64,000 nt of DNA from Myxococcus stipitatus (GTDB lineage: Bacteria > Myxococcota > Myxococcia > Myxococcales > Myxococcaceae), in the NCBI RefSeq assembly GCF_038561935.1, contig NZ_CP102770.1, positions 3,782,001 to 3,846,000 of the forward strand, written 5' to 3'. Below the pieces are notes generated by a model, which saw only the letters and a program-made list of their open reading frames with translations, was not told the DNA's origin and did not search any database. Positions 1 through 64,000 of this stretch are shown in pieces. The position numbers were made by a program, and so were the translations under genes. How positions within the stretch are numbered: position 1 is the first letter of the stretch; every line of letters starts with the position of its first letter.

Positions 1-253
1 GCTGGGCGTGGGGCTGACCTCCGTGGTGGCGCAGATGACCTTCACGTATGCCTTCAACTACGTCACCGTGCTGGCCGGTGGCGTCGCCACGCAATTGACG
101 CCCGTCTTCTCCTGGGTGATGGGCACGGCGCTGCTGGATGAAGCCGTCTCCCCCCTGGCCGTCACGGGCGCCCTGGTGTGCATGCTGGGTGTCCTCTGGG
201 GAACGGGCGTGCTGGAGCGCATGCGCCCCGTGAGCTCCCGCCCCACGACGTGA
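1..253 (+). CDS. EamA/DMT-family transporter, C-terminal fragment
   Basis: The gene is cut by the left edge of the window; the reading frame is open from base 2 and stops at 253, leaving about 83 residues. The fragment holds hydrophobic segments and the pattern AGGVATQLTPVFSW followed by a Gly-rich last helix, typical of the second EamA repeat of drug/metabolite transporters. Such proteins are inner-membrane exporters of metabolites or amino acids, and the substrate cannot be told from the fragment. A hairpin with a short T-rich tail follows at 264-287. The family call is fairly sure; specificity is unknown. Confidence 0.75.
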   Translation, partial: LGVGLTSVVAQMTFTYAFNYVTVLAGGVATQLTPVFSWVMGTALLDEAVSPLAVTGALVCMLGVLWGTGVLERMRPVSSRPTT

Positions 254-263
254 AGACTTTCTC

Positions 264-287
264 ACCCGCGAGTTGCGGGTAGTTTGT
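264..287 (+). terminator. Hairpin terminator after the EamA gene
   Basis: Arms ACCCGC (264-269) and GCGGGT (275-280) enclose a 5-base loop and are followed by AGTTTGT. The hairpin starts 10 bases after the stop codon, so it fits a rho-independent terminator with a weak T tract. Confidence 0.5.
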
Positions 288-301
288 CCTGCCCGCCTCC
301 T

Positions 302-354
302 GGAATTCCTGAAGGAATTTCAGTCCCACCTTCCTCCTGGGAAATGTTGTTCCC
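302..354 (+). promoter_or_regulatory. Two small dyads upstream of the vWA/ASH lipoprotein
   Basis: The 271-base gap 254-524 contains no convincing gene. It holds AATTCC-TGAA-GGAATT (304-319) and GGGAA-N6-TTCCC (339-354), both less GC-rich than the surroundings. They are the only ordered structure in the promoter region of the next gene and could be operator sites. No matching regulator can be named from the sequence. Confidence 0.25.
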
Positions 355-524
355 ACACAGGGCAACTCGTTTCTCAGGGAGCCCCACGACTTGCCCTGTT
401 GTCCGGCGGACGAGCGCCGTCGGCTGCATTCGGGCACCCGGGTTGCAGAGGCGCCCCCTCCGCCGGAATCGCGCGGTGCGAGGCCGCGTGGAACCCGGGC
501 CCGGGGTGTCGTGGGGAGGCAGGA

Positions 525-3464
525 ATGAGACGTCTGTATTGGGTGGCGTGGGTGGCGTGGGTGTTGGTGTTGGGTTGTGAGCCCCCGTCATCCCAACGCG
601 CGCGGAGCGCCTTCGTGGTGAACCCGGAGGCCATCGACTTTGGCGCCGCCGCGGTGGGCCGCACGAAGAGCCTCAAGCTGCGGGTGACCAACGGAGGCCG
701 GGCCTCGTACCGCGTGGAGGGCGCCGTCTCCAGCATCCCCAATGTGACGGTGCCGTCCTTCGAGCCCTTCATCTTGAGCGGCGGCGGTGAGCGCGAAATC
801 GAGGTGCTCTTCAAGCCCGACGTGGAGGGCCCGGTGCAGGGCTCGCTGGAGCTCATCACGGACGCGGACTCGCGCGGGGATGTGCCGGTGCTGGGCCGGG
901 GCGTGAAGGCCTTCGTCGAGGTGCCCGAGACGGAGCTCGACTTCGGCAACGTGGCGATGGGGTTGGTGGAGATGCGGCAGGTGACGGTGCGCAACCCGTC
1001 GGACGTGGAGTCTCCACTGGAGCTGTCGCTGCAGGGCACGGACGCGGACCAGTTCACCGCGGAGCGCGGCGAGACGGAGATGCTGGCGCCCGGGGAGTCG
1101 CGGGTGGTGTCGGTGGCCTTCGCGCCCAAGCGGTTGGGCTCGGCCTCGGCGGAGCTGCGCGTGGCGGTGTGCGAGGGCTGTGAGCCCGCGGTCGTTCCGT
1201 TGCGGGGCACGGGCGTGGCGTCCAAGCTGGAGGTGACGCCGCTGCGGCTGGACTTCGGGCGGGTGGCGCTGGGCGCCAGCGCCGAGCAGTCCATCACCGT
1301 GCGCAACCAGGGCAACCTGCCGCTGCGCTGGTCGGGCGTGGAGCTGCAGGACAACCCGGGGGGCGTGTACCGGGTGGTGAGCACGCCGGTCGTGTCCGGA
1401 GGCACACTGGAGCCGGGGGCCGTGGTGGAGGTGCGCGTGGCCTTCCTGCCCACGGCGCTGGGGAAGGCGGGCGAGGGGCGGGTGGAGGTGGGCGTGCACG
1501 AGCAGGGCTCCAGCGCGCCGGGCCCCAAGGTGTCCCTGGTGGGCGAGGGCGGCACGTCGTGCGTGTCGGTGCTTCCGCGCGAGCTGGACTTCGGCGTGGT
1601 GGCGGAGGGGATGACGGCGACGCGCTCGGTGGAGGTCGTCAATCGCTGCCGGGACAGCGTGCTGGTCAACAACCTGCGGCTGGACACGGCGCAAGGGGGC
1701 TACTTCACGTTGGCGCAGGCGCCGGCCAGCATGACGGTGCCCGCGGGGCAGTCCGCCTACGTGGGCATCACCTTCAGTCCTCGCACGGGGACGGCGCGCG
1801 CCAGCACCGGCCAGCTCGCCGTCACGGTGCGCTCGGGGGGCACGTTGTCGACGGAGGCGGTGAGCCTCAAGGGCACGGGCCGCGTGTTCCAGCCCTGCCA
1901 GTTCCAGCTGCCCGAGCACCTGAGCTTCGGCAAGGTGCCCGTGGGCGCGGAGGTGTCCATGGGCCTGGTGCTGCGCAACACCGGCACGCAGCCCTGCTAC
2001 CTGGCCTCCATGCAGCTGGCCGCGGGCTCGGCTCCGTCCTTCACGTCGCGGACGGTGCGCAACGGCGTGTTGCTGCCCGGCGCGAAGACGACGCTGGTGG
2101 TGCGCTTCAAGCCGGACGCGGAAGGCCCCTTCGAAGGGCTCGCGGAGGCGTGGGTGAACCACCCGACGCAGGGCCATCCGCTGGTGGCGCTCTCGGGTGA
2201 GGGCGTGCGGGGGTGCTTCGCGGTGCAGCCCACCACGGTGGACTTCGGCCTCACCAAGCTGGCGTGTGGTCCGCGCACGCGGGAGCTGCTGGCCATCAAT
2301 GACTGTGTCGGCCCGGTGCAGGTCGCGGGGATGGCGCTGGAGCAGACGGGCACCGAGTTCCAGGTGGCGCCGGGCACTGCCTTCCCGTCGCAGCTGGCGC
2401 CGGGCGCTCGCGTGAGGCTGACGGCCCGCTATGAGCCGGTGGATGATGGGCTGGACGCCGCGGCGCTGCGCTTCCGCCTGGAGGATGGCTCCGAGTACAC
2501 GGCGGGCCTCCTGGGCAAGGGCGCGACGAAGGCGGAGCAGACGGACCGCTTCCTCCAGGAGTCGAAGGCGAAGGTGGACGTGCTCTTCGTCGTGGACAAC
2601 TCCGGGTCGATGATGGAGGAGCAGCAGAGCCTGGGGCAGAACTTCGCGGCCTTCCTGAGCGCGGCCACCGCGTCGTCGGTGGACTACCGCATCGGCGTGA
2701 CGACGACGGGACTGGACTCGTCGCCCGGCGGCTGGTCCGAGTGCCCCGGCGGCGCGCAGGGCGGTGAGAACGGGCGCCTGTTCCCCGTGGACAACTCGCG
2801 GCCCCGCATCATCACGCCCTCCACGGCCAATGCCGCGGGCGTCTTCGCGGACAACACGAAAGTGGGTGTGTGTCATTGGAACGAGCAGGGCCTGGACGCG
2901 GCGCACCGCGCCCTGTCGGACCCGCTGCTCTACAACCAGGACGACACCCGCACGCAGCAGCCCAACGACGGCAACGGCGGCTTCCTGCGGCAGGACGCGA
3001 AGCTGGCCATCATCTTCCTCTCGGACGAAGAGGACTTCAGCGCGCAGCCGGTGTCCTTCTACGAGACGTACTTCCTGGCGCTGAAGGGCAACGACAAGAC
3101 GAAGCTGAGCATCAACGCCATCGTCGGCCCCATGGACCTGGCCACCTGCCCCACGTCGAGCAGCTCCGGCAGCCGCTACATCCAGCTCGCGCAGGCGACG
3201 GGGGGCGTGGTGGAGAGCATCTGCACGCCGAACTGGGCGGCCTCGCTGGAGAAGCTCTCCAACAGCGCCTTCGGTCCCAACCGCAAGTTCCCCCTCACCC
3301 AGGTGCCCGCGGACACGGCGCGCATCGTCGTCACGGTGGACGGGGTGCCGGTGACGACGGGGTGGGAGTACGACGCCGCGACCAACAGCGTCATCTTCGA
3401 GCGCGCCACGGCGCCCGCACCGGGAACGTGGGTGGAGGTGACGTACCCGCTGGGCTGCAACTAG
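525..3464 (+). CDS. Surface lipoprotein with six ASH-like repeats and a von Willebrand A domain
   Basis: The 979-residue product begins MRRLYWVAWVAWVLVLGCEP, a short lipoprotein-type signal with a plausible lipobox VLGC. The ATG at 525 follows GGGGAGGCAGG and is preferred over the longer open frame. From about residue 30 come six repeats of roughly 105-110 residues, each opening with a P-x3-[LI]-x-FG pattern (about residues 30, 131, 235, 346, 457, 565), as in ASH/choice-of-anchor-D immunoglobulin-like folds. A vWA-like domain follows, with MIDAS residues DNSGS at 691-695. The protein is probably envelope-anchored and adhesive or scaffolding. The gene stands alone, ahead of a strong hairpin. 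Ligand and role are unknown; the domain calls are confident. Confidence 0.85.
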   Translation: MRRLYWVAWVAWVLVLGCEPPSSQRARSAFVVNPEAIDFGAAAVGRTKSLKLRVTNGGRASYRVEGAVSSIPNVTVPSFEPFILSGGGEREIEVLFKPDVEGPVQGSLELITDADSRGDVPVLGRGVKAFVEVPETELDFGNVAMGLVEMRQVTVRNPSDVESPLELSLQGTDADQFTAERGETEMLAPGESRVVSVAFAPKRLGSASAELRVAVCEGCEPAVVPLRGTGVASKLEVTPLRLDFGRVALGASAEQSITVRNQGNLPLRWSGVELQDNPGGVYRVVSTPVVSGGTLEPGAVVEVRVAFLPTALGKAGEGRVEVGVHEQGSSAPGPKVSLVGEGGTSCVSVLPRELDFGVVAEGMTATRSVEVVNRCRDSVLVNNLRLDTAQGGYFTLAQAPASMTVPAGQSAYVGITFSPRTGTARASTGQLAVTVRSGGTLSTEAVSLKGTGRVFQPCQFQLPEHLSFGKVPVGAEVSMGLVLRNTGTQPCYLASMQLAAGSAPSFTSRTVRNGVLLPGAKTTLVVRFKPDAEGPFEGLAEAWVNHPTQGHPLVALSGEGVRGCFAVQPTTVDFGLTKLACGPRTRELLAINDCVGPVQVAGMALEQTGTEFQVAPGTAFPSQLAPGARVRLTARYEPVDDGLDAAALRFRLEDGSEYTAGLLGKGATKAEQTDRFLQESKAKVDVLFVVDNSGSMMEEQQSLGQNFAAFLSAATASSVDYRIGVTTTGLDSSPGGWSECPGGAQGGENGRLFPVDNSRPRIITPSTANAAGVFADNTKVGVCHWNEQGLDAAHRALSDPLLYNQDDTRTQQPNDGNGGFLRQDAKLAIIFLSDEEDFSAQPVSFYETYFLALKGNDKTKLSINAIVGPMDLATCPTSSSSGSRYIQLAQATGGVVESICTPNWAASLEKLSNSAFGPNRKFPLTQVPADTARIVVTVDGVPVTTGWEYDAATNSVIFERATAPAPGTWVEVTYPLGCN

Positions 3465-3488
3465 GGGCCTGGCGGGACTGTGGCCTTT

Positions 3489-3529
3489 CTGTCAGCCATC
3501 CATCCCCCGAGGGACGGATGGCTCGACAG
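3489..3529 (+). terminator. Strong hairpin terminator after the vWA/ASH gene
   Basis: A near-perfect stem runs from CTGTCAGCCATCC (3489-3501) to GGATGGCTCGACAG (3516-3529), with inner TCCC/GGGA pairs and one extra base on the right arm. It lies 25 bases after the stop at 3464. There is no T tract, but the stem is far above background. Confidence 0.6.
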
Positions 3530-3561
3530 GGTAGGGGAGGGAGGGCAACCTTTCGGGCGCG

Positions 3562-4476
3562 ATGCCGGAGCCCCTCCTGGTTGCTGCCTTGGGTGACATC
3601 CACGGTCGCTTCCACCGCGTGGAGACGTGGTTGGACGCGCTGGAACAGGCACGTGGCAGGCCCGTGGGGATGGTGCTGGCGGTGGGCGACGTGGAGGCCT
3701 TCCGCCGCGGGGACGACCACCGGCGCAAGGCCGCCAAGCGCACCATGCCCGCCGAGTTCGCGGAATACGCGGACGGCATCCGCCGGGTGAAGCGGCCGCT
3801 CTACTTCATCGGGGGCAACAACGAGGACTTCGAGGCGCTGCACGACTTCCAGGACGGAGGCGAGCTGGCGCCTGGGGTGACGTACCTGGGGCGCTCGGGC
3901 TCACGGGAGCTGTGCGGGCTTCGCGTGGCCTACCTGTCCGGCATCCACGCCCCGCGCTTCATCGAGCAACCCCTGCGGCGCCCCATCACCCAGGACCTGA
4001 TGAAGCAGGCGGGGTACTTCCGCGCGGCGGAGGTGGAGCGGGTGATGCCGCTGCGGGACATGGACCTGATGCTCGTCCATGAGTGGCCACGCGGCATCGT
4101 CCAGCGTGCGCGCGAGGAGAACCCCACGCCGCCCCGGCCGTTGCCATCGTATTGGATTGGCAACCCGGTGACGCGCAAGCTGGTGGACACGGTGCTGCCT
4201 CGGTGGATGTTGTGCGGGCACTCGCACAAGGCCTTCGCGGTGACGCTGGAGGGGGTGGGGCGCCCGGCGACGCGCATCGCGTGCCTGGACCAGGCCACCC
4301 GTCCGGAGGAGTCCGTGTTCTGGCTGGAATACGAGGGCCGCACGGCGGTGCGCGCGGGGTGGGGCGTCACGGGACAGGTGGCCTGGGTGATGGACCAGCG
4401 CTGGGACATGGCGTCGCTGCCGGTGCCCTCGGTGGAGGCCGAGGGGGGCGACGCCACGGTGACGGCGCCCGCCTAG
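3562..4476 (+). CDS. Metallophosphoesterase resembling the Dbr1 (RNA lariat debranching) N-terminal domain
   Basis: This 304-residue protein has the calcineurin-like metal motifs GDIHG (11-15), GDVEA (42-46), GGNNED (84-89), HEWPRGI (173-179) and CGHSH (218-222). Motif order, the tract between motifs 2 and 3, YLG and LSGI after motif 3, and especially HEWPRGI recall eukaryotic Dbr1 (GDFQA, GGNHE, SHDWPRGI). Two differences matter. The first motif has Asp12, the canonical MPE ligand, where Dbr1 has Cys. The usual catalytic His of GNHE is Asn87. The Dbr1 C-terminal domain is not recognisable. The function is probably cytosolic phosphodiesterase or monoesterase activity; the substrate is unknown. 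Its 3' end overlaps the convergent PAP2 gene by 4 bases. Confidence 0.8.
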   Translation: MPEPLLVAALGDIHGRFHRVETWLDALEQARGRPVGMVLAVGDVEAFRRGDDHRRKAAKRTMPAEFAEYADGIRRVKRPLYFIGGNNEDFEALHDFQDGGELAPGVTYLGRSGSRELCGLRVAYLSGIHAPRFIEQPLRRPITQDLMKQAGYFRAAEVERVMPLRDMDLMLVHEWPRGIVQRAREENPTPPRPLPSYWIGNPVTRKLVDTVLPRWMLCGHSHKAFAVTLEGVGRPATRIACLDQATRPEESVFWLEYEGRTAVRAGWGVTGQVAWVMDQRWDMASLPVPSVEAEGGDATVTAPA

Positions 4477-5390
4477 AAGACGCCGGAGATGCCCGCCATG
4501 CGCGCGCCGACCATGGGCTTCCAGCGCGTGGCGGTGGGCGAGGTGCTGGAGGAGGAGGGCGCCGCGGCCTCTTGGCGTCCATGCATCAAGAGGGGGATGG
4601 CCACGCCGAAGGCCGAGCCCAGGATGGCGCCCATGGCCACGTCGGTGAGGTAGTGCTTGTCCGCGCCCATGCGCAGCAGTCCGACCGAGGCGGCCAGCGG
4701 AAGGCCCACCGCCCACATCCATTCCTGGTGCTCGTAGCCTCGCAGCGCGGCCACCGTGCCGGCGGACACCACCAGCGAGAAGGCGAGGCTGGTGTGGCCG
4801 CTATAGAAAGACAGGTTGTTGTCGCTGGGCTGCTCCGTGAGGTGCTTCTGGTCCGCTGACAAGACGTGGACGAAGGGGCGCTCGCGGCCGGCGATGAACT
4901 TCACCGCCTGGTTGGCCAGGATGGCGAGCATCGTGCTCTCCAGGATGATGGTGGCGTCCTCGGCGAAGAAGCGGTCGGGCGCGTGCGAGGAACGGACGAG
5001 CGCGAACTGCGCGCCCATCACCCCCAGCGGCACCGCGCCGAAGCCCAGGATGTTGCTCCACGTGGCCGCGCGGTGACGGGACGCGTCGGTGTCGCCGGCC
5101 AGTCCCCTGCCCCAGCGGTCCAGGCGGTTGAGCCTGTCGGTGCCGTCCGGAGCCCGGTCACACCAGCGGCACTCCGCGGGGGCCAGGTCGTCCTTGAAGA
5201 GTGCTTCGCTGGAAATCCAGAGGACAGCGGAAGTGCCGGTGATGATGCCGTCCCGGGCCCAGTCGAAGCGCAGCTCATTCAGCTTCGGCGCGTCCTCGGG
5301 GGACTGGGCCAGGGCCGGCGTTGCCGGGACGAGAGCGACCAGAAGGGAAAGTGCAAGGGACGGTATGAGCGTGCGCACGTCACGCAGCAT
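4473..5390 (-). CDS. PAP2-family (type 2 phosphatidic acid) phosphatase
   Basis: The 305-residue protein starts at the ATG at 5390; the longer frame would place extra residues before a clear signal peptide ending PATPALAQ. Its C-terminal half carries the three PAP2 motifs: KFIAGRERP (K-x6-RP), YSGH (P/YSGH) and RMGADKHYLTDV (R-x5-H-x3-D). Several hydrophobic helices surround them. PAP2 enzymes dephosphorylate lipid phosphates such as phosphatidic acid or undecaprenyl pyrophosphate at the outer face of the membrane. A Cys-bearing stretch near residue 75 (CRWC) is unexplained. It is divergent from the thioredoxin fusion, with 72 bases between starts. The family is confident; the substrate is not known. 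Confidence 0.85.
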   Translation of the reverse strand: MLRDVRTLIPSLALSLLVALVPATPALAQSPEDAPKLNELRFDWARDGIITGTSAVLWISSEALFKDDLAPAECRWCDRAPDGTDRLNRLDRWGRGLAGDTDASRHRAATWSNILGFGAVPLGVMGAQFALVRSSHAPDRFFAEDATIILESTMLAILANQAVKFIAGRERPFVHVLSADQKHLTEQPSDNNLSFYSGHTSLAFSLVVSAGTVAALRGYEHQEWMWAVGLPLAASVGLLRMGADKHYLTDVAMGAILGSAFGVAIPLLMHGRQEAAAPSSSSTSPTATRWKPMVGARMAGISGVF

Positions 5391-5462
5391 AGGGCTCCGC
5401 TGGCGCGGGGCGAAGGGTTTGACTACAAGCAAGCGACTCCCATTGTCATCCGAGGAATCAAC

Positions 5463-7769
5463 GTGAGTGAGCACCCCGTCGACTTGACGGCCGAGTCATT
5501 CGAGCAGACCACCGGCGCCCCGGGGTTGGTCCTGGTGGACTTCTGGGCGGAGTGGTGTGGTCCGTGCCGGAACTTCGCGCCCATTTTCGCCGCCACCGCA
5601 CAGAAGCACCCCGACGTCGTCTTCGGCAAGGTCGACACGGAGGCCGAGCAGGAGCTGGCGGGCCGCTTCGAGGTCCAGTCCATCCCCACGCTCATGGCCT
5701 TCAAGGGCGGCGTCATGGTCCACCGCTCGAGCGGCGCGATGCCCGCGGGCCGGCTGGATGCGCTGGTCAAGTCGCTCAAGTCGGTGGACGTCGACGCGGT
5801 GAAGCGCGCCGAGGAGAACAAGAAGCTCACCGAGCAGGGCATCGTCCCGCCGGGCGTCCATCCCGAGGCGGAGTGGGATGCGGGCGACAGCGAGTGGGTG
5901 TACGGCGCGAAGGACGCCAAGGGGCGCAAGCAGGGGCCCTACAAGTACTGGCGCGCGGACGGCACGCTCTGCAACGAGTGCATCTTCGAGAACGACAAGC
6001 CGCACGGGCCCTTCAAGCGCTTCCACGAGAGCGGGGAGGTCTCCCAGGACGGCGCGTTCGTGAGAGGGGACCTCCACGGTCCGCGCACCTGGTATGCCTC
6101 CGACAAGTACACGACGGAGCGCATGCACGAGAACGGCGTCTCCACGTCCATCCGCAAGACGGTCATGACGTACGAGCACGGCCGCGTGGTGGGCGTGAAG
6201 CACTACGACGGACAGGACCGACGCGTCGTCCCGACGACGGGCGAGCCTTACCCCGACCGTCCCCAGAACGTCCCGCTGGAGGCCGAGTACCGCGAGGACA
6301 TGAACCAGTGGTCGCACGTCAACCTGGACGTCGCGGGTGAGCGCCACGGGCTGTCGCGCTTCTGGCTGCCGGATGGCGAGCTGCTCTGGGAGGGCGAGTA
6401 CGTGGATGGCTCGCGCCAGGGCCTCTACCGCTCGCTGGCGAAGGACGAGTACCTGGACCCCGCCGTGCGCTTCGACGAGGGCCGCTTCGACCAGGACGAG
6501 GCGTGTGACGTCTGGACGCTGCTCGACGCGGACCGCGCGGTGTTGCTGTCGCGGGACCTGGGCGTCGCGCAGTTCGAGGACGAGCTGAGCGAGTCGCAGG
6601 TCCTCTCCAATCCGCCCCGGCCCGCGTCGGCGTGGCGCGAGTACGCGGAGACGTGCCTGAAGGCGCGCAAGCACCGTGAGGCGGTGCTGGCCATGGCGCG
6701 CGCGGTGGCGAGCGACCAGGTGGTGGCGCCGATGCTCGACCTGCTGGAGCGCGTGGCGCTGCCTCGGACGCCGAAGAACGCGCGAGGTACGGCGGGCGAG
6801 GTGCTGGAGAACGCGAGCAACTCCTGGGCGGCCCTGGCGGGCGCGCTGGTGCGCGGTGGCGACGCGGCGATGTTGCTGCGCGGCTGCGCGGTGTTGCTGG
6901 ACCAGTCGGACAAGCCTCGGGCGGCGCTGGACTTCATCAACGCGGCGATGCTGCTGGCGCCCGAGCGCGCCGACTATCTGTTCACGCGTGGCCTCATCCT
7001 GTTGAACATGGGGCTGGACGCGCACGCACTGAAGGACGCGGAGGGCCTCGCGAAGGTGGAGCCCGACACGGCGGACTTCCTCCGGGCCTACACGCGGGGC
7101 CTGTTCCCCGTGTTCGACTTCTGGCCGGCGAAGGAGACGCCGCACTCGACCTACAACGACCTGCCGGAGAAGCCCGCGCAGCCGCTCAGCGCCATCCAGC
7201 GCATCGTCCAGAAGTACGCCACGCGGTTGCAGAAGATCCGCACCGAGCTCCAGGGCCGATTCAAGGCCGGGGTGTCGATGCCGTGGATGCCGCCGGACAT
7301 GTCCGCGCTGCTCCCGGAGGGCCCGGTGGAGCTGGTGGAGGACGAGGTGGACGTGGGCGAGGACTCCGTCTCCGTCGACGAGAGCCTGGCGGTGGCGGGC
7401 GTGGGGCTGCCCGACCTGATTCGCTTCGCCCGCGCGGACTGGAGCGCGCTCACCTGGCTGCTGTGGTCGTGTGGCGAGTCGAAGCTGGTGATGCCCAGGA
7501 AGGTCGCGGCTCCGGCGAACTTCGGCCATGCGGCGGGCATGTCGAGTCAGCGCCTGTGGCGCGCGAGAGATCGCCGCGTGACGGGTGGACGCGGAGCCAA
7601 GGCCTCGGGGGCCGCGAGCTTCGATTTCGAGGGAGTGGCCATCGACGCGGTCCACCCGCAGCTCGTGGGCATCGTCGAGCAGCACTACAGTGAGACGCAG
7701 GCGATGTTCTATTGGCTGGCGGACGGTGACAATGTTTCACCCTGGCAGGACAACCTGAGGGGGAGCTGA
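5463..7769 (+). CDS. Thioredoxin-MORN-TPR fusion protein
   Basis: A 768-residue protein from the GTG at 5463, where a complete thioredoxin fold begins. Residues 1-110 contain WCGPC (active Cys32 and Cys35) and SIPT (cis-proline). A MORN/YwqK-like region follows (about 145-330) with repeated G-x-[YF]-x2-[YFW]-x4-G patterns such as GPYKYWRADG and HGLSRFWLPDG. The rest (about 380-560) is helical and TPR-like, followed by a tail of unknown fold. There is no signal peptide, so it is probably a cytosolic redox-active scaffold. The next gene, an FHA protein, begins 3 bases after the stop, so the two are almost certainly co-transcribed. The domains are clear; the role of the combination is unknown. 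Confidence 0.85.
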   Translation: MSEHPVDLTAESFEQTTGAPGLVLVDFWAEWCGPCRNFAPIFAATAQKHPDVVFGKVDTEAEQELAGRFEVQSIPTLMAFKGGVMVHRSSGAMPAGRLDALVKSLKSVDVDAVKRAEENKKLTEQGIVPPGVHPEAEWDAGDSEWVYGAKDAKGRKQGPYKYWRADGTLCNECIFENDKPHGPFKRFHESGEVSQDGAFVRGDLHGPRTWYASDKYTTERMHENGVSTSIRKTVMTYEHGRVVGVKHYDGQDRRVVPTTGEPYPDRPQNVPLEAEYREDMNQWSHVNLDVAGERHGLSRFWLPDGELLWEGEYVDGSRQGLYRSLAKDEYLDPAVRFDEGRFDQDEACDVWTLLDADRAVLLSRDLGVAQFEDELSESQVLSNPPRPASAWREYAETCLKARKHREAVLAMARAVASDQVVAPMLDLLERVALPRTPKNARGTAGEVLENASNSWAALAGALVRGGDAAMLLRGCAVLLDQSDKPRAALDFINAAMLLAPERADYLFTRGLILLNMGLDAHALKDAEGLAKVEPDTADFLRAYTRGLFPVFDFWPAKETPHSTYNDLPEKPAQPLSAIQRIVQKYATRLQKIRTELQGRFKAGVSMPWMPPDMSALLPEGPVELVEDEVDVGEDSVSVDESLAVAGVGLPDLIRFARADWSALTWLLWSCGESKLVMPRKVAAPANFGHAAGMSSQRLWRARDRRVTGGRGAKASGAASFDFEGVAIDAVHPQLVGIVEQHYSETQAMFYWLADGDNVSPWQDNLRGS

Positions 7770-7772
7770 ACC

Positions 7773-9071
7773 ATGAATCGCACTCCTCGAAAGGTCGAAG
7801 TCGCGGACCCGCTCTGGAATGCCCTGGAGGCCATGAGTCGGGAGATGGGCGTGGACAAGGATGTCCTGGTCAACCAGGCCATCTTCGCGCTCGCGCGGCA
7901 GTTTGGATTCATCCAGACCACGCAGGTGAACCTCGCGGAGGCGGCCTCGTCGCAGGCGCCGGTGGTGACGCGAGAGGCTCCACGGGTCGTGGCTGCGCCC
8001 GCCGTGGTGGCGAAGGCGCTCGTCGAGTCGACACCCGCCGTCGTCGAGAGCACGCCGACCGCGGAGGTCGCCGCGCGCGTCCAGGAGCTGGTTCGCGACG
8101 TGGAAGAGAAGGAGGCTCCCCGCGCCGCTCCTGTTCCTGCCCCCGCCCCCGTCGTGGGGGACGAGGTGGCGGAGGACGAAGAGGAAGAGCCTCAGACGGG
8201 CGAGCACGAAGGTGTGCCGGACGAGATGGATGAGGACGCCTCCGCCAGCGCCGAGGCTCCCGCCGAGTCCGAAGAGGAAGCGGCCGAGGAGAAGCCGCCC
8301 GTCGATGTGGAGGCGCTCCGGGAGGCCGTCGCGGTTCGTGTCCGGGACGTCGTGAGCGATGTCGACCGGATGGTGGAGGCCGTGGAGCCGCAGGCCGCCG
8401 ACGAGGACTCGGACGACGAGGACTCCGACGACGAAGACTCGGACGACTCCGACGAGGCTTCGGACTCCGACGACGAAGACTCGGACGACTCCGACGAGGC
8501 TTCGGACGAGGGCGAGGACTCCGACGACGAAGAGGCGGACGACTCCGACGAGGAGTTGGACGAGGGCGAGGATTCCGACGACGAAGACTCCGGCGATGAA
8601 GGCGCGGACGAGGTCGCCGCGTCGAGCGAGCCCGCGATGCTGGATGAAGGTGAGGCTCCCGACACGGATTCGGCCTCCAGTGAGCCGGCGATGCTGGACG
8701 AGGAGGACCCCATCACCGAGGACCGCAAGGTGCCGGCCCCGGTGAAGCCGAAGCCGGACAAGACGATCATCGTCCAGGCCAAGCCCGAGCTGAAAGTGAC
8801 TGTCCGGCTCGACGAAGGGGAGCCCGTGGTGGTCGCGAAGGAGCGCTTCATCCTGGGCCGAGGGCCGAGCGCCGACCTGATGGTGAAGTCCGCCCGGGTG
8901 TCGCGTGAGCACGCGGTGGTGTCGCGGGATGGAACCAACGTGTTCATCGAGGACCTCAAGTCCTCGAACGGAACCTGGTTCGACAACGCGCGCATCTCCC
9001 GGCGGCAGGTGTCCGACGGTGAGGAGTACCTGCTGGGCGGTATCCGCATCACCTTCTCGCTGACGACCTGA
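7773..9071 (+). CDS. FHA-domain protein with a long acidic Asp/Ser/Glu linker
   Basis: This 432-residue protein has three parts. Residues 1-50 resemble a short ribbon-helix-helix-like or helical module (VADPLWNALEAMSREMG). Residues about 60-330 are a low-complexity acidic linker with DSDDEDSDD-type repeats and two copies of SSEPAMLDE. Residues about 345-432 are an FHA domain with GRGPSAD, VSREHA and SSNGTW, the residues that bind phosphothreonine. FHA proteins recruit Ser/Thr-kinase-phosphorylated partners, and such kinases are abundant in myxobacteria. It is co-transcribed with the thioredoxin-MORN-TPR gene, so the two proteins probably act together. FHA is certain; the N-terminal fold is a guess. 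Confidence 0.85.
   Translation: MNRTPRKVEVADPLWNALEAMSREMGVDKDVLVNQAIFALARQFGFIQTTQVNLAEAASSQAPVVTREAPRVVAAPAVVAKALVESTPAVVESTPTAEVAARVQELVRDVEEKEAPRAAPVPAPAPVVGDEVAEDEEEEPQTGEHEGVPDEMDEDASASAEAPAESEEEAAEEKPPVDVEALREAVAVRVRDVVSDVDRMVEAVEPQAADEDSDDEDSDDEDSDDSDEASDSDDEDSDDSDEASDEGEDSDDEEADDSDEELDEGEDSDDEDSGDEGADEVAASSEPAMLDEGEAPDTDSASSEPAMLDEEDPITEDRKVPAPVKPKPDKTIIVQAKPELKVTVRLDEGEPVVVAKERFILGRGPSADLMVKSARVSREHAVVSRDGTNVFIEDLKSSNGTWFDNARISRRQVSDGEEYLLGGIRITFSLTT
8400..8610. repeat. In-frame tandem repeat coding the acidic linker
   Basis: A 42-base unit encoding DSDDEDSDDSDEAS occurs twice in direct tandem, 8421-8462 and 8463-8504. Degenerate copies flank it on both sides (for example around 8518-8560). 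The period is a multiple of three, so copy-number change would alter linker length without a frameshift. Confidence 0.8.
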
Positions 9072-9099
9072 GCCTCACGTCGTCGCACTGCCTCCATCG

Positions 9100-9116
9100 T
9101 CCACCGTGACGGTGGA
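9100..9116 (+). terminator. Compact hairpin after the FHA gene
   Basis: TCCACCG (9100-9106) pairs with CGGTGGA (9110-9116) across a 3-base loop, 29 bases past the FHA stop codon. There is no T tract, so a terminator is likely but not certain. Confidence 0.4.
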
Positions 9117-9184
9117 GGCGGTTCGGTCCGCCTCATCGAAGGTGCGGAATGGCCCGGGAGCTTCACGGTTGAGGGGTGATTCCC

Positions 9185-9988
9185 ATGGAACTCGTACGCG
9201 CCGCCGAGCTGCCATTCCTGTCGTTGTCCACGTTGTTCGCCCGCTCCTTCGAGGGGTACTTCGTCCCGGTTCCCGATGCGCCGCAGGCCTTCGACGCGAG
9301 GGTGCGAAGCGAGCACATCTCGTTGATGGAGAGCCGTGTCGCGAGAGTCGCCGGTGAGTCCGCGGGGCTCGTGTTGGTGGCTCGGCGAGGGCGTGTCAGC
9401 CGGGTCGCGGGCATGGGCATCGTCCCCAGTCATCGCGGACAGGGGCTCGGCGGCGCGATGCTGCGTCCGTTGTTGGAGGAGGCGCGAGCACGCGGCGACG
9501 CGAGGATGGTGTTGGAGGTCATCGAGCAGAACACCGCCGCGGTGAAGCTCTACGAGCGACTGGGTTTCCGGAAGACGCGGCGGCTGGTGGGCTTCACGGG
9601 GACACCCACGCCGGAGCCGGGGGGGCTGGAAGAAGTAGACCTGAGCGAGTGCGCGCGACTGTTGCCGGACGGTCTGCCCTGGCAGCTCGACGCGGCCACG
9701 GTGCGAGGGTTGTCCTTGCCCGCGAGAGCGTTCCGCTGTGGCCCGGCCTTCGCGGTGGTGGCGGATGTCTCCGCGCCCGCGTTGGCCTTGCGGTCCCTGG
9801 TGGTGGAGTCGTCGTCGCGAGGGCAGGGCGCGGGCCGGAGGCTGCTGCGAGCCCTGGCCGCCGCGCATCCCGGGAAGATGGTGGCGGCGAGCGCCATCAT
9901 CCCGGAGGGGCTGTGTGAGCGCTTCTTCCTCGGCGCGGGCTTCGCGCAGTCTCCGCTCACCCAGTTCGAGATGGTCCTGGACTTCTGA
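9185..9988 (+). CDS. Tandem GNAT-family N-acetyltransferase
   Basis: The 267-residue product starts at the ATG at 9185, 8 bases after GAGGGG; an upstream in-frame GTG at 9176 overlaps that site. It appears to hold two GNAT folds. The first has the acetyl-CoA loop IVPSHRGQGLGGAML near residue 80 and the usual N-x-A-x2-LY-x2-LGF motif. The second has VVESSSRGQGAGRRLL near residue 215 and a shorter C-terminal part. GNAT enzymes transfer acetyl from acetyl-CoA to amines on proteins, antibiotics or metabolites; the substrate is not predictable here. It is convergent with hscC, with 13 bases between stops. Confidence 0.85.
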   Translation: MELVRAAELPFLSLSTLFARSFEGYFVPVPDAPQAFDARVRSEHISLMESRVARVAGESAGLVLVARRGRVSRVAGMGIVPSHRGQGLGGAMLRPLLEEARARGDARMVLEVIEQNTAAVKLYERLGFRKTRRLVGFTGTPTPEPGGLEEVDLSECARLLPDGLPWQLDAATVRGLSLPARAFRCGPAFAVVADVSAPALALRSLVVESSSRGQGAGRRLLRALAAAHPGKMVAASAIIPEGLCERFFLGAGFAQSPLTQFEMVLDF

Positions 9989-10001
9989 GGCCGGGGCTCC
10001 G

Positions 10002-11738
10002 TCAGCGCTCGCGCAGGCGCATCACGAGCGCCGTGAGGTGCTCTCGCGCCGGTGTGATGAGCTCGGGCCGCTGGCTCTCGAGCGCCAGCCGGAACGCGGC
10101 GATGGCCGACGCCAGCTCCTCGCGGGGAAGGCCCGTGAGCTGGACGTGCAAGGCATCCGCGCGAGCCAGGGCCGTCGTGTTGGGCAGCGCGTCCTGGGGA
10201 TGGAGCTTCAGCGCGGACATGGCTCGCCGCGCTTCCTCGAGCTGCGCGGGCGTGAGCTTGCCCGGACGCTGCTCGATGACGAAGGACTCCTTGCGGCCCG
10301 TGGCGACGACGGTGATCTCCACCTCGAGGATGCCATTGAGGTCGTAGGTGAAGCGCACGTCGATGGACTGCTCACCCGCGGGCGCGGGTGACAATCCGCT
10401 GAACGAGTACTCGCCCAGCTTCACGTTGTCGCTGCACTGCGCATGTTCGCCTTGATAGACCTCCAGCCGAATCTCTCGCTGGAAGTCGCCGGCCGTCCAG
10501 TAGCGCTCCACGCGGCTCGCGGGGATGACGGTGCCTCGCTCCAGGATGGGGCTGAAGATTCCGGTGATGCGCCGGTGGCCTTGCTGGGCGGCGGTGCTCA
10601 CCCCCAGCGTGAACGGCGCCACGTCCGTGACGACCAGGTCATCCACGGCCTGGTCTCCGGCCTTCATCGCTGCTTGCACCGCCGCACCCATGGCCACGGC
10701 CTCGTCCGGGGGCAGCTTGCGCAGGGGCAGCCGTCCAAAGACTTGCGTCGCGAAGCTGGCCACCACGGGCATGCGCGTCGAGCCACCGACGAGCAGGACC
10801 TCGTCGATGTCGGAGGCCTTGAGCGAGGCATCCTGCAGCGCCTGATGGATGGGGCCCCGCATCCGCTCGAGCGCGGGGGCCCAGGCGTGTTCGGCTTCGT
10901 CTCGCGCGAGCGCGAACTCGAAGTCGACCTTGCGTCCATCACCCACGGGAAGTTCGGGGAGCACGATGCGGGTGCGGTCCGTCTGGGAGAGCCGTCGCTT
11001 GGCCGCTTCACACGCCTCCCGCATCCGAGCCCAGCCTGGGGGATGGGCTTCCACGTCCACGCCCTTCGCGTGACGCAGCTGCAGCGCGAGGTGACGCGCC
11101 AGCAGGGTGTCGAAGTCCTCGCCTCCGAGCCGTGCATCTCCGGCCGACGATTGAATCTCGACGACGCCCTCGATGATCTCCAACACCGTGACGTCGAACG
11201 TTCCGCCGCCGAGGTCCAGCACGACGGCCTTCATCTCCCGCTGCCGCTCGTGCAGGCCGTACGCGAGCGCCGCCGCGGTGGGCTCGTTGATGATGCGCTC
11301 CACCTTGAGGCCGGCGATGGCGCCCGCGTCCTTGGTGGCCTGTCGCTGGGGGTCGCCGAAATAGGCGGGGACGGTGATGACCGCCTCTTCGACGGGCTGC
11401 CCGAGGAAGGCCTCCGCATCGCGCTTGAGGGACGCGAGAATCAACGCCGACAGCTCCTGGGGCGAGGAGTCGCGGCTCCCCAGCCGATAGGTCCGCGAAG
11501 TGCCCATGTCGCGCTTGAAGGCGAAGGCGGCCTGCCCGGGGTGGAGGACCGCGCGAGCCTTTGCCGCCGCGCCGACCAGGATGTTCCCGTGTTCATCGAG
11601 CGCGACGGCGCTGGGGGTCAGGAACTCGCCGAGCGCATTGGGGATGATGACCGGTCGGCCGTCCCTGAAGACAGACACGAGGGAGTAGGTCGTGCCCAGG
11701 TCGATGCCCAGGATGGGAGACGGAGTGGCGTGGCTCAT
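10002..11738 (-). CDS. hscC: HscC-type Hsp70 chaperone
   Basis: At 578 residues it is shorter than DnaK (about 640). It has the Hsp70 ATPase signatures GIDLGTT (11-17), [10 protein letters not shown] and a [11 protein letters not shown] segment. The substrate-binding part reads [17 protein letters not shown] and [12 protein letters not shown], as in E. coli HscC, and the C-terminal lid is short. HscC proteins form a specialised Hsp70 subfamily that works with dedicated DjlB/DjlC J-proteins rather than with DnaJ. The upstream gene on this strand is a J-like membrane protein whose stop overlaps this ATG by 4 bases, which supports the assignment. Client proteins are unknown. Confidence 0.88.
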
Positions 11739-13282
11739 AGGCTTTTGGGACAGAGCTCTCGGAGCGCTGTTTCAAGACGGGTTTGCGCGTGGTTCCGCCG
11801 GAGCCGTCGCGCCGTGGCGGCCTGGATGTCGGCGGGGCTTCGCGTGGTCATCTCCTCCACCGCGATGCGAAGCCGCAGGTAGTTCGTCGAGACCTCGGAG
11901 CACGCTCCTGATTCGGCCGAGGCGATGAGCTCGAAGAGCTTCGAGCAGGGAGGCTTCGTCTCCGCGTCTGGAGTCTCCTCGCAGAGCACCCGCGCTTCCG
12001 CACGCGCGGAGGTGGCGTGCTCCGTCCGAGAGGGAGGGGGCCTCGCGGGGGAGGACTCGCCGAGGACCTCCACGCCCACGGCGATCATCACCAGGGCGAT
12101 GAGGCCGAGGATGACGTACCAAGTGTACTTGCGTGCCGCCGCCGCGTGGGCCGCGGGCAGGACGGGATGGGTGTCCCCGACGGGGTGTGTCTCGGCGGAG
12201 GGGGCTTTGAGGTGGAGTCGCTGGGCGAGGGACGGTGTGCCAGTGCCGATGAAGCGCTCGCCCAGCGCGGCGGAGAACAAGGGGCAGTGAGTGCGGAGCT
12301 GCTTGAGTGCCTCGGCGGTGCGTTCCGGCTCATGTCGGCGATACGCCCGCAGATGCTCGCGCGCGTTCTCGATGCTGCCGTTGATCACCGAATGGGCGAG
12401 GAGCCTGCGCACGCCGACGGGGAAGTCGTCGCTCAGCGTCCCCAGCTCGAGAACGAGCGTCCACAGCCAGGCTTCGTCCTGTTTATCGAAGGCATCATCG
12501 AGTCCCTCGGCCTTCAACCACTCGGCGTAGCGCAGCTGGAACGTGCGGGCCTCGACGGGCTGGCCGTTCAGGTGCAGATGCAGCAGGAAGCCGAGAATCC
12601 ACGTGGGCTGGGGTGGAGGGTCTTCCCGATGGTCCTTCAGCGCGGCGAGGGCCATGAGTGCCGCGTGGCCCGCCTGGGCCCACGCATCGAGGGTCCCGAG
12701 CTCGTCGGCGAGCTTCCACAGGAAGGGTGGGGTGACCATCGTCCCGAGCAGCTGGAACTCGCGTTCCGTCAACGCGCGGGGGAAGACCTGGGCGAGGCCG
12801 ACGAGGAACTCGGGATGCCCCTGGTTGGCGGCGTCCCGGAAGGCTTGAGTCGCCTCGGGCTCTAGTTTCGCGGCCAGCAGCGCCTTGATGAGCCAGTGAC
12901 GCGCTTCCGCGGCTTCGGGAAGGGCCGCGACGGCCTCGCGGGCAATCTGGACAGGGGCGTCGGGGGGCGCATCCGAGGGGAGTGCACTGAACCGGGCGCG
13001 GAAGACATCGAGCCGCTGGTCCGCGCTCTGCGCGCGCTGCGGGGGCGGAGGCTGCGCGGAGGTGGTCTCTGGCTCGGACTGGGTGCGAGGGGCCTCGGTC
13101 CCCTCGAGCGCTGCCTTCACCCGCTCATAGGCCGCACGCAGCCGGGCGAACCCCTGCGGGTCCACCTCCGGCTTGCGAGTCTTCAGCAATCGCAGATACG
13201 CCCTGCGCGCGAGGTCGGGCGCGGTTCCCGCCTCCACACCCAGCTCCCCCCAGGCCTCTTCCAGTGTCATGGATGCCTGCAC
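11735..13282 (-). CDS. DjlB/DjlC-like J-domain membrane protein, partner of HscC
   Basis: The start is the GTG at 13282 or the ATG at 13270, giving 515 or 511 residues. The N-terminus (about 8-58) has J-domain helix spacing: GELGV, then [14 protein letters not shown] and [11 protein letters not shown]. The HPD tripeptide that normally stimulates Hsp70 ATPase reads Lys-Pro-Glu (37-39). After a Pro-rich linker and a helical middle there is one membrane helix (about residues 385-408). A roughly 105-residue domain with four Cys follows, probably periplasmic. It is translationally coupled to hscC (4-base overlap). The HscC co-chaperone role is inferred from position and fold. Confidence 0.75.
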
Positions 13283-13483
13283 GCTACACTGGCGACTGGG
13301 CGGGGGAGAATCTCAACCCGGGCCTGGCCCATGACCCGCGCTGGGAGTCAACGAAAAGCCCGACTCACACGCCAATCACGTGAATCCAGCGGGCAGGGCA
13401 GCAGGCTCGCGAACACACTGGGCGGCGGGCTCGGAATGGAGCATGAAAGTGACCCGCTCGGTCGTTCTAGAATCCACGCGTTC

Positions 13484-16400
13484 ATGGCCCGCCTCCTCCG
13501 CACCCTCCACGTGTTCCCCGACGCCGGCCGGCGTCAGGCGGCGTTGCGCGCCGAGAGGAACGCTCGGGGCCTGTCGATGGGGGCGGACCTGCTCACCTGG
13601 GATGAGCTGCTCCAGGTGCTCGGAGGCGCGCGAGAGCTGAACCGCCGCCCGTGTCCCGCGGTGGGGGCCCGAGCGGTGATGGCGTCGCTGGGGGCTCGGC
13701 TGGGGAGTACGCCCTTCGGGGACTACGTCCGGGAGCCCGCGTTCGCGCGCGCCGCGCTGGAGGTGGTGCTCGACTTGAAGGCGGGGCGTCTGTCTCCGCG
13801 CGAGCTGCAGGATGCGGTGGAGGTCCTCCCGCCCGAGCGGCAGCAGCACCTGCGAGTGCTCGCGCGGCTCTACCACTTCTACGAGCAGAAGCTGGCGGAG
13901 CTGGGCCTCGCGGACCGCGAGGACGTGATGCGCGGAGCGCGCGAGGCGCTCGGCCGGGGCGCGTGGCCCGAGGGTTGGGACGGCGTGGGTGCACTCGTCC
14001 TCCACGGTGTCTACGACGTGCGCCCCTCGGGCCTCGAGCTGCTCCTGGCCTTGGCGGCGGCGTGTGAGTCGCGGCGCGTGGCGCTTCGCGTGGAGACGCC
14101 GGTGGGTGGCTCGCCCGTGGCGGACGCGGCGCTGGCGTCGCTGTTCCGCGCTTTCGAGAACCGGGGCGAGTCCATGCCCCATGTGGACCTCTTCAAGGCC
14201 GATGTCACGTTCGAGTCCCGGCCGTTCATCGACCTGGGACGCTTCGCCTTCTCGCCCCGCGCGCCGCGAGATGCGCTGAAGGACGCTCAGCCGCAGCCGA
14301 GGGTGTGGAGCGCCGCGACGGCGCGCGACGAGGCTCGGCTGGTGGCGCGAGATGTGCGCAGGCTCATCGCGGAAGGCGCCTCGCCGTCGGACATCGCGAT
14401 TGCCTATCGCGAGCTGGGCCCGGAGGCCGGGTGGCTGGCGGAGTCGTTGGGTGAGCTGGGCGTGCCCGTGCGCCTGCCGTGGGGCGAGCCCCTCGCGTTG
14501 GCGGGGCCGGTGCGGTTGGCGTTGGAGCTGCCGTTGCTGGTGGAGGATGGCTTCCCCGCGGAGCGGGTCGCGGAGCTCGTGGGCAGCCGCTATGCCCACA
14601 CGCTGTCGCATGGAGGTCCGGAGTCTCCCGCGAGCCTCTTCGCGCTGGCGGCCGTGCGTGATGACCGGCTGGGCGCGCAGCGTGGGCGAGGTGCCTATGA
14701 CGTGCGGCTGGAAGGGCTCGCGCGAAGGCTCCAGGCCCTTCAGGGCGCGCAGAAGAAGGACGGCAGCGAGCGCATCCACGCGGTGAGGGTGTTGCGCGAA
14801 CGCTGCGCGCTGTTGATTGGTGCCTGTCGTCGCATTCCCGTGGAGGGGACGGTCGAGGAGCTGCTGACCGCGTGGTGGCAGGTGGCGGTCCACCTCGGGT
14901 TCTCGAACTCGGAGGGGGCGCTGGAGGCGCGCGAGGAAGGTGGCCTGGCGGCGAGAGCCTTGGATGCGCGTGCGCGCGACGACGCCGCTCGCGAGGCACT
15001 CCGCTCTCGAGTCCAGATGCTCCTGCGGACGTTGAAGGCGGTGGGCGGAGGCCCCGTGTTGCGCCGCCGGACCTTCGGCCGCTGGCTGCGCGACGCCATG
15101 GCGGAGGCCTATCTGCCGGCCCGAGGCCCTCGAGGCGCGGCGGTGGAGGTGCTCGAGGCCGCCGAGGTTCCAGGCCGCTCCTTCCGCCATCTCTTCCTCG
15201 CGGGGCTGACCGAGGGGCGCTTTCCCGGGCGCGATGCGCCTTCGCCGTTGCTGGGCGACGCGGAGCGCTCGGCGCTCAACAAGCACCTGGGGCGGGATGT
15301 GTTCCGTCTGACGGGCGGCGAGTTCGAGGACCGCGCTCCGTGGCGGCTCACCGAGGACCGGCTGCTCTTCGCCAGCGCGCTCGCCGCGGCGGAGGAGACG
15401 CTGAGCCTGTCCTTCGCGATGGAGGGCGCGGGAGGCCAGGAGCAGGTGCCGTCCTCGTTTCTCGAGGAGGTGCGGAGGCTCACCGCGCTGAAGTGGACGC
15501 CGCGCTCGTTGCCGCCCATTCCCCCGCTGGACGAGGTGCTGACCGAGTCCGAGCTGCGCCGCTGCGTGGCGTTGGAGGCATTGGCGCAACCCAAGCTGCG
15601 TGTCACCGAGCCCGACGCGGCGGCGCCCTTGCTCAAGCGTCACTTCGACAAGGAGGCCTGGTACTCGGGCGCGCGGGAGCTGTCGCTCGTCGAGGTGGAG
15701 CGGTTGTACTTCTTCGGAGACCCGAACCGGAAGCCGGGGAAGTACACCGGCTCGGTGGATGGGAACACGCTGCGCGAGTCCCTGCGCGAGGCGTTCCGTT
15801 TCGACCTCACGCGGCCCTTGTCCGCGTCCGCGCTCGCGCGCTTCGGCAACTGTGGCTTCCAGGGCTTCCTCTCGTACGGGCTGAAGGTGACGGAGCCGGA
15901 CCGCCCGGGAGAGGAGTTCGACGCGAGAGGGCGAGGCACCTTCTGGCATCGTGTCGTCGAGGAGGTCTTCCAGTCGCTCAAGCAGCACCAGCTGCTGGGC
16001 AAGGCGCCCGAGGAGATTCCCGAGGAGGTGCTGGACGCCGCGCTCCAGTCGGCGGTGGCGCACTTCGAGAAGTTCCACCACGTGGGCCACCCCGCGCTGT
16101 GGAAGCTGGCGCATGAGCGGGCGCGAGCCATGGCTCGGCGCATCCTCGTGGATGAGCGGCGCGGATTGCCCTTCGAGCGGATGGTGCCGGAGGGCTTCGA
16201 GCTCCAGTTCGGTCCCGCCGCGGTGGATGACCGCTGGCGCCACGTCGTCCTTCCCATCGAGGGGGATGCCATCGTCTTCGAGGGGAAGATCGACCGGCTC
16301 GATGTGGCGGGCTCGGAGGTGGGCGTCATCGACTACAAGTCCGGGCGCCTGGACAAGAACGAGCTGAAGAAGAAGCTGCTCACGTCCGACTTCCAGTTGC

Positions 16401-16723
16401 CGCTGTATCTCTTCGCGGCGCGAGAGAGCGGGCACACGAATGCGCGTGAGGCCGCGTGGTTCTCGCTGCGCACGGGCAACACCATCCACCTGTCGGAGGT
16501 CATCCCCTCGCAGGAGTTGGACGAGCTGTTGTCCACGGACCCGGAGGTGCGCGCGAAGGTGGCGGCCAAGGAAGGGGGGCGCAATCTCCCCAACGCGGTG
16601 GAGTCGCTGGTGCGCACGTTGCGCGAGGGCCAGTTCGCCGCGAGGCCGCAGGACTGCGGCACCTGTGGCTTCCGCGCGGTGTGCCGCATCACCGAGCGTC
16701 GGATGACGGAGGAGGGGGGATGA
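13484..16723 (+). CDS. addB: AddB-like nuclease subunit of a helicase-nuclease
   Basis: This 1079-residue protein starts at ATG 13484, although an in-frame ATG at 13436 is possible. The C-terminal third carries a PD-(D/E)xK nuclease: Asp937 (KIDRL) and Asp950-Tyr-Lys952 in IDYKSG. Four cysteines, C790, C1058, C1061 and C1067 (FGNCGF and DCGTCGFRAVC), match the AddB-type 4Fe-4S staple. Near the N-terminus, where Bacillus AddB has a Walker A motif, the sequence is VFPDAGRRQA with no GKT, so helicase/ATPase activity is unlikely. The adjoining addA-like gene overlaps by 4 bases (ATGA). The role is end resection in double-strand-break repair together with that partner. Confidence 0.8.
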   Translation: MARLLRTLHVFPDAGRRQAALRAERNARGLSMGADLLTWDELLQVLGGARELNRRPCPAVGARAVMASLGARLGSTPFGDYVREPAFARAALEVVLDLKAGRLSPRELQDAVEVLPPERQQHLRVLARLYHFYEQKLAELGLADREDVMRGAREALGRGAWPEGWDGVGALVLHGVYDVRPSGLELLLALAAACESRRVALRVETPVGGSPVADAALASLFRAFENRGESMPHVDLFKADVTFESRPFIDLGRFAFSPRAPRDALKDAQPQPRVWSAATARDEARLVARDVRRLIAEGASPSDIAIAYRELGPEAGWLAESLGELGVPVRLPWGEPLALAGPVRLALELPLLVEDGFPAERVAELVGSRYAHTLSHGGPESPASLFALAAVRDDRLGAQRGRGAYDVRLEGLARRLQALQGAQKKDGSERIHAVRVLRERCALLIGACRRIPVEGTVEELLTAWWQVAVHLGFSNSEGALEAREEGGLAARALDARARDDAAREALRSRVQMLLRTLKAVGGGPVLRRRTFGRWLRDAMAEAYLPARGPRGAAVEVLEAAEVPGRSFRHLFLAGLTEGRFPGRDAPSPLLGDAERSALNKHLGRDVFRLTGGEFEDRAPWRLTEDRLLFASALAAAEETLSLSFAMEGAGGQEQVPSSFLEEVRRLTALKWTPRSLPPIPPLDEVLTESELRRCVALEALAQPKLRVTEPDAAAPLLKRHFDKEAWYSGARELSLVEVERLYFFGDPNRKPGKYTGSVDGNTLRESLREAFRFDLTRPLSASALARFGNCGFQGFLSYGLKVTEPDRPGEEFDARGRGTFWHRVVEEVFQSLKQHQLLGKAPEEIPEEVLDAALQSAVAHFEKFHHVGHPALWKLAHERARAMARRILVDERRGLPFERMVPEGFELQFGPAAVDDRWRHVVLPIEGDAIVFEGKIDRLDVAGSEVGVIDYKSGRLDKNELKKKLLTSDFQLPLYLFAARESGHTNAREAAWFSLRTGNTIHLSEVIPSQELDELLSTDPEVRAKVAAKEGGRNLPNAVESLVRTLREGQFAARPQDCGTCGFRAVCRITERRMTEEGG

Positions 16724-19700
16724 GCACGGAGCCTTCTCTCCTCGCGCTGGAGCGCAACCTCGCGCTGATGGCGGGCGCCGGCGCGGGCAAGACGTACAGC
16801 CTGGTGACGATGACGCTGCACCTGCTCGCCGGTGCACGCGAGGCGGGGGCCGCGCTGCGTCCCGCGCGCCTGTGCATGCTGACGTTCACGGACAAGGCCG
16901 CGGCGGAGATGCGCTCGCGCGTGCGCCAACGTCTGGATGGACTGGCGCAAGGTGAGGCACGGCCGGACCAGGAAGTGGAGCTGCGCGCGTCGCTGGAGCG
17001 ATTGGAGCGGCCCTTCCCGCTGCCGGAGGTATGGCGGAAGCTCCGCGAGGAGCTGAACTCGGCCACGGTGGGTACGTTCCACTCGCTCTGCGGGCAGCTG
17101 TTGCGGCGAGCCCCTCCGGCGGTGGGCATCGACCCGAGCTTCGAGGTGCTGGACGAACTGGAGGCCTCCAGCCTCGTGCAGGACGTGTGCGAGCGCGTGG
17201 TGCTGGACGCACTCGAGGCGGGTGACGCGCAGGTGCGCGAGCTCTGCCAGGAGCTGGGGTTCTCGGGCTCGGGCTTCTCCGATGGGCTGGTGGCCGCGCT
17301 GGTGTCGGTCTACGGCAAGCTGCGCGAGGAAGGGCTGCGCGCCGCGTCCGCCGCCGTGGGGGATGTGGCGGCGGCGCGCGAGGAGTTCGACGAGGCGCTG
17401 GCGGAGTGCCTGCGGTTGTGCGCCGATGCACGGGCGCTGGACGCGAAGAGCGAGTGGAGCCAGTTGTTGGGCGCGTTGGAGAAGGCGCTCAACGGGATGA
17501 CGGCGGAGAACTTCCAGAAGGGAGACCGCTACCCGTGGCTGCGGGCCTGCTTCGCGACAGACACCCGCAACATCGCGCGACTGAGCAAGGGCGCCGCCGG
17601 CCCCGTGCGTGAGCTGTACTGGCGCATCTACAAGGCCAAGAGCGGTGGCTCGGTGCGCATGCTGGTCGAGGCCTGGGCGGCGTGGCACACCGCGCCCTTC
17701 GAGGCGACCTTCCGCGAGCTGCTCAGTCGCGTGGAGACCCGGCACGACGCGGAGTTCTCGCGCCGCAACGTGTTCGACTTCACGTCCTTGCTGGTGAAGG
17801 CGAGGGACCTGCTGCGGGACCATCCCGAGTTCCGCCGTCAGGTGCAGGAGCGCGTGGGCGCGCTGCTGGTGGACGAGTTCCAGGACACCAACCGGCTTCA
17901 GCTCGAGCTGGTGTTGCTGCTCGCGGAGCGGAGGGACGGCGGGCCCCGCGAGCTGGCGCCAGACGCGGACCTGGTGACCGCGCTGCCCTTGGAGCCCGCG
18001 TTCCTCTGCGCGGTGGGAGACCGGAAGCAGTCCATCTACGAGTTCCGTGGCGCGGACGTCTCCGTGTTCTCGCGGCTCGCGAAGAAGGTGGAGGACGAGG
18101 GAGGGACGCGAGGCTTCCTCCAGCACAACCGCCGCTCGGTGCCGGGGCTGTTGTCGTTCTTCAACCACGCCTTCGCGGGCATGCTGGTGGCCGCGGACGC
18201 TCGAGCGCCGCGCCCGTTCGAGGTCATCTACGTCCCGGAAGAGGATGACCTCTCTCCGGTCCGCGAGTCGCTCACGGACGCCCCCGTGGTGGAGCGGCTG
18301 CACCTGGAGGAGCAGGAGACGGCGGCTGACCTGCGCTGGCTGGACGCGGACTGCATGGCGCGGCGGCTGCGCATCCTCCTGGCTCCGGGCGCGCTGCCCA
18401 CCGTGGCTCGCGAGGACGGTGAAGGGGCCCGCCCCGCGCGCGGTGGCGACGTGGCGATGCTGTTCCGGACCTTCACGCACCTGGAGGTGTACCGGCAGGC
18501 GCTCATCCGTCACGGAGTGCCGCACCGCGTGCTGCGAGGACGAGGCTTCTACGGCGCGCAGGAGGTGCTGGACCTCGCCTCGTTGTTGTCGCTGCTCGCG
18601 GACTCGGAGGACTCGCTGGCCTTCGCGGCGGTGCTGCGCTCGCCGCTCGTGGGCTTGTCGGACGCGTCGCTGTTCCAGCTCGCGGGAGAGCAGCCGCTGT
18701 CGTTGACGTCACCTCGGCTGACGGACCGCTCGGTGCTGGAGGCGCTTCCCGAGCAGGACCGCGAGCGCCTGGAGGGCTTCCTCTCGGCGCTTCCCGCGCT
18801 GCGCCGCGAGCGGGACCGCCTGGGTGTGAGGGAGCTGCTGCTCGCCGCGCTGGACATGACGGGCTATCGCGAGGCGCTCGCGGGCTCTCCCTACGCGGAA
18901 CAGGCGAGCGCCAACGTGGAGAAGCTGCTGTCGCTCGCGTCCCGTCGTGACGAGCGCGGCACCGGCGGCTGCGTGGCCTTCGCGCGCGAGCTGCGGATGC
19001 TGGCCGAGTCCACGCCCAATGAGGCACAGGCGGACCTGCTCGACGCGGGTGACCCGCGCGCGGTGCAGTTGCTCACCATCCACCGCGCCAAGGGCTTGGA
19101 GTGGCCCGTCGTCGTGGTGCCGGGAATGGGCGGCCGACGTCGGAGCACCTCGGCGCGTGCGCACTTCGAGCGCTCGCACGGCATCGCGCTGCGGCCCTGG
19201 GTGACCGACTCGGTGGAGAGCTACACGTCCAACCGCTTCGAGGCGGTGAAGCAGGAACTCAAGGCACGCGAGGACGCCGAGTATCGCCGCCTGCTCTACG
19301 TGGCCCTCACGCGTGCGAAGGACCTGCTCATCCTCTCGGGAGGCGAAGAGCCTCGCTCGGGCAAGGACTCGTGGTGGCATCTCGTCGACGCGCGACTGGA
19401 GGACGTCGCCACGCGTGAGCTCGTCACGGACGTGGATGTCGATGACCTGCCTCCGCCCGCGGACCCCGAGCCTCCCGGGCCCGAGGTGCTGGCTCGCGCG
19501 GGGGCACGCGTGGAGGCGGCGCTGCTGCGCGTGCGCGGCGGCTCGCTCGAGATGAGCGAGGCCCCCGGCCGCATCAGTGTGCCGGTGGGCGCGGTGCAGG
19601 ACTTCCTCGTGTGTCCGCGTCGCTTCCACTACGTGCACCGGCTCGGACTGCGCGGCGCGGCGTGGCCGTGGGAGACGCCCACCCGGACCGAGCCGCTCCT

Positions 19701-20391
19701 CGTCGAGCCCGATGGCTGGATGCCCACGAAGAGTCCAAATGAGCTCGTGCGCGAGCTGCTGCGGGGCGCGGACCTGCGACTGTGCGCGGCCCGTGACGTG
19801 GACGTGACGGAGCGGCGCGCGCATCTGGAGTCCCTGCTGCGGACGGCCGGGATGCTCCCCGAAGAGGAGGGCATGGAGGCCGTCCTTGGCACCGTCGAGC
19901 GCTTCCTCCGCACGGACTTCGCCCGCGCGCTGGCGGAGTCTCCCGCGCGGGGTGTGCATCGCGGCCTGTCGTTCTCGCTCGCCTTGGAGGAGGACGCAGA
20001 CCTCTCCCTGGAGGGCGAGGTGGATGTCCTGTGGGAGTCACCTCGCGGAGAGGCTGTGTTGATTGCCTACAAGTCGGGTAGCCGACACCCGCTGGGGCCC
20101 GCCGCGTACACGCATGAACTGGCGGCGCTGGAGCTGGCGGCTCGACGCCTGGTGCGGCCGGGCGTGCCCGTCCGTGTGGGCGTGGTGTTCCTCGCCGAGC
20201 CGAAGCCCGAGCCCGAGTGGAGAGCGGACGAGGCGGGGCTCGAGGACGCGGCGGCACGGCTCGCCGGGGCGGCTCGGGCCTTGGCCCGTGGGGAGGTCCG
20301 TGGTGCCTGGTCGGGACGTGAGAAGCCGACCTGCCAGGCCCTGCATTGTGGCTTTTCGGAACACTGTCACCCGGCCCCTTCCGCGTGCTAA
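16720..20391 (+). CDS. addA: AddA-like UvrD-family helicase with altered nuclease motif
   Basis: This 1223-residue protein has a full set of superfamily 1 helicase motifs: GAGAGKT (19-25), TFTDKAAAEM, VDEFQDTN, VGDRKQSIYEFRGAD, TIHRAKGLEWP and LLYVALTRAKD. The C-terminus has the nuclease fold with Asp1102 (GEVDV), but the second acidic residue is replaced: the motif reads IAYKSG with Ala1116 where DYK is expected. A Cys pattern (FLVCPRRFHY and CQALHCGFSEHC) suggests an iron-sulphur staple. Translation is coupled to addB by a 4-base overlap with GGAGGGGGG just upstream. It is probably the motor subunit for recombinational repair. Confidence 0.82.
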   Translation: MSTEPSLLALERNLALMAGAGAGKTYSLVTMTLHLLAGAREAGAALRPARLCMLTFTDKAAAEMRSRVRQRLDGLAQGEARPDQEVELRASLERLERPFPLPEVWRKLREELNSATVGTFHSLCGQLLRRAPPAVGIDPSFEVLDELEASSLVQDVCERVVLDALEAGDAQVRELCQELGFSGSGFSDGLVAALVSVYGKLREEGLRAASAAVGDVAAAREEFDEALAECLRLCADARALDAKSEWSQLLGALEKALNGMTAENFQKGDRYPWLRACFATDTRNIARLSKGAAGPVRELYWRIYKAKSGGSVRMLVEAWAAWHTAPFEATFRELLSRVETRHDAEFSRRNVFDFTSLLVKARDLLRDHPEFRRQVQERVGALLVDEFQDTNRLQLELVLLLAERRDGGPRELAPDADLVTALPLEPAFLCAVGDRKQSIYEFRGADVSVFSRLAKKVEDEGGTRGFLQHNRRSVPGLLSFFNHAFAGMLVAADARAPRPFEVIYVPEEDDLSPVRESLTDAPVVERLHLEEQETAADLRWLDADCMARRLRILLAPGALPTVAREDGEGARPARGGDVAMLFRTFTHLEVYRQALIRHGVPHRVLRGRGFYGAQEVLDLASLLSLLADSEDSLAFAAVLRSPLVGLSDASLFQLAGEQPLSLTSPRLTDRSVLEALPEQDRERLEGFLSALPALRRERDRLGVRELLLAALDMTGYREALAGSPYAEQASANVEKLLSLASRRDERGTGGCVAFARELRMLAESTPNEAQADLLDAGDPRAVQLLTIHRAKGLEWPVVVVPGMGGRRRSTSARAHFERSHGIALRPWVTDSVESYTSNRFEAVKQELKAREDAEYRRLLYVALTRAKDLLILSGGEEPRSGKDSWWHLVDARLEDVATRELVTDVDVDDLPPPADPEPPGPEVLARAGARVEAALLRVRGGSLEMSEAPGRISVPVGAVQDFLVCPRRFHYVHRLGLRGAAWPWETPTRTEPLLVEPDGWMPTKSPNELVRELLRGADLRLCAARDVDVTERRAHLESLLRTAGMLPEEEGMEAVLGTVERFLRTDFARALAESPARGVHRGLSFSLALEEDADLSLEGEVDVLWESPRGEAVLIAYKSGSRHPLGPAAYTHELAALELAARRLVRPGVPVRVGVVFLAEPKPEPEWRADEAGLEDAAARLAGAARALARGEVRGAWSGREKPTCQALHCGFSEHCHPAPSAC

Positions 20392-21714
<1,323 letters not shown>

Positions 21715-21725
21715 AGCGGGCAGGG

Positions 21726-21759
21726 CGCACCCTCGGGGGAAACTCCCACCGAGGGTGCG
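21726..21759 (+). terminator. Hairpin terminator after purA
   Basis: CGCACCCTCGG (21726-21736) pairs perfectly with CCGAGGGTGCG (21749-21759). It begins 11 bases after the purA stop, and no T run follows. Confidence 0.6.
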
Positions 21760-21824
21760 GTAGCACCGTGACGTCGCCCCCGGTTTCTGCTACGGCACCC
21801 GGGAGCCACCCTCTGGGGGACGTC

Positions 21825-23321
21825 ATGGTTTTCGTGCGCAAGTCCGTCATCGCCCTATCCGCGGTGTTGCTGCTCGGCGCGGCGGAGCCGTCCGAGTCCG
21901 CTCGGGCTTCGTTTGCCCGGGGTGAGTCCGCGTTGTCGGCGGGCCGCCTGGAGCAGGCCGCCGCCGCGTACCGCGAGGCCCTGTCCGCCACCCCAGGCCA
22001 TGCCGGCGCGCTCAACGGTCTGGGCAGCGTGCTCTTCCGGCAGGGCCAGCTGAAGGACGCCATCGCGCGCTTCCAGGAGGCCACGGAAGCGGACCCCGAG
22101 CACAAGATGGCCTTCTTCAACCTGGGCTACGCCGCGCGCAAGGTGAGCGATTGGGCCACCGCGGCCCGCGCCTACGCGCGCTACGTGGAACTGGAGCCTG
22201 CGGACGCGGATGGCTACTACGGCCTGGCGGAGAGTCACCGCTTGCTCGGCGACAGGACGCAGGCGATCGCCGCGTACCAGGGCTACATCCTCCGCGAGAA
22301 GCGCCCGGCCGAGCAGGTCTGGGTGCAGAAGGCGCGCGGACACCTGAAGGCCCTGGGCGGAGAGCCGCTCCCCGCGAACGCGCAGGTCGTGGACTCGCGC
22401 CGCATCGCCGCGCCGGCCTCGACGCCAGCGGTGACGACGCCCGCGCCCGCCCCGAGCGCCCCAGCGGCCTCCACGCCGGAGCCGCACGAGAAGCCGAACA
22501 CGCCTGTGCCCGCTGTCGCGGCCGGAGGCGCGCCCCAGGACGTGGAGCGTCCGCGGGAGCCCATTCCCTTCCCGTCGACGCGAGCCGCCTCGGAGGCCAC
22601 TCCGGAGCGCACGCCGAATCCCGCGCTCGCGGCGGCGCGCATCCGTGATGGCGATGCGCTGATGAAGGAGCGCCGCTATCGCGAGGCGGCCTTCGCGTTC
22701 CTCGACGCGTCGCACGCGGACTCGGGCCACGTGGAGGCGCTGTTCAAGCTGGGCAACGCGCTGGCGGTGCTCGGCTACTACGGGCAGGCGGTGGAGAAGT
22801 GGGAGTCGGTGAGCCGGCTGACGCAGGACGCCACCATCCGCCAGAGCGCGCAGGACAACATCACGCGGGCCCGCGCGAAGCAGGCCCAGGCGGGCACCTC
22901 ACCTCAGGCGGCTGGGCTGGCGCCTGGCTCCGGTCCTGTCGCGGACACGACGCGTGCCCAGGCCCGGAGGGCGTATGAGCAGGGAGTGCAGCGCATTGGC
23001 GCGAAGGACTTCACCACCGCGCTGACGCACCTCACCCAGGCCATCCAGCTGGAGCCCATGCTGGCGGTGGCCTACACCGCGCGAGGCAGCGCCAACATCG
23101 GTCTGCGCCGCTACGCGGAGGCCGCGGCGGACTACCAGTTCGCGTTGGAGCTCGAGCCCCAGTCGGCTTCGCCGCTGTATGGATTGGCCGAATCCTACCG
23201 CGCCCTTGGACGCAACGCCGAGGCCCGAGGTCTCTACGAGCGCTACGCCGCCTCGTCCGCCGCGGACGTACGGCCCCAGCTCCAGGAGGAATCTCGACAG
23301 AAGGCGTCGAAGCTGCGTTGA
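21825..23321 (+). CDS. Exported tetratricopeptide-repeat protein
   Basis: The 498-residue product starts at ATG 21825, 7 bases after a purine-rich GGGGGA. It has a short hydrophobic leader (MVFVRKSVIALSAVLLLGAA). About three or four TPR units follow (residues 24-150), for example GALNGLGSVLFRQGQLKDAI. A Pro/Ala/Thr-rich linker spans about 190-265, then a second TPR block runs to the C-terminus, with the AYTARGSANIGLRRYAEAA unit near 405. TPR proteins are protein-protein scaffolds, and this one is probably periplasmic. It is monocistronic between two hairpins. The partner is unknown. Confidence 0.8.
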   Translation: MVFVRKSVIALSAVLLLGAAEPSESARASFARGESALSAGRLEQAAAAYREALSATPGHAGALNGLGSVLFRQGQLKDAIARFQEATEADPEHKMAFFNLGYAARKVSDWATAARAYARYVELEPADADGYYGLAESHRLLGDRTQAIAAYQGYILREKRPAEQVWVQKARGHLKALGGEPLPANAQVVDSRRIAAPASTPAVTTPAPAPSAPAASTPEPHEKPNTPVPAVAAGGAPQDVERPREPIPFPSTRAASEATPERTPNPALAAARIRDGDALMKERRYREAAFAFLDASHADSGHVEALFKLGNALAVLGYYGQAVEKWESVSRLTQDATIRQSAQDNITRARAKQAQAGTSPQAAGLAPGSGPVADTTRAQARRAYEQGVQRIGAKDFTTALTHLTQAIQLEPMLAVAYTARGSANIGLRRYAEAAADYQFALELEPQSASPLYGLAESYRALGRNAEARGLYERYAASSAADVRPQLQEESRQKASKLR

Positions 23322-23336
23322 CCGCCTGCCAGGCGG
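23322..23336 (+). terminator. Short GC hairpin after the TPR gene
   Basis: CCGCCT-GCC-AGGCGG begins immediately after the stop codon. The stem is 6 bp with a 3-base loop and no T tract. Confidence 0.35.
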
Positions 23337-23363
23337 CCGGCGGTGCAGGTGGACCCTGTCAGC

Positions 23364-23381
23364 CCCAAGCACTAACTTGGG
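23364..23381 (+). promoter_or_regulatory. Dyad just upstream of the PH-like membrane gene
   Basis: CCCAAG-CACTAA-CTTGGG ends 3 bases before the ATG at 23385 and occupies the place where a ribosome site would be expected. It could be an operator or a translation-limiting hairpin. No SD sequence is otherwise visible. Confidence 0.25.
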
Positions 23382-23384
23382 TGC

Positions 23385-23816
23385 ATGACCGGGCGCGACG
23401 CGGAGATGGACGGACGGCAGGTCTTTCGCCCTCGTCGTGGCCTCGCGGTCGCGATGGCGGTGGCGGGATTGCTCTGGGTGGGCGTCCTGCTCTACCTCTT
23501 CAAGTTCGAAGGCGTTCCGCTGAGGACCTTCCTGTCCGCGGGCTTCTTCATCCTCTTCTTCGCCGTCTCGCTCACCTACTACGCGCGAACACTCATCGTG
23601 GTGGATGCCCGAGGCATCACCTACCGCGGCATGGTGCGCACGCGGCGCCTGGCCTTCTCCGACATCCGCAATGTCGACGTGTTGCCGGGACCCGTCACCG
23701 TCTATGCCATTCGTGGACAGTGGGGATTCGTACACTTCACCAGCTTCTTCCGGCATCACCAGACGTTGGCTCGGATTCTCGTGGAGCGTGCTGGATTGGG
23801 CCCGTTGCCTGGGTGA
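23385..23816 (+). CDS. Small PH-like domain membrane protein
   Basis: This 143-residue protein has two adjacent membrane helices (about residues 23-42 and 49-66). A compact beta-rich part follows with the pattern LIVVDARGITYRGMVRTR and AFSDIRNVDV, as in bacterial PH-like (YdbT/YcxB-type) membrane proteins. An in-frame ATG at 23406 is an alternative start. The gene ends directly against the convergent FHA gene, with no bases between their stop codons. The function is unknown. Confidence 0.7.
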   Translation: MTGRDAEMDGRQVFRPRRGLAVAMAVAGLLWVGVLLYLFKFEGVPLRTFLSAGFFILFFAVSLTYYARTLIVVDARGITYRGMVRTRRLAFSDIRNVDVLPGPVTVYAIRGQWGFVHFTSFFRHHQTLARILVERAGLGPLPG

Positions 23817-24623
23817 CTACCCCGTCGTCAGGACGTAGGTGACGACCAGGCCCGCCAGCGCCGCCACGCCTCCCATCGTGATGAGCCACCATTCGCCACG
23901 CGAGATGCGTCGCTTGGGGGGAGCAGCCGGGGGCTCGGTCTCCGGCGCGGCGGGTGTCTCCGGCGGCGGCTCTTCCAACGGCGCCTGGAATCGCAGCAGC
24001 GTGCGGCCCAGCTCGAGCACGTCACCGTCGGTCAACGGCACCTGCTCCTGGACCCGCTTCCCGTTGATGTACACGCCATTGGGGCTCCCGAGGTCCTCCA
24101 GCGTGAAGACGCCCCCTTCATGATGGATGCGTGCGTGGTTTCGAGACACGGACCTGTCGCGCAATCGCAGCGTGGCTTCCTGTCCTCGGCCCAGCTCCGT
24201 GAGGGCCTCCGCGAGCGCGTGAGTCCGCCCCACGTCCAGGCCCGTCAGGCAGGTGAGAGTGGCTGCTCGGGAGGGCGCGGGGGATTCGAGTCCCGTGAGC
24301 AGTCCCTTGAGCACCGCGAGGGTGCCGAGGCCTCGGTCCGTGGGGACTTCGGGGAGCACGCTCAGGGCCATCGTGTCGGGCAGCCCCACCACTTCGCCCG
24401 GAAGCACCAGCCGCGACACCCCCGGGGGCACGAGCACCCCGTTGACGTTGAAGGTCCTCGAGGCCTCCACCATGAGCCGGGGCCCTTCGATGTGCAGCGT
24501 CAGCAGGTGAGGGGGGAGGGCCTCCAGCCGGACATGGTCTTCGGGTCCACCCCCCAGCAGGTGGTGTCCCTCGGGGAGCTCGAACGGGGTGGTGGTGCCC
24601 AGGTGTTGGAATTCGAAGCGCAT
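23817..24623 (-). CDS. FHA-domain protein anchored by a C-terminal membrane helix
   Basis: The 268-residue protein has a good FHA domain at about 125-215, with the phosphothreonine-binding SVSRNHA (158-164) and GSPNGVYING (179-188). The N-terminal 90 residues look like a second, degenerate FHA fold: LPEGHHLLGGG, then HLLTLHI and NVNGVLVPPG, lacking the usual Arg and Ser. A Pro/Glu-rich linker leads to a single C-terminal membrane helix (about 245-265). It would present FHA domains on the cytosolic face of the inner membrane, a tail-anchored arrangement. Its kinase partner is not encoded nearby. Confidence 0.85.
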   Translation of the reverse strand: MRFEFQHLGTTTPFELPEGHHLLGGGPEDHVRLEALPPHLLTLHIEGPRLMVEASRTFNVNGVLVPPGVSRLVLPGEVVGLPDTMALSVLPEVPTDRGLGTLAVLKGLLTGLESPAPSRAATLTCLTGLDVGRTHALAEALTELGRGQEATLRLRDRSVSRNHARIHHEGGVFTLEDLGSPNGVYINGKRVQEQVPLTDGDVLELGRTLLRFQAPLEEPPPETPAAPETEPPAAPPKRRISRGEWWLITMGGVAALAGLVVTYVLTTG

Positions 24624-24749
24624 GGCCTCGGCACCGGAGCAACGGGTGGGCCGTCCCGGAGGCCCCCCGGATTCGAGCGCTTACCGGGTGGGAGCGTCTC
24701 GAACCCGTGAGACCCCATCCTCGCCGCGAGACGGGCCGGGGCGGGGGCT

Positions 24750-25505
24750 TCAGGCCGCCGGGGCGGTGACCCGTGCGGCCTCCGGCAGTCGCGTGCCCGG
24801 GTACACGGACACGCCGGAGCCGTCGGCGACGAAGGCCGAGGCGGGAGTGCCTCGCAGGTAGGGGACGAAGCGGTCGCCGTACAGCCGCGACACGTCGCAG
24901 TCGAACGTCACATCCTCCGCCTGCCACACGGCCCAGCGCGGGTGCTCCACGCGGTACTCCGCGCAGCCTCCATCCCGCTGAGGCGTGTAGCCCCAGTAGT
25001 GCTCGGTGATGAACTCTTCCTGGGAACCCTCGGTGCTGGAGAGCGGAGTGCCACGCGTGTGGGCCGCGAGCCGGTGCCACTGGCCGCCGTGCTTCCAGGC
25101 GTACTCCACGCGCCCGCGGGTGCCCTGCTCGGCGCCCTGCATCTCGACGCCGTGGCGCATGGGCAGCGCGAGGTACGGCTCGTTGTAGAGGACGCGGGCG
25201 ACGGTGGCGATGGCCCAGCGAGGGACGAGCTCACGCACGAAGGCCACCCCACGCCGCCAGCCTTCGGGGCCGCGGTAGCGCACGTAGTAGCGCAGGTTGA
25301 CCTCGTCGAAGTCGCGGTGGAACGGCACCGCGAGTCCACGCACGCGCGTGTCCAGGAAGCGGAATCCCACCATGCTGGCGAAGGCCTTGCCTTGCCACGT
25401 GTCCAGCTCGGTGCCGCGAGGGACGAGTGGCGCGAGGACCTTGGGGTCCACCTCGTAGTTCAGCATCAAGAGGTACCGCCACGTGGCCGTGAGGAAAGGG
25501 CGCAT
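24750..25505 (-). CDS. DUF2071 (YqjF-like) protein
   Basis: At 251 residues it matches the DUF2071 family in length and motifs: WRYLLMLNYEVDP at the N-terminus, then L-x-P-x2-P-x-G-TELD, VGFRFLDTRVRG, EVNLRYYVRY and EHYWGYTPQRDGG. There is no signal peptide, so it is cytosolic. The family fold is a lipocalin/acetoacetate-decarboxylase-like barrel of unknown activity. The gene is monocistronic. The family is confident; the function is unknown. Confidence 0.8.
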   Translation of the reverse strand: MRPFLTATWRYLLMLNYEVDPKVLAPLVPRGTELDTWQGKAFASMVGFRFLDTRVRGLAVPFHRDFDEVNLRYYVRYRGPEGWRRGVAFVRELVPRWAIATVARVLYNEPYLALPMRHGVEMQGAEQGTRGRVEYAWKHGGQWHRLAAHTRGTPLSSTEGSQEEFITEHYWGYTPQRDGGCAEYRVEHPRWAVWQAEDVTFDCDVSRLYGDRFVPYLRGTPASAFVADGSGVSVYPGTRLPEAARVTAPAA

Positions 25506-25608
25506 GAGGACTTCGTAACCGCAAGCAAGGACGCGTGTCTCGTGGGTTGGTGCCGCGCTGGAGCTTCGACTTACGGGAGCCGGAAGCCGAGGTTGGACCG
25601 CCGTTCCG

Positions 25609-26220
25609 TTATCGCTGCAACGTCGGCTGGGTGGTCGCTTGGGTCGCCGTCACCACGGGGCCCTTGGGTGCTGCTTGAATCTCGTAGTCCACGTGGGCCT
25701 CGCGTGAAGGACAGCAGAGCGGGTCGTCGGCGGAGTAGCGGCGCACCGTGGCCGAGAGGTGCCTGGCGTCGAGGATGTAGACCTCGCCCATGGCTCCATC
25801 AAATCGGTCCGACATGGGCTCGGGTGACAGCGTTCCCGCGAAGCGGCCGTTGACGAAGACGAACACGTGGAAGCCCATGGCGCGGCACATGCCATCGCCC
25901 TCGGCCGCGGCGGTGATGACCTCGGTCGTGTCGAAAATCTTGAGAGGACCGAGCAGCGTCCAGCCGGCCTTCATCAAGGCGCGGTCCGCCGCGGTGGTGG
26001 GCTTGCGCGCGAGCTTGGCGCAGTCGCCCGAGCGCAGGGACTGGCCGCTGCCCTTGGGGGCCTTGGGGAGCGGGCGGTTGGGTTTGTTCCAGGCGGGAAT
26101 CGGCTGGGCGTCCACCCAAGCGGAGCCCGAGGACACGGGGGCCTCGGGAGTGGAGGCCCCCATCGAGATGAGTGGGATCAGCACGGCGCAGAACAGCGTG
26201 GGCATGCGGTGTCTCGACAT
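25609..26220 (-). CDS. Secreted LppP/LprE-like protein
   Basis: The start is the ATG at 26220, set by a strong AGGAGGT ribosome site; the product is 203 residues. It has an N-terminal signal (MSRHRMPTLFCAVLIPLISMG) without a clear lipobox Cys. The C-terminal part reads GFHVFVFVNGRFAGTLSPEPM, then YSADDPLCCPS, which I recognise as the signature of LppP/LprE-type proteins best known from actinobacteria. The paired Cys in DPLCCPS and the Cys in GDGMCRAMG may form disulphides in the periplasm. The function is unknown; the family call is moderate. Confidence 0.65.
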   Translation of the reverse strand: MSRHRMPTLFCAVLIPLISMGASTPEAPVSSGSAWVDAQPIPAWNKPNRPLPKAPKGSGQSLRSGDCAKLARKPTTAADRALMKAGWTLLGPLKIFDTTEVITAAAEGDGMCRAMGFHVFVFVNGRFAGTLSPEPMSDRFDGAMGEVYILDARHLSATVRRYSADDPLCCPSREAHVDYEIQAAPKGPVVTATQATTQPTLQR

Positions 26221-26388
26221 GGGCGGACCTCCTGGAAGCGCGATGCGCCGGATGAAGATGGCGCTGGAGGCGGGCGGATGGGACGCCATGGCCGCTGCCG
26301 GGCAGGTGAGCGCAGGGACGCCCGAGCTTGCCGTGTCGACGAACACACCCACGCGTGGGCATGAAGCTCGCTAGGATGCCCGCCGCCG

Positions 26389-27588
26389 ATGCGCACCCCA
26401 TCTCTCGTCCTTCTGTTGACCCTCTCGAGCCTGGTGACCGCCTGCCGCGATGAGCAGGCAGGCCCCAAGCCGCGCACGCAGCGCTTGCCCGAGCCGGCCC
26501 AGGCCCGCCTCCTGGACGCCGCTCCCTCGGACCTGACGTTCCGAGCGGGCACCACCTTCGCCGAAGGCGCGGTGGTGTACCTGGGCTCGAAGGTGACGCC
26601 TCCGAACGCCTCTCCGGGAGAGGAAGTGCGTCTGGCGCACTACTTCCAGGCCCGCCGTCCGCCGCCCCAGGGCTATGGCTTCTTCGTCCACGTGGTCGAC
26701 GACGCGAGCGGCGGGATGCTCATCAACGCGGACCACGAGGTGCAGAACGGCGCCGCGCCCCTGGCTTCGTGGCCCGTGGACAAGGTCATCGAGGATGTCC
26801 ACAGCGTGCCCATGCCCGCCGTGCCCGCGCGAGTGATGCTGGGCTTCTGGCGCGGGGATGCGCGGCTGCCCGTCGACGAGGCCTCCGCGCAGGACGGCGC
26901 CAATCGGATGATGGGCCCTCGGCTGGGGGGCAACGCGGCCGCGGAACTGCCCGAGTACATCGTGCGCCGGGCGAGCGCCGCGCCCACCCTCGATGGCGTG
27001 TTGGACGACGCGGTCTGGAAGTCGGCGACGCCCGTGGTGCTGCGCGGCAGCTTCGATGGACGCGAGGTCCGGCTGCGCACCGAGGCGCGGCTGGCGTACG
27101 ACGATGAGTTCCTCTACGTGGCGTTCGACGCGGAGGACCCCGACGTCTGGGGCACGCTGCGCAAGCGGGATGACCCCATCTACGAGCAGGAGGTGGTGGA
27201 GATCTTCCTCGATGCCAACGCGGATGGCCGGACGTACAACGAGTTGCAGGTGTCACCCCATAACGTCAACTTCGATGCGTCCTTCGTCGCGCGCCGTCAG
27301 GGAATGGACGTGTCGTGGGACTCGGGGATGAAGTCGGCGGTGAAGGTCCGAGGCACGCTCGACGATGCCTCCGACAAGGATGAAGGCTGGTCCGTGGAGA
27401 TGCGCATCCCGTTCGCGAGGCTCTCGGAGGTGCCCCACATTCCCCCGAGGCCCGGGGACCGCTGGCGCTTCAACCTCTACCGCCTGGAGCATCACGGCCG
27501 TCGCACGGTGGAGGGGCAGGCCTTCTCGCCGCTCTTCGTGGGCGACTTCCACGCGCTGCCTCGCTTCGCGTGGCTGACGTTCCAGTAG
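26389..27588 (+). CDS. Lipoprotein with C-terminal CBM9-like domain
   Basis: This 399-residue protein opens with MRTPSLVLLLTLSSLVTAC, a lipoprotein signal with lipobox VTAC at Cys19. The middle (about 45-175) is beta-rich and of unknown family. The last 200 residues match family-9 carbohydrate-binding-like domains of secreted proteins: PTLDGVLDDAVWKSATPV, LYVAFDAEDPD, EVVEIFLDANADG and the final RFNLYRLE. Such domains often bind saccharides, but here the module may be structural. It is a single gene, convergent with the small gene at 27607. Confidence 0.75.
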   Translation: MRTPSLVLLLTLSSLVTACRDEQAGPKPRTQRLPEPAQARLLDAAPSDLTFRAGTTFAEGAVVYLGSKVTPPNASPGEEVRLAHYFQARRPPPQGYGFFVHVVDDASGGMLINADHEVQNGAAPLASWPVDKVIEDVHSVPMPAVPARVMLGFWRGDARLPVDEASAQDGANRMMGPRLGGNAAAELPEYIVRRASAAPTLDGVLDDAVWKSATPVVLRGSFDGREVRLRTEARLAYDDEFLYVAFDAEDPDVWGTLRKRDDPIYEQEVVEIFLDANADGRTYNELQVSPHNVNFDASFVARRQGMDVSWDSGMKSAVKVRGTLDDASDKDEGWSVEMRIPFARLSEVPHIPPRPGDRWRFNLYRLEHHGRRTVEGQAFSPLFVGDFHALPRFAWLTFQ

Positions 27589-27606
27589 GGCGGGGCGTCG
27601 TCGCGT

Positions 27607-27897
27607 TCAGCCGTGCGGAGTGATGGACCACTGGGCGTCCGCCACGGACCGCTCAGCGGGGTCCCCGAGGAAGCGGAGGAACCCCTGGAGCTCCAGCGTG
27701 TCGATGAGCTCCTCGGCCTCTTGTTGGGAGTAACCCTTCAGGTCCACGAGCATGTCGCGCATGAGCGACTTGCCACGCAGGTAGCCCACGGGCTCTCCAG
27801 GGCCGAGCGCGTCCTTCAGGTCCGCGGTGAGTTGCCGCAGGTCGATGTCCTCGGGATTCATCGGCTCAACGATGGGAATGCCGTCCATCGTCGGCAA
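27607..27897 (-). CDS. Small acidic protein of unknown function, overlapping comEC
   Basis: This 96-residue product lies at the 3' end of comEC, which it overlaps by 32 bases. A strong GGAGGAG sits 7 bases upstream of a TTG at 27897, which favours this rare start over the ATG at 27888. The sequence is helical and acidic (DIDLRQLTADLKDAL and GYSQQEAEELIDTLE), with no membrane segment or Cys. It is probably co-transcribed and translationally coupled with comEC. I do not recognise the family. Confidence 0.6.
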   Translation of the reverse strand: MPTMDGIPIVEPMNPEDIDLRQLTADLKDALGPGEPVGYLRGKSLMRDMLVDLKGYSQQEAEELIDTLELQGFLRFLGDPAERSVADAQWSITPHG

Positions 27898-30328
27898 GTC
27901 GAGGCTCCTCCAAGGGCGGCTCGCGCGTCAGGTGAGAGAGCAGCCGGACATCCCGGCCATCGCTCTCCACCGTGACGGCTCCGTCGAGGTCCGTCCTCCA
28001 ACACTCGCTGCCCAGGGCTCTGTAGCGGTCCTCCACCTCGGGATGCGGAAAGCCGAAGCGATTGCGACGGCCGACGCAGAAGACCACGTAGCGGGGACGG
28101 GCTTGCTCCAACAGGGCCTGGGTGGACGAGGTTCGTGAGCCGTGGTGCGGGGCCTTCATCACCGTCACCGGGCCCACTGTTTCCGCGAGCTGCTCCTCCG
28201 CATCGTGCTCCACGTCTCCGGGCAGGAGGACCGTGACGTCGCCATGGCGGACTCTCAGCACCACGCTTCGGTCGTTCACGCCCTCCAGCAGCTCGCGCTC
28301 CGCGGCCTCGGGCGGGCCCAACACCTCCAGCGTGGCCTCACCCAGTGTCAGCGCGGGATGACCTGCCTCCACTTCCTCGACGAGGGCATCCCGTGCCGCG
28401 GCGACCACCTGTCGGGAGAGCGGACCACCTTCGTCTCCCGCGGGAAGCCACAGGCGCTCGGTGGGGATGCTGCCCAACGTGGAGACCAGCCCCAGCGCAT
28501 GGTCCGGATGCGGATGGGACAACACCGCGAGGTCCAGGCGGGAGATGCCCTGATGGCGCAGATAGGGCAGCACGAAGCGAGTCCCCGTGTCCGCGCCACC
28601 GGGCGCCCCGCCACCATCGACGAGCGCGTGATGTCCGTCGGAGCTGAGCACCACCGCGTCGCCCTGGCCCACGGAGAGGAAGGTGACCCGCAGCCCGGGC
28701 TGAGGCAGGAGCCTGGGAACGAACACCGCGGCCACGAGCGCGACGGGGGCAAGCCATCCGCCCAGACGCCACCGTCCCGTGCCCAGGGCCCACGACAAGA
28801 GCCCCAGCGCGTACAGCGCGGACCAACCGCCGAGCGAAGGCACCTCCACCGACGCCAAGGGCATGGCGGCGAACACACGCGTGAGCCACAGCAGCACCTC
28901 CGACGCCCAGGCGCCGACCCACAGCACGGGAGTCGCAAGGGGAGGGGCGACGACGAACAGCGCGGCGCCACCGGCGGCCACTCCGGTGAGCAGGCCGCAG
29001 AGGGGCAGGGCGACGACGTTGGAGATGAGCCCCGCCAGGCTCACCCGTCCGAACGCCCAGGCGACGACGGGAAGTCCCGCCAGCGTGGCCGCGGCGCTCG
29101 CGCACAACGTCTGCGCCACGGACTCGCGAGCCTTGCCCCAGAGTCGGACCCATCGTCGCTGCTCACCGGGGGCTGGAGGTGAGAGGGGCAGGGCCAGCCT
29201 CAGGGCCGGCACGAGCAGCACCAGACCCAGCACCGCGAGGAACGACAGTCGCAAGGACAGGTCCTCGACACTGGAGGGGGCCCACATCACGAGCACCAGG
29301 GCCGCCGCCGCGAGGCCATTCAACCCATCCGCGCGCTTCCACCACGACAGCCCCAGCAGCACCACCGTGGCCATCACCGCCGAGCGCACCGCTGGAGGCT
29401 GGCTTCCGGTGAACAGCACATAGGCCCAGACGAAGGGCACCGCGGCGGGAGCCGCCACCCGGCGGGCGTCGACCTTCCGCCATCGTTCTCCCGCTCGCAC
29501 CAGCAGACGGCGAAGCAGCGCGAGGGTCATCAGCGCCAGGGCCGCGACGTGCAGACCGCTCACGCTCAGCACATGCGCGAGCCCCGCTTTCGAGAAGGCC
29601 TCCTCCCACGCCGCATCCAGCTCCGCGCGCCGCCCCGCGGCCAACGTGAGGAAGAGCGCTGCCGCGTCGCGAGAGGGCGCCAGCCGATGGGTGGCCTCCG
29701 CCAACCGCTCTCGTGTGTCCTCCACCTCCCAGCGCCACCCTGGCGCTCGGGACAACACCAGCACGGCCTGCGCATCCGCTGTCGCCAGGAAGGCCACGCC
29801 CTGCCGCCATCGGACCGACGAGAAGTCCTTCTCCCCGGGGTTGGCCGCGGGGGCATGCGGCGTCAGCCGAGCCGTGGCGCGCAGGCGCTGTCCCGGCAGC
29901 AATGGGGGCGGGGAGGAACCCCGCAGCGTCAGGTTCACCTTGAACCGGCCGCTCTCGAGCGCCGCGTCTCCAGGCCCCGCTCGCGCCACCGCGAGCCTCA
30001 CGCGGGTGGCCCCCTCCAAGGCATCCACGCGCTCCACCTCGCCCTCCACGACGGCGTCTCCACCTCGAGCCAGCGAAGGGGGCACCTGGGTGCGTGCCTC
30101 CCAGCGCGCCAGGCCGACTCCAGCCAGCCCGAGGGCGCCTAGCATCGCCAGATGGGCACCAGGCAGCCGGGCGAGCGCCAGTCCGACCAGTCCTAGGAAA
30201 ACCCCGCAGACCAGAAATAGCTCCGCGGAGGCGTCCGTTCTTGGTGCCCAGAGAGCGCCCAGCAGCAAGCTCAACGAGGGAAAGAAGAGGGGACGCGTCC
30301 CCAGGTCGCGCCACGCGTAACGATCCAC
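27866..30328 (-). CDS. comEC: ComEC/Rec2 DNA-uptake channel
   Basis: The call uses the GTG at 30328 (820 residues); an in-frame start at 30400 would add 24 residues. Several N-terminal hydrophobic helices precede a beta-rich OB-like part. The Competence-domain membrane bundle follows, with GLAHVLSVSGLHVAAL (a typical ComEC signature) and SQPPAVRSAVMA. The C-terminal 260 residues are a metallo-beta-lactamase domain with SVGQGDAVVL, LVDGGG and LSHPHPDHALG. ComEC forms the inner-membrane channel for single-stranded DNA in natural transformation, and the MBL domain is thought to degrade the non-transported strand. It diverges from cdnL. Confidence 0.92.
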   Translation of the reverse strand: MDRYAWRDLGTRPLFFPSLSLLLGALWAPRTDASAELFLVCGVFLGLVGLALARLPGAHLAMLGALGLAGVGLARWEARTQVPPSLARGGDAVVEGEVERVDALEGATRVRLAVARAGPGDAALESGRFKVNLTLRGSSPPPLLPGQRLRATARLTPHAPAANPGEKDFSSVRWRQGVAFLATADAQAVLVLSRAPGWRWEVEDTRERLAEATHRLAPSRDAAALFLTLAAGRRAELDAAWEEAFSKAGLAHVLSVSGLHVAALALMTLALLRRLLVRAGERWRKVDARRVAAPAAVPFVWAYVLFTGSQPPAVRSAVMATVVLLGLSWWKRADGLNGLAAAALVLVMWAPSSVEDLSLRLSFLAVLGLVLLVPALRLALPLSPPAPGEQRRWVRLWGKARESVAQTLCASAAATLAGLPVVAWAFGRVSLAGLISNVVALPLCGLLTGVAAGGAALFVVAPPLATPVLWVGAWASEVLLWLTRVFAAMPLASVEVPSLGGWSALYALGLLSWALGTGRWRLGGWLAPVALVAAVFVPRLLPQPGLRVTFLSVGQGDAVVLSSDGHHALVDGGGAPGGADTGTRFVLPYLRHQGISRLDLAVLSHPHPDHALGLVSTLGSIPTERLWLPAGDEGGPLSRQVVAAARDALVEEVEAGHPALTLGEATLEVLGPPEAAERELLEGVNDRSVVLRVRHGDVTVLLPGDVEHDAEEQLAETVGPVTVMKAPHHGSRTSSTQALLEQARPRYVVFCVGRRNRFGFPHPEVEDRYRALGSECWRTDLDGAVTVESDGRDVRLLSHLTREPPLEEPRLADDGRHSHR

Positions 30329-30375
30329 CGACCACCCCGCCCAACACCGTCCGTCACGCCGACTCGCACACTGGG

Positions 30376-30402
30376 CGTTGTCGCGTACGAAAACCGACAA
30401 CG
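30376..30402 (+). promoter_or_regulatory. Inverted repeat between comEC and cdnL
   Basis: CGTTGTCG (30376-30383) and CGACAACG (30395-30402) form a perfect 8-bp dyad with an 11-base spacer, about 120 bases before the cdnL start. It could be an operator for either divergent gene. The fact that it lies between them favours the shorter comEC start. Confidence 0.3.
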
Positions 30403-30519
30403 TAGTCGGGCGCGTTCTGGGTGGTCAAGGCGATATCGTTGCCCGTGGATGTGGTTTGTGGTAGTTGTGCCCGGCTTGTTGATGGAAGGCCGGGAGCGAG
30501 TCTTTCAAGGAGGCAGTTA

Positions 30520-31014
30520 GTGCAGACCAGCTTCAAGACTGGTGACAAGGCGGTTTATCCAGGCCAGGGCGTCGGTGAGGTGATGGGTATCGAGCACACC
30601 GAGGTGGCCGGGCAGCGCCAGTCGTTCTACGTGCTGCGCATCCTGGAGAACGGGATGCGGATCATGATCCCGATCAACAAGGTCGGGTCGGTCGGCCTCC
30701 GTGAGATCATCAGCGAGGAGGATGTGAAGCAGGTCTATTCCATCCTCCGGGAGAAGGACATCTCGGTTGACTCCACCACCTGGAACCGTCGGTACCGGGA
30801 GTACATGGAGAAGATCAAGACGGGCTCCGTCTTCGAGATCGCCGAGGTGCTTCGCGATCTGTACCTCCTGAAGGGCGACAAGGATCTGTCCTTCGGTGAG
30901 CGCAAGATGCTCGATACGGCGCGCTCGCTGCTGATCAAGGAGCTGTCGCTCGCGAAGGATTGCTCCGAGGAAGAGATCGAGTCGGACCTGAAGAAGATCT
31001 TCAACCTCGCCTGA
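30520..31014 (+). CDS. cdnL: CdnL, CarD-like RNA polymerase-binding transcription factor
   Basis: The product is 164 residues from the GTG at 30520, which has AAGGAGG 6 bases upstream; a longer in-frame extension lacks support. It has the CarD_CdnL_TRCF N-terminal Tudor-like domain (FKTGDKAVYPGQGVG to about residue 65) that binds the RNA polymerase beta subunit. The C-terminal helical domain contains Trp88 in TTWNRRYREYM, which stabilises open promoter complexes. In Myxococcus xanthus CdnL is essential and activates rRNA and other sigma-A promoters. The length and sequence match that protein, not the longer HMGA-like CarD. It is monocistronic and followed by a clear terminator. Confidence 0.96.
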   Translation: MQTSFKTGDKAVYPGQGVGEVMGIEHTEVAGQRQSFYVLRILENGMRIMIPINKVGSVGLREIISEEDVKQVYSILREKDISVDSTTWNRRYREYMEKIKTGSVFEIAEVLRDLYLLKGDKDLSFGERKMLDTARSLLIKELSLAKDCSEEEIESDLKKIFNLA

Positions 31015-31043
31015 CGTGGGCGAGCGGAGGTCCGAGACTTCCA

Positions 31044-31084
31044 CCCCGGGTTCCCGCGAAGGGAGCTCGGGGTTTCGTCTTTCT
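31044..31084 (+). terminator. Rho-independent terminator of cdnL
   Basis: CCCCGGGTTCCC (31044-31055) pairs with GGGAGCTCGGGG (31061-31072) around a GCGAA loop. TTTCGTCTTTCT follows. It starts 30 bases after the cdnL stop and is the most canonical terminator in the window. Confidence 0.8.
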
Positions 31085-31089
31085 GCGTC

Positions 31090-31749
31090 ATGACTGAGTC
31101 GTCCCAATCCACGTCGGCCCAGGCCGAGCGGGACCTGCGCATCGCCGAGCTGGAGTCCCGGCTCGCGCGGAGGCGCCTGGGGGTCCGTCCGCTCGCGTCC
31201 GTGATGGCCATCGCGGTGAGCCTGTCGCTCGTGCTGATGCAGCGGCGGGAGCTGGCGTACTTCTTCTCCTCGCCCGTTCCCCTGACGCTGGGCGTGGAGG
31301 GGGAGTACCGCTTCGACGCGCTGGCCTCCAATCGCTATGCGCAGGTGCACGGCATCCCCACGGCGCGAGGCGCGTACGAGCAGGCGGGGGCGGGCCTGTT
31401 CGTGCTGGTGGGGCTGCGCGAGTCCCCGTTCGTGGTGCGCAGGGCCACGTTGCCCGGAGAGGAGTGGGTGACGGGCCGGGCGCCGCCGCCACCCGACGCG
31501 AGGCCCTTCGCCGTTCGAGGCCGGCTGCTCGCGGAAGAAGAGGCGCCGCGCTATCGCGACGCGCTCACGTTGCTGCGGGACATGGGGGAGCTCCAGCCCC
31601 ACGACGGCCAGGTGTGGCTCATCGTCGAGGGCGAGCGTCCGCGCGAGGACCGAGGGTTGGTGCTGGTGGCACTCGCGCTCGTGGCGTTCGCCGTGCTCAA
31701 CGCCATCCTGCTCATCAAGGGGCTGTCGCGGCGCTATCGAGGCGCCTGA
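31090..31749 (+). CDS. Two-helix membrane protein of unknown function
   Basis: This 219-residue protein has a charged N-terminus with a short coiled-coil-like stretch (ERDLRIAELESRLARRR). A membrane helix lies near 36-52, a globular region of about 130 residues follows, and a second helix sits at about 190-210 before a basic tail. The topology suggests a periplasmic loop held by both ends. Its last 35 bases overlap the convergent FHA gene. The family is not recognised. Confidence 0.65.
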   Translation: MTESSQSTSAQAERDLRIAELESRLARRRLGVRPLASVMAIAVSLSLVLMQRRELAYFFSSPVPLTLGVEGEYRFDALASNRYAQVHGIPTARGAYEQAGAGLFVLVGLRESPFVVRRATLPGEEWVTGRAPPPPDARPFAVRGRLLAEEEAPRYRDALTLLRDMGELQPHDGQVWLIVEGERPREDRGLVLVALALVAFAVLNAILLIKGLSRRYRGA

Positions 31750-33400
31750 GGCCCTCGATGGCCAACCGGTTGTCCTTGTCGTTCTTCAGCGCCTGCGTGT
31801 ACGCCTCACGGGCCGCGTCCGGATTCCGCGCCTTCACGTGCTCCTTGCCCAGGCGCACGTACAAGTCGGAGAGCTGCTTGCGGAGCTCCGGCCCCTGCTG
31901 GCTCCATCCCTTCGCGAGCTCCTGGTCGACGCGGACCGCGATGGTGAGCTGGGAGATGGCGCGGGCGGTGTCCTCCTTCGCGAGCGCCTTGTTCATCTCG
32001 CTCAATGCGGAGTCGAAGCGGGACAGCTGTGCGTGGAGCGTGTTGAACCTGCCGGCCTTGGCGAGCTCGAGCGCCGCGGAGACGTTGTTGGCTTCGTAGA
32101 GGCGCAGGACTTCCGCCTCCGTGGTGGGGCCGGTCGGCTTGCCGCTCCGAGGCTTCGTGCTCGCGCCGTTCTTCGCGACGGTCGATGCTCCGCTATCGGT
32201 CGGGTCCGGGAACGCGGCCACTTCGCCATTGGCGACACGCTGGGCGCTCACCGGCGCGGTGCCGCGAGAGGGCGCCCGCGTCACGCCCGCGGAGAGGTCG
32301 CGAACGCCCGTCTCCTTGCTTGGATTGGTGGAAGGGGCCAAGGCCTCCTCGGGGGCCGAGGTCCGGCCGGCGCTCGTGCCGGAGGCGATATCACGAGCAC
32401 TGAGTCCTCCCGTGCCCGAAGTCGCGGCGCCCGACGGGGCCGTCACTCGCCTGGTGCCTGCGGCGATGTCGCGAGCGCTCACTCCCGTGTTCGTCGGAGC
32501 CCTGTCTTCTCCTGCCGCACGCGAGGACTCGGTGCGCGTGCCTTCCGGAGGCCGCGTGTTGCTCGGGTCCACGAGGAGCGGGCGTTCGGTGTCCGCTGGA
32601 GTGGCTCCGGACGACGGCGCCGGGCTCGACGCGGAGGGGCGCGCCGTGCGAGCCGTCTCGTCGGTGGACACGGTGCGATTCGAGTTCAGTCCCACCGCGA
32701 GCACGGTGAACAGCGCGGCCACGGCGGAGCCCAGCCCCGCCGCGACGAGGCCCACGCCCAGAGGGCTCAGCCCCCGCTTGCGAGGCGCGGGAGTGGCGAC
32801 GTCGCCCACGAAGGCGGGGAGCCCCGCGGCGGGAGTCCCACCCGGGCCTCGCAGCCGCATCATCGCGTTGCCCAGGGTGATTTCGTCGCCCGACATCACC
32901 TCGACTTCATCTGTTATCCGGTTGCGATTGATGAAGGTGCCGTTCTGGCTGCCCAGGTCCTTCAGGAAGATCTGGTCGCCCTTCCGGGTGACCTGCGCGT
33001 GGCGGCGGCTGATGGACGGGTGCTGGAGGCGCAGGTCCGACGAGGAGGAGCGCCCCAGGACCAGCGTTCCTGGCTGCACGGGCACGAGCTGTCCGGCGCC
33101 GGGGCCTCGCTCGACGTAGAGGAAGGCGGGGGGATGGCCGGGGTTCGAGTACTCGCGGCCCCAGTCGAACTTGGCTGACAGCTCGCGGTCGCCGCGCTCA
33201 CGGCCCCTGCCTCCGCCCTGGCGCGTCGGCTTGCGCGAGCCCGCGGGGAACTGGGGCACCCGCTGGGGACGCGGGTCATCCGCCTGGAGCGGCGCCACCT
33301 CGTCGTCGTCGAAGGGCAACTCCACGTCGGAGTCCTTCGGCGCCTGCGTACCCGGTGGACGGGGAGGGCGGGGCGGGCGCTTGGGATTCGGTGGAGCCAT
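31715..33400 (-). CDS. FHA-domain protein with membrane helix and repeat-bearing periplasmic region
   Basis: Starting at ATG 33400 (33409 is possible), the product has 561 residues. The first 85 residues are Pro/Arg/Asp-rich and disordered. An FHA domain follows (about 92-180) with VLGRSSSSDLRL, SISRRHA and GSQNGTFINRN. A membrane helix (about 212-235) separates it from a Ser/Thr/Ala-rich segment. That segment holds four short repeats of the form SARDIAxG (coded in 32218-32490). The last 130 residues are helical and TPR-like (NPDAAREAYTQALKND). The FHA part would read phosphothreonine in the cytosol while the rest extends outward. Divergent from cysS. Confidence 0.8.
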   Translation of the reverse strand: MAPPNPKRPPRPPRPPGTQAPKDSDVELPFDDDEVAPLQADDPRPQRVPQFPAGSRKPTRQGGGRGRERGDRELSAKFDWGREYSNPGHPPAFLYVERGPGAGQLVPVQPGTLVLGRSSSSDLRLQHPSISRRHAQVTRKGDQIFLKDLGSQNGTFINRNRITDEVEVMSGDEITLGNAMMRLRGPGGTPAAGLPAFVGDVATPAPRKRGLSPLGVGLVAAGLGSAVAALFTVLAVGLNSNRTVSTDETARTARPSASSPAPSSGATPADTERPLLVDPSNTRPPEGTRTESSRAAGEDRAPTNTGVSARDIAAGTRRVTAPSGAATSGTGGLSARDIASGTSAGRTSAPEEALAPSTNPSKETGVRDLSAGVTRAPSRGTAPVSAQRVANGEVAAFPDPTDSGASTVAKNGASTKPRSGKPTGPTTEAEVLRLYEANNVSAALELAKAGRFNTLHAQLSRFDSALSEMNKALAKEDTARAISQLTIAVRVDQELAKGWSQQGPELRKQLSDLYVRLGKEHVKARNPDAAREAYTQALKNDKDNRLAIEGLRRLDSAATAP

Positions 33401-33549
33401 GAACACCATTCTCGCTGATTGAGGACCGGGTGGAAGGTTCTCAGGCTGGAGCCGTTCGAAGTTGTCCAGGGCCGTGTGAATGCTGGCCTGTTTCAGGACC
33501 GGGAATCTAGAGTAGCGGCCACACACACAATGACGGACCCCCACGAGGA

Positions 33550-35028
33550 ATGGCGAAAGTGACTCCCGCACCCATCCGGCTCTTCAACACGATGTCCATG
33601 CAGAAGGAGCTGCTGGAGCCCGCTGTCCCGGGCTGCGTGGGGGTCTACGTCTGTGGTCCCACTGTCTACAGTTACATTCATATCGGGAATGCTCGCACCT
33701 TCACGTCCTTCGACGTGGTGGTCCGCTACCTTCGGTACCGCGGCTACTCGGTTCGCTATGTCCGGAACTTCACGGACGTGGACGACAAAATCATCAAGGC
33801 CGCCCACGAGACGGGCGAGGCCCCGGTGGCGTTGGCCGCGCGCTACGTGGAGTACTTCCGCGAGGACGCGAAGGCGCTCCACATGGTGGAGCCGGATGTC
33901 GCGCCCAAGGTGAGCGAGCACCTGCCCGAAATCGTCCGCATCATCCAGACGCTGGTGGACAAGGGCTTCGCCTACGAGTCGCAGGGCGACGTGTACTTCT
34001 CGGTTCGCGCGGACAAGGACTACGCGAAGTTGTCCAAGCGCAACCTGGACGACCTGTCCGTCGGCGAGCGCGTGCAGCCCGGAGACCAGAAGCGCGAGCC
34101 GCTCGACTTCGCGCTGTGGAAGGCGGCCAAGCCGGGCGAGCCGTCGTGGGAGAGCCCCTGGGGACTGGGGCGTCCGGGATGGCACATCGAGTGCTCCGCC
34201 ATGAGCGAGAAGTACCTGGGGGAGACCTTCGACATCCACGGCGGGGCGTTGGACCTCATCTTCCCCCACCACGAGAACGAAATCGCCCAGAGCGAGTCCG
34301 CGCACGGCAAGGACCTGGCGAAGTACTGGATGCACTGCGGCTTCCTGGACCTCGAAGGCGCGAAGATGTCCAAGTCGCTGGGCAACGTGGTGCGCCTGCG
34401 CGACGCGCTGGAGAAGGTGGATGCGGAGGCCCTGCGCTTCTTCTTCCTGTCCACGCACTACCGTCACCCGCTTAGCTTCTCCGACAAGGCGCTGGCCGAC
34501 GCGGAAGCGCGCATGGAGTACTTCTACGAGACGCTCCGCAAGGTGGATGAGCGGCTCGCGGGCAAGGACTTCGGCACGGGCCCCGTCCATGGTGACCCGC
34601 ACCGCTTCCTCGCCGAGTTCGAGTGCGCGATGGACGACGACTTCAACAGCGCGGGAGGCCTGGGCGCGTTGTCGGGGCTGTTCGGCCTGATGAACGAGCT
34701 GACCGACAAGCCCCCCGTGAAGGACAAGCCCCTCGTGGGGCGCACGCTCCTCGCGTTGCGTGAGGACGTGCGCAAGGTGTCCGGCGTGCTCGGGCTGTTC
34801 GAGGACGAGGCGGGGGCGTGGCTCCTGCGCCGCCGTGAGCGCGCGGTGCGCGAGCGGGGCATCGACGTGGCGGAGGTGGAGCGGTTGCTGGGCGAGCGGG
34901 CGGCCGCTCGGGCCGCGAAGGACTTCGCCGCGGCGGACCGCGTCAGGGCCACGCTGAAGGAGAAGGGCGTGGAAATCATGGACACGGCTGGCGGCACCTC
35001 GTGGAAGGTGGCGCCGGCGCAGGGCTGA
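33550..35028 (+). CDS. cysS: Cysteinyl-tRNA synthetase
   Basis: The 492-residue product has all class I CysRS landmarks: CGPTVY with zinc-ligand Cys35, HIGN (44-47, the HIGH motif), FTDVDDKII, GWHIECSAM, HHENEIAQSE and KMSKS (272-276). The C-terminal helical anticodon-binding domain ends with the AKDFAAADRVRATL segment. It charges tRNA-Cys with cysteine in the cytosol. The gene is divergent from the FHA gene (149 bases between starts) and ends 44 bases before the M28 peptidase gene. Secure. Confidence 0.98.
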   Translation: MAKVTPAPIRLFNTMSMQKELLEPAVPGCVGVYVCGPTVYSYIHIGNARTFTSFDVVVRYLRYRGYSVRYVRNFTDVDDKIIKAAHETGEAPVALAARYVEYFREDAKALHMVEPDVAPKVSEHLPEIVRIIQTLVDKGFAYESQGDVYFSVRADKDYAKLSKRNLDDLSVGERVQPGDQKREPLDFALWKAAKPGEPSWESPWGLGRPGWHIECSAMSEKYLGETFDIHGGALDLIFPHHENEIAQSESAHGKDLAKYWMHCGFLDLEGAKMSKSLGNVVRLRDALEKVDAEALRFFFLSTHYRHPLSFSDKALADAEARMEYFYETLRKVDERLAGKDFGTGPVHGDPHRFLAEFECAMDDDFNSAGGLGALSGLFGLMNELTDKPPVKDKPLVGRTLLALREDVRKVSGVLGLFEDEAGAWLLRRRERAVRERGIDVAEVERLLGERAAARAAKDFAAADRVRATLKEKGVEIMDTAGGTSWKVAPAQG

Positions 35029-35072
35029 TGGGCTGCGGTGCCCCGGGCCTTCGTGTTAGGGCTCGGGGTACC

Positions 35073-36770
35073 ATGAAGCGCCTGCTGCCCCTGGTCCTGG
35101 CCCTGTCGTCGACTTCCGCGCTCGCGCAGCGCGTGCCGCTCTCCACGCCCGCGGAGAAGGCCGCCTCGACGAGCATCGACGCGGATGTGCTTCGCGCTCA
35201 CATCCGCTTCCTCGCGCACGACCTGCTCGAAGGCCGAGGCCCGGGCACTCGAGGCGATGCGCTGGGGCAGGCCTATATCGCCTCGCAGCTGGAGGCCCTG
35301 GGCCTGAAGCCCGCGGGGACCGACGGCACGTTCTTCCAGCCCTTCGACCTGGTGGGCATCACCAGCCATCCGAAGTCGATGGCCTTCCGCGCGCCGCAGG
35401 GCCACCTGGACTTGAAGTTCCACGAGGACTTCATCGCCGTCTCCGGCGTGCAGAGCCCGGAGGCGAGCCTCGACTCCTCCGAGCTCGTCTTCGTGGGCTA
35501 TGGCATCCAGGCACCCGAGTATGCGTGGGATGACTTCAAGGGGATGGACCTGCGCGGCAAGACGCTGCTCGTCCTCAACAACGACCCGGAGGATGACCCG
35601 CGCATCTTCGCGGGACGCACGCGCCTCTGGTACGGCCGCTGGGATTACAAGTACGAGCAGGCCGCGAAGGTGGGCGCGGCGGGCGCCATCATCCTCCACA
35701 CCACGGCCAGCGCGGGGTATCCGTGGCAGGTCGTGCAGTCGTCGTGGTCGGGCGAGCAGTTCGAACTGCCCGAGGCCTCCGGGCCGCGTCTCCAGGTCAA
35801 GGGCTGGGCCACGGAGGACGCCACGCGGCGCGTGCTGCGGCTTGCTGGCGAGGACCTGGAGGCGCTGCGCGAGGCGGCGCGTTCGCGCGACTTCCAGCCG
35901 GTGCCGCTGGGCGTGACGGTGTCCACGCGCTTCGCCACCGAGGTGCGGCGCCGGCCCACGGGCAACGTGCTGGCGATGTTGCCCGGCAGCGACCCGAAGC
36001 TGTCCCAGGAGGTGGTGCTCTACAGCGCGCACCATGACCACCTGGGCATGAAGGACGGGGGCCGAGGGGGCGAGGACACCATCTACAACGGCGCGCTCGA
36101 CAACGCGGCGGGCGTGTCCGCGATGCTGGCGGTGGCGCGGGCCTATCGCGCGCTTCCGCAGCCGCCTCGGCGCTCCATCCTCTTCGCGGCGGTGGCCGCG
36201 GAGGAGCAGGGGCTCCTGGGCTCGCAGTACCTCGCCGAGCATCCTCCTGTTCCCGCGGGACGCATCGCGGCCAACGTCAACATCGACGGGGCCAACATCC
36301 ACGGCCGCACGCGCGACATCACCGTCATCGGCCTGGGCAAGTCGAGCCTCGATGGCCTCATCACCTCGCTGGCGAAGACGCAGAACCGCGTGGTGAAGGC
36401 GGACCAGCTCGCGGACCGAGGCTTCTTCTACCGCTCCGACCAGTTCAACTTCGCGCGCCGGGGCATTCCCGCCGCGTACTTCGGCAGCGGCATGGACTTC
36501 ATCGGCCGGCCCGAGGGGTGGGGCCGCCTGCAGCGCGAGGCCTGGGAGTCGAAGCACTACCACCAGCCCTCCGACGAGCTGCGTCCGGAGTGGGACATGT
36601 CGGGGGCCGTGGAGGATGCCCGCTTGTTCTTCCTCCTGGGGGCCCACGTGGCGCGTGCTCCGGAGCTGCCTCGCTGGAACAAGGGCGACGAGTTCGAAGC
36701 CGCCCGCCTGGCGGCGCTCGAGGCGCTCAGGGCGCCTCGGCCCGAGCCGACGGAGGGCGCGTCGAAGTAG
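35073..36770 (+). CDS. Secreted M28-family zinc metallopeptidase
   Basis: Starting at ATG 35073, the 565-residue protein has a signal peptide ending SSTSALAQ. A PA-like inserted region (VFVGYGIQAPEYAWDDF) precedes the catalytic domain. The two-zinc site is intact: His320 in AHHDHLG, Asp343 in GALDNAAG, Glu377-Glu378 in AAEEQG, Asp405 in NIDGAN and His497 in YHQPSDE. M28 enzymes are aminopeptidases or carboxypeptidases, and this one probably digests peptides in the periplasm or outside the cell, as suits a predatory bacterium. It may be co-transcribed with cysS and is followed by a strong hairpin. Confidence 0.9.
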   Translation: MKRLLPLVLALSSTSALAQRVPLSTPAEKAASTSIDADVLRAHIRFLAHDLLEGRGPGTRGDALGQAYIASQLEALGLKPAGTDGTFFQPFDLVGITSHPKSMAFRAPQGHLDLKFHEDFIAVSGVQSPEASLDSSELVFVGYGIQAPEYAWDDFKGMDLRGKTLLVLNNDPEDDPRIFAGRTRLWYGRWDYKYEQAAKVGAAGAIILHTTASAGYPWQVVQSSWSGEQFELPEASGPRLQVKGWATEDATRRVLRLAGEDLEALREAARSRDFQPVPLGVTVSTRFATEVRRRPTGNVLAMLPGSDPKLSQEVVLYSAHHDHLGMKDGGRGGEDTIYNGALDNAAGVSAMLAVARAYRALPQPPRRSILFAAVAAEEQGLLGSQYLAEHPPVPAGRIAANVNIDGANIHGRTRDITVIGLGKSSLDGLITSLAKTQNRVVKADQLADRGFFYRSDQFNFARRGIPAAYFGSGMDFIGRPEGWGRLQREAWESKHYHQPSDELRPEWDMSGAVEDARLFFLLGAHVARAPELPRWNKGDEFEAARLAALEALRAPRPEPTEGASK

Positions 36771-36782
36771 GGCGCGGAGTCC

Positions 36783-36806
36783 TCCGTCCGTCGCACGACG
36801 GGCGGA
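36783..36806 (+). terminator. Hairpin terminator between the M28 gene and uvrB
   Basis: TCCGTCCGTCG (36783-36793) pairs with CGACGGGCGGA (36796-36806) with one T-G wobble and a 2-base loop. It is followed by a short AT-rich TACAAAT. It lies 12 bases after the peptidase stop. Confidence 0.55.
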
Positions 36807-36828
36807 TACAAATGTCCAGTGTTTCGAA

Positions 36829-36852
36829 CCGCGAGGGTGTTAGATCTCGCGG
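36829..36852 (+). promoter_or_regulatory. Inverted repeat immediately before the uvrB start
   Basis: CCGCGAG (36829-36835) and CTCGCGG (36846-36852) form a perfect 7-bp dyad with a 10-base spacer that ends 2 bases before the ATG. No Shine-Dalgarno sequence is visible. The dyad could be a repressor site (uvrB is an SOS gene in many bacteria) or an RNA hairpin. Confidence 0.35.
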
Positions 36853-36854
36853 AT

Positions 36855-38957
36855 ATGCCTGAGTTCCAGATCGTCAGCGAACACCAGCCTGGAGGCGACC
36901 AGCCGAGGGCCATTGGAGAGCTCACGGAGGGCGTGCTTCGAGGCGACCGCTACCAGACCCTCCTGGGCGTCACGGGGTCGGGCAAGACGTTCACCATGGC
37001 GAACATCATCGCCAACGTGCAGCGGCCCACGCTGGTCATCGCCCACAACAAGACGCTGGCCGCGCAGCTCTACGGCGAGTTCAAGGCGCTCTTCCCGAAC
37101 AACGCCGTCGAGTACTTCGTCTCGTACTACGACTACTACCAGCCCGAGGCCTACGTTCCGTCGACGGACACCTTCATCGAGAAGGACTCGTCCATCAACG
37201 ACAACATCGAGCGGATGCGCCACTCCGCCACGCACTCGTTGCGCACGCGCGACGACGTGGTGATCGTGGCCAGCGTGTCCTGCATCTACGGCCTGGGCGC
37301 GGCGCGCAGCTACGTGGACCTCGCGGTGCGTGTGGACACCGGCGGCGAGATGGGGCGAGATGCCTTCATGCGCCGCCTGGTGGAAGGCCAGTACGAGCGC
37401 AACGACATGGACTTCCACCGAGGCACCTTCCGCGCGCGCGGAGACACGGTGGAGGTGTTCCCCGCCTACGAGGAGGAGCGCGCCGTGCGCGTCAGCTTCT
37501 TCGGCGACGAGGTGGAGCGCATCACCGAGTTCGACCCGCTGCGCGGTGTGACGCTGGGCACGTTGGAGAAGATCGTCATCTTCCCCGCCAGCCACTACGT
37601 CGCGGGCGAGGACGTGCGCAAGCGCGCGTTGCAGACCATCCGCGACGAGCTGACCGAGCAGCTCCAGACCTTCAAGCGCGAGAACAAGCTGGTGGAGGCG
37701 CAGCGGTTGGAGCAGCGCACGTTGTTCGACCTGGAGATGATTGAGCAGGTCGGCTACTGCAACGGCATCGAGAACTACTCGCGGCACTTCTCGGGCCGAA
37801 GCACGGGCGAGCCGCCTCCGTGCCTCATCGACTACTTCCCGCGCAACCTGCTGGTCCTCATCGACGAGAGCCATCAGACAGTGCCGCAGATTGGCGCGAT
37901 GTACCGAGGCGACCGCGCGCGCAAGGAGACGCTGGTCAACTTCGGCTTCCGCATGCCCAGCGCCCTGGACAACCGCCCGTTGAAGTTCGGCGAGTTCGAG
38001 GAGCTGGTGCCGCAGGCGGTGTTCGTCTCCGCCACGCCGTCCGAGTACGAGCTGCAGAAGTCCCAGGGCGTGGTGGTGGAGCAGATCATCCGCCCCACGG
38101 GCCTGACGGACCCGGAAGTCGAGACGCGTCCGGTGGGCAACCAGGTGGACGACCTGCTCGAGGAGGTCCGCCTGCGCGTCAGCCGCAACGAGCGTGTCCT
38201 CGTGACGACGCTCACCAAGCGCATGGCGGAGGACCTCACCGAGTACTACGCCGACGTAGGCGTGCGCGTGCGCTACCTGCACTCGGACATCGACGCCATC
38301 GAACGCACCGCCATCATCCGCGACCTGCGCAAGGGCGAGTTCGACGTGCTGGTGGGCATCAACCTCCTGCGCGAGGGCCTGGACATCCCCGAGGTGTCGC
38401 TGGTGGCCATCCTCGACGCGGACAAGGAGGGCTTCCTGCGCAGCCATGTGTCGCTCATCCAGACCATCGGCCGCGCCGCGCGCAACCTGAACGGCCGCGT
38501 CATCATGTACGCGGACTCCGTCACCGACTCGATGAAGAAGGCGCTGGAGGAGACGACGCGCCGGCGAGAGATCCAGCGCAAGTACAACCAGGAGCACGGC
38601 ATCACCCCGCGCTCGGTCAAGAGCAACATCACCGACCTCTCCGAGCACCTCTACGACGCGGAGGGCGGTGGCACGCTGCCCATGGCGGCCGAGGGTGAGG
38701 ACGACCTGCTCGATGCGAAGGAGATCAAACGCCTCATCGAGGAGTTCACCCGGGACATGCTCAGCGCGGCGGAGTCGATGGAGTTCGAGAAGGCCGCCGA
38801 GTACCGGGACCGCGTGCAGATGCTCAAGGACATGGACATGGGGCTGAAGCCCGCCTCGCGCTCGTTGCTCAAGGCCCCCACCAAGGGCAAGGAGGACGAC
38901 GCTCCCAAGCGGGGGCGGGGCAAGGGGCGCACGTCGCGCCCTCGGGGTCGTCGCTAG
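36855..38957 (+). CDS. uvrB: Excinuclease ABC subunit B
   Basis: The 700-residue protein from ATG 36855 ([20 protein letters not shown]) matches the family start and length. It has Walker A GVTGSGKT (38-45) and the beta-hairpin tract [12 protein letters not shown] that threads damaged [30 protein letters not shown] and QTIGRAARN follow. The C-terminal UVR motif ([22 protein letters not shown]) binds UvrC, and the tail is basic. UvrB verifies damage in nucleotide excision repair. uvrC starts 12 bases later, so the two form an operon. Confidence 0.98.
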
Positions 38958-38969
38958 GAGCCACCGGCC

Positions 38970-40910
<1,941 letters not shown>

Positions 40911-40943
40911 TTAACTTGCTCCAGACTGCGGGGGAAGGGCGCT

Positions 40944-40970
40944 GGAACCGCGACGTTCCTGGGGTTTTTA
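40944..40970 (+). terminator. Terminator after uvrC
   Basis: GGAAC (40944-40948) pairs with GTTCC (40955-40959), and TGGGGTTTTTA follows. The stem is short but the T run is good. It is 33 bases past the uvrC stop. Confidence 0.5.
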
Positions 40971-40971
40971 A

Positions 40972-41001
40972 TTGCGACTGGGCTCGGCGCTGATTTATAG
41001 C
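40972..41001 (+). promoter_or_regulatory. Candidate sigma-70-type promoter for the DUF507 gene
   Basis: TTGCGA (40972-40977) and TATAGC (40996-41001) are separated by 18 bases in a locally AT-rich tract (ATTTATAG). The predicted start point lies about 35 bases before the ATG at 41044. Confidence 0.4.
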
Positions 41002-41043
41002 GGTTGATGATTCGAGCACGTCCAAAGAGGGCGAGGGACCGAC

Positions 41044-41562
41044 ATGAGGCTGTATCCGAAGGTGATCCCGATCATCTCGCGAGAGGCGATTCAGCAGCTC
41101 ATGCAGGATGGGGACATCGAGGTGGAGCCGATGCGCGTGGCGGACGCCGAGATGGACCTCTCCGCCATCATGCGTGAGTACCTCGCGAACGAAGAGCGTG
41201 TGAACCAGGCGACGCGTGAGGCACTCGAGCGTCGTGGGTATGACTACTCGAAGTTCAACCAGGTGAAGCGCGAGATGGCGGACGTCCGCGGCTTCAAGAT
41301 GGGCGACGAGGGCATCGAGTACGTCATCAACCAGATGATTGAGTTCCTGCTCATCAGCCGGAACGTCGAAGAGGTGTTCTCCGCCGACACCTCGCTGCGG
41401 CAGAAGATTTTCGCGGTGATGAAGCGGCACCTGGATGTCGATGACGAAATCGACAAGGAGGCCCGCTCCCGCCTGAAGCACCTGCAGGAGGGCACCAGCG
41501 CCTTCGACATCGAGTACAACAAGACGGTGGAGCAGATCCGCCGGGCTCGCGGTCTCATCTAG
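41044..41562 (+). CDS. DUF507 family protein
   Basis: This 172-residue, highly charged helical protein begins MRLYPKVIPIISREAI and contains MREYLANEERVNQATREAL, typical of DUF507 proteins found in delta-proteobacterial lineages and Aquificae. It has no signal peptide or membrane helix, so it is cytosolic. It has its own candidate promoter and a GAGGGA site before the ATG. Family function is unknown. Confidence 0.85.
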   Translation: MRLYPKVIPIISREAIQQLMQDGDIEVEPMRVADAEMDLSAIMREYLANEERVNQATREALERRGYDYSKFNQVKREMADVRGFKMGDEGIEYVINQMIEFLLISRNVEEVFSADTSLRQKIFAVMKRHLDVDDEIDKEARSRLKHLQEGTSAFDIEYNKTVEQIRRARGLI

Positions 41563-41633
41563 GCGTTCTCGAGGGGAGAGGGCTGCCACTCCCCGCTCCG
41601 CTGCCTACCTTGTTCCACAAGGAGGCAGCGTCG

Positions 41634-42839
41634 ATGGCGGGACCTCTCACCGCGTGGTTGTTGTCCGGAGTACTGGCCTCGGGGCCAGGCGGGTTCACGT
41701 TCGAGGGCCAGCAGGCCAGCGCGAGAACCAGGCAGCCGGACGGATTCTTCATCCAGGGGTCGCTGCCCTTCACGGACCTGGCTGAGTCCGGAACGGGGAG
41801 CGCGGAGCTGTCGGTCGAGGACCGGGTTCCGCTCCAGGAAGCCACCTATGGCGACAAGGCGACGTTCTCCTCGTCGTTCCGCCTGGGGGCCTCCGAGTAC
41901 CGGGTGGAGCTGTCCCAGGCGGGTTTCCCGCCCGTCCTGGCCCATTCGCAGGCGCCCTCCCGGCCGCTTCCGGCGCCGCCCCCGCATCCGGTGGTGGGGG
42001 GCGTGCTGCTGGACGTGCCCCTCTACGGTGAAACGGGGCTGGGGTGGTCGGCGATGACCCGCTCGCACGCGGCGGTGGCGGTGTGGGGTGTGGGGCGGGT
42101 GTGGCGCAATGGCCAGTTGCTGACGGATTCGGCCTTCGTGCACGTGGCCGCGTTGGATGCGGGGGCGTTCTCGGACGACGGCACGCACCGGATGATGCGC
42201 CAGGCGCGCCAGGGGGACACGGAGCTGGTGGTCCTCGCGTGGAACCTGCCTCCGGAGATGGAGCCTCGGGGCTTCGTCCAGTACATCTTCGAAGACGTGG
42301 CCATCGAGGTCGGGGGCGTCCCGGTGCGCTCGTTGGCGGTGGTGGAGAACACCGGCAACGTGACGGTGGCGCCGGACCGGCTGACGCCGGTGCCATCGAC
42401 GACCTATCTGGGGCTCGCGCCCGTGTTGCCGCCGCCGCCTCGCCCTGGCTCCGAGGTGGTGCCCGGGGGGCCGCCGCGCGTGCTCGAGGGCGGCGTTCCA
42501 GTCCTCGGGTCGCGGAATCCACCACTGAACGTTTCGGGGCCAGGGGGGCTGGCGACGACGGGGAGCTTCTCCGTGCCGTTGGTGGGGACACCGGGCTTCA
42601 GCACCTTCACGGGGGCTGCGCAGGTGAGCCCGGGGCTCATCGCCACCGAGCAGCCGCTGAGCGTCGGCGCGGGTGCGCCGCCGGTGGCGACGCCGACTCC
42701 GTTGAATGCGGGGGTGGTGCCAGCACCAGTGAGCACGCCTGTCCCGCTCAACGCGACGCCCGCGACACCGCTGACGACCACGCCCGCGCCCGCGAATGCG
42801 GCCCCGGTGGCGCCTTCGCCAGGAGCGCCCGCGCCATAG
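41634..42839 (+). CDS. Secreted beta-rich protein with Pro/Thr/Ala-rich tail
   Basis: Starting at ATG 41634, set by AAGGAGG at 41619-41625, the product has 401 residues. A signal-like N-terminus (MAGPLTAWLLSGVLASGPG) is followed by about 240 residues rich in beta-forming sequence. The last 140 residues are low-complexity, with recurring TPxPLNA and TPAPANA units, like a cell-wall-spanning or disordered linker. No catalytic motif is seen, and I do not recognise the family. It is not obviously in an operon with the DUF507 gene (71-base gap). Confidence 0.65.
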   Translation: MAGPLTAWLLSGVLASGPGGFTFEGQQASARTRQPDGFFIQGSLPFTDLAESGTGSAELSVEDRVPLQEATYGDKATFSSSFRLGASEYRVELSQAGFPPVLAHSQAPSRPLPAPPPHPVVGGVLLDVPLYGETGLGWSAMTRSHAAVAVWGVGRVWRNGQLLTDSAFVHVAALDAGAFSDDGTHRMMRQARQGDTELVVLAWNLPPEMEPRGFVQYIFEDVAIEVGGVPVRSLAVVENTGNVTVAPDRLTPVPSTTYLGLAPVLPPPPRPGSEVVPGGPPRVLEGGVPVLGSRNPPLNVSGPGGLATTGSFSVPLVGTPGFSTFTGAAQVSPGLIATEQPLSVGAGAPPVATPTPLNAGVVPAPVSTPVPLNATPATPLTTTPAPANAAPVAPSPGAPAP

Positions 42840-42861
42840 GCCGGGGCCTGGCGTCTTCGGC

Positions 42862-43224
42862 TCAGCGCGTCCGGGTCGAGGGGGCCTGTCGCGCCATCGC
42901 GGCGGCTTGCGCCAGACGCTTGCGCAGCTGAAGGACCACGTCGTGGAGGTAGTCGAGCCGCTCGACGACGCGCAGGTCATCTCCCGCGTTGACCAGGCTC
43001 ACGGGGGACAGCGGGCCCGTGCGCAGCGTGCTCAGCAGCTCGGCGAAGTGGGCTTCGACATCGCCGAGCGCATCCAGGCCCTCCCTCAAGTCATCCTCGA
43101 GCAGGTCCACGAGCACCGCCGCATCCGCGCGGGCGGGCAGGGCACGCGCGAGACGCTCGGTGGCCACTCGGACCGGGTCGGCCTGGCGCGAGAGCACGGG
43201 GGCGGCGAGGGCGAGAGGGGGCAT
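42862..43224 (-). CDS. Small helical protein of unknown function
   Basis: This 120-residue product is Ala/Leu/Arg-rich and helical (TERLARALPARADAAVLVDLLED and RLDYLHDVVLQLRKRLAQAA). It has no signal peptide or Cys. It runs convergently with the preceding secreted-protein gene and is upstream of nothing on its own strand. The codon pattern is compatible with coding, but the family is not recognised. Confidence is moderate because this genome produces many random open frames. Confidence 0.5.
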   Translation of the reverse strand: MPPLALAAPVLSRQADPVRVATERLARALPARADAAVLVDLLEDDLREGLDALGDVEAHFAELLSTLRTGPLSPVSLVNAGDDLRVVERLDYLHDVVLQLRKRLAQAAAMARQAPSTRTR

Positions 43225-43283
43225 GCGCTCGACGCTACAGGTCCGTAGCAGGTCGTCAATTTTCCCGCCCCCCTCTCACCCGT

Positions 43284-44180
43284 TCAGTGCGCCGCCTGGA
43301 GGGCTTCCCGATGCTTCTCCAGGAAGCTCGCGATGCTGGCTGGCGCGCCACCCGTGAGCTCCGCGACGGCGGGCGAAGGCTTGTCCATGCGCCCCTCGGC
43401 CACCGCCACGTCGAACGAGGCAATGGCCTCGGCCAGGGGGGCGGGCAGGCCGTGGGACACCATGCCCGCCGTGAGGCTCGCGGCGTCCACGGCGAGGTAC
43501 TGCACGGGGCGGCCCGTGAGCTTGCTCACCAACCGCGCCAGCTCCTCGTGACTCACCGCCGCGGGGCCCGTGACATCCAGCGTGCGCTTCCCATCGAATG
43601 CGGAGACGAGCGCCGCCACGGCGACGCGAGCGCAGTCCTCGCGCGTGACGAAAGCGGTGGCCCCCGTCCCCGTGGCGGCGACGAGCTGCCCCGTCGCCAC
43701 GGCCCTGGGCAGGCTGTGCAGCAACAGGTCGGCGTAGAAGTTGTTGCGCAGCACGGTGAAGCCCAGACCGCTCTTCTCCAGGGACTGCTCTGTCGCCCAG
43801 TGGTCCTTGGCGATGGTGACGGGGGAGTCCGGCTCGGGCCGGGTGAGGGACGTGTAGACGATGTGGCGGACGCCCGCGCGGCGCGCCGCGTCCACCGCGT
43901 TCTGGTGCTGCGTGATGCGGCGCCCGGGAACATCGAGCGCGTCCGTGCTGATGAGCAGCAGTCGCTGCGCGCCCGCGAAAGCGGCGTCGAGCGAGGCGGC
44001 ATCATCGAAGTCGGCCTTGCGCACGATGACTCCGCGGGCCGCCAGGTCGGCGAGCTTCGCGGGGGCGCGGGTGGTGACGATGAGGGGGCCGTGGTGGGAC
44101 TCCAGCAGCAGCTCCACGACGCGGCGGCCCAGCTGACCGGAAGCTCCAGTGACGAGCAGGGTGGGGGAAGAGGCGGACAT
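43284..44180 (-). CDS. NmrA-like NAD(P)H-binding oxidoreductase
   Basis: The ATG at 44180 places the Rossmann motif right at the N-terminus: LLVTGASGQLGRRVVELLL (residues 7-25). The 298-residue length, HIVYTSL and YADLLLHSLP segments fit the NmrA/QorB (quinone oxidoreductase 2) branch of atypical short-chain dehydrogenases. These bind NADPH and reduce quinones or act as redox sensors. It is divergent from a LysR-type regulator with 112 bases between starts, the usual arrangement for a regulator and its target gene. Confidence 0.85.
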   Translation of the reverse strand: MSASSPTLLVTGASGQLGRRVVELLLESHHGPLIVTTRAPAKLADLAARGVIVRKADFDDAASLDAAFAGAQRLLLISTDALDVPGRRITQHQNAVDAARRAGVRHIVYTSLTRPEPDSPVTIAKDHWATEQSLEKSGLGFTVLRNNFYADLLLHSLPRAVATGQLVAATGTGATAFVTREDCARVAVAALVSAFDGKRTLDVTGPAAVSHEELARLVSKLTGRPVQYLAVDAASLTAGMVSHGLPAPLAEAIASFDVAVAEGRMDKPSPAVAELTGGAPASIASFLEKHREALQAAH

Positions 44181-44274
44181 GCGCAGGCTCCAAGTGACGG
44201 GGTGTGGCTTCGACTTCCGCGCCAAGAGGTATCGGTCAGCCCGGCGCTGCACAATGTCCGCTCCTGGAGCATAC

Positions 44275-44292
44275 TGTTCCACAGGAGGAACA
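44275..44292 (+). promoter_or_regulatory. Dyad containing the ribosome site of the LysR gene
   Basis: TGTTCC-ACAGGA-GGAACA is a perfect 6-bp inverted repeat that ends at the base before the ATG at 44293 and contains the AGGAGG site. It could be an autoregulatory operator or an RNA hairpin that hides the ribosome site. Confidence 0.45.
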
Positions 44293-45189
44293 ATGGACCT
44301 GAACCAGCTCGCGCTCTTCGTCACCGTTGCGGAGGGAGCCAGCTTCTCCATCGCGGCGAAGAAGCTGGGCATGCCCAAGTCGTCGGTGAGCCGGGGCATT
44401 GCCCAGCTGGAGTCGTCGTTGGGGGTTCAGCTCCTCCACCGCACGACGCGCCGGGTGTCGCTGAGCACCGCGGGTCAGGCCCTGTACGAGCGCGTGTCCC
44501 CGATGCTCGCGTCACTGCGCAAGTCGGTGGGAGAGCTTCCCGAGCTGGAAGATGAGCCGTCGGGGGAGCTGCGGCTGACGGCGGTGGTGGACTGGGGCGC
44601 GACGCTGCTCGCGGATGTCGTCACGCGGTTCGTGGCGCGCTACCCGGCGGTGAAGGTGGACCTGCACCTGGACAACCGCGTGGTGGACCTGGTGGCGGAG
44701 GGCTTCGATGCCGCGCTCCGGTTGTCCCTCTCGCCCCTGAAGGACTCAGCGCTGCGCGCCCGTCGGCTGGGGCCTCTCACGTTGCGCCTCTACGCCTCGC
44801 CCACCTACCTCGCGCGCCGAGGGACTCCGCGCCATCCCCGCGAGCTGGCGAGCCATTCGTGGATTGCCTTCCGCTCGGAGATGCCCCTGCGGTTGGCGGG
44901 GCCTGGAGACGAGACGAGCGCCGTGCCTCGCATGGGCGTCATCCGCTGCGATGACATGTTCTTCATGCGGGAGACACTCCGCTTGGGCGCGGGAATAGGC
45001 TTCCTGCACTCGCTGCTCGCGGAGCCCGAGGTCGCCGAGGGGCGACTGGTCCCGGTGCTGCCGAAGTGGAGCGTGGTGGCGGGGAACGTGTGGTTCGTCT
45101 CCACCGCCGAGCGTCACATGCCTCGCAAGGTGGCGGCCTTCAGGGACTTCTTGATGGACGCGTTGAAGCACAGACCGCTGCCACCGTGA
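44293..45189 (+). CDS. LysR-family transcriptional regulator
   Basis: The 298-residue protein starts at ATG 44293 after AGGAGG. Residues 1-60 are the LysR winged helix-turn-helix (LALFVTVAEGASFSIAAKK, then SSVSRGIAQLE and GVQLLHRTTRRV). The remainder is the two-lobed effector-binding domain of the CrgA/PA2220-like type (GELRLTAVVDWG and DAALRLSLSPLKDSAL). It most likely regulates the divergent NmrA-like oxidoreductase gene. The inducer is unknown. Confidence 0.92.
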   Translation: MDLNQLALFVTVAEGASFSIAAKKLGMPKSSVSRGIAQLESSLGVQLLHRTTRRVSLSTAGQALYERVSPMLASLRKSVGELPELEDEPSGELRLTAVVDWGATLLADVVTRFVARYPAVKVDLHLDNRVVDLVAEGFDAALRLSLSPLKDSALRARRLGPLTLRLYASPTYLARRGTPRHPRELASHSWIAFRSEMPLRLAGPGDETSAVPRMGVIRCDDMFFMRETLRLGAGIGFLHSLLAEPEVAEGRLVPVLPKWSVVAGNVWFVSTAERHMPRKVAAFRDFLMDALKHRPLPP

Positions 45190-45219
45190 GCTGACGCGTG
45201 TGGGGCCGTGCCTCTCGCG

Positions 45220-46557
45220 CTACAGTGAGCCCAGGAACTTCAGCACCGCGCCGCGCTCATCGGCGGACAAGGTCTTGAATCCGTCGCGTGCCGCCAGCGC
45301 CTCGCCGCCATGCCAGAGGATGGCTTCTTCGATGCTCCGAGCACGGCCGTCGTGCAGGAATCCCGAGTAGGGCAGCACGGTGTGGGTCAACCCCAGGCCC
45401 CAAAGCGGGGGCGTGCGCCACTCCGTTCCCGTGGCCGCGCCATCCGGCCGTCCATCCGCGAGCTCGGGCCCCATGTCGTGCAGCAGCAGGTCCGTGTACG
45501 GATGGATGCGCTGCCAGGAGACTTCCTCGACGGGATGCGCTCCCGTCTCCAGGGTCTCCCGATGGCAGGCCTCACAGCCCAGCGCGCGGAACAGCTTTTC
45601 TCCGCGCTGGACGGTGGCGTCGTCCAGGAACGTGCGTGCCGGCACGCCTAGCGACTGCGAATAGAAGACCGCGTCCTGGAGGACGTCCGCGGAGACCTCG
45701 AATGTCCCATCCGCCTCGGGGAAGAGCGGGGTCGTCAGGCCCATGTCGTTGAAGTAGGCCTCGGCGGACTGTTGAACGAGGGTGGGGCTGTTCGCCTTCC
45801 ATCCAAAACGTCCGGGCACAAGCGTGCGAGTCGCCACCTCCCAGACCTCATTCATCCGCCCGGAGATGCCGTCGCCGTTCCGGTCGTCCGGGTCCTCGAG
45901 CGAGCGCAGTGTTTCGACCGGCACCGCCTCGAGCAGTCCCAGGCCGAAGACTGGCGGCGGAAGCCGCAGCGACATGAGCATGTTGGGCGGAAGCGCGGAG
46001 CCATCCGTGGGGACGATGCGTACGCGCGGCGAGCGGAGCGTGTACGACGCTCCATCGGGATACTGTCCCGTGTGCTCCACCCATGAGAGGGAGAGGCTTG
46101 CTTCCGGGGTGCTGCCGAAGTTGGCCTGGTCCTGCACCTGCAACCCCAGCCCAGGGACCGGAACAGCGCCCCGTGGATGGTCGGGAATGCCGGTGGGCAA
46201 GCTCACCCGGACGAGGAGTTGGGTCCGCTGCCTGCCGGGGCCCATCGCTGGCATTCCACGCCCGTTGCGCAGATGGCAGCTGTTACAGGAGTCGTGGTTG
46301 AACGTCGGACCCAGTCCCGGGTTGACGCGCGAGGGCGCCGGGACGAACACCGCCGCGAAGGCCGCGTCGCCAGCCCGGTGGGGTCGGTCATTCTGCGGAG
46401 TGAGGTTCGCGGCGGGCTGCATGAACGCCAGCGAGGTGCGGTCGTCGACGGTGGTCGCCCCGCCTGCCCGCGGTGGGATGAGAGGCACACCCGGTGCTTC
46501 CTCTCCACAGCCGGCAGTCCACAACAGCAAGGCTCCCCACATCGCGGCACGTCGCAT
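45220..46557 (-). CDS. Dihaem oxidoreductase-family (DUF1111) lipoprotein
   Basis: The ATG at 46557 has GGGAG 8-9 bases upstream; a GTG at 46566 is also in frame. The 445-residue product begins with a lipoprotein signal (LLLWTAGC). It has two c-type haem motifs, CNSCH near residue 85 and CEACH near 330, as in the DUF1111/thiol-oxidoreductase-like family. A C-terminal LPYSGFLHDGRA segment matches that family. It would act as a periplasmic electron-transfer protein. It is the last gene of a three-gene operon after the porin and the imelysin-like protein. Confidence 0.85.
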   Translation of the reverse strand: MRRAAMWGALLLWTAGCGEEAPGVPLIPPRAGGATTVDDRTSLAFMQPAANLTPQNDRPHRAGDAAFAAVFVPAPSRVNPGLGPTFNHDSCNSCHLRNGRGMPAMGPGRQRTQLLVRVSLPTGIPDHPRGAVPVPGLGLQVQDQANFGSTPEASLSLSWVEHTGQYPDGASYTLRSPRVRIVPTDGSALPPNMLMSLRLPPPVFGLGLLEAVPVETLRSLEDPDDRNGDGISGRMNEVWEVATRTLVPGRFGWKANSPTLVQQSAEAYFNDMGLTTPLFPEADGTFEVSADVLQDAVFYSQSLGVPARTFLDDATVQRGEKLFRALGCEACHRETLETGAHPVEEVSWQRIHPYTDLLLHDMGPELADGRPDGAATGTEWRTPPLWGLGLTHTVLPYSGFLHDGRARSIEEAILWHGGEALAARDGFKTLSADERGAVLKFLGSL

Positions 46558-46590
46558 GGCGTTCACTCCCTGGAGGCGGGCTTCCTGCCG

Positions 46591-47694
46591 TTACTTCGAG
46601 ACCAGGGGCTGGACCTCACCCTGGAACGTGCCGAGAAGGGTGCGAATGGCCGTCTGCGCCGCCCGAATCTCATCCGCCGAGGCATCATCGTTGATTGCCT
46701 CCCGGAAGGGCTCGGGGATTGCGGCCAGCGCGCTGATGGATGCGGCAATCTGTCCGCGAATCTTGACGTCGAGCGCGCTGCCCGCCCCGACCACGTCTTG
46801 AAGCGAGGTCCCCTTCTTCGTCTCGCCCTGCAGGTGGCCCAGGTACACGTTCTCCACGCTGCGGATGTTGTTGGTGAAGTCGCTCAGCGAGTTGTACGCG
46901 AACTGGCTCTCCACGGAGTTCGGGTCACCCGAATCGAACGGCTCGGCGATCTTCCCGTTGGCCACTTCGTCGAGGATGGTGATGACGCCCTTCACGATTT
47001 CCTGCGCTGCGGCGTGCACGGACGGGTACGCGCTGTTTCCAGCCTGGCCCGCGGTCGCCAGCGTGTCGCGGAACGGCGCATTGCCGTCGACGGACTTCCT
47101 CCACCGGTCATGCAGCTCCTCGCCCACGGACTTGAGGTCCTCGGAGGTCGCCACGAGGTACTCGAACTCACGCGGCGTGATCTGGGCCACCGTCTTGGCG
47201 CCACCATCGCCGAAGATGAGGTACTCGACCGTGTGGAAGCCCTTCTGCGTATCGGGCAGTCCCCGTACGAATTGTGGCGTGAGGACCTTGTCGCCGGCGA
47301 GCACGCCCTCCAGGTCCGCATGGTTCAACGGCCAGTTGTCCATCGCCGGGTCCAGGCTGAAGCTGTCCGCGGGGCCGAAGAGGAAGCCTTCGCTCTGCTC
47401 CCACGGAACACGCGCGGCCTGCCAGGCCTGCTTCGCCGCGCTCAGCTTGTCCGCCGAGGGGGCCGTTGCGAGCGCCTTGCACGCCGCATCCAGGTCCGTC
47501 AATCGCGTGGCGAGCCTCGCGTAGGTGGGCACGACCACCTGATCCGTGAACGTGACGATGAGCTCCGAGGTGACCTTGGAATCGGGCGACTCGCAGCACG
47601 GCTCCGCGTCGTCACCGCAGCCACCGAGGACCAGGACTCCGGACAGCAGCGCTGGCGCGAACGCCAGGCGGAGGGGCAGGGACATGCGCTTCAT
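46591..47694 (-). CDS. Imelysin (M75)-family lipoprotein
   Basis: The product is 367 residues with lipobox LGGC. The sequence DSFSLDPAMDNWPLNHADLE and the GxHxxE motif in KGFHTVEYLIFG (a conserved metal-binding signature) identify an imelysin/ICMP-type protein. These are periplasmic and iron-linked, related to the EfeO/EfeM domain. A cysteine-rich start after the lipid anchor (GCGDDAEPCCESP) is unusual. It lies 33 bases upstream of the dihaem gene and 44 bases downstream of the porin. It is likely a metal-capture component. Confidence 0.88.
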   Translation of the reverse strand: MKRMSLPLRLAFAPALLSGVLVLGGCGDDAEPCCESPDSKVTSELIVTFTDQVVVPTYARLATRLTDLDAACKALATAPSADKLSAAKQAWQAARVPWEQSEGFLFGPADSFSLDPAMDNWPLNHADLEGVLAGDKVLTPQFVRGLPDTQKGFHTVEYLIFGDGGAKTVAQITPREFEYLVATSEDLKSVGEELHDRWRKSVDGNAPFRDTLATAGQAGNSAYPSVHAAAQEIVKGVITILDEVANGKIAEPFDSGDPNSVESQFAYNSLSDFTNNIRSVENVYLGHLQGETKKGTSLQDVVGAGSALDVKIRGQIAASISALAAIPEPFREAINDDASADEIRAAQTAIRTLLGTFQGEVQPLVSK

Positions 47695-47738
47695 GACAGA
47701 CCTTTCTATGGGGGAGGGGACGCTGGATGACGCCGGCG

Positions 47739-49199
47739 TCAGTAGTTGAAGCCCGTGGCGAGCCGCAGGGTGTTCTCCGGACGGAAGACAGCCGACCCGA
47801 AGCGCCGATGGCCGAAGTCGACCTTCGCGAAGGCCACGTTCATCAACTGGTACGCGATGCCCACCGTGTAGACGGAGCGGCGGAATCGCGGGTTGTCGAA
47901 CAGCTCCGCGCGCGGCTTGAACTGCGAATCGACGTAGTCGTAGCGGACGAAGGGGAAGAGCTGGTGGTCCGCATCGAGGCCGACGATGGGCGCGATGTCG
48001 TAGCCCACCTCGCCCCACGCGGCCAACGCGTTGTCGGACACCGGCGTGCGCTGCACTCCGAGCAGGTTGGACAGGCGCGCGTTGCGCTGCGAGATGGCCT
48101 CCGCGTTCTTCAGGTGGCCCCACATCACCAGCGCCTTCGCACTCCACGGCCCCTTTCGCACCGAGAGGTGCGCATCGAGGATGGTCAGTGGCGCCGACAC
48201 ATAGCCGCACGGTGCGACCTCGGCCTCGTTGTTGGCGTTCTCGCAGTTCTTCACCAGGTCCGCCTTGGGGCGGTTGCGCGTGGTATCGCCGTAATAGGCG
48301 GAAGCACCGAAGATGAACCCCTCGAAGTGGGTGACGTCGACGCGCGCCACCACGGCGATGTCCGTGGCGCGCTGCACCTCGAAGCGGCGCTGGTGCCCAC
48401 CCACCACCCAGTTGCGTGAGCTGAATCCCGTGGAGTCGAGCCCGTTGATCAGCTGTCCGGTGAGGCGCAGCCCCCAAGGGAACTTGTAGCGAAGGCGCAA
48501 GCCCATCTCGTCCCACGTGTTGGGGATGATGCTCGTCTCCGCTTCGTCGCGGGTGGTGCCCAGGTAGTCGATGGGGCGCGAGAACTCGCTCAGCGTCCCC
48601 ACCGCGACATAGAAGCGACCCACCGTGAGCGAGGCGTTCTGTCCCAGCTTCTTCGAGAGGAACAGCTCCTCGACCAGGATCTCGCCGCCCTTGTCCAGCT
48701 CCTGCTCGAACTCGCCGAACTCCTCGTACTCGAGCTCCATCGCGGTGCCGGTGCCGCCGTGCTCGAACTCGACCTCGACTTCCGCCTCGATGCCGTAGTC
48801 GGGCAGGACGCCCTTCAGCTCCACCACCAGTCGCGTGGTGTCGAACTCCACACGGGAGTCGCGCTGCGAGCCGCGCGCCCGGTTCTGGTTGAGCCCGTGG
48901 TTGAAGTACGCGAACTGAAGCTCTCCGTACGACGTGAAGAACGCATCCAACTTCGGGCGCTTCGGAAAGAACGACGCGGGCGCGGGCTGCTCCGGCACCG
49001 GGGCTGGTGTCGCATCCGCGGAGGGCGCGGGCGAGGCCGGTGCATCCGCGGGCGCGGGACTCGCCGGCTCCGAGGCCGCGGGCGCCGGGGGCGACCCACC
49101 CGAACCGGTGGAGTCGTCCGCGCGGGCGGCCGCCGCGGAGAGCATCAGGGTGGAACAGAGCAACAGCGACGACGAAACGGAGCGAGGACGAGCGGGCAT
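47739..49199 (-). CDS. Outer-membrane porin-like beta-barrel
   Basis: The 486-residue protein starts at ATG 49199 with a signal peptide ending AAAARADD. An Ala/Pro-rich linker follows (about 30-65). The rest is alternating amphipathic strands ending in Phe-Asn-Tyr, the terminal aromatic expected for barrel insertion. Segments such as SYGELQFAYFNHG and WDEMGLRLRYKFPWGLRLTG resemble phosphate-selective (OprO/P) type porins. It heads the operon with the imelysin-like and dihaem genes and probably moves the operon's metal or metal-chelate across the outer membrane. The substrate is inferred only. Confidence 0.78.
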   Translation of the reverse strand: MPARPRSVSSSLLLCSTLMLSAAAARADDSTGSGGSPPAPAASEPASPAPADAPASPAPSADATPAPVPEQPAPASFFPKRPKLDAFFTSYGELQFAYFNHGLNQNRARGSQRDSRVEFDTTRLVVELKGVLPDYGIEAEVEVEFEHGGTGTAMELEYEEFGEFEQELDKGGEILVEELFLSKKLGQNASLTVGRFYVAVGTLSEFSRPIDYLGTTRDEAETSIIPNTWDEMGLRLRYKFPWGLRLTGQLINGLDSTGFSSRNWVVGGHQRRFEVQRATDIAVVARVDVTHFEGFIFGASAYYGDTTRNRPKADLVKNCENANNEAEVAPCGYVSAPLTILDAHLSVRKGPWSAKALVMWGHLKNAEAISQRNARLSNLLGVQRTPVSDNALAAWGEVGYDIAPIVGLDADHQLFPFVRYDYVDSQFKPRAELFDNPRFRRSVYTVGIAYQLMNVAFAKVDFGHRRFGSAVFRPENTLRLATGFNY

Positions 49200-49220
49200 T
49201 GGCGCGGCGCGCACCCTACG

Positions 49221-49251
49221 CTCATGATTTTGATTTTGCAAACCAGAATCA
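49221..49251 (-). promoter_or_regulatory. AT-rich dyad upstream of the porin operon
   Basis: Within 49231-49251 TGATTTT and AGAATCA form a 7-7-7 dyad (6 of 7 bases pair). A further TGATTT lies at 49225-49230. The tract is strikingly AT-rich here and sits 22-52 bases before the porin ATG. It could be the operator and promoter of an iron-responsive operon; it is not a close match to the classical Fur box. Confidence 0.45.
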
Positions 49252-49325
49252 ATTAGAGCCCCAAGGAAAGGCCCGGGAGCGCGGCTCGTCGGGCCTCGAG
49301 GACGCAGGGGCGTCGCCTCAGCGGC

Positions 49326-50243
49326 TCACCACTTCATCTCCTCCTTGCCCGGGCCCGCCTCCTGGCGTTTCTCGCCGGGGCGGCTCACGCCGGTGAGGGT
49401 GGCGCGCACGGTGCCCAGGTCCAGCGTGCCGACGGCGGCCAGGGGCAGCCTGCGGGCATCGTCGGAGATCCACACGTGGACCTCGCGCCTCTGCTTCGGG
49501 CGGTCCAGTCGCACGGCGACCCCCGACAGGTGCCACGCGTTGAACTGACCCAGCGGGGTGGTCACCTGCTCCTTCTTGAGGACCTGTCCCTGCATTCGCC
49601 ACAGCCTGCGCACGCCGTAGACGTCGAAGCAGACGCTCATGTTCTCCTCGAGCGGGAGCTGGCGCAGCAGGTAGATGGAGCCCGCGACGTCGAGGCCGTC
49701 CTTGTCGTAGGTGTAGTTGAACTGGCCCTTGTTGCGCTGGCCAATCTGGTAGTCGACCTTGATGGCGCGGTCCTTGTGCGTGAAGGCGACCTCCACCTTG
49801 CGGCGCAGCTCGTTCTCCGTCGCGTCCTCCACGTAGCGCCGAGGACGCAACGTGCGAGGGTGGAGCCAGGTGGTGGCGCTGCCTCGCACGCGGCGGACCT
49901 TGGAGAAGAAGGAGTTGGTCTGCGCCTCCGCCAGCACGGGGATCTGCCCGTTCTGTTGCTTCTGGACTCGCAGGGTCATCTTCCCGGCCTGGGCGCCCAT
50001 GGCATCCAGGTCGAACTCGAGCACCTCGCCGGCCATGAACGTCAGCGGCATGCGCAGCGCGGGCAGGGCCTGGGCACAGGGCTGGACGGTGAGCGGGGGC
50101 TCCTCGATGGGAGTCGCTGAGTGGGTGTCAGCGGGCTTGTCGGCGTCGGGCTTGTCGGCCTCCGTGTCCGGAAGCTGGGCCCAGGCGGTGCCGCCGGAGC
50201 ACATCAGCAACCAGGTCGCGAGCAGGGGGCGCAGGGAGCTCAT
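49326..50243 (-). CDS. Exported DUF3108 protein
   Basis: The ATG at 50243 follows GGAAGGAAGAAGG. The 305-residue product has a signal peptide ending GGTAWAQ. An Asp/Pro-rich stretch precedes a beta-rich domain typical of DUF3108 (FMAGEVLEFDLDAMGAQAGKM, then FNYTYDKDG and FNAWHLSGVAV). DUF3108 proteins are periplasmic or envelope beta-barrel-like proteins of unknown role. It is the third gene of a minus-strand run of DUF3108, DUF4091 and DUF3108. Its distant paralogue is at 51976. Confidence 0.8.
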   Translation of the reverse strand: MSSLRPLLATWLLMCSGGTAWAQLPDTEADKPDADKPADTHSATPIEEPPLTVQPCAQALPALRMPLTFMAGEVLEFDLDAMGAQAGKMTLRVQKQQNGQIPVLAEAQTNSFFSKVRRVRGSATTWLHPRTLRPRRYVEDATENELRRKVEVAFTHKDRAIKVDYQIGQRNKGQFNYTYDKDGLDVAGSIYLLRQLPLEENMSVCFDVYGVRRLWRMQGQVLKKEQVTTPLGQFNAWHLSGVAVRLDRPKQRREVHVWISDDARRLPLAAVGTLDLGTVRATLTGVSRPGEKRQEAGPGKEEMKW

Positions 50244-50264
50244 CCTTCTTCCTTCCACTGGAGA

Positions 50265-51950
50265 CTACGGGGTGCTCTCGGGCGTGTGACGTCCCGAGCG
50301 CTTCGCAAATTCGGAGGTGGACCATCGCTGCCGGAGCCGCGCCGTCACGACCTGGCGGACCTGGGCCCATTCTCTCGCATCCTGGCGGATGTCCCAACCG
50401 GACCGGACGAGCTGGCGCGCCGCGTCTCGGGCGAACTTCTCGTCGCCCAGTCTGGAGAGCAGCCGCAGGTACTCGAAGTCCTCCAGGCCGTCTCGCAAAT
50501 GCTTGAGACGCAACGAAGGCACGGGCTGGTGTCGAGAATCTCCCAGGCGCTCGGGCGTTCCTGGGTAGAAGAACGTCCCGTCTCCGTTGCCGCCGAACTC
50601 GAAGAGGTCCTTCCAGGGGTCCTTCTTCGTGTTGTAGGCGAAGACGGTGTCGAAATAGAGCTCGCCGTCCACGCCGCTGACGAACGCCAGCGGCCCCATG
50701 GCCCGGTTGAGCATGGCGGAGTGGTCCACCATGTACGAGGCCCACCCGCTGTACGCCCGCTCCTGCGCGGCCTCCGTCGACGCCCCCCCGTTGCAGCCGT
50801 GAGAATTGCAACTCTGATACCACCACACCTGGGTTCCAGGGCGCAGTTGCTTGCGCAGCTCGGTGACGGTGTGGATGGCACGGCACGTCGCGGGGCCGGG
50901 GCGGGGGAAGAAGCAGTTGAGCGTGGGGGCGAGGATATCCGCGGCGTCGGGGAGCTCGCCCTCCAGCGGCGTGGTGATGAGCACGCGGGCGCCCCCGGCC
51001 TCGCGGACGCGGCGTGACTGGGTCAGCACCAGCGGCACGTCCTGCGGCTTGGGTTCGTCCTTCGCGTAGAAGAAGAGCTGCGCGGGCCAGTCCTTCTGCC
51101 GGAAGTGCTCCACGAAGGCGCGGTAGTAGGCGACCCGCTCCGCCTCCGTGCTGGCCTTCTTGTTGTCGCGCAGGTCCGTCGTGGTGAAGCGGGCGCCGGA
51201 GGGCAGCAGGCTTCCGTCGAGGAAGGGCGCCATCTCCGCGTCGTACTCCCGCCAGTCGACCACGGCCCGGCCGTCCTCGAAGCGCACCGGCGGGGGAGAC
51301 ATGCTCATGCCGTGCGCACTCACGCGATGCTCCAGGAGCAGGCGCGCGTACGCTCGCAACAGGGCCCGCGCCTCGGACGATTCCGCGTTGAGCCCATGGC
51401 CTCGGGCGATGCTCAGCTGAGAGATGCCGAAGCTCGTGGGCAGCGAGGCCGTCGCCGGCAGGACGAAGGGCTGCACTTCCACCGTGAAGGGCACCGAGAG
51501 CTGCTCGCGGGAGTCGAGGCTCGCGCGCAGCTTGCCTCGATACGTGCCGGGCTTCTGGCCCTCGGGCGCGCAGACCTCCACGTAGAGGACCGCGGGAAGG
51601 TCCGGGTTCGAGACGGGCGCACTCACGGGGAGGAGCGGGTCGGGCCAGGGGCCCGTGGCGCCCTGCGCGTTGGAGGGCACCGCCACGTCCAGATAGCCCT
51701 CGCGCCACAGGGCCGCGCGCAGCGGCGCACCAGGGCCCTTGAGCAACAGCGAGGGCACTTTCAGCTGTCGCACCGTGCCGGGGAGCACCACCTGCACTCC
51801 CTCGCACTCACCGCGCGCCACGCTCACCCGGGCCTGGCGAGCGCCTTGGAGCGAGGCTCCAGGTCTCACCTTGACCAGGGGGGACACCACCACGGCTTCC
51901 GGCGTGGCGGCCATCGCCGCCATCACCACCCACGCCCATTCCGCGCCCAT
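50265..51950 (-). CDS. DUF4091 glycoside-hydrolase-like secreted protein
   Basis: Starting at ATG 51950 (51986 is possible), the product has 561 residues. A short signal-like N-terminus is followed by a beta-rich domain (about 20-175), then a TIM-barrel-like region. FFYAKDEP, QVWWYQSC and GDGTFFYPG match the DUF4091 family, which is related to glycoside hydrolases. The conserved acidic residue in KDEP could be catalytic. The C-terminus (LRLKHLRDGLEDFEYLRLL) is a typical DUF4091 ending. It is probably exported, acting on a polysaccharide. It lies 25 bases after the DUF3108 gene. Confidence 0.8.
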   Translation of the reverse strand: MGAEWAWVVMAAMAATPEAVVVSPLVKVRPGASLQGARQARVSVARGECEGVQVVLPGTVRQLKVPSLLLKGPGAPLRAALWREGYLDVAVPSNAQGATGPWPDPLLPVSAPVSNPDLPAVLYVEVCAPEGQKPGTYRGKLRASLDSREQLSVPFTVEVQPFVLPATASLPTSFGISQLSIARGHGLNAESSEARALLRAYARLLLEHRVSAHGMSMSPPPVRFEDGRAVVDWREYDAEMAPFLDGSLLPSGARFTTTDLRDNKKASTEAERVAYYRAFVEHFRQKDWPAQLFFYAKDEPKPQDVPLVLTQSRRVREAGGARVLITTPLEGELPDAADILAPTLNCFFPRPGPATCRAIHTVTELRKQLRPGTQVWWYQSCNSHGCNGGASTEAAQERAYSGWASYMVDHSAMLNRAMGPLAFVSGVDGELYFDTVFAYNTKKDPWKDLFEFGGNGDGTFFYPGTPERLGDSRHQPVPSLRLKHLRDGLEDFEYLRLLSRLGDEKFARDAARQLVRSGWDIRQDAREWAQVRQVVTARLRQRWSTSEFAKRSGRHTPESTP

Positions 51951-51975
51951 CCGCCCCCTTCGCTCTCCAGCGGTC

Positions 51976-52785
51976 CTACCCGCCACCGCCCTCCGCGCGT
52001 GCCACCGCCACGGCGCGCCCGGGTTGATAGTCCGTGATTTCCGCCACCACGGTGCCCAGGACCAGGTCCGCTTCCACGCGCACCAGCACGTGCCGGCTGT
52101 CCGCCGTGAAGTAGACGACCATGTCCCGCTTCGTGTTCAGGTTGCCGCCGAACTCCGCCTGCACCCGCGTCTTGAAGACCTCCTGCTCTCCGAGCTCTGT
52201 CTCGAGCGTCTCGCGCGACTCCACCTTCGCGCGCATCGTGAAGCTCTTGCTGCCGGTGAACACCGGGAAGGCGTACTCGCCGCCGACGACCAGGGTCTGG
52301 TTGCGCAGCGCGAAGGTGGCGCCCGTCACGTCCAGCGTGCCCTCGGTGAGCTCCGCGGTGGACTCGCGCGGCGTCTCGCCCTCGCGTTGCTTCACGACGT
52401 GGGCGCTCTTGCCATCCGGGCTTATCTGGATGCGCTGGCGGCGGCGCTTGCCGTTCTCGTCCGCGTGCAACTCGCTGCCCGCCACGCGCTGGGTGTCCGC
52501 CTGCCAGTAGGACACGAACTTGTCCTTGATGGGCCAGACGCCGATGAGCGCTTCCGAGCGCGCCACGGCGACGATGGGCCACACGTCCACACCCCATTGC
52601 TTCATGGGCGCGCCCACCGTCACCTGCGCGGTGCCGGCCGTGACGCCGAAGTACTTCACGCGATACTGGGCCTGCTCACCGGGGCTGAACGCCGACGTCG
52701 TGGGAGCGGGTTGGGCCAGGGCCGACGCGGACCAGACCAGGCCCGCAACCACCGCGGCGAACCCCCAATTGGACTGCGTAAGCAT
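51976..52785 (-). CDS. Exported DUF3108 protein, first gene of the cluster
   Basis: This 269-residue protein has a signal peptide ending WSASALAQ. A DUF3108 domain follows: FSPGEQAQYRVKYFGVTAGT, ADENGKRRRQRI, then EVFKTRVQAEFGGNL and VVYFTADSRHVLVRVE. It is a paralogue of the gene at 49326 with low sequence identity. It starts the minus-strand cluster and precedes the DUF4091 gene. The role is unknown. Confidence 0.82.
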   Translation of the reverse strand: MLTQSNWGFAAVVAGLVWSASALAQPAPTTSAFSPGEQAQYRVKYFGVTAGTAQVTVGAPMKQWGVDVWPIVAVARSEALIGVWPIKDKFVSYWQADTQRVAGSELHADENGKRRRQRIQISPDGKSAHVVKQREGETPRESTAELTEGTLDVTGATFALRNQTLVVGGEYAFPVFTGSKSFTMRAKVESRETLETELGEQEVFKTRVQAEFGGNLNTKRDMVVYFTADSRHVLVRVEADLVLGTVVAEITDYQPGRAVAVARAEGGGG

Positions 52786-53109
52786 CGAGTGAGCTCCCTC
52801 GCTTGGACGTTAAGTAGCGTGCCTGCATGCCGCCAGGCCTTGCCCCGAACCATTCCCGCCACTCCACATTTCCCACTGACGCGCCCGTCCGGCGGGCATT
52901 CAACGGGCGCACGTCCACCCGGCCGTGGGGGCACCACGAGGGCGAGCGTCCCCGCAGTGTGGCACGGGGGGACCCCCTGGCGCCTCTTTCAGGCCCGAGG
53001 CAGGCCGCCCTCCAGGCGAGTCGAGCATGTCCACCGGCGGACACCGCTGCTAGCCTTCCAGGCTGGCGCATCTCCAGCCCGGAGGTGCCTTGCCCGGAGG
53101 CGCGGGAAC
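52786..53109. other. Gene-free divergent region of 324 bases
   Basis: No convincing gene is seen. It must hold the promoters of the minus-strand DUF3108 gene and the plus-strand zinc-ribbon gene. The one ordered element is a 16-base near-palindrome TGTCCACCGGCGGACA at 53028-53043 (14 of 16 positions symmetrical), which could be an operator for the small gene. Confidence 0.4.
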
Positions 53110-53319
53110 ATGGCCGGTGACTACGACTTCGACGACGACGACCACAAGGACTCGGCGGTGGGAAGCCGCCGCAAGGAGTTCGACTGTCCGGGGTGCAACG
53201 CGAACAACCCCGTGGACGACGGCTTCGGCGACGGTGACGAGCTGCGCTGCAACTACTGCGGCTGCGAGTACAAGGTCACCGTCAACGCGGAAGGCCGCAT
53301 GAAGTTCAAGGAGATTTGA
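53110..53319 (+). CDS. Small zinc-ribbon protein with acidic N-terminus
   Basis: The 69-residue product has an Asp-rich start (YDFDDDDHKD) and a C4 zinc ribbon: Cys26-x2-Cys29 (CPGC) and Cys47-x2-Cys50 (CNYC). GGAGG at 53094-53098 lies 11 bases upstream, which supports the ATG at 53110. Such small ribbons often bind nucleic acid or protein partners. The function is unknown; that it is a real gene is fairly likely. Confidence 0.7.
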   Translation: MAGDYDFDDDDHKDSAVGSRRKEFDCPGCNANNPVDDGFGDGDELRCNYCGCEYKVTVNAEGRMKFKEI

Positions 53320-53343
53320 GGGCGCGGCGGGCGCCCCCGTGTC

Positions 53344-54021
53344 TCAGGTGCGCTCGCCGAAGATGGCGGTGCCCACGCGAACGTGTGTGGCACCCGCCTG
53401 GATGGCCCGCTCGAAGTCGTGCGTGGTGCCCATGGACAGCCTCGGCAGCCCGTGGTGCCAGGCCAGCTCCCGCAGCCTCTGGAAGTACCCGAGCGCGCGC
53501 GCCTCGTCGTCGGTGGGCGGGGGCAGCGACATGAGCCCCACCAGCTCCAGGCCCGGCAGCGCGCGCACCTGCGTCAGGAACTCCGGCAGCGCGGAGGGCT
53601 CGAGGCCGGACTTGGTGGACTCGCCGCCCACGTTGACCTCGACGTAGCAGGGCAGGGGCGTGGTGCCTTCGCGCCGCTTGGACAGCTCGCGCGCCACCTC
53701 TAGCCGCTCCAGCGCGTGGAAGGCGTGCGCCACCTTGGCCACGTACTTCACCTTGTTCGTCTGGAGCGGGCCGATGGCATGCCAGCGAAGGCCGTCCAGG
53801 TCGGCCAGCTCCGCGGCCTTGTCCCGCAGCTCCTGGGCGTAGTTCTCCCCGAAGTCGCGCTGCCCCGCCGCATAGGCCTCCCGGATGAGGGCCGCCGGCT
53901 TCAGCTTGGACACCGCCACCAGCGTCACCGACTCCACGGGCCGGCCCGCACGCACGCAGGCCTCCGCCACGCGCGCTCGCACCGACGCCAACCGCTCCGC
54001 GATCTCCGAACCCATGGTCAA
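53344..54021 (-). CDS. yggS: YggS-family PLP homeostasis protein
   Basis: This 225-residue protein has the alanine-racemase-like TIM barrel of the YggS/PROSC family. It shows LVAVSKLKP with the Schiff-base Lys39, [21 protein letters not shown] and [14 protein letters not shown]. The usual LSMGMS-x-D signature reads LSMGTTHDF. These proteins bind pyridoxal phosphate and help control its free level, without enzymatic turnover. It overlaps the upstream maf gene by 4 bases, forming a two-gene unit. Confidence 0.93.
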
Positions 54022-54611
54022 CGCTTCCAGGCCAGGGGCACGCCCGCGCGCTCCATCAGCGCGAGGGTCTCTCCCAGCGGCAGGCCCACGACGTTGGTGG
54101 GGCTTCCGTCCACGGACGCAACGAGGAAGCCGCCCTTGCCCTGGATGGCGTAGGCGCCCGCACGGTCCACCGGCTCTCCGGTGCTCACGTACCAGTCGAT
54201 CTCCGCGGTGCTCAACGCGCGGAAGGTGACGCGGGTGTGCACCGCCAGCGCCTCCTCGTGCCGGCCCGCGAGCGCGACGCCGGTGAAGACGTCATGCGTC
54301 CTTCCGGACAGTCGCCCGAGCATCTCGCGGGCCTCGTCCGGGCTCTGCGGCTTTCCGAGCAGCTCGGTGCCCACGGCCACGGTGGTGTCCGCGGCCAACA
54401 CCCAGGCGCCCGGGGAGCGGGCGGCCACGACGCGCGCCTTCTCACGGGCCAGACGCAGGACGTAGGCCCTGGCCTCTTCGCCCGGGTGGGGTGTTTCGTC
54501 GATGTCCGCCGCGGAGACGGTAAAAGTGAGTCCCAATTGCGACAAGAAGTCGCGGCGGCGGGGCGAACCCGAGGCCAGGACGAGCAACGTTTGATCAGCG
54601 TGCGTGTGCAT
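54018..54611 (-). CDS. maf: Maf-family nucleotide pyrophosphatase
   Basis: The 197-residue protein carries Maf signatures: [15 protein letters not shown] (9-23), [13 protein letters not shown] with Asp75, and the final YAIQGKGG and NVVGLPL. Maf enzymes hydrolyse non-canonical nucleoside triphosphates or dTTP/UTP to monophosphates and are linked to division arrest. It is co-transcribed with yggS (4-base overlap) and divergent from the GGDEF gene, with 53 bases between starts. Confidence 0.95.
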
Positions 54612-54664
54612 GTTACGGCTCCAGGCGTCCTTAGCAGACTTGCGCCTCGGAGTGGACTCTACGG

Positions 54665-55759
54665 ATGAATCCCGCGGACCTCCTGTCGGCCATGAAGCGG
54701 ACAGTGGAGCAACTGGCCGCCTACAACGAGATGGCGAAGGCGTTGACGTCCACGCTGGAGCTGCGCGAGGTGCTCGCGCTCGTGATGCAGAAGGTCAGCA
54801 GCCTGCTGCTGCCTCGCAACTGGTCCCTCATCCTCCTGGATGAGCGCACCGGAAAGCTCTCCTTCGAAATCGCGGTGGGCGAAGGCGCCGGGGTCCTCAA
54901 GGGGCTCCAGCTCAACCCCGGTGAAGGCATCGCTGGCGCGGTCTTCTCCTCGGGTGTGGCGCGGCTCGTCCACGATGTGGGCGGGGACCCCAGCTTCTCG
55001 CCCCGCTTCGACGAGGCGTCCGCCTTCCACACCCGCTCCATCCTCGCGGTGCCCCTTCTGTCACGAGGCCATGTGCTGGGGGTCATCGAGCTGGTCAACG
55101 GTCCCACCGACCCGCCGTTCTCCAACGACGACCTCACCACGCTGACGGCCATCGCGGACTACGCGGCCATCGCCATCGAGAACGCGCGCAACTTCCGCCG
55201 GGTGCAGGAGCTCACGATCACGGATGAGCACACCGGCTGCTACAACGCCCGGCATCTGCGCGCGCTGCTGGATACAGAGGTGAAGCGCTCGGCGCGCTTC
55301 CGCCACCCGCTGTCGCTCGTGTTCCTGGACCTGGACCACTTCAAGAGCGTCAACGACCGGCACGGGCACTTGATGGGCAGCGCCACGCTCAAGGAAGTCG
55401 GCGACCTGCTCATGGCCCTGGGGCGCAACGGCCTGGACGCCGTCTTCCGCTACGGCGGCGACGAGTTCGCCATCCTCCTGGTGGAGACGGACCAGGACGG
55501 CGCGACGCAAATCGCCCAGCGCGTGTGCGACGCGTTCCGGGGCCGCTCCTTCCTCGTCGACCATGGGCTGGACGTTCGCGTCACCGCCAGCGTGGGGGTG
55601 GCCACGTTCCCCGACCACGCGACCTCCGCCGTGGACCTCATCCGCTCGGCGGACTTCGCCATGTACGGGGCCAAGGCGCGGGGCCGGGACGGCATCTGCG
55701 TCGCGGAGCCGCCAGGCTCCGACACGAGCGGTGGCGGCTCCGACGTCCCCGGGCCCTGA
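54665..55759 (+). CDS. GAF-GGDEF diguanylate cyclase
   Basis: The 364-residue protein has a GAF sensor domain at about 25-175 and a GGDEF domain at about 185-350, with the active site GGDEF intact (264-268). The RxxD product-inhibition site five residues before it reads Asn255-Gly-Leu-Asp258, so feedback inhibition by c-di-GMP is probably lost. It makes c-di-GMP from two GTP in the cytosol. The ligand of the GAF domain is unknown. It is monocistronic and ends before a strong bidirectional hairpin. Confidence 0.93.
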
Positions 55760-55778
55760 CAGCCCTCCAGAAAGACCA

Positions 55779-55813
55779 AGGGCCGGGGAGGGAAGTACCC
55801 TCGGCCCGGCCCT
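55779..55813. terminator. Shared terminator between GGDEF and PpiD-like genes
   Basis: AGGGCCGGG plus GAGGG on the left (55779 onward) pair with CCCTC and CGGCCCT on the right (ending 55813), with a 2-base bulge. It sits between two convergent genes and can serve both strands. Confidence 0.6.
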
Positions 55814-55837
55814 CGTGGGACTGCGCTGGGAAGCGGA

Positions 55838-57409
55838 CTACCCCGCGCCGACGACCGAGTCGATGGCCTCGGTGTTCGTCACGACGTTGCCGTTCTTCTT
55901 CAGCGCCTTGAGGAAGGAGTCCGTCACCTCGATCTGCTTGGCCTGCTCGGCCTGGGTGCGCAGCGCGTCCTTCTTCTGCTCGAAGCCCGCGGCATCCGGC
56001 TTCTGACGCTCCACCACCTGCGCCACCACGAAGCCCTCGCCGACCGGGAAGACCTCACCCAGCACCTGCGGGGCGCTGACCGCGAAGGCCGCCTTCACCA
56101 GCGCGGGCGCGGGGCCCAGGTGCGGCACCGCCTCACCCTCGGCCGTGAAGCTGTCGGTCTGCACGGCCTCCGGGCGCGTCTCCGTCTCGAAGCGCAGCAG
56201 CGCGGGCTGCTCCTTCTCCGGCGGGAAGAGGTCCTTCATCACCTTGCCCGCCTGCACCTCGGCCAGGGCCTTCTGGGCCTCCGTCTTCGCCTGCTCCTTC
56301 GCGCGGTCCTGCTTGAAGAGGGTGGTGGCGATCTCGTCCTGGACGTCTTCGAGCTTCTTGTCCTGGGCCGCCTGCTTCTCCTCCACCTTCACCAGGTGCA
56401 CGCCGAACTTCGTCTCCACCGGCGCGGTGACCTCACCGGCCTTGAGCGAGAACGCCGCGTTGGCCAGCGCCGGCTCCCAGCTGCCGCGCTCCACCCAGCC
56501 CAGGTCGCCACCGCGCGCCTTGCTGCCCGGGTCCTCGCTGCTCTCGCGCGCCACCGCGGCGAAGTCCTTGCCGCCATCGAGCTCCTTCTTCAGCGCCTCG
56601 GCCTTCTTCATCGCCTCCGCCTTCTGCTCGGCGGTGGCCTCCACGGGCAGCTTCACCAGCACCTGGCGGGCGCGGATGCGCTCGGGCTGCTGGTAGACGA
56701 ACTTGTTCGCCTCGAAGTAGTCCTTGATCTCCTTCTCGTGCGCCTTCTTCCACTCCGCGAGCTGGGCGGCGGTGGGCGCCGCGACCTTGTCCGCGTACAT
56801 GGAGGGAAGGAAGCGCGCGAAGACGACCTTGGCCTGGTTGCCGTCCTTCTCGTAGCGGGCGCGGACCTCGTCCTCGGAGACGGCCGCGTTGGAGCGGACG
56901 ACCTCGATCATCTTCTGGGCCGCGAGCTGGCGGCGCAGCTCACCCTCGAACTCCTGGGGCGTCTTCCGGTAGAAGTCGCGCAGCACCTGCTGGTAGCGCG
57001 CGAAGTCGAACCCGCCTTCCTTGGCATGGAAGTCCGTGTTCTGGTGGATGAGCTTGCGCAGCTCCTCGTCCGACGGCGTGATGCCACGCTGCTCGGCCGC
57101 CTGGGCGAGCAGTTCCGTGTTCACCAACCTGTCGAGCACCTGGTTGTGCATGCCGAACTGGCGTGCCACGGACTCAGGGATGGGGCTGCCCTGGGCGCGC
57201 AGCTGATTCATCTGCCGGGCCCAGGCGGTGGCGAAGTCGCGCAGCGGAATCTCCTTGCCGTTCACGGTGGCGACCGAGCCGGGGGCCGTGGTGGCCGGTC
57301 CCGAGGCGCCGAAGCCGGTGCTTCCCGGCCCGAACTGCAACGTGAACACCACCGCGATGCCGATGATGAACAGCAGGGAGAAGACCTTCCGGGGGTTCAG
57401 ACCGTCCAT
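55838..57409 (-). CDS. PpiD/SurA-like periplasmic peptidyl-prolyl isomerase
   Basis: Starting at ATG 57409 (GTG 57418 is possible), the product has 523 residues. One N-terminal membrane helix (KVFSLLFIIGIAVVFTLQFG) anchors it. A SurA/PpiD-type chaperone domain follows (DFATAWARQMNQLRAQG). One parvulin domain lies at about 250-350 (RIRARQVLVKLP, GGDLGWVERG and FGVHLVKV). A second chaperone half completes it. PpiD-type proteins help fold newly exported envelope proteins. It is divergent from mreC (218 bases between starts). Confidence 0.88.
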   Translation of the reverse strand: MDGLNPRKVFSLLFIIGIAVVFTLQFGPGSTGFGASGPATTAPGSVATVNGKEIPLRDFATAWARQMNQLRAQGSPIPESVARQFGMHNQVLDRLVNTELLAQAAEQRGITPSDEELRKLIHQNTDFHAKEGGFDFARYQQVLRDFYRKTPQEFEGELRRQLAAQKMIEVVRSNAAVSEDEVRARYEKDGNQAKVVFARFLPSMYADKVAAPTAAQLAEWKKAHEKEIKDYFEANKFVYQQPERIRARQVLVKLPVEATAEQKAEAMKKAEALKKELDGGKDFAAVARESSEDPGSKARGGDLGWVERGSWEPALANAAFSLKAGEVTAPVETKFGVHLVKVEEKQAAQDKKLEDVQDEIATTLFKQDRAKEQAKTEAQKALAEVQAGKVMKDLFPPEKEQPALLRFETETRPEAVQTDSFTAEGEAVPHLGPAPALVKAAFAVSAPQVLGEVFPVGEGFVVAQVVERQKPDAAGFEQKKDALRTQAEQAKQIEVTDSFLKALKKNGNVVTNTEAIDSVVGAG

Positions 57410-57527
57410 TGTCGTCACTTCGAGAGCAAACGCGCCGAGAAAAGTCGTGCGGAAGGACTCGCGACGCGGTGTTGTTGGTAGCCCGGCCGGAGGGTGGCTG
57501 ACCTGCGACCACCCCCCTCGCAGGGCC

Positions 57528-57557
57528 TTGACTGCCTAGGACACTGCACCGGAAAAT
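57528..57557 (+). promoter_or_regulatory. Candidate promoter of the mre/rod operon
   Basis: TTGACT (57528-57533) and GAAAAT (57552-57557) are 18 bases apart in a locally AT-richer tract, about 70 bases before the mreC start. Confidence 0.4.
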
Positions 57558-57627
57558 GCAAGCGATTTAGAGAGCTTAGCCGGACCCCCTCCCTTCATTC
57601 CTCCCTTCCACCCCGGATTTCCCCTCT

Positions 57628-58488
57628 GTGCTGTCGCTCCTCAAGCGATATCGGCGCCCCCTAATTGTCGGGGCCCTGTTGGTCTACCCTCTGGTCGCCT
57701 TCCTGTTGAGCGGGCGCAAGGGGCGGGACCCCAACCCCATCGACCGGGCGGTCATCGCGGTGACGTCCCCCGTCCAGCAGGCCCTCACGGCCAGCATCGA
57801 GGGGGCGGTGTCGGCCGTGCGCCACTACCTGGACCTGCGCGGGGTGCGGCAGGAGAACGACGCCCTGCGGCTGGAGAACCTCCAGCTGAGGGCCTCGGTC
57901 CAGGCGCTGGGGGAGTCGCGCACGGAGAACGAGCGGCTGCGCAAGCTCCTGGGCTACGCGGAGGCGGCGGCCGGGCCGGAGATTCCCGCGCGCGTGGTGG
58001 GCGTCAATCCGGTGGCCAAGCTCCTGTCGGTGCGCATCAGCGGCGGTGAGAAGGACGGCGTGTTCCGGGGCATGTCGGTGGTGACGCCGGACGGAATCGT
58101 GGGGCAGGTCATCCGGGCGACCGGGAGCTACTCGGACGTGGCGCTGGTGACGGACCCGCAGAGCCGGGTGGCGGTGAGGGTGCAGCGCTCGCGGGCGCGC
58201 GGGACGGCCGCGGGGGCGGGTAATGGGCCCCTGAAGCTGGAGAACATGCTGCGCACGGAGGACGTGGACAACGGCGACCTCATCATTACGTCCGGCACGG
58301 ATGGCATCTATCCTCCGGGGCTCGTGGTAGGCCGGGTGACGAACCTGGAGAAGAAGGAGCACGGCATGTTCCAGGGGGCGGACATCGTGCCGGCGGTGGA
58401 CACCAGCAAGCTGGAGGAGGTGCTGGTGGTGGGCAGCCCGTACAGCGCGATGGCGCAGGGCAGCGCGGCGGAGGGCGCGTCGAAATGA
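57628..58488 (+). CDS. mreC: Rod shape-determining protein MreC
   Basis: The 286-residue protein starts at GTG 57628. It has one N-terminal membrane helix (about 10-28), a coiled coil (about 75-110, ENDALRLENLQLRASVQAL) and the two beta-barrel domains with VVGVNPVAKLLSVRI and GIVGQVIRATGSYSDV. MreC bridges MreB and the peptidoglycan synthases in the periplasm. mreD follows with a 4-base overlap. No mreB lies directly upstream, where it is often found. Confidence 0.95.
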   Translation: MLSLLKRYRRPLIVGALLVYPLVAFLLSGRKGRDPNPIDRAVIAVTSPVQQALTASIEGAVSAVRHYLDLRGVRQENDALRLENLQLRASVQALGESRTENERLRKLLGYAEAAAGPEIPARVVGVNPVAKLLSVRISGGEKDGVFRGMSVVTPDGIVGQVIRATGSYSDVALVTDPQSRVAVRVQRSRARGTAAGAGNGPLKLENMLRTEDVDNGDLIITSGTDGIYPPGLVVGRVTNLEKKEHGMFQGADIVPAVDTSKLEEVLVVGSPYSAMAQGSAAEGASK

Positions 58489-58985
58489 AGTTCCTGGTGA
58501 CGGTGGGCATCGCGCTGGCGCTGCTCACGTTGGAGTCGGTGGTCGTCAAGCAGGCGGGGCTCGTGCTCGGCCGCATCGATGTCACCGTGGTGCTGGTGGC
58601 CTTCCTCGCGCTGCGTGCCACGCTGCTCGAAGGGGCCTTCTCCGCGTTCGCGGTCGGCTATCTGCTGGACCTGATGAGTGGCCAGCCCACGGGGCTGTTC
58701 ACCTTCCTCGCGGTCTTCACCTTCCTGGTGGGCCGGCTCGTCTCCACCTTCGTGGACGTGCGAGGCGCCTTGCCCTTCGCGCTGTTCGCGGTGGGCGCGG
58801 ACGTGGGGCACGGGTTGCTCGCGGCCTTCTTCACCTGGCTGACCGTGAAGGATGGCGGCACGGGCCCGGTGCTCGCCGGGCTGCCGGTGCAGGTGGCGCT
58901 CACGGGCGCCGCGGCCCTGGTGCTCTTCCCGTTGCTGCGGCGCTTCGAGGCGGCGCAGGACCGGCCCGCGGGGTTGCTGAGGTGA
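58485..58985 (+). CDS. mreD: Rod shape-determining protein MreD
   Basis: The 166-residue protein has five or six hydrophobic helices and no soluble domain, as expected for MreD (FLVTVGIALALLTLESVVV, then LLDLMSGQPTGLFTFLAVF). It overlaps mreC and mrdA by 4 bases each. The sequence is poorly conserved in this family, and the genomic position is the strongest evidence. Confidence 0.9.
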   Translation: MKFLVTVGIALALLTLESVVVKQAGLVLGRIDVTVVLVAFLALRATLLEGAFSAFAVGYLLDLMSGQPTGLFTFLAVFTFLVGRLVSTFVDVRGALPFALFAVGADVGHGLLAAFFTWLTVKDGGTGPVLAGLPVQVALTGAAALVLFPLLRRFEAAQDRPAGLLR

Positions 58986-61024
58986 CGCCCCCGACGCTGG
59001 GGAACACGACGCCCGGACGCGAACTGCGCCGGCGCTTCCTGTGGCTGGGCCTGGCCATGACGGCGGGCCTGGCGCTGCTGTCCATCCAGCTCTACCGGCT
59101 GCAAATCACCCGAGGCGAGGAGTACTCCGCCAAGAGCGTGGCCAACTTCGTCAAGGAAGTGCGGCTGCGCGCCGACCGCGGCGTCATCAAGGACGCGCGC
59201 GGCACCATCCTGGTCGACAGCCGCCCGTCCTTCGACGCGGTGGTGACACCGGCCTTCTGCACCGACTGCGCCGAGCAGGTCATCCCGCGCCTCGCGGAGC
59301 TGCTCCGGTGGGACGCGGACCAGGCGAAGAAGGTGGAGGACCTGGTGCGCCAGGGCCGCCGCAACGCGCCCTTCCAGCCGGTGCCCGTGCGCGTGGACCT
59401 CACGCGGGACGAGTACGACCGGCTGGCCGCGCGCCGGGACATCCTCGACGGCGTGGAGGTAGCGCCCGTGCCGCACCGCCACTACCGGACCAACACGGTG
59501 CTGTCGCACGTGCTGGGCTACATGAACGAAATCACCCAGGATGAGCTGGAGCGGCTCAACGCGGACGGCTCGCGCTACGCCCTGGGGGACTACATCGGCC
59601 GCCGGGGCCTGGAGCGCTACTTCGAGCAGCGCCTGCGCGGCGCGGACGGCGTGCGCAAGGAAGTCGTCAACGCCCGCGGCCAGAAGATTGAAGAGCTCAA
59701 CGTCAAGCTGGGCGACAACGCCGTGGTGCAGCCCAAGGCGGGCAGCAACCTGGTGCTGTCCATCGACATGCGCCTGCAGGAGGAGGCGGAGCGCGCGTTC
59801 CCCGGCGTGACGGGCGCGGTGGTGGCCATCGACGTCAACACGGGCTTCATCCGCGCGCTGGTGTCCCGACCGGGCTTCGACCCGAACCTCCTGACGGGCC
59901 GCGTGACGCCCGCGCAGATGGCGCAGCTGTCGAGAGACCCGCTGGAGCCGATGATCAACCGCGTGGCCGCCGAGCACTACAGCCCGGGCTCCACGTTCAA
60001 GGTCGTCACCGCGCTGGCGGCGTTCAAGTCCGGCGCCTTCCGTCCGGAGACGATGGTGAACTGCCCCGGTGGCTACCGCCTGGGCGCGCGCACGTGGCGC
60101 TGCCACCTGGACCGGGGCCATGGCCTGGTCGACGGCCTGGTGGCGATGAAGAGCTCGTGCGACACGTGGTTCTACAAGGTCGCGGACACCATCGGCCTGG
60201 ACCCCATTGGAGAGATGGGCAAGTCGCTGGGCCTGGGCAGCCCCACCGGCATCAACGTGGTGGCGGAGGTGCCCGGCATCATGCCCACCACCGCGTACCA
60301 CGACAAAGCCTCACCGGGCGGCTACACCAAGGGCATGGCGCTCAACAGCTCCATCGGCCAGGGTGACAACAACGTCACGCCGCTGCAGCTCGCGCTCGTC
60401 TATGCGGCCATCGCCAATGGCGGCACGCTCTACAAGCCGCAGCTGGTGCAGCGACTGGAGAACCTGGACGGCCAGGTCGTCGAGGAGTTCCAGCCGGAGG
60501 TGGTGCGCAAGGTGGACCTGCCTCCCGCGCACCTGAAGGCCGTCATCGAGGGCCTGGTGAAGGTGGCCCACGAGCCGGGCGGCACCGCCTACCGCTCCCG
60601 CCTCAAGGTGATGAGGGACCTGGACATCAAGGTCGCGGCGAAGACGGGCACGGCGCAGGTCGCGCGCCTGGGCGCCATCCGCCTGAAGACCCACCAGATG
60701 AGCTTCTTCGAGCGAGACCACGCGTGGTTCGCGGGCTTCGCCCCGGCGGACAAGCCGGAGCTCGCGGTGGTAGTGCTCAACGAGCACGGCGGCCACGGCG
60801 GCGCGGACGCCGCGCCCACCGCGATGGCCGTCATCCAGAAGTACATGGACCTGAAGACGCTGGACGCCACGGCTCCTCCGCCCAGGCCCAACCAGCCCTA
60901 TACGCCCTCGCTCACGCGGGCGCCGTCGCCGGACGAGGCGGCCCTGACGCGAAGCGTGCGTCCCCCCAAGGTGCTGTTGCCGGTCGACGAGGAGTCGGAG
61001 GACACGCATGCAACTCAGGATTGA
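58982..61024 (+). CDS. mrdA: Penicillin-binding protein 2 (elongation transpeptidase)
   Basis: The 680-residue protein starts at GTG 58982 within the mreD stop. A membrane helix (about 20-38) and a PBP dimer domain precede the transpeptidase. All active-site motifs are present: Ser337-x-x-Lys340 (STFK), Ser392-Cys-Asp394 (SCD, the SxN equivalent) and Lys554-Thr-Gly556 (KTGTA). It crosslinks peptidoglycan during side-wall growth with RodA. The last 16 bases overlap rodA. The C-terminal 60 residues form a Pro/Thr-rich tail. Confidence 0.95.
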   Translation: MTPPTLGNTTPGRELRRRFLWLGLAMTAGLALLSIQLYRLQITRGEEYSAKSVANFVKEVRLRADRGVIKDARGTILVDSRPSFDAVVTPAFCTDCAEQVIPRLAELLRWDADQAKKVEDLVRQGRRNAPFQPVPVRVDLTRDEYDRLAARRDILDGVEVAPVPHRHYRTNTVLSHVLGYMNEITQDELERLNADGSRYALGDYIGRRGLERYFEQRLRGADGVRKEVVNARGQKIEELNVKLGDNAVVQPKAGSNLVLSIDMRLQEEAERAFPGVTGAVVAIDVNTGFIRALVSRPGFDPNLLTGRVTPAQMAQLSRDPLEPMINRVAAEHYSPGSTFKVVTALAAFKSGAFRPETMVNCPGGYRLGARTWRCHLDRGHGLVDGLVAMKSSCDTWFYKVADTIGLDPIGEMGKSLGLGSPTGINVVAEVPGIMPTTAYHDKASPGGYTKGMALNSSIGQGDNNVTPLQLALVYAAIANGGTLYKPQLVQRLENLDGQVVEEFQPEVVRKVDLPPAHLKAVIEGLVKVAHEPGGTAYRSRLKVMRDLDIKVAAKTGTAQVARLGAIRLKTHQMSFFERDHAWFAGFAPADKPELAVVVLNEHGGHGGADAAPTAMAVIQKYMDLKTLDATAPPPRPNQPYTPSLTRAPSPDEAALTRSVRPPKVLLPVDEESEDTHATQD

Positions 61025-62159
61025 GCGGCGGATGGTGCCCCACGTCCCCTGGGGCCTCATCATCTGCGTGCTGGGTGTGGCCCTGCTGGGCATCTGGAAC
61101 CTGGCCTCCGCGTCGCGTCCTCCGCTGGCGCCGGTGTGGTCCACCCAGGCGCTGTACCTGGGCCTGGGCGTCGCCGCCGTCCTGGTGGTGTGTCTGGTGG
61201 ACTACCGCTGGATTCAGCGGATGGCGGTGCCCATCTACGTCATCAACATCCTGGCGCTCATCGCCCTGCGCTTCGTGGGCCATACCGCCAAGGGCGCGGA
61301 GAGCTGGTTCGCCATCGGCCCGTTCCGTCTCCAGCCCGCGGAGTTCATGAAGATTGGCGTCGTGCTGATGCTGGCCAAGGTCTACCACGACGACTTCCGC
61401 CCCAATGAGCCGTCCTACAGCCTGCTGCGCCTGTGGAAGCCGGTGCTGGTGGTGGCCGTGCCCTTCCTCCTCGTGCTGGTGCAGCCCGACCTGGGCACCG
61501 CGCTGATGATTGGCCTGTCCTCGCTCACCGTCATCCTCTTCGGGAAGGTGCGCTGGTACCTGGTGGCCACGCTGCTGGCGGCGGTGCTCGCGGGCGCCAT
61601 CGTCATCTGGAACGACTACGTCCGGGACGTGCCAGAGCCTCGGCCCACCATCGTCCGGCACTACCTCAAGAAGCACCAGAGCCAGCGCATCTCCGGGTGG
61701 TTGGACCCGGAGGCGGACTTGCGCGGCAGCGGCTACCACGCGGCGCAGTCGAAGATCGCCGTGGGCAGCGGCGGCGTGTCCGGCAAGGGCTGGCGCGAGG
61801 GAACCCAGACGGGCCTGCGCTTCCTGCCCGAGCAGCACACCGACTTCATCTTCTCCGTGTGGGCGGAGGAGCACGGCTTCGTGTTGTGCACGCTGCTGCT
61901 CGTGCTCTACGGCGCCATCTTCATCTTCGGCCTGGGGGTGGGCTTCAACGCCCGAGACAGGTTCGGCGCCTTCGTCGCCGTGGGGGTGGTGGCCATGCTC
62001 TTCTGGCAGGTGTTCGAGAACATCGGCATGGTCATCGGCTTGTTGCCGGTGACGGGAATTACCTTGCCATTAATGAGTTATGGCGGGTCTTCCATGATGT
62101 CCGTGATGCTCAGTATTGGCTTGCTAGTGAACATCAGCATGCGTCGTCACATGTTCTGA
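61008..62159 (+). CDS. rodA: RodA peptidoglycan glycosyltransferase
   Basis: The 383-residue SEDS-family membrane protein has about ten helices. It contains QPDLGTALMIGLSSLTVILF with the catalytic-region Asp, RFLPEQHTDFIFSVWAEEHG, and the C-terminal TGITLPLMSYGGSSMM typical of RodA/FtsW. It polymerises lipid II during rod elongation and partners the adjoining PBP2. An in-frame ATG at 61032 is a possible alternative start. It is the last clear gene of the operon. Confidence 0.96.
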   Translation: MQLRIERRMVPHVPWGLIICVLGVALLGIWNLASASRPPLAPVWSTQALYLGLGVAAVLVVCLVDYRWIQRMAVPIYVINILALIALRFVGHTAKGAESWFAIGPFRLQPAEFMKIGVVLMLAKVYHDDFRPNEPSYSLLRLWKPVLVVAVPFLLVLVQPDLGTALMIGLSSLTVILFGKVRWYLVATLLAAVLAGAIVIWNDYVRDVPEPRPTIVRHYLKKHQSQRISGWLDPEADLRGSGYHAAQSKIAVGSGGVSGKGWREGTQTGLRFLPEQHTDFIFSVWAEEHGFVLCTLLLVLYGAIFIFGLGVGFNARDRFGAFVAVGVVAMLFWQVFENIGMVIGLLPVTGITLPLMSYGGSSMMSVMLSIGLLVNISMRRHMF

Positions 62160-62291
62160 GACGTCGCGAGTATTGACTCCCCGCTAGTGCTTCCATGCGG
62201 GAGGCTCGGCGGCCGCCCTGACAGTGGTGTATGAATCGCCCCACCAATTCCGGGGGGAGGGCATGTCCCTCTCGGGCCGGTGGAGGTTTGC

Positions 62292-62960
62292 ATGCAGCGG
62301 AAGGGTGGGCTGAAGGCGACTGGGAGCGTCCGCGTGGCGGACATCACCGTGGCGGCGCGAGACGTGAAACCGCCCGAGGTGAGGCCTGGTGGCGGCCTGG
62401 TGAGGGAGGAGGCTCGCAGGCCGGTGACACAGCCGGGTGCGTCATTCCTGCCTGTCATCGAGCGCAACCAGGGGGAGCCCGAGCACCGTGAGTTTCCCCG
62501 GGCGCAACTGACGACGCGTTTCGAGGTCTGGGTGGATGACGATGCCGGCGGGCGCCGTTTCTCGGCGAGCCTGGCGTCCGTCAACGTCAGCGTCAGCGGC
62601 GCCTTCCTGGAGAGCACCTTCTACCTGCCGCTGGGCACGGTGCTGGGGGTGAGCTTCATCCTGGAGCCGGGGGCTTCGCCGGTGAGGGCCCGGGCGGAGA
62701 TTGTCCGCGAGGAGCGCTCCGACGGGCCGGACGGGCGCAGCGGCTTCGGCATCCGCTTCCTCGACTTCAGTGGACAGACAGAAGTGGCGCTGGCGCGGCT
62801 CTTCGTGGGGGCGCGATTGAGAGCTTTCGCGGAAGACTACCTGCGCTCTCAGCGGGCGCGCTCATTGCCCAACGAGCTGGAGCGGGTGGTGGATGTCCTT
62901 TCCGCGTGGGAGCTGCTCAAGGCCACGAGCACCGAAGCCGACCCCTGGCAGGCGAAGTAG
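62292..62960 (+). CDS. PilZ-domain c-di-GMP receptor
   Basis: Starting at ATG 62292 after GGAGGT, the product has 222 residues. After a disordered N-terminus, the PilZ domain shows RxxxR (REFPR, 66-70) and [D/N]xSxxG (NVSVSG, 98-103), the residues that bind c-di-GMP. The C-terminal 60 residues are helical. Its position 132 bases after rodA hints at a role in envelope or motility control, but no direct link is seen. The GAF-GGDEF gene 7 kb away may supply the ligand. Confidence 0.9.
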   Translation: MQRKGGLKATGSVRVADITVAARDVKPPEVRPGGGLVREEARRPVTQPGASFLPVIERNQGEPEHREFPRAQLTTRFEVWVDDDAGGRRFSASLASVNVSVSGAFLESTFYLPLGTVLGVSFILEPGASPVRARAEIVREERSDGPDGRSGFGIRFLDFSGQTEVALARLFVGARLRAFAEDYLRSQRARSLPNELERVVDVLSAWELLKATSTEADPWQAK

Positions 62961-63078
62961 GACTGAAAACCATCTGCTTTGAGTTCCGCCTGTCTCAAAT
63001 GTGGGACAAGCAGGCTGGGAGACACGGATTGAACAGCGGCTCGCCCAGGGCCGTGGGCGTCACCGCGAACCGCGTGTC

Positions 63079-63402
63079 TCAGGCGGGCTTTCCGCCGGCG
63101 AGCAAGCGCCGGCGCTCAGCCTGATAGTGTGCTGAACACAGTCCCTTCGAGCGCTGCTCGCGCGTGCACTCCGGCATGGTGCAGCGCCGGTCCGCCGCGA
63201 CCATGTTGCCCGCAAGGGCCTTGGGCGGGCGGCCACGGCGGCGGCTGGCCACCATCACGTTGTGGCCATTGGCCCCTGAGGGAATCCCCTGATTCATCGC
63301 GCGGAGGACGCCCCGGCCAATCGCATCACCCAGCGCCTCCGCCCAGTTCACCATGGTGGGGGTCAGCGGGACTTTCGACAACTCCTTACGTGGTCGTGCC
63401 AT
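63079..63402 (-). CDS. Small AT-hook and cysteine-knuckle protein
   Basis: The ATG at 63402 follows AGGAG; the product has 107 residues. It contains an AT-hook-like motif RRRGRPPK (54-61) and a knuckle Cys74-x4-Cys79-x9-Cys89-x2-His92 in the form GLCSAHY, close to a C-terminal basic helix (ERRRLLAGGK). The combination suggests a small DNA-binding protein. The gene reads out of a low-GC stretch. I do not recognise a named family. Confidence 0.7.
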   Translation of the reverse strand: MARPRKELSKVPLTPTMVNWAEALGDAIGRGVLRAMNQGIPSGANGHNVMVASRRRGRPPKALAGNMVAADRRCTMPECTREQRSKGLCSAHYQAERRRLLAGGKPA

Positions 63403-63873
63403 GAAAACTCCTGTGAAAACAGTCAAACCAAACAAGACTTCCAATGCGCTTATTTGGCTGCGGATGTCAACACTGTCAATACAACCATCGAGGGGTCTTG
63501 TCTGACTCGCAAGGCATCGGCGAAAAATTGATGACAAGACTGCAAGGGGATACGTGTTTCCCGCAGGCGCATCTCAGTGCGAGACACTGTCCATTGTGGA
63601 TTTGTCCACAGCGATGGAAATGGTACGAAATATGAGAAATCGCTGAAGGCTCGCGGACAAAGCTTGCGTGAGAGCGCTCCGACTCAAGGCAGACTGAGCG
63701 GCTCAATCACCGAGACAGGCAGAGGACAAGGGCGAGCGTTCGGTAGGACTCCGGGATGCGGAAGGCATCTGGCGGGGACCGGGTCCCGAGGGTGCCGGGT
63801 GGGGCGGGAGCGACGCGCCGGGCCCCGCGCCGCGGAACCCGGTGGCTCCGCGCGCCGAGGCCCGGCGATACGA
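63403..63873. other. Gene-free, lower-GC stretch of about 470 bases
   Basis: No convincing gene is seen between the AT-hook gene and the thioredoxin stop. The first 300 bases are visibly poorer in GC than the rest of the window. They contain a perfect inverted repeat GTCTTGTC/GACAAGAC (63495-63502 and 63533-63540) and the palindrome TGTGGATTTGTCCACA (63595-63610), whose halves resemble DnaA boxes. The last part holds the thioredoxin terminator. Confidence 0.6.
63818..63865 (-). terminator. Long GC hairpin after the thioredoxin gene
   Basis: CCGGGCC and GCGGA elements at 63818-63836 pair with TCCGC and GGCCCGG at 63847-63865 (19-base arms with about four mismatches). It lies 9 bases past the thioredoxin stop on the minus strand. 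Confidence 0.5.
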
Positions 63874-64000
63874 TTACAGCGCCTTCTTGATGGCGTCCTC
63901 GATCTTCGCCTTCGGGACGGCGCCGACAATCTGTTCCACCACCTTGCCACCCTTGAAGACGAGCAGCGTGGGGATGGACCGGATGCCGTATTGCTGCGGC
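63874..64000 (-). CDS. trxA: Thioredoxin, C-terminal fragment
   Basis: The frame runs off the right edge; the stop is at 63874-63876. The last 42 residues read YGIRSIPTLLVFKGGKVV and then VGAVPKAKIEDAIKKAL, the end of a classical thioredoxin, with the cis-Pro of SIPT. The active-site WCGPC would lie outside the window. It is the ordinary disulphide reductase form, distinct from the fused domain at 5463. Confidence 0.9.
   Translation of the reverse strand, partial: PQQYGIRSIPTLLVFKGGKVVEQIVGAVPKAKIEDAIKKAL

Follow-up and report, generated by a model that had tools for sequence, protein, structure and literature searches.

Does a myxobacterial gene with the motif order of the eukaryotic lariat debranching enzyme Dbr1 encode a debranching enzyme, or does its product have another role? 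The question is raised by an open reading frame of Myxococcus stipitatus (3562..4476, + strand, ATG start, 304 aa). It is located in a window of 64,000 nucleotides, the whole stretch of DNA analysed here, which belongs to a genome of 10.2 Mb. The initial annotation, made from the letters of this stretch, had listed the motifs GDIHG, GDVEA, GGNNED, HEWPRGI and CGHSH in this order, with Asn87 in place of a catalytic His and Asp12 in place of the Dbr1 Cys; all five motifs and both residues are indeed found in the sequence. We assign the gene to the Dbr1/CWF19 superfamily of metallophosphoesterases (MPEs) and refer to it and its orthologs, which were assigned by score (E about 1e-85 or better), as type 1.

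Occurrence and family placement of the type 1 gene

Matches at E 1e-6 or better occur in 75 of the 193 sampled Myxococcota genomes, 70 of which carry type 1 and five only remote relatives. Contigs of named genome records, scanned with the type 1 sequence as the sole query, contain 36 loci that match over nearly the full length with 51–86% identity (best segment), and the open reading frame is therefore a real gene. By their titles, 33 of the 36 matching records belong to Myxococcota, two are labelled Deltaproteobacteria only, and one is assigned to Comamonas; copies in other genomes of the genus Myxococcus are 75–98% identical. The Comamonas sp. KCTC 72670 record (L012) holds a Myxococcus-like type 1 copy with 81% identity, and perhaps represents a mislabelled genome. 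In one sampled genome the type 1 match (G089:C1:5535159-5536051) extends over two overlapping frames (aa 1–266 and 231–298), due to either a frameshift or a sequencing error.

Inspection by eye revealed no obvious signal peptide in the type 1 protein. Directly upstream of its gene lies a gene with ASPM-SPD-2-Hydin (ASH) type repeats (543-3464, + strand; identified by Pfam), a relative of which directly precedes type 1 in 14 of the 25 loci compared. On the other side follows a convergent PAP2-family phosphatase gene (4473-5432, minus strand; also identified by Pfam), whose stop codon overlaps that of type 1. In the protein encoded at 7773-9071, a long Asp/Glu/Ser-rich low-complexity stretch followed by an FHA-like domain was recognized by eye. 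None of the Pfam-tested neighbours (the ASH-repeat protein, PAP2, and UvrA) provided a link to RNA.

Automatic classification of the type 1 protein yields generic labels. Pfam assigns it to Metallophos (PF00149; 40.5 bits compared to a gathering score of 21.5) and detects only Metallophos and Metallophos_2 as domains, PHROGs labels it as a generic metallophosphoesterase, and the NCBIfam search of this protein gave no match. Taken by themselves, these labels would agree with an ordinary phosphoesterase whose likeness to Dbr1 is superficial. However, this reading is most improbable and was rejected, because PDB sequence search, Foldseek, and VIA all contradict it. In a single-sequence search of the PDB, listed to E 10, the only matches below E 1 were Dbr1, represented by five Entamoeba versions (best 2.9e-19), and human CWF19L1 (4.3e-9), while the next entry was unrelated (1.4); thus the resemblance to Dbr1 is far beyond chance. 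With the AlphaFold model of type 1 (23 sequences; pLDDT 87, pTM 0.87) as query, Foldseek retrieved Dbr1 (2.4e-20, TM 0.74) and CWF19L1 (1.4e-17), followed by LpxH (4.5e-7, TM 0.44). VIA also placed Dbr1 first (Z 29.4, 252 aligned, rmsd 2.8), then CWF19L1 (Z 24.3, 235 aligned, rmsd 2.8), with 2yvt as the next entry (Z 18.2, 223 aligned, rmsd 4.2); the absence of LpxH from the best 50 VIA entries listed excludes nothing. In addition to this wide gap between Dbr1/CWF19 and other MPEs in both sequence and fold, searches with Entamoeba Dbr1 (EhDbr1) and CWF19L1 recover the gene pair formed by type 1 and its paralog, type 2 (see below). As proposed, Dbr1 is the nearest of the solved phosphoesterases; although the Pfam label is generic, the profile and structure comparisons did not return a generic MPE as best match, and the Dbr1 signal was clear. 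We regard the placement of type 1 in the Dbr1/CWF19 branch of the metallophosphoesterases as firm, whereas fold likeness alone shows no function.

Type 1 is also a relative of CWF19L1/Drn1, a non-catalytic homolog of Dbr1, and this relationship had not been anticipated. According to PMC10470207, Drn1/CWF19L1 is a eukaryotic protein that binds Dbr1, and the human Drn1 is reported there not to enhance Dbr1 kinetics in vitro. The N-terminal MPE domain of CWF19L1/Drn1 (PDB 8ro2, 8ro1) has the same fold as type 1 and likewise carries an Asn where Dbr1 has its catalytic His (human GANNQE; an aligned Asn in the C. elegans protein). Further common features are the YLGRxG and YLSG segments and, in the human protein, an equivalent of Dbr1 Arg158. 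Human CWF19L1, used as query against 27 genomes of the genus, found type 1 as its best match in all 27 (3.2e-11 to 4.3e-8), and type 2 at 0.001 at best. With EhDbr1 as query, type 2 was the best match in the 23 of these genomes where it was found (7.2e-34 to 1.7e-28), and type 1 (2.8e-25 to 2.9e-19) was second in these 23 and the sole match in the other four. Residues 60–130 of type 1 match CWF19L1 (1.4e-8) better than Dbr1 (0.003). There are, however, clear differences between the two proteins: the metal site that is kept in type 1 (67 of 67 aligned sequences) is degenerate in human CWF19L1, which has E, N, S, L, and K at Dbr1 positions 16, 45, 180, 230, and 232. Moreover, CWF19L1/Drn1 possesses C-terminal CwfJ domains, whereas type 1 ends at 304 aa without Pfam domains beyond those named above.

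The active site of type 1

For the comparison of single residues, 66 and then 67 type 1 sequences were aligned with 31 type 2 sequences and numbered according to Entamoeba Dbr1. The type 1 rows include the gene of the window, and in some cases two rows, one from each of two collections, probably represent one species; 39 of the 70 type 1 places were left out of the alignment, and the copy from genome G105 (L104) was added for the 67-row version. L002 and L068 denote one and the same type 2 gene. Asp12, His14, Asp43, Asn86, Asn87, His173, His220, and His222 are invariant in both versions of the type 1 alignment, and seven metal-site positions are conserved. Motif I (GDIHG, aa 11–15; 3592..3606) contains Asp12 at the position of Dbr1 Cys14 and His14, which corresponds to Dbr1 His16. 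Motif II (GDVEA, aa 42–46; 3685..3699) provides Asp43 as the counterpart of Dbr1 Asp45, motif IV (HEWPRGI, aa 173–179; 4078..4098) provides His173 for Dbr1 His180, and motif V (CGHSH, aa 218–222; 4213..4227) provides His220 and His222 for Dbr1 His230 and His232. All of these motifs are encoded on the + strand, and each of the residues named is found in 67 of 67 rows. Because the metal ligands are kept, it is very likely that type 1 binds two metals.

The key exchange is located in motif III (GGNNED, aa 84–89; 3811..3828, + strand), where Asn87 (3820-3822) occupies the position of the catalytic Dbr1 His91 in all 67 rows. Dbr1 position 90 is Asn and the Tyr64 position is Arg, each again in 67 of 67 rows. 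The His of the GNHE motif in Dbr1 is described as protonating the 2' leaving group (PMC10470207, PMC4176325), and Dbr1 reportedly also features an invariant Cys14 where Asp would be expected and a lariat recognition loop (Eh 130–158) with an invariant Arg158 (PMC4176325). At the position of this loop, type 1 contains a loop of similar length (3937..4023, + strand) that ends in Arg154, the equivalent of Arg158 (Arg in 67 of 67 rows of the alignment), while the other residues differ. The stretch around Dbr1 Tyr64 corresponds to a basic loop (RRKAAKRTMPAEFAEYA, aa 54–70; 3721..3771, + strand), which is two residues shorter than in Dbr1 and was modelled with low confidence. R55, K56, K59, and R60 in this loop, as well as R154 and E174, are invariant in a 23-row alignment of type 1. 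The YLGRSG...AYLSGI segment (aa 108–128; 3883..3945, + strand) is closest to human CWF19L1. No match to PF05011, the C-terminal family of Dbr1, was obtained in the type 1 protein, and none in the whole genome at E up to 10; none passed the cut-off in 14 control genomes either, so that this search had no positive control. At its C-terminus the type 1 model shows strands and a tail of low confidence, and no helical domain. Dbr1 (PDB 4pef, 4peh, 5k78) is the best match of type 1 in sequence and fold, and the two proteins share the metal ligands except Cys14 and the HxWPxGI tract, with a type 1 loop that aligns to the position of the lariat recognition loop and carries the Arg158 equivalent, but type 1 differs by the exchanges of Cys14 to Asp, His91 to Asn, and Tyr64 to Arg, and by a C-terminal domain that was not found.

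Could type 1 be a true debranching enzyme that acts on 2',5'-branched RNA or retron msDNA? In favour of this function, Dbr1 is the closest solved enzyme, a loop with the length of the Dbr1 lariat loop and the Arg158 equivalent is present in every row, the genome encodes a retron-type reverse transcriptase (RT), and Dbr1 is reported to debranch retron RT-DNA in vitro (PMC8989520). We nevertheless consider this function quite unlikely, because the catalytic His, Cys14, and Tyr64 are all replaced, the C-terminal domain was not found, and neither the location nor the distribution of RTs fits. The RT of this genome, whose best match is the PADLOC retron model RT_XIII (1.2e-149), is about 3.6 Mb distant from the type 1 gene. 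Its label as a retron RT comes from PADLOC, as its scores with the NCBIfam retron models stay below the cut-offs and Rfam detected nothing in the RT locus or the window; the genome also carries a second RVT_1 match. RVT_1 matches, which take in group II introns, were found in 66 of the 70 type 1 genomes (four lack any according to a hand count) and in 48 of the 123 genomes without it, a comparison confounded by kinship. The co-occurrence with retrons, which the initial annotation had proposed to check, thus turned out to be unspecific, and a role of type 1 as a retron partner was rejected on these grounds and because the RT is unlinked. The idea of a branched substrate has lost ground for type 1, none of whose 67 aligned rows has the His needed to protonate the 2' oxygen, and fits type 2 better.

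The type 2 paralog and more distant relatives

Type 2 (L002; G000:C1:5031141-5031989, minus strand) is an unlinked paralog with the motifs GGNHE, HDWPSG, and CGHLH that shares 34% identity with type 1 of the same genome over aa 4–250. In the PDB it matches Dbr1 with 3.6e-31, but CWF19L1 only with 0.14. The His of motif III is kept in all 31 type 2 rows, whereas each of the 67 type 1 rows has Asn there. The Tyr64 position is occupied by Tyr (24 rows) or His (seven rows), the Met231 position by Leu (25) or Met (six), and the Arg158 position by Asn, His, or Thr; the Cys14 position is Asp in both types. Compared to Dbr1, type 2 has thus retained GNHE, but contains Asp instead of Cys14 and has no equivalent of Arg158. 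Of the two, type 2 is the one closer to Dbr1 and the better candidate for a bacterial debranching-type enzyme. Of the 70 type 1 genomes, 30 also contain type 2 (E below 1e-100) and the other 40 lack it; it was not found in any of the 123 genomes that have no type 1. This distribution is confounded by kinship. A DEAD-box helicase is encoded just downstream of type 2 and on the same strand in 13 of the 21 loci examined among the 30 type 2 genomes. The one helicase tested by Pfam, directly downstream of type 2 at L115:4316-6031, has a DbpA RNA-binding domain. As the genomes are related, this adjacency may be plain synteny.

In six remote sequences from Myxococcota the motif has remained GNHE or GNHD; one of them was compared to the PDB and matched Dbr1 best (3.8e-9). 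In plasmid searches, type 1 and type 2 both matched haloarchaeal plasmids, and type 2 also matched one Arthrobacter plasmid. Four MPEs from haloarchaeal plasmids (L105, L106, L107, and L123, of which L107 is an unannotated, truncated open reading frame) resemble type 1 in their His-less motif III, which reads GNNED in three of them and GNDED in one. All four contain LSGNYAP, and HEWP is replaced by HEAP in three of them and by NESP in the fourth; they are, however, much shorter than type 1, and the segment that links motifs II and III is missing. One of these proteins was searched against the PDB and matched Dbr1 best, albeit weakly (7.6e-4). Phages yielded distant Streptomyces phage MPEs with type 2 as query, one scan of viral contigs found no relative, and another found three weak ones (26–29% identity); a mycobacteriophage MPE is the subject of PMC12287305. 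From phage searches with EhDbr1 and type 2 and plasmid searches with EhDbr1 and both types, the reading of type 1 as a phage or plasmid gene was rejected; EhDbr1 gave no match in either set. A function in defence was rejected as well: PADLOC has no match to type 1, and type 2 matches the candidate PDC-S10 weakly and in part (1.6e-8).

Phylogenetic trees gave unstable groupings of the two types with the eukaryotic proteins. Type 1 grouped with CWF19L1 in six of eight tree variants (UFBoot 95–99), and with values of 95–98 when the column of residue 87 was included; a separate tree with this column gave 98. Without this column and with all Dbr1 rows kept (two of the eight variants), Dbr1 joined CWF19L1 instead (52 and 72) and the two bacterial types formed a group (100), and a further tree without column 87 also joined Dbr1 and CWF19L1 (UFBoot 77). 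Two of the Dbr1 rows are unverified sequences; when these were dropped in addition to column 87, the grouping of type 1 with CWF19L1 returned (UFBoot 99). AU tests rejected none of the topologies tried, neither among five trees without column 87 nor among four trees with it, and the UFBoot values are therefore overconfident. In the separate tree, three of the haloarchaeal MPEs (L123 was left out) formed a branch of their own. If the branches of this tree hold, loss of the motif III His would have occurred in CWF19L1 and, among prokaryotes, on two or more branches. Because the trees are unstable and the AU tests reject none of them, we claim resemblance, and not descent, where an origin of Dbr1 and CWF19L1 from a bacterial pair similar to type 2 and type 1 might be envisaged.

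Possible functions of type 1

We tentatively favour a Drn1-like function for type 1, by analogy, as a metal-binding but catalytically crippled protein that holds its substrate and handles nucleic acids. Metal binding, a nucleic-acid substrate, low catalysis, and any partnership are features that we infer for this protein. It would dock a phosphodiester, most likely RNA or another nucleic acid, on its metal site and loop, and could then protect, present, or regulate it, in a role comparable to that of Drn1/CWF19L1 alongside Dbr1. In genomes with a GNHE-bearing type 2, the latter would be the likelier active phosphodiesterase. With the key catalytic residue replaced in the copies examined, holding a target or cutting a different one is a more probable task for type 1 than debranching RNA. 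Impaired catalysis is supported by N87 in 67 of 67 rows, with Asn fixed at the position of the family's general acid, and by the precedents of Drn1 (PMC10470207) and mre11-H125N, for which a loss of the nuclease alone is reported while other repair functions are kept (PMC2625443). The Drn1-like role is further supported by the search with human CWF19L1, which ranks type 1 above type 2 in all 27 genomes, and by the restriction of type 2 to genomes with type 1, subject to the kinship noted above. Dead enzymes, however, often lose their metal ligands, and human CWF19L1 has lost most of its own. The retention of these ligands in type 1 over a large divergence points to selection for some form of catalysis, which counts against a crippled protein. 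Moreover, type 1 cannot be merely a partner of type 2, as 40 of the 70 genomes do without the latter, and the Pfam-tested neighbours, without any link to RNA, weaken the assumption of a nucleic-acid substrate. The model for a Drn1-like role is itself unsettled, given the reported lack of an effect of human Drn1 on Dbr1 kinetics (PMC10470207).

Nearly as likely as the crippled, substrate-holding protein is an active hydrolase with a changed substrate. Such an enzyme could use a substrate with a good leaving group, for example a phosphoanhydride, or employ another residue or a water molecule held by Asn87 as the acid. The main argument for it is the invariance of the metal ligands in all 67 rows, and the invariant residues R55, K56, K59, R60, R154, and E174 (23 rows) suggest a dedicated pocket. 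The occurrence of a His-less motif in the four haloarchaeal plasmid relatives also agrees with this function, as does the Foldseek ranking, in which Dbr1/CWF19 is followed by LpxH, a pyrophosphatase with an Arg at the position of the motif III His. The neighbours examined, however, give no sign of a nucleotide or lipid pyrophosphate pathway, with the exception of the convergent PAP2 gene.

A more far-reaching scenario, which we consider rather unlikely, is that Myxococcaceae hold counterparts of both halves of lariat turnover, with type 2 corresponding to Dbr1 and type 1 to CWF19L1/Drn1. The split between the two would then predate the spliceosome and the donor would have been of a myxobacterial type, and the substrates of the pair would be branched nucleic acids, for example retron msDNA or the lariats of group II introns. 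Our literature search, which had most subscription papers and preprints outside its coverage, showed no paper on a bacterial relative of Dbr1 or Drn1 among those listed, and none on lariat debranching in myxobacteria. A bacterial pair with and without the catalytic His would offer an accessible system for studying the ancestral function of these proteins before spliceosomes existed, and would allow one to ask whether bacteria that make msDNA possess an enzyme to open it. Because Dbr1 debranches RT-DNA in vitro, msDNA is a fair test substrate, more so for type 2 than for type 1. The fixed His-to-Asn change of type 1 is the natural counterpart of the nuclease-dead mre11-H125N, whose H125 we take to be the His of the GNHD motif, and type 1 may, by analogy, be a natural substrate-trap MPE.
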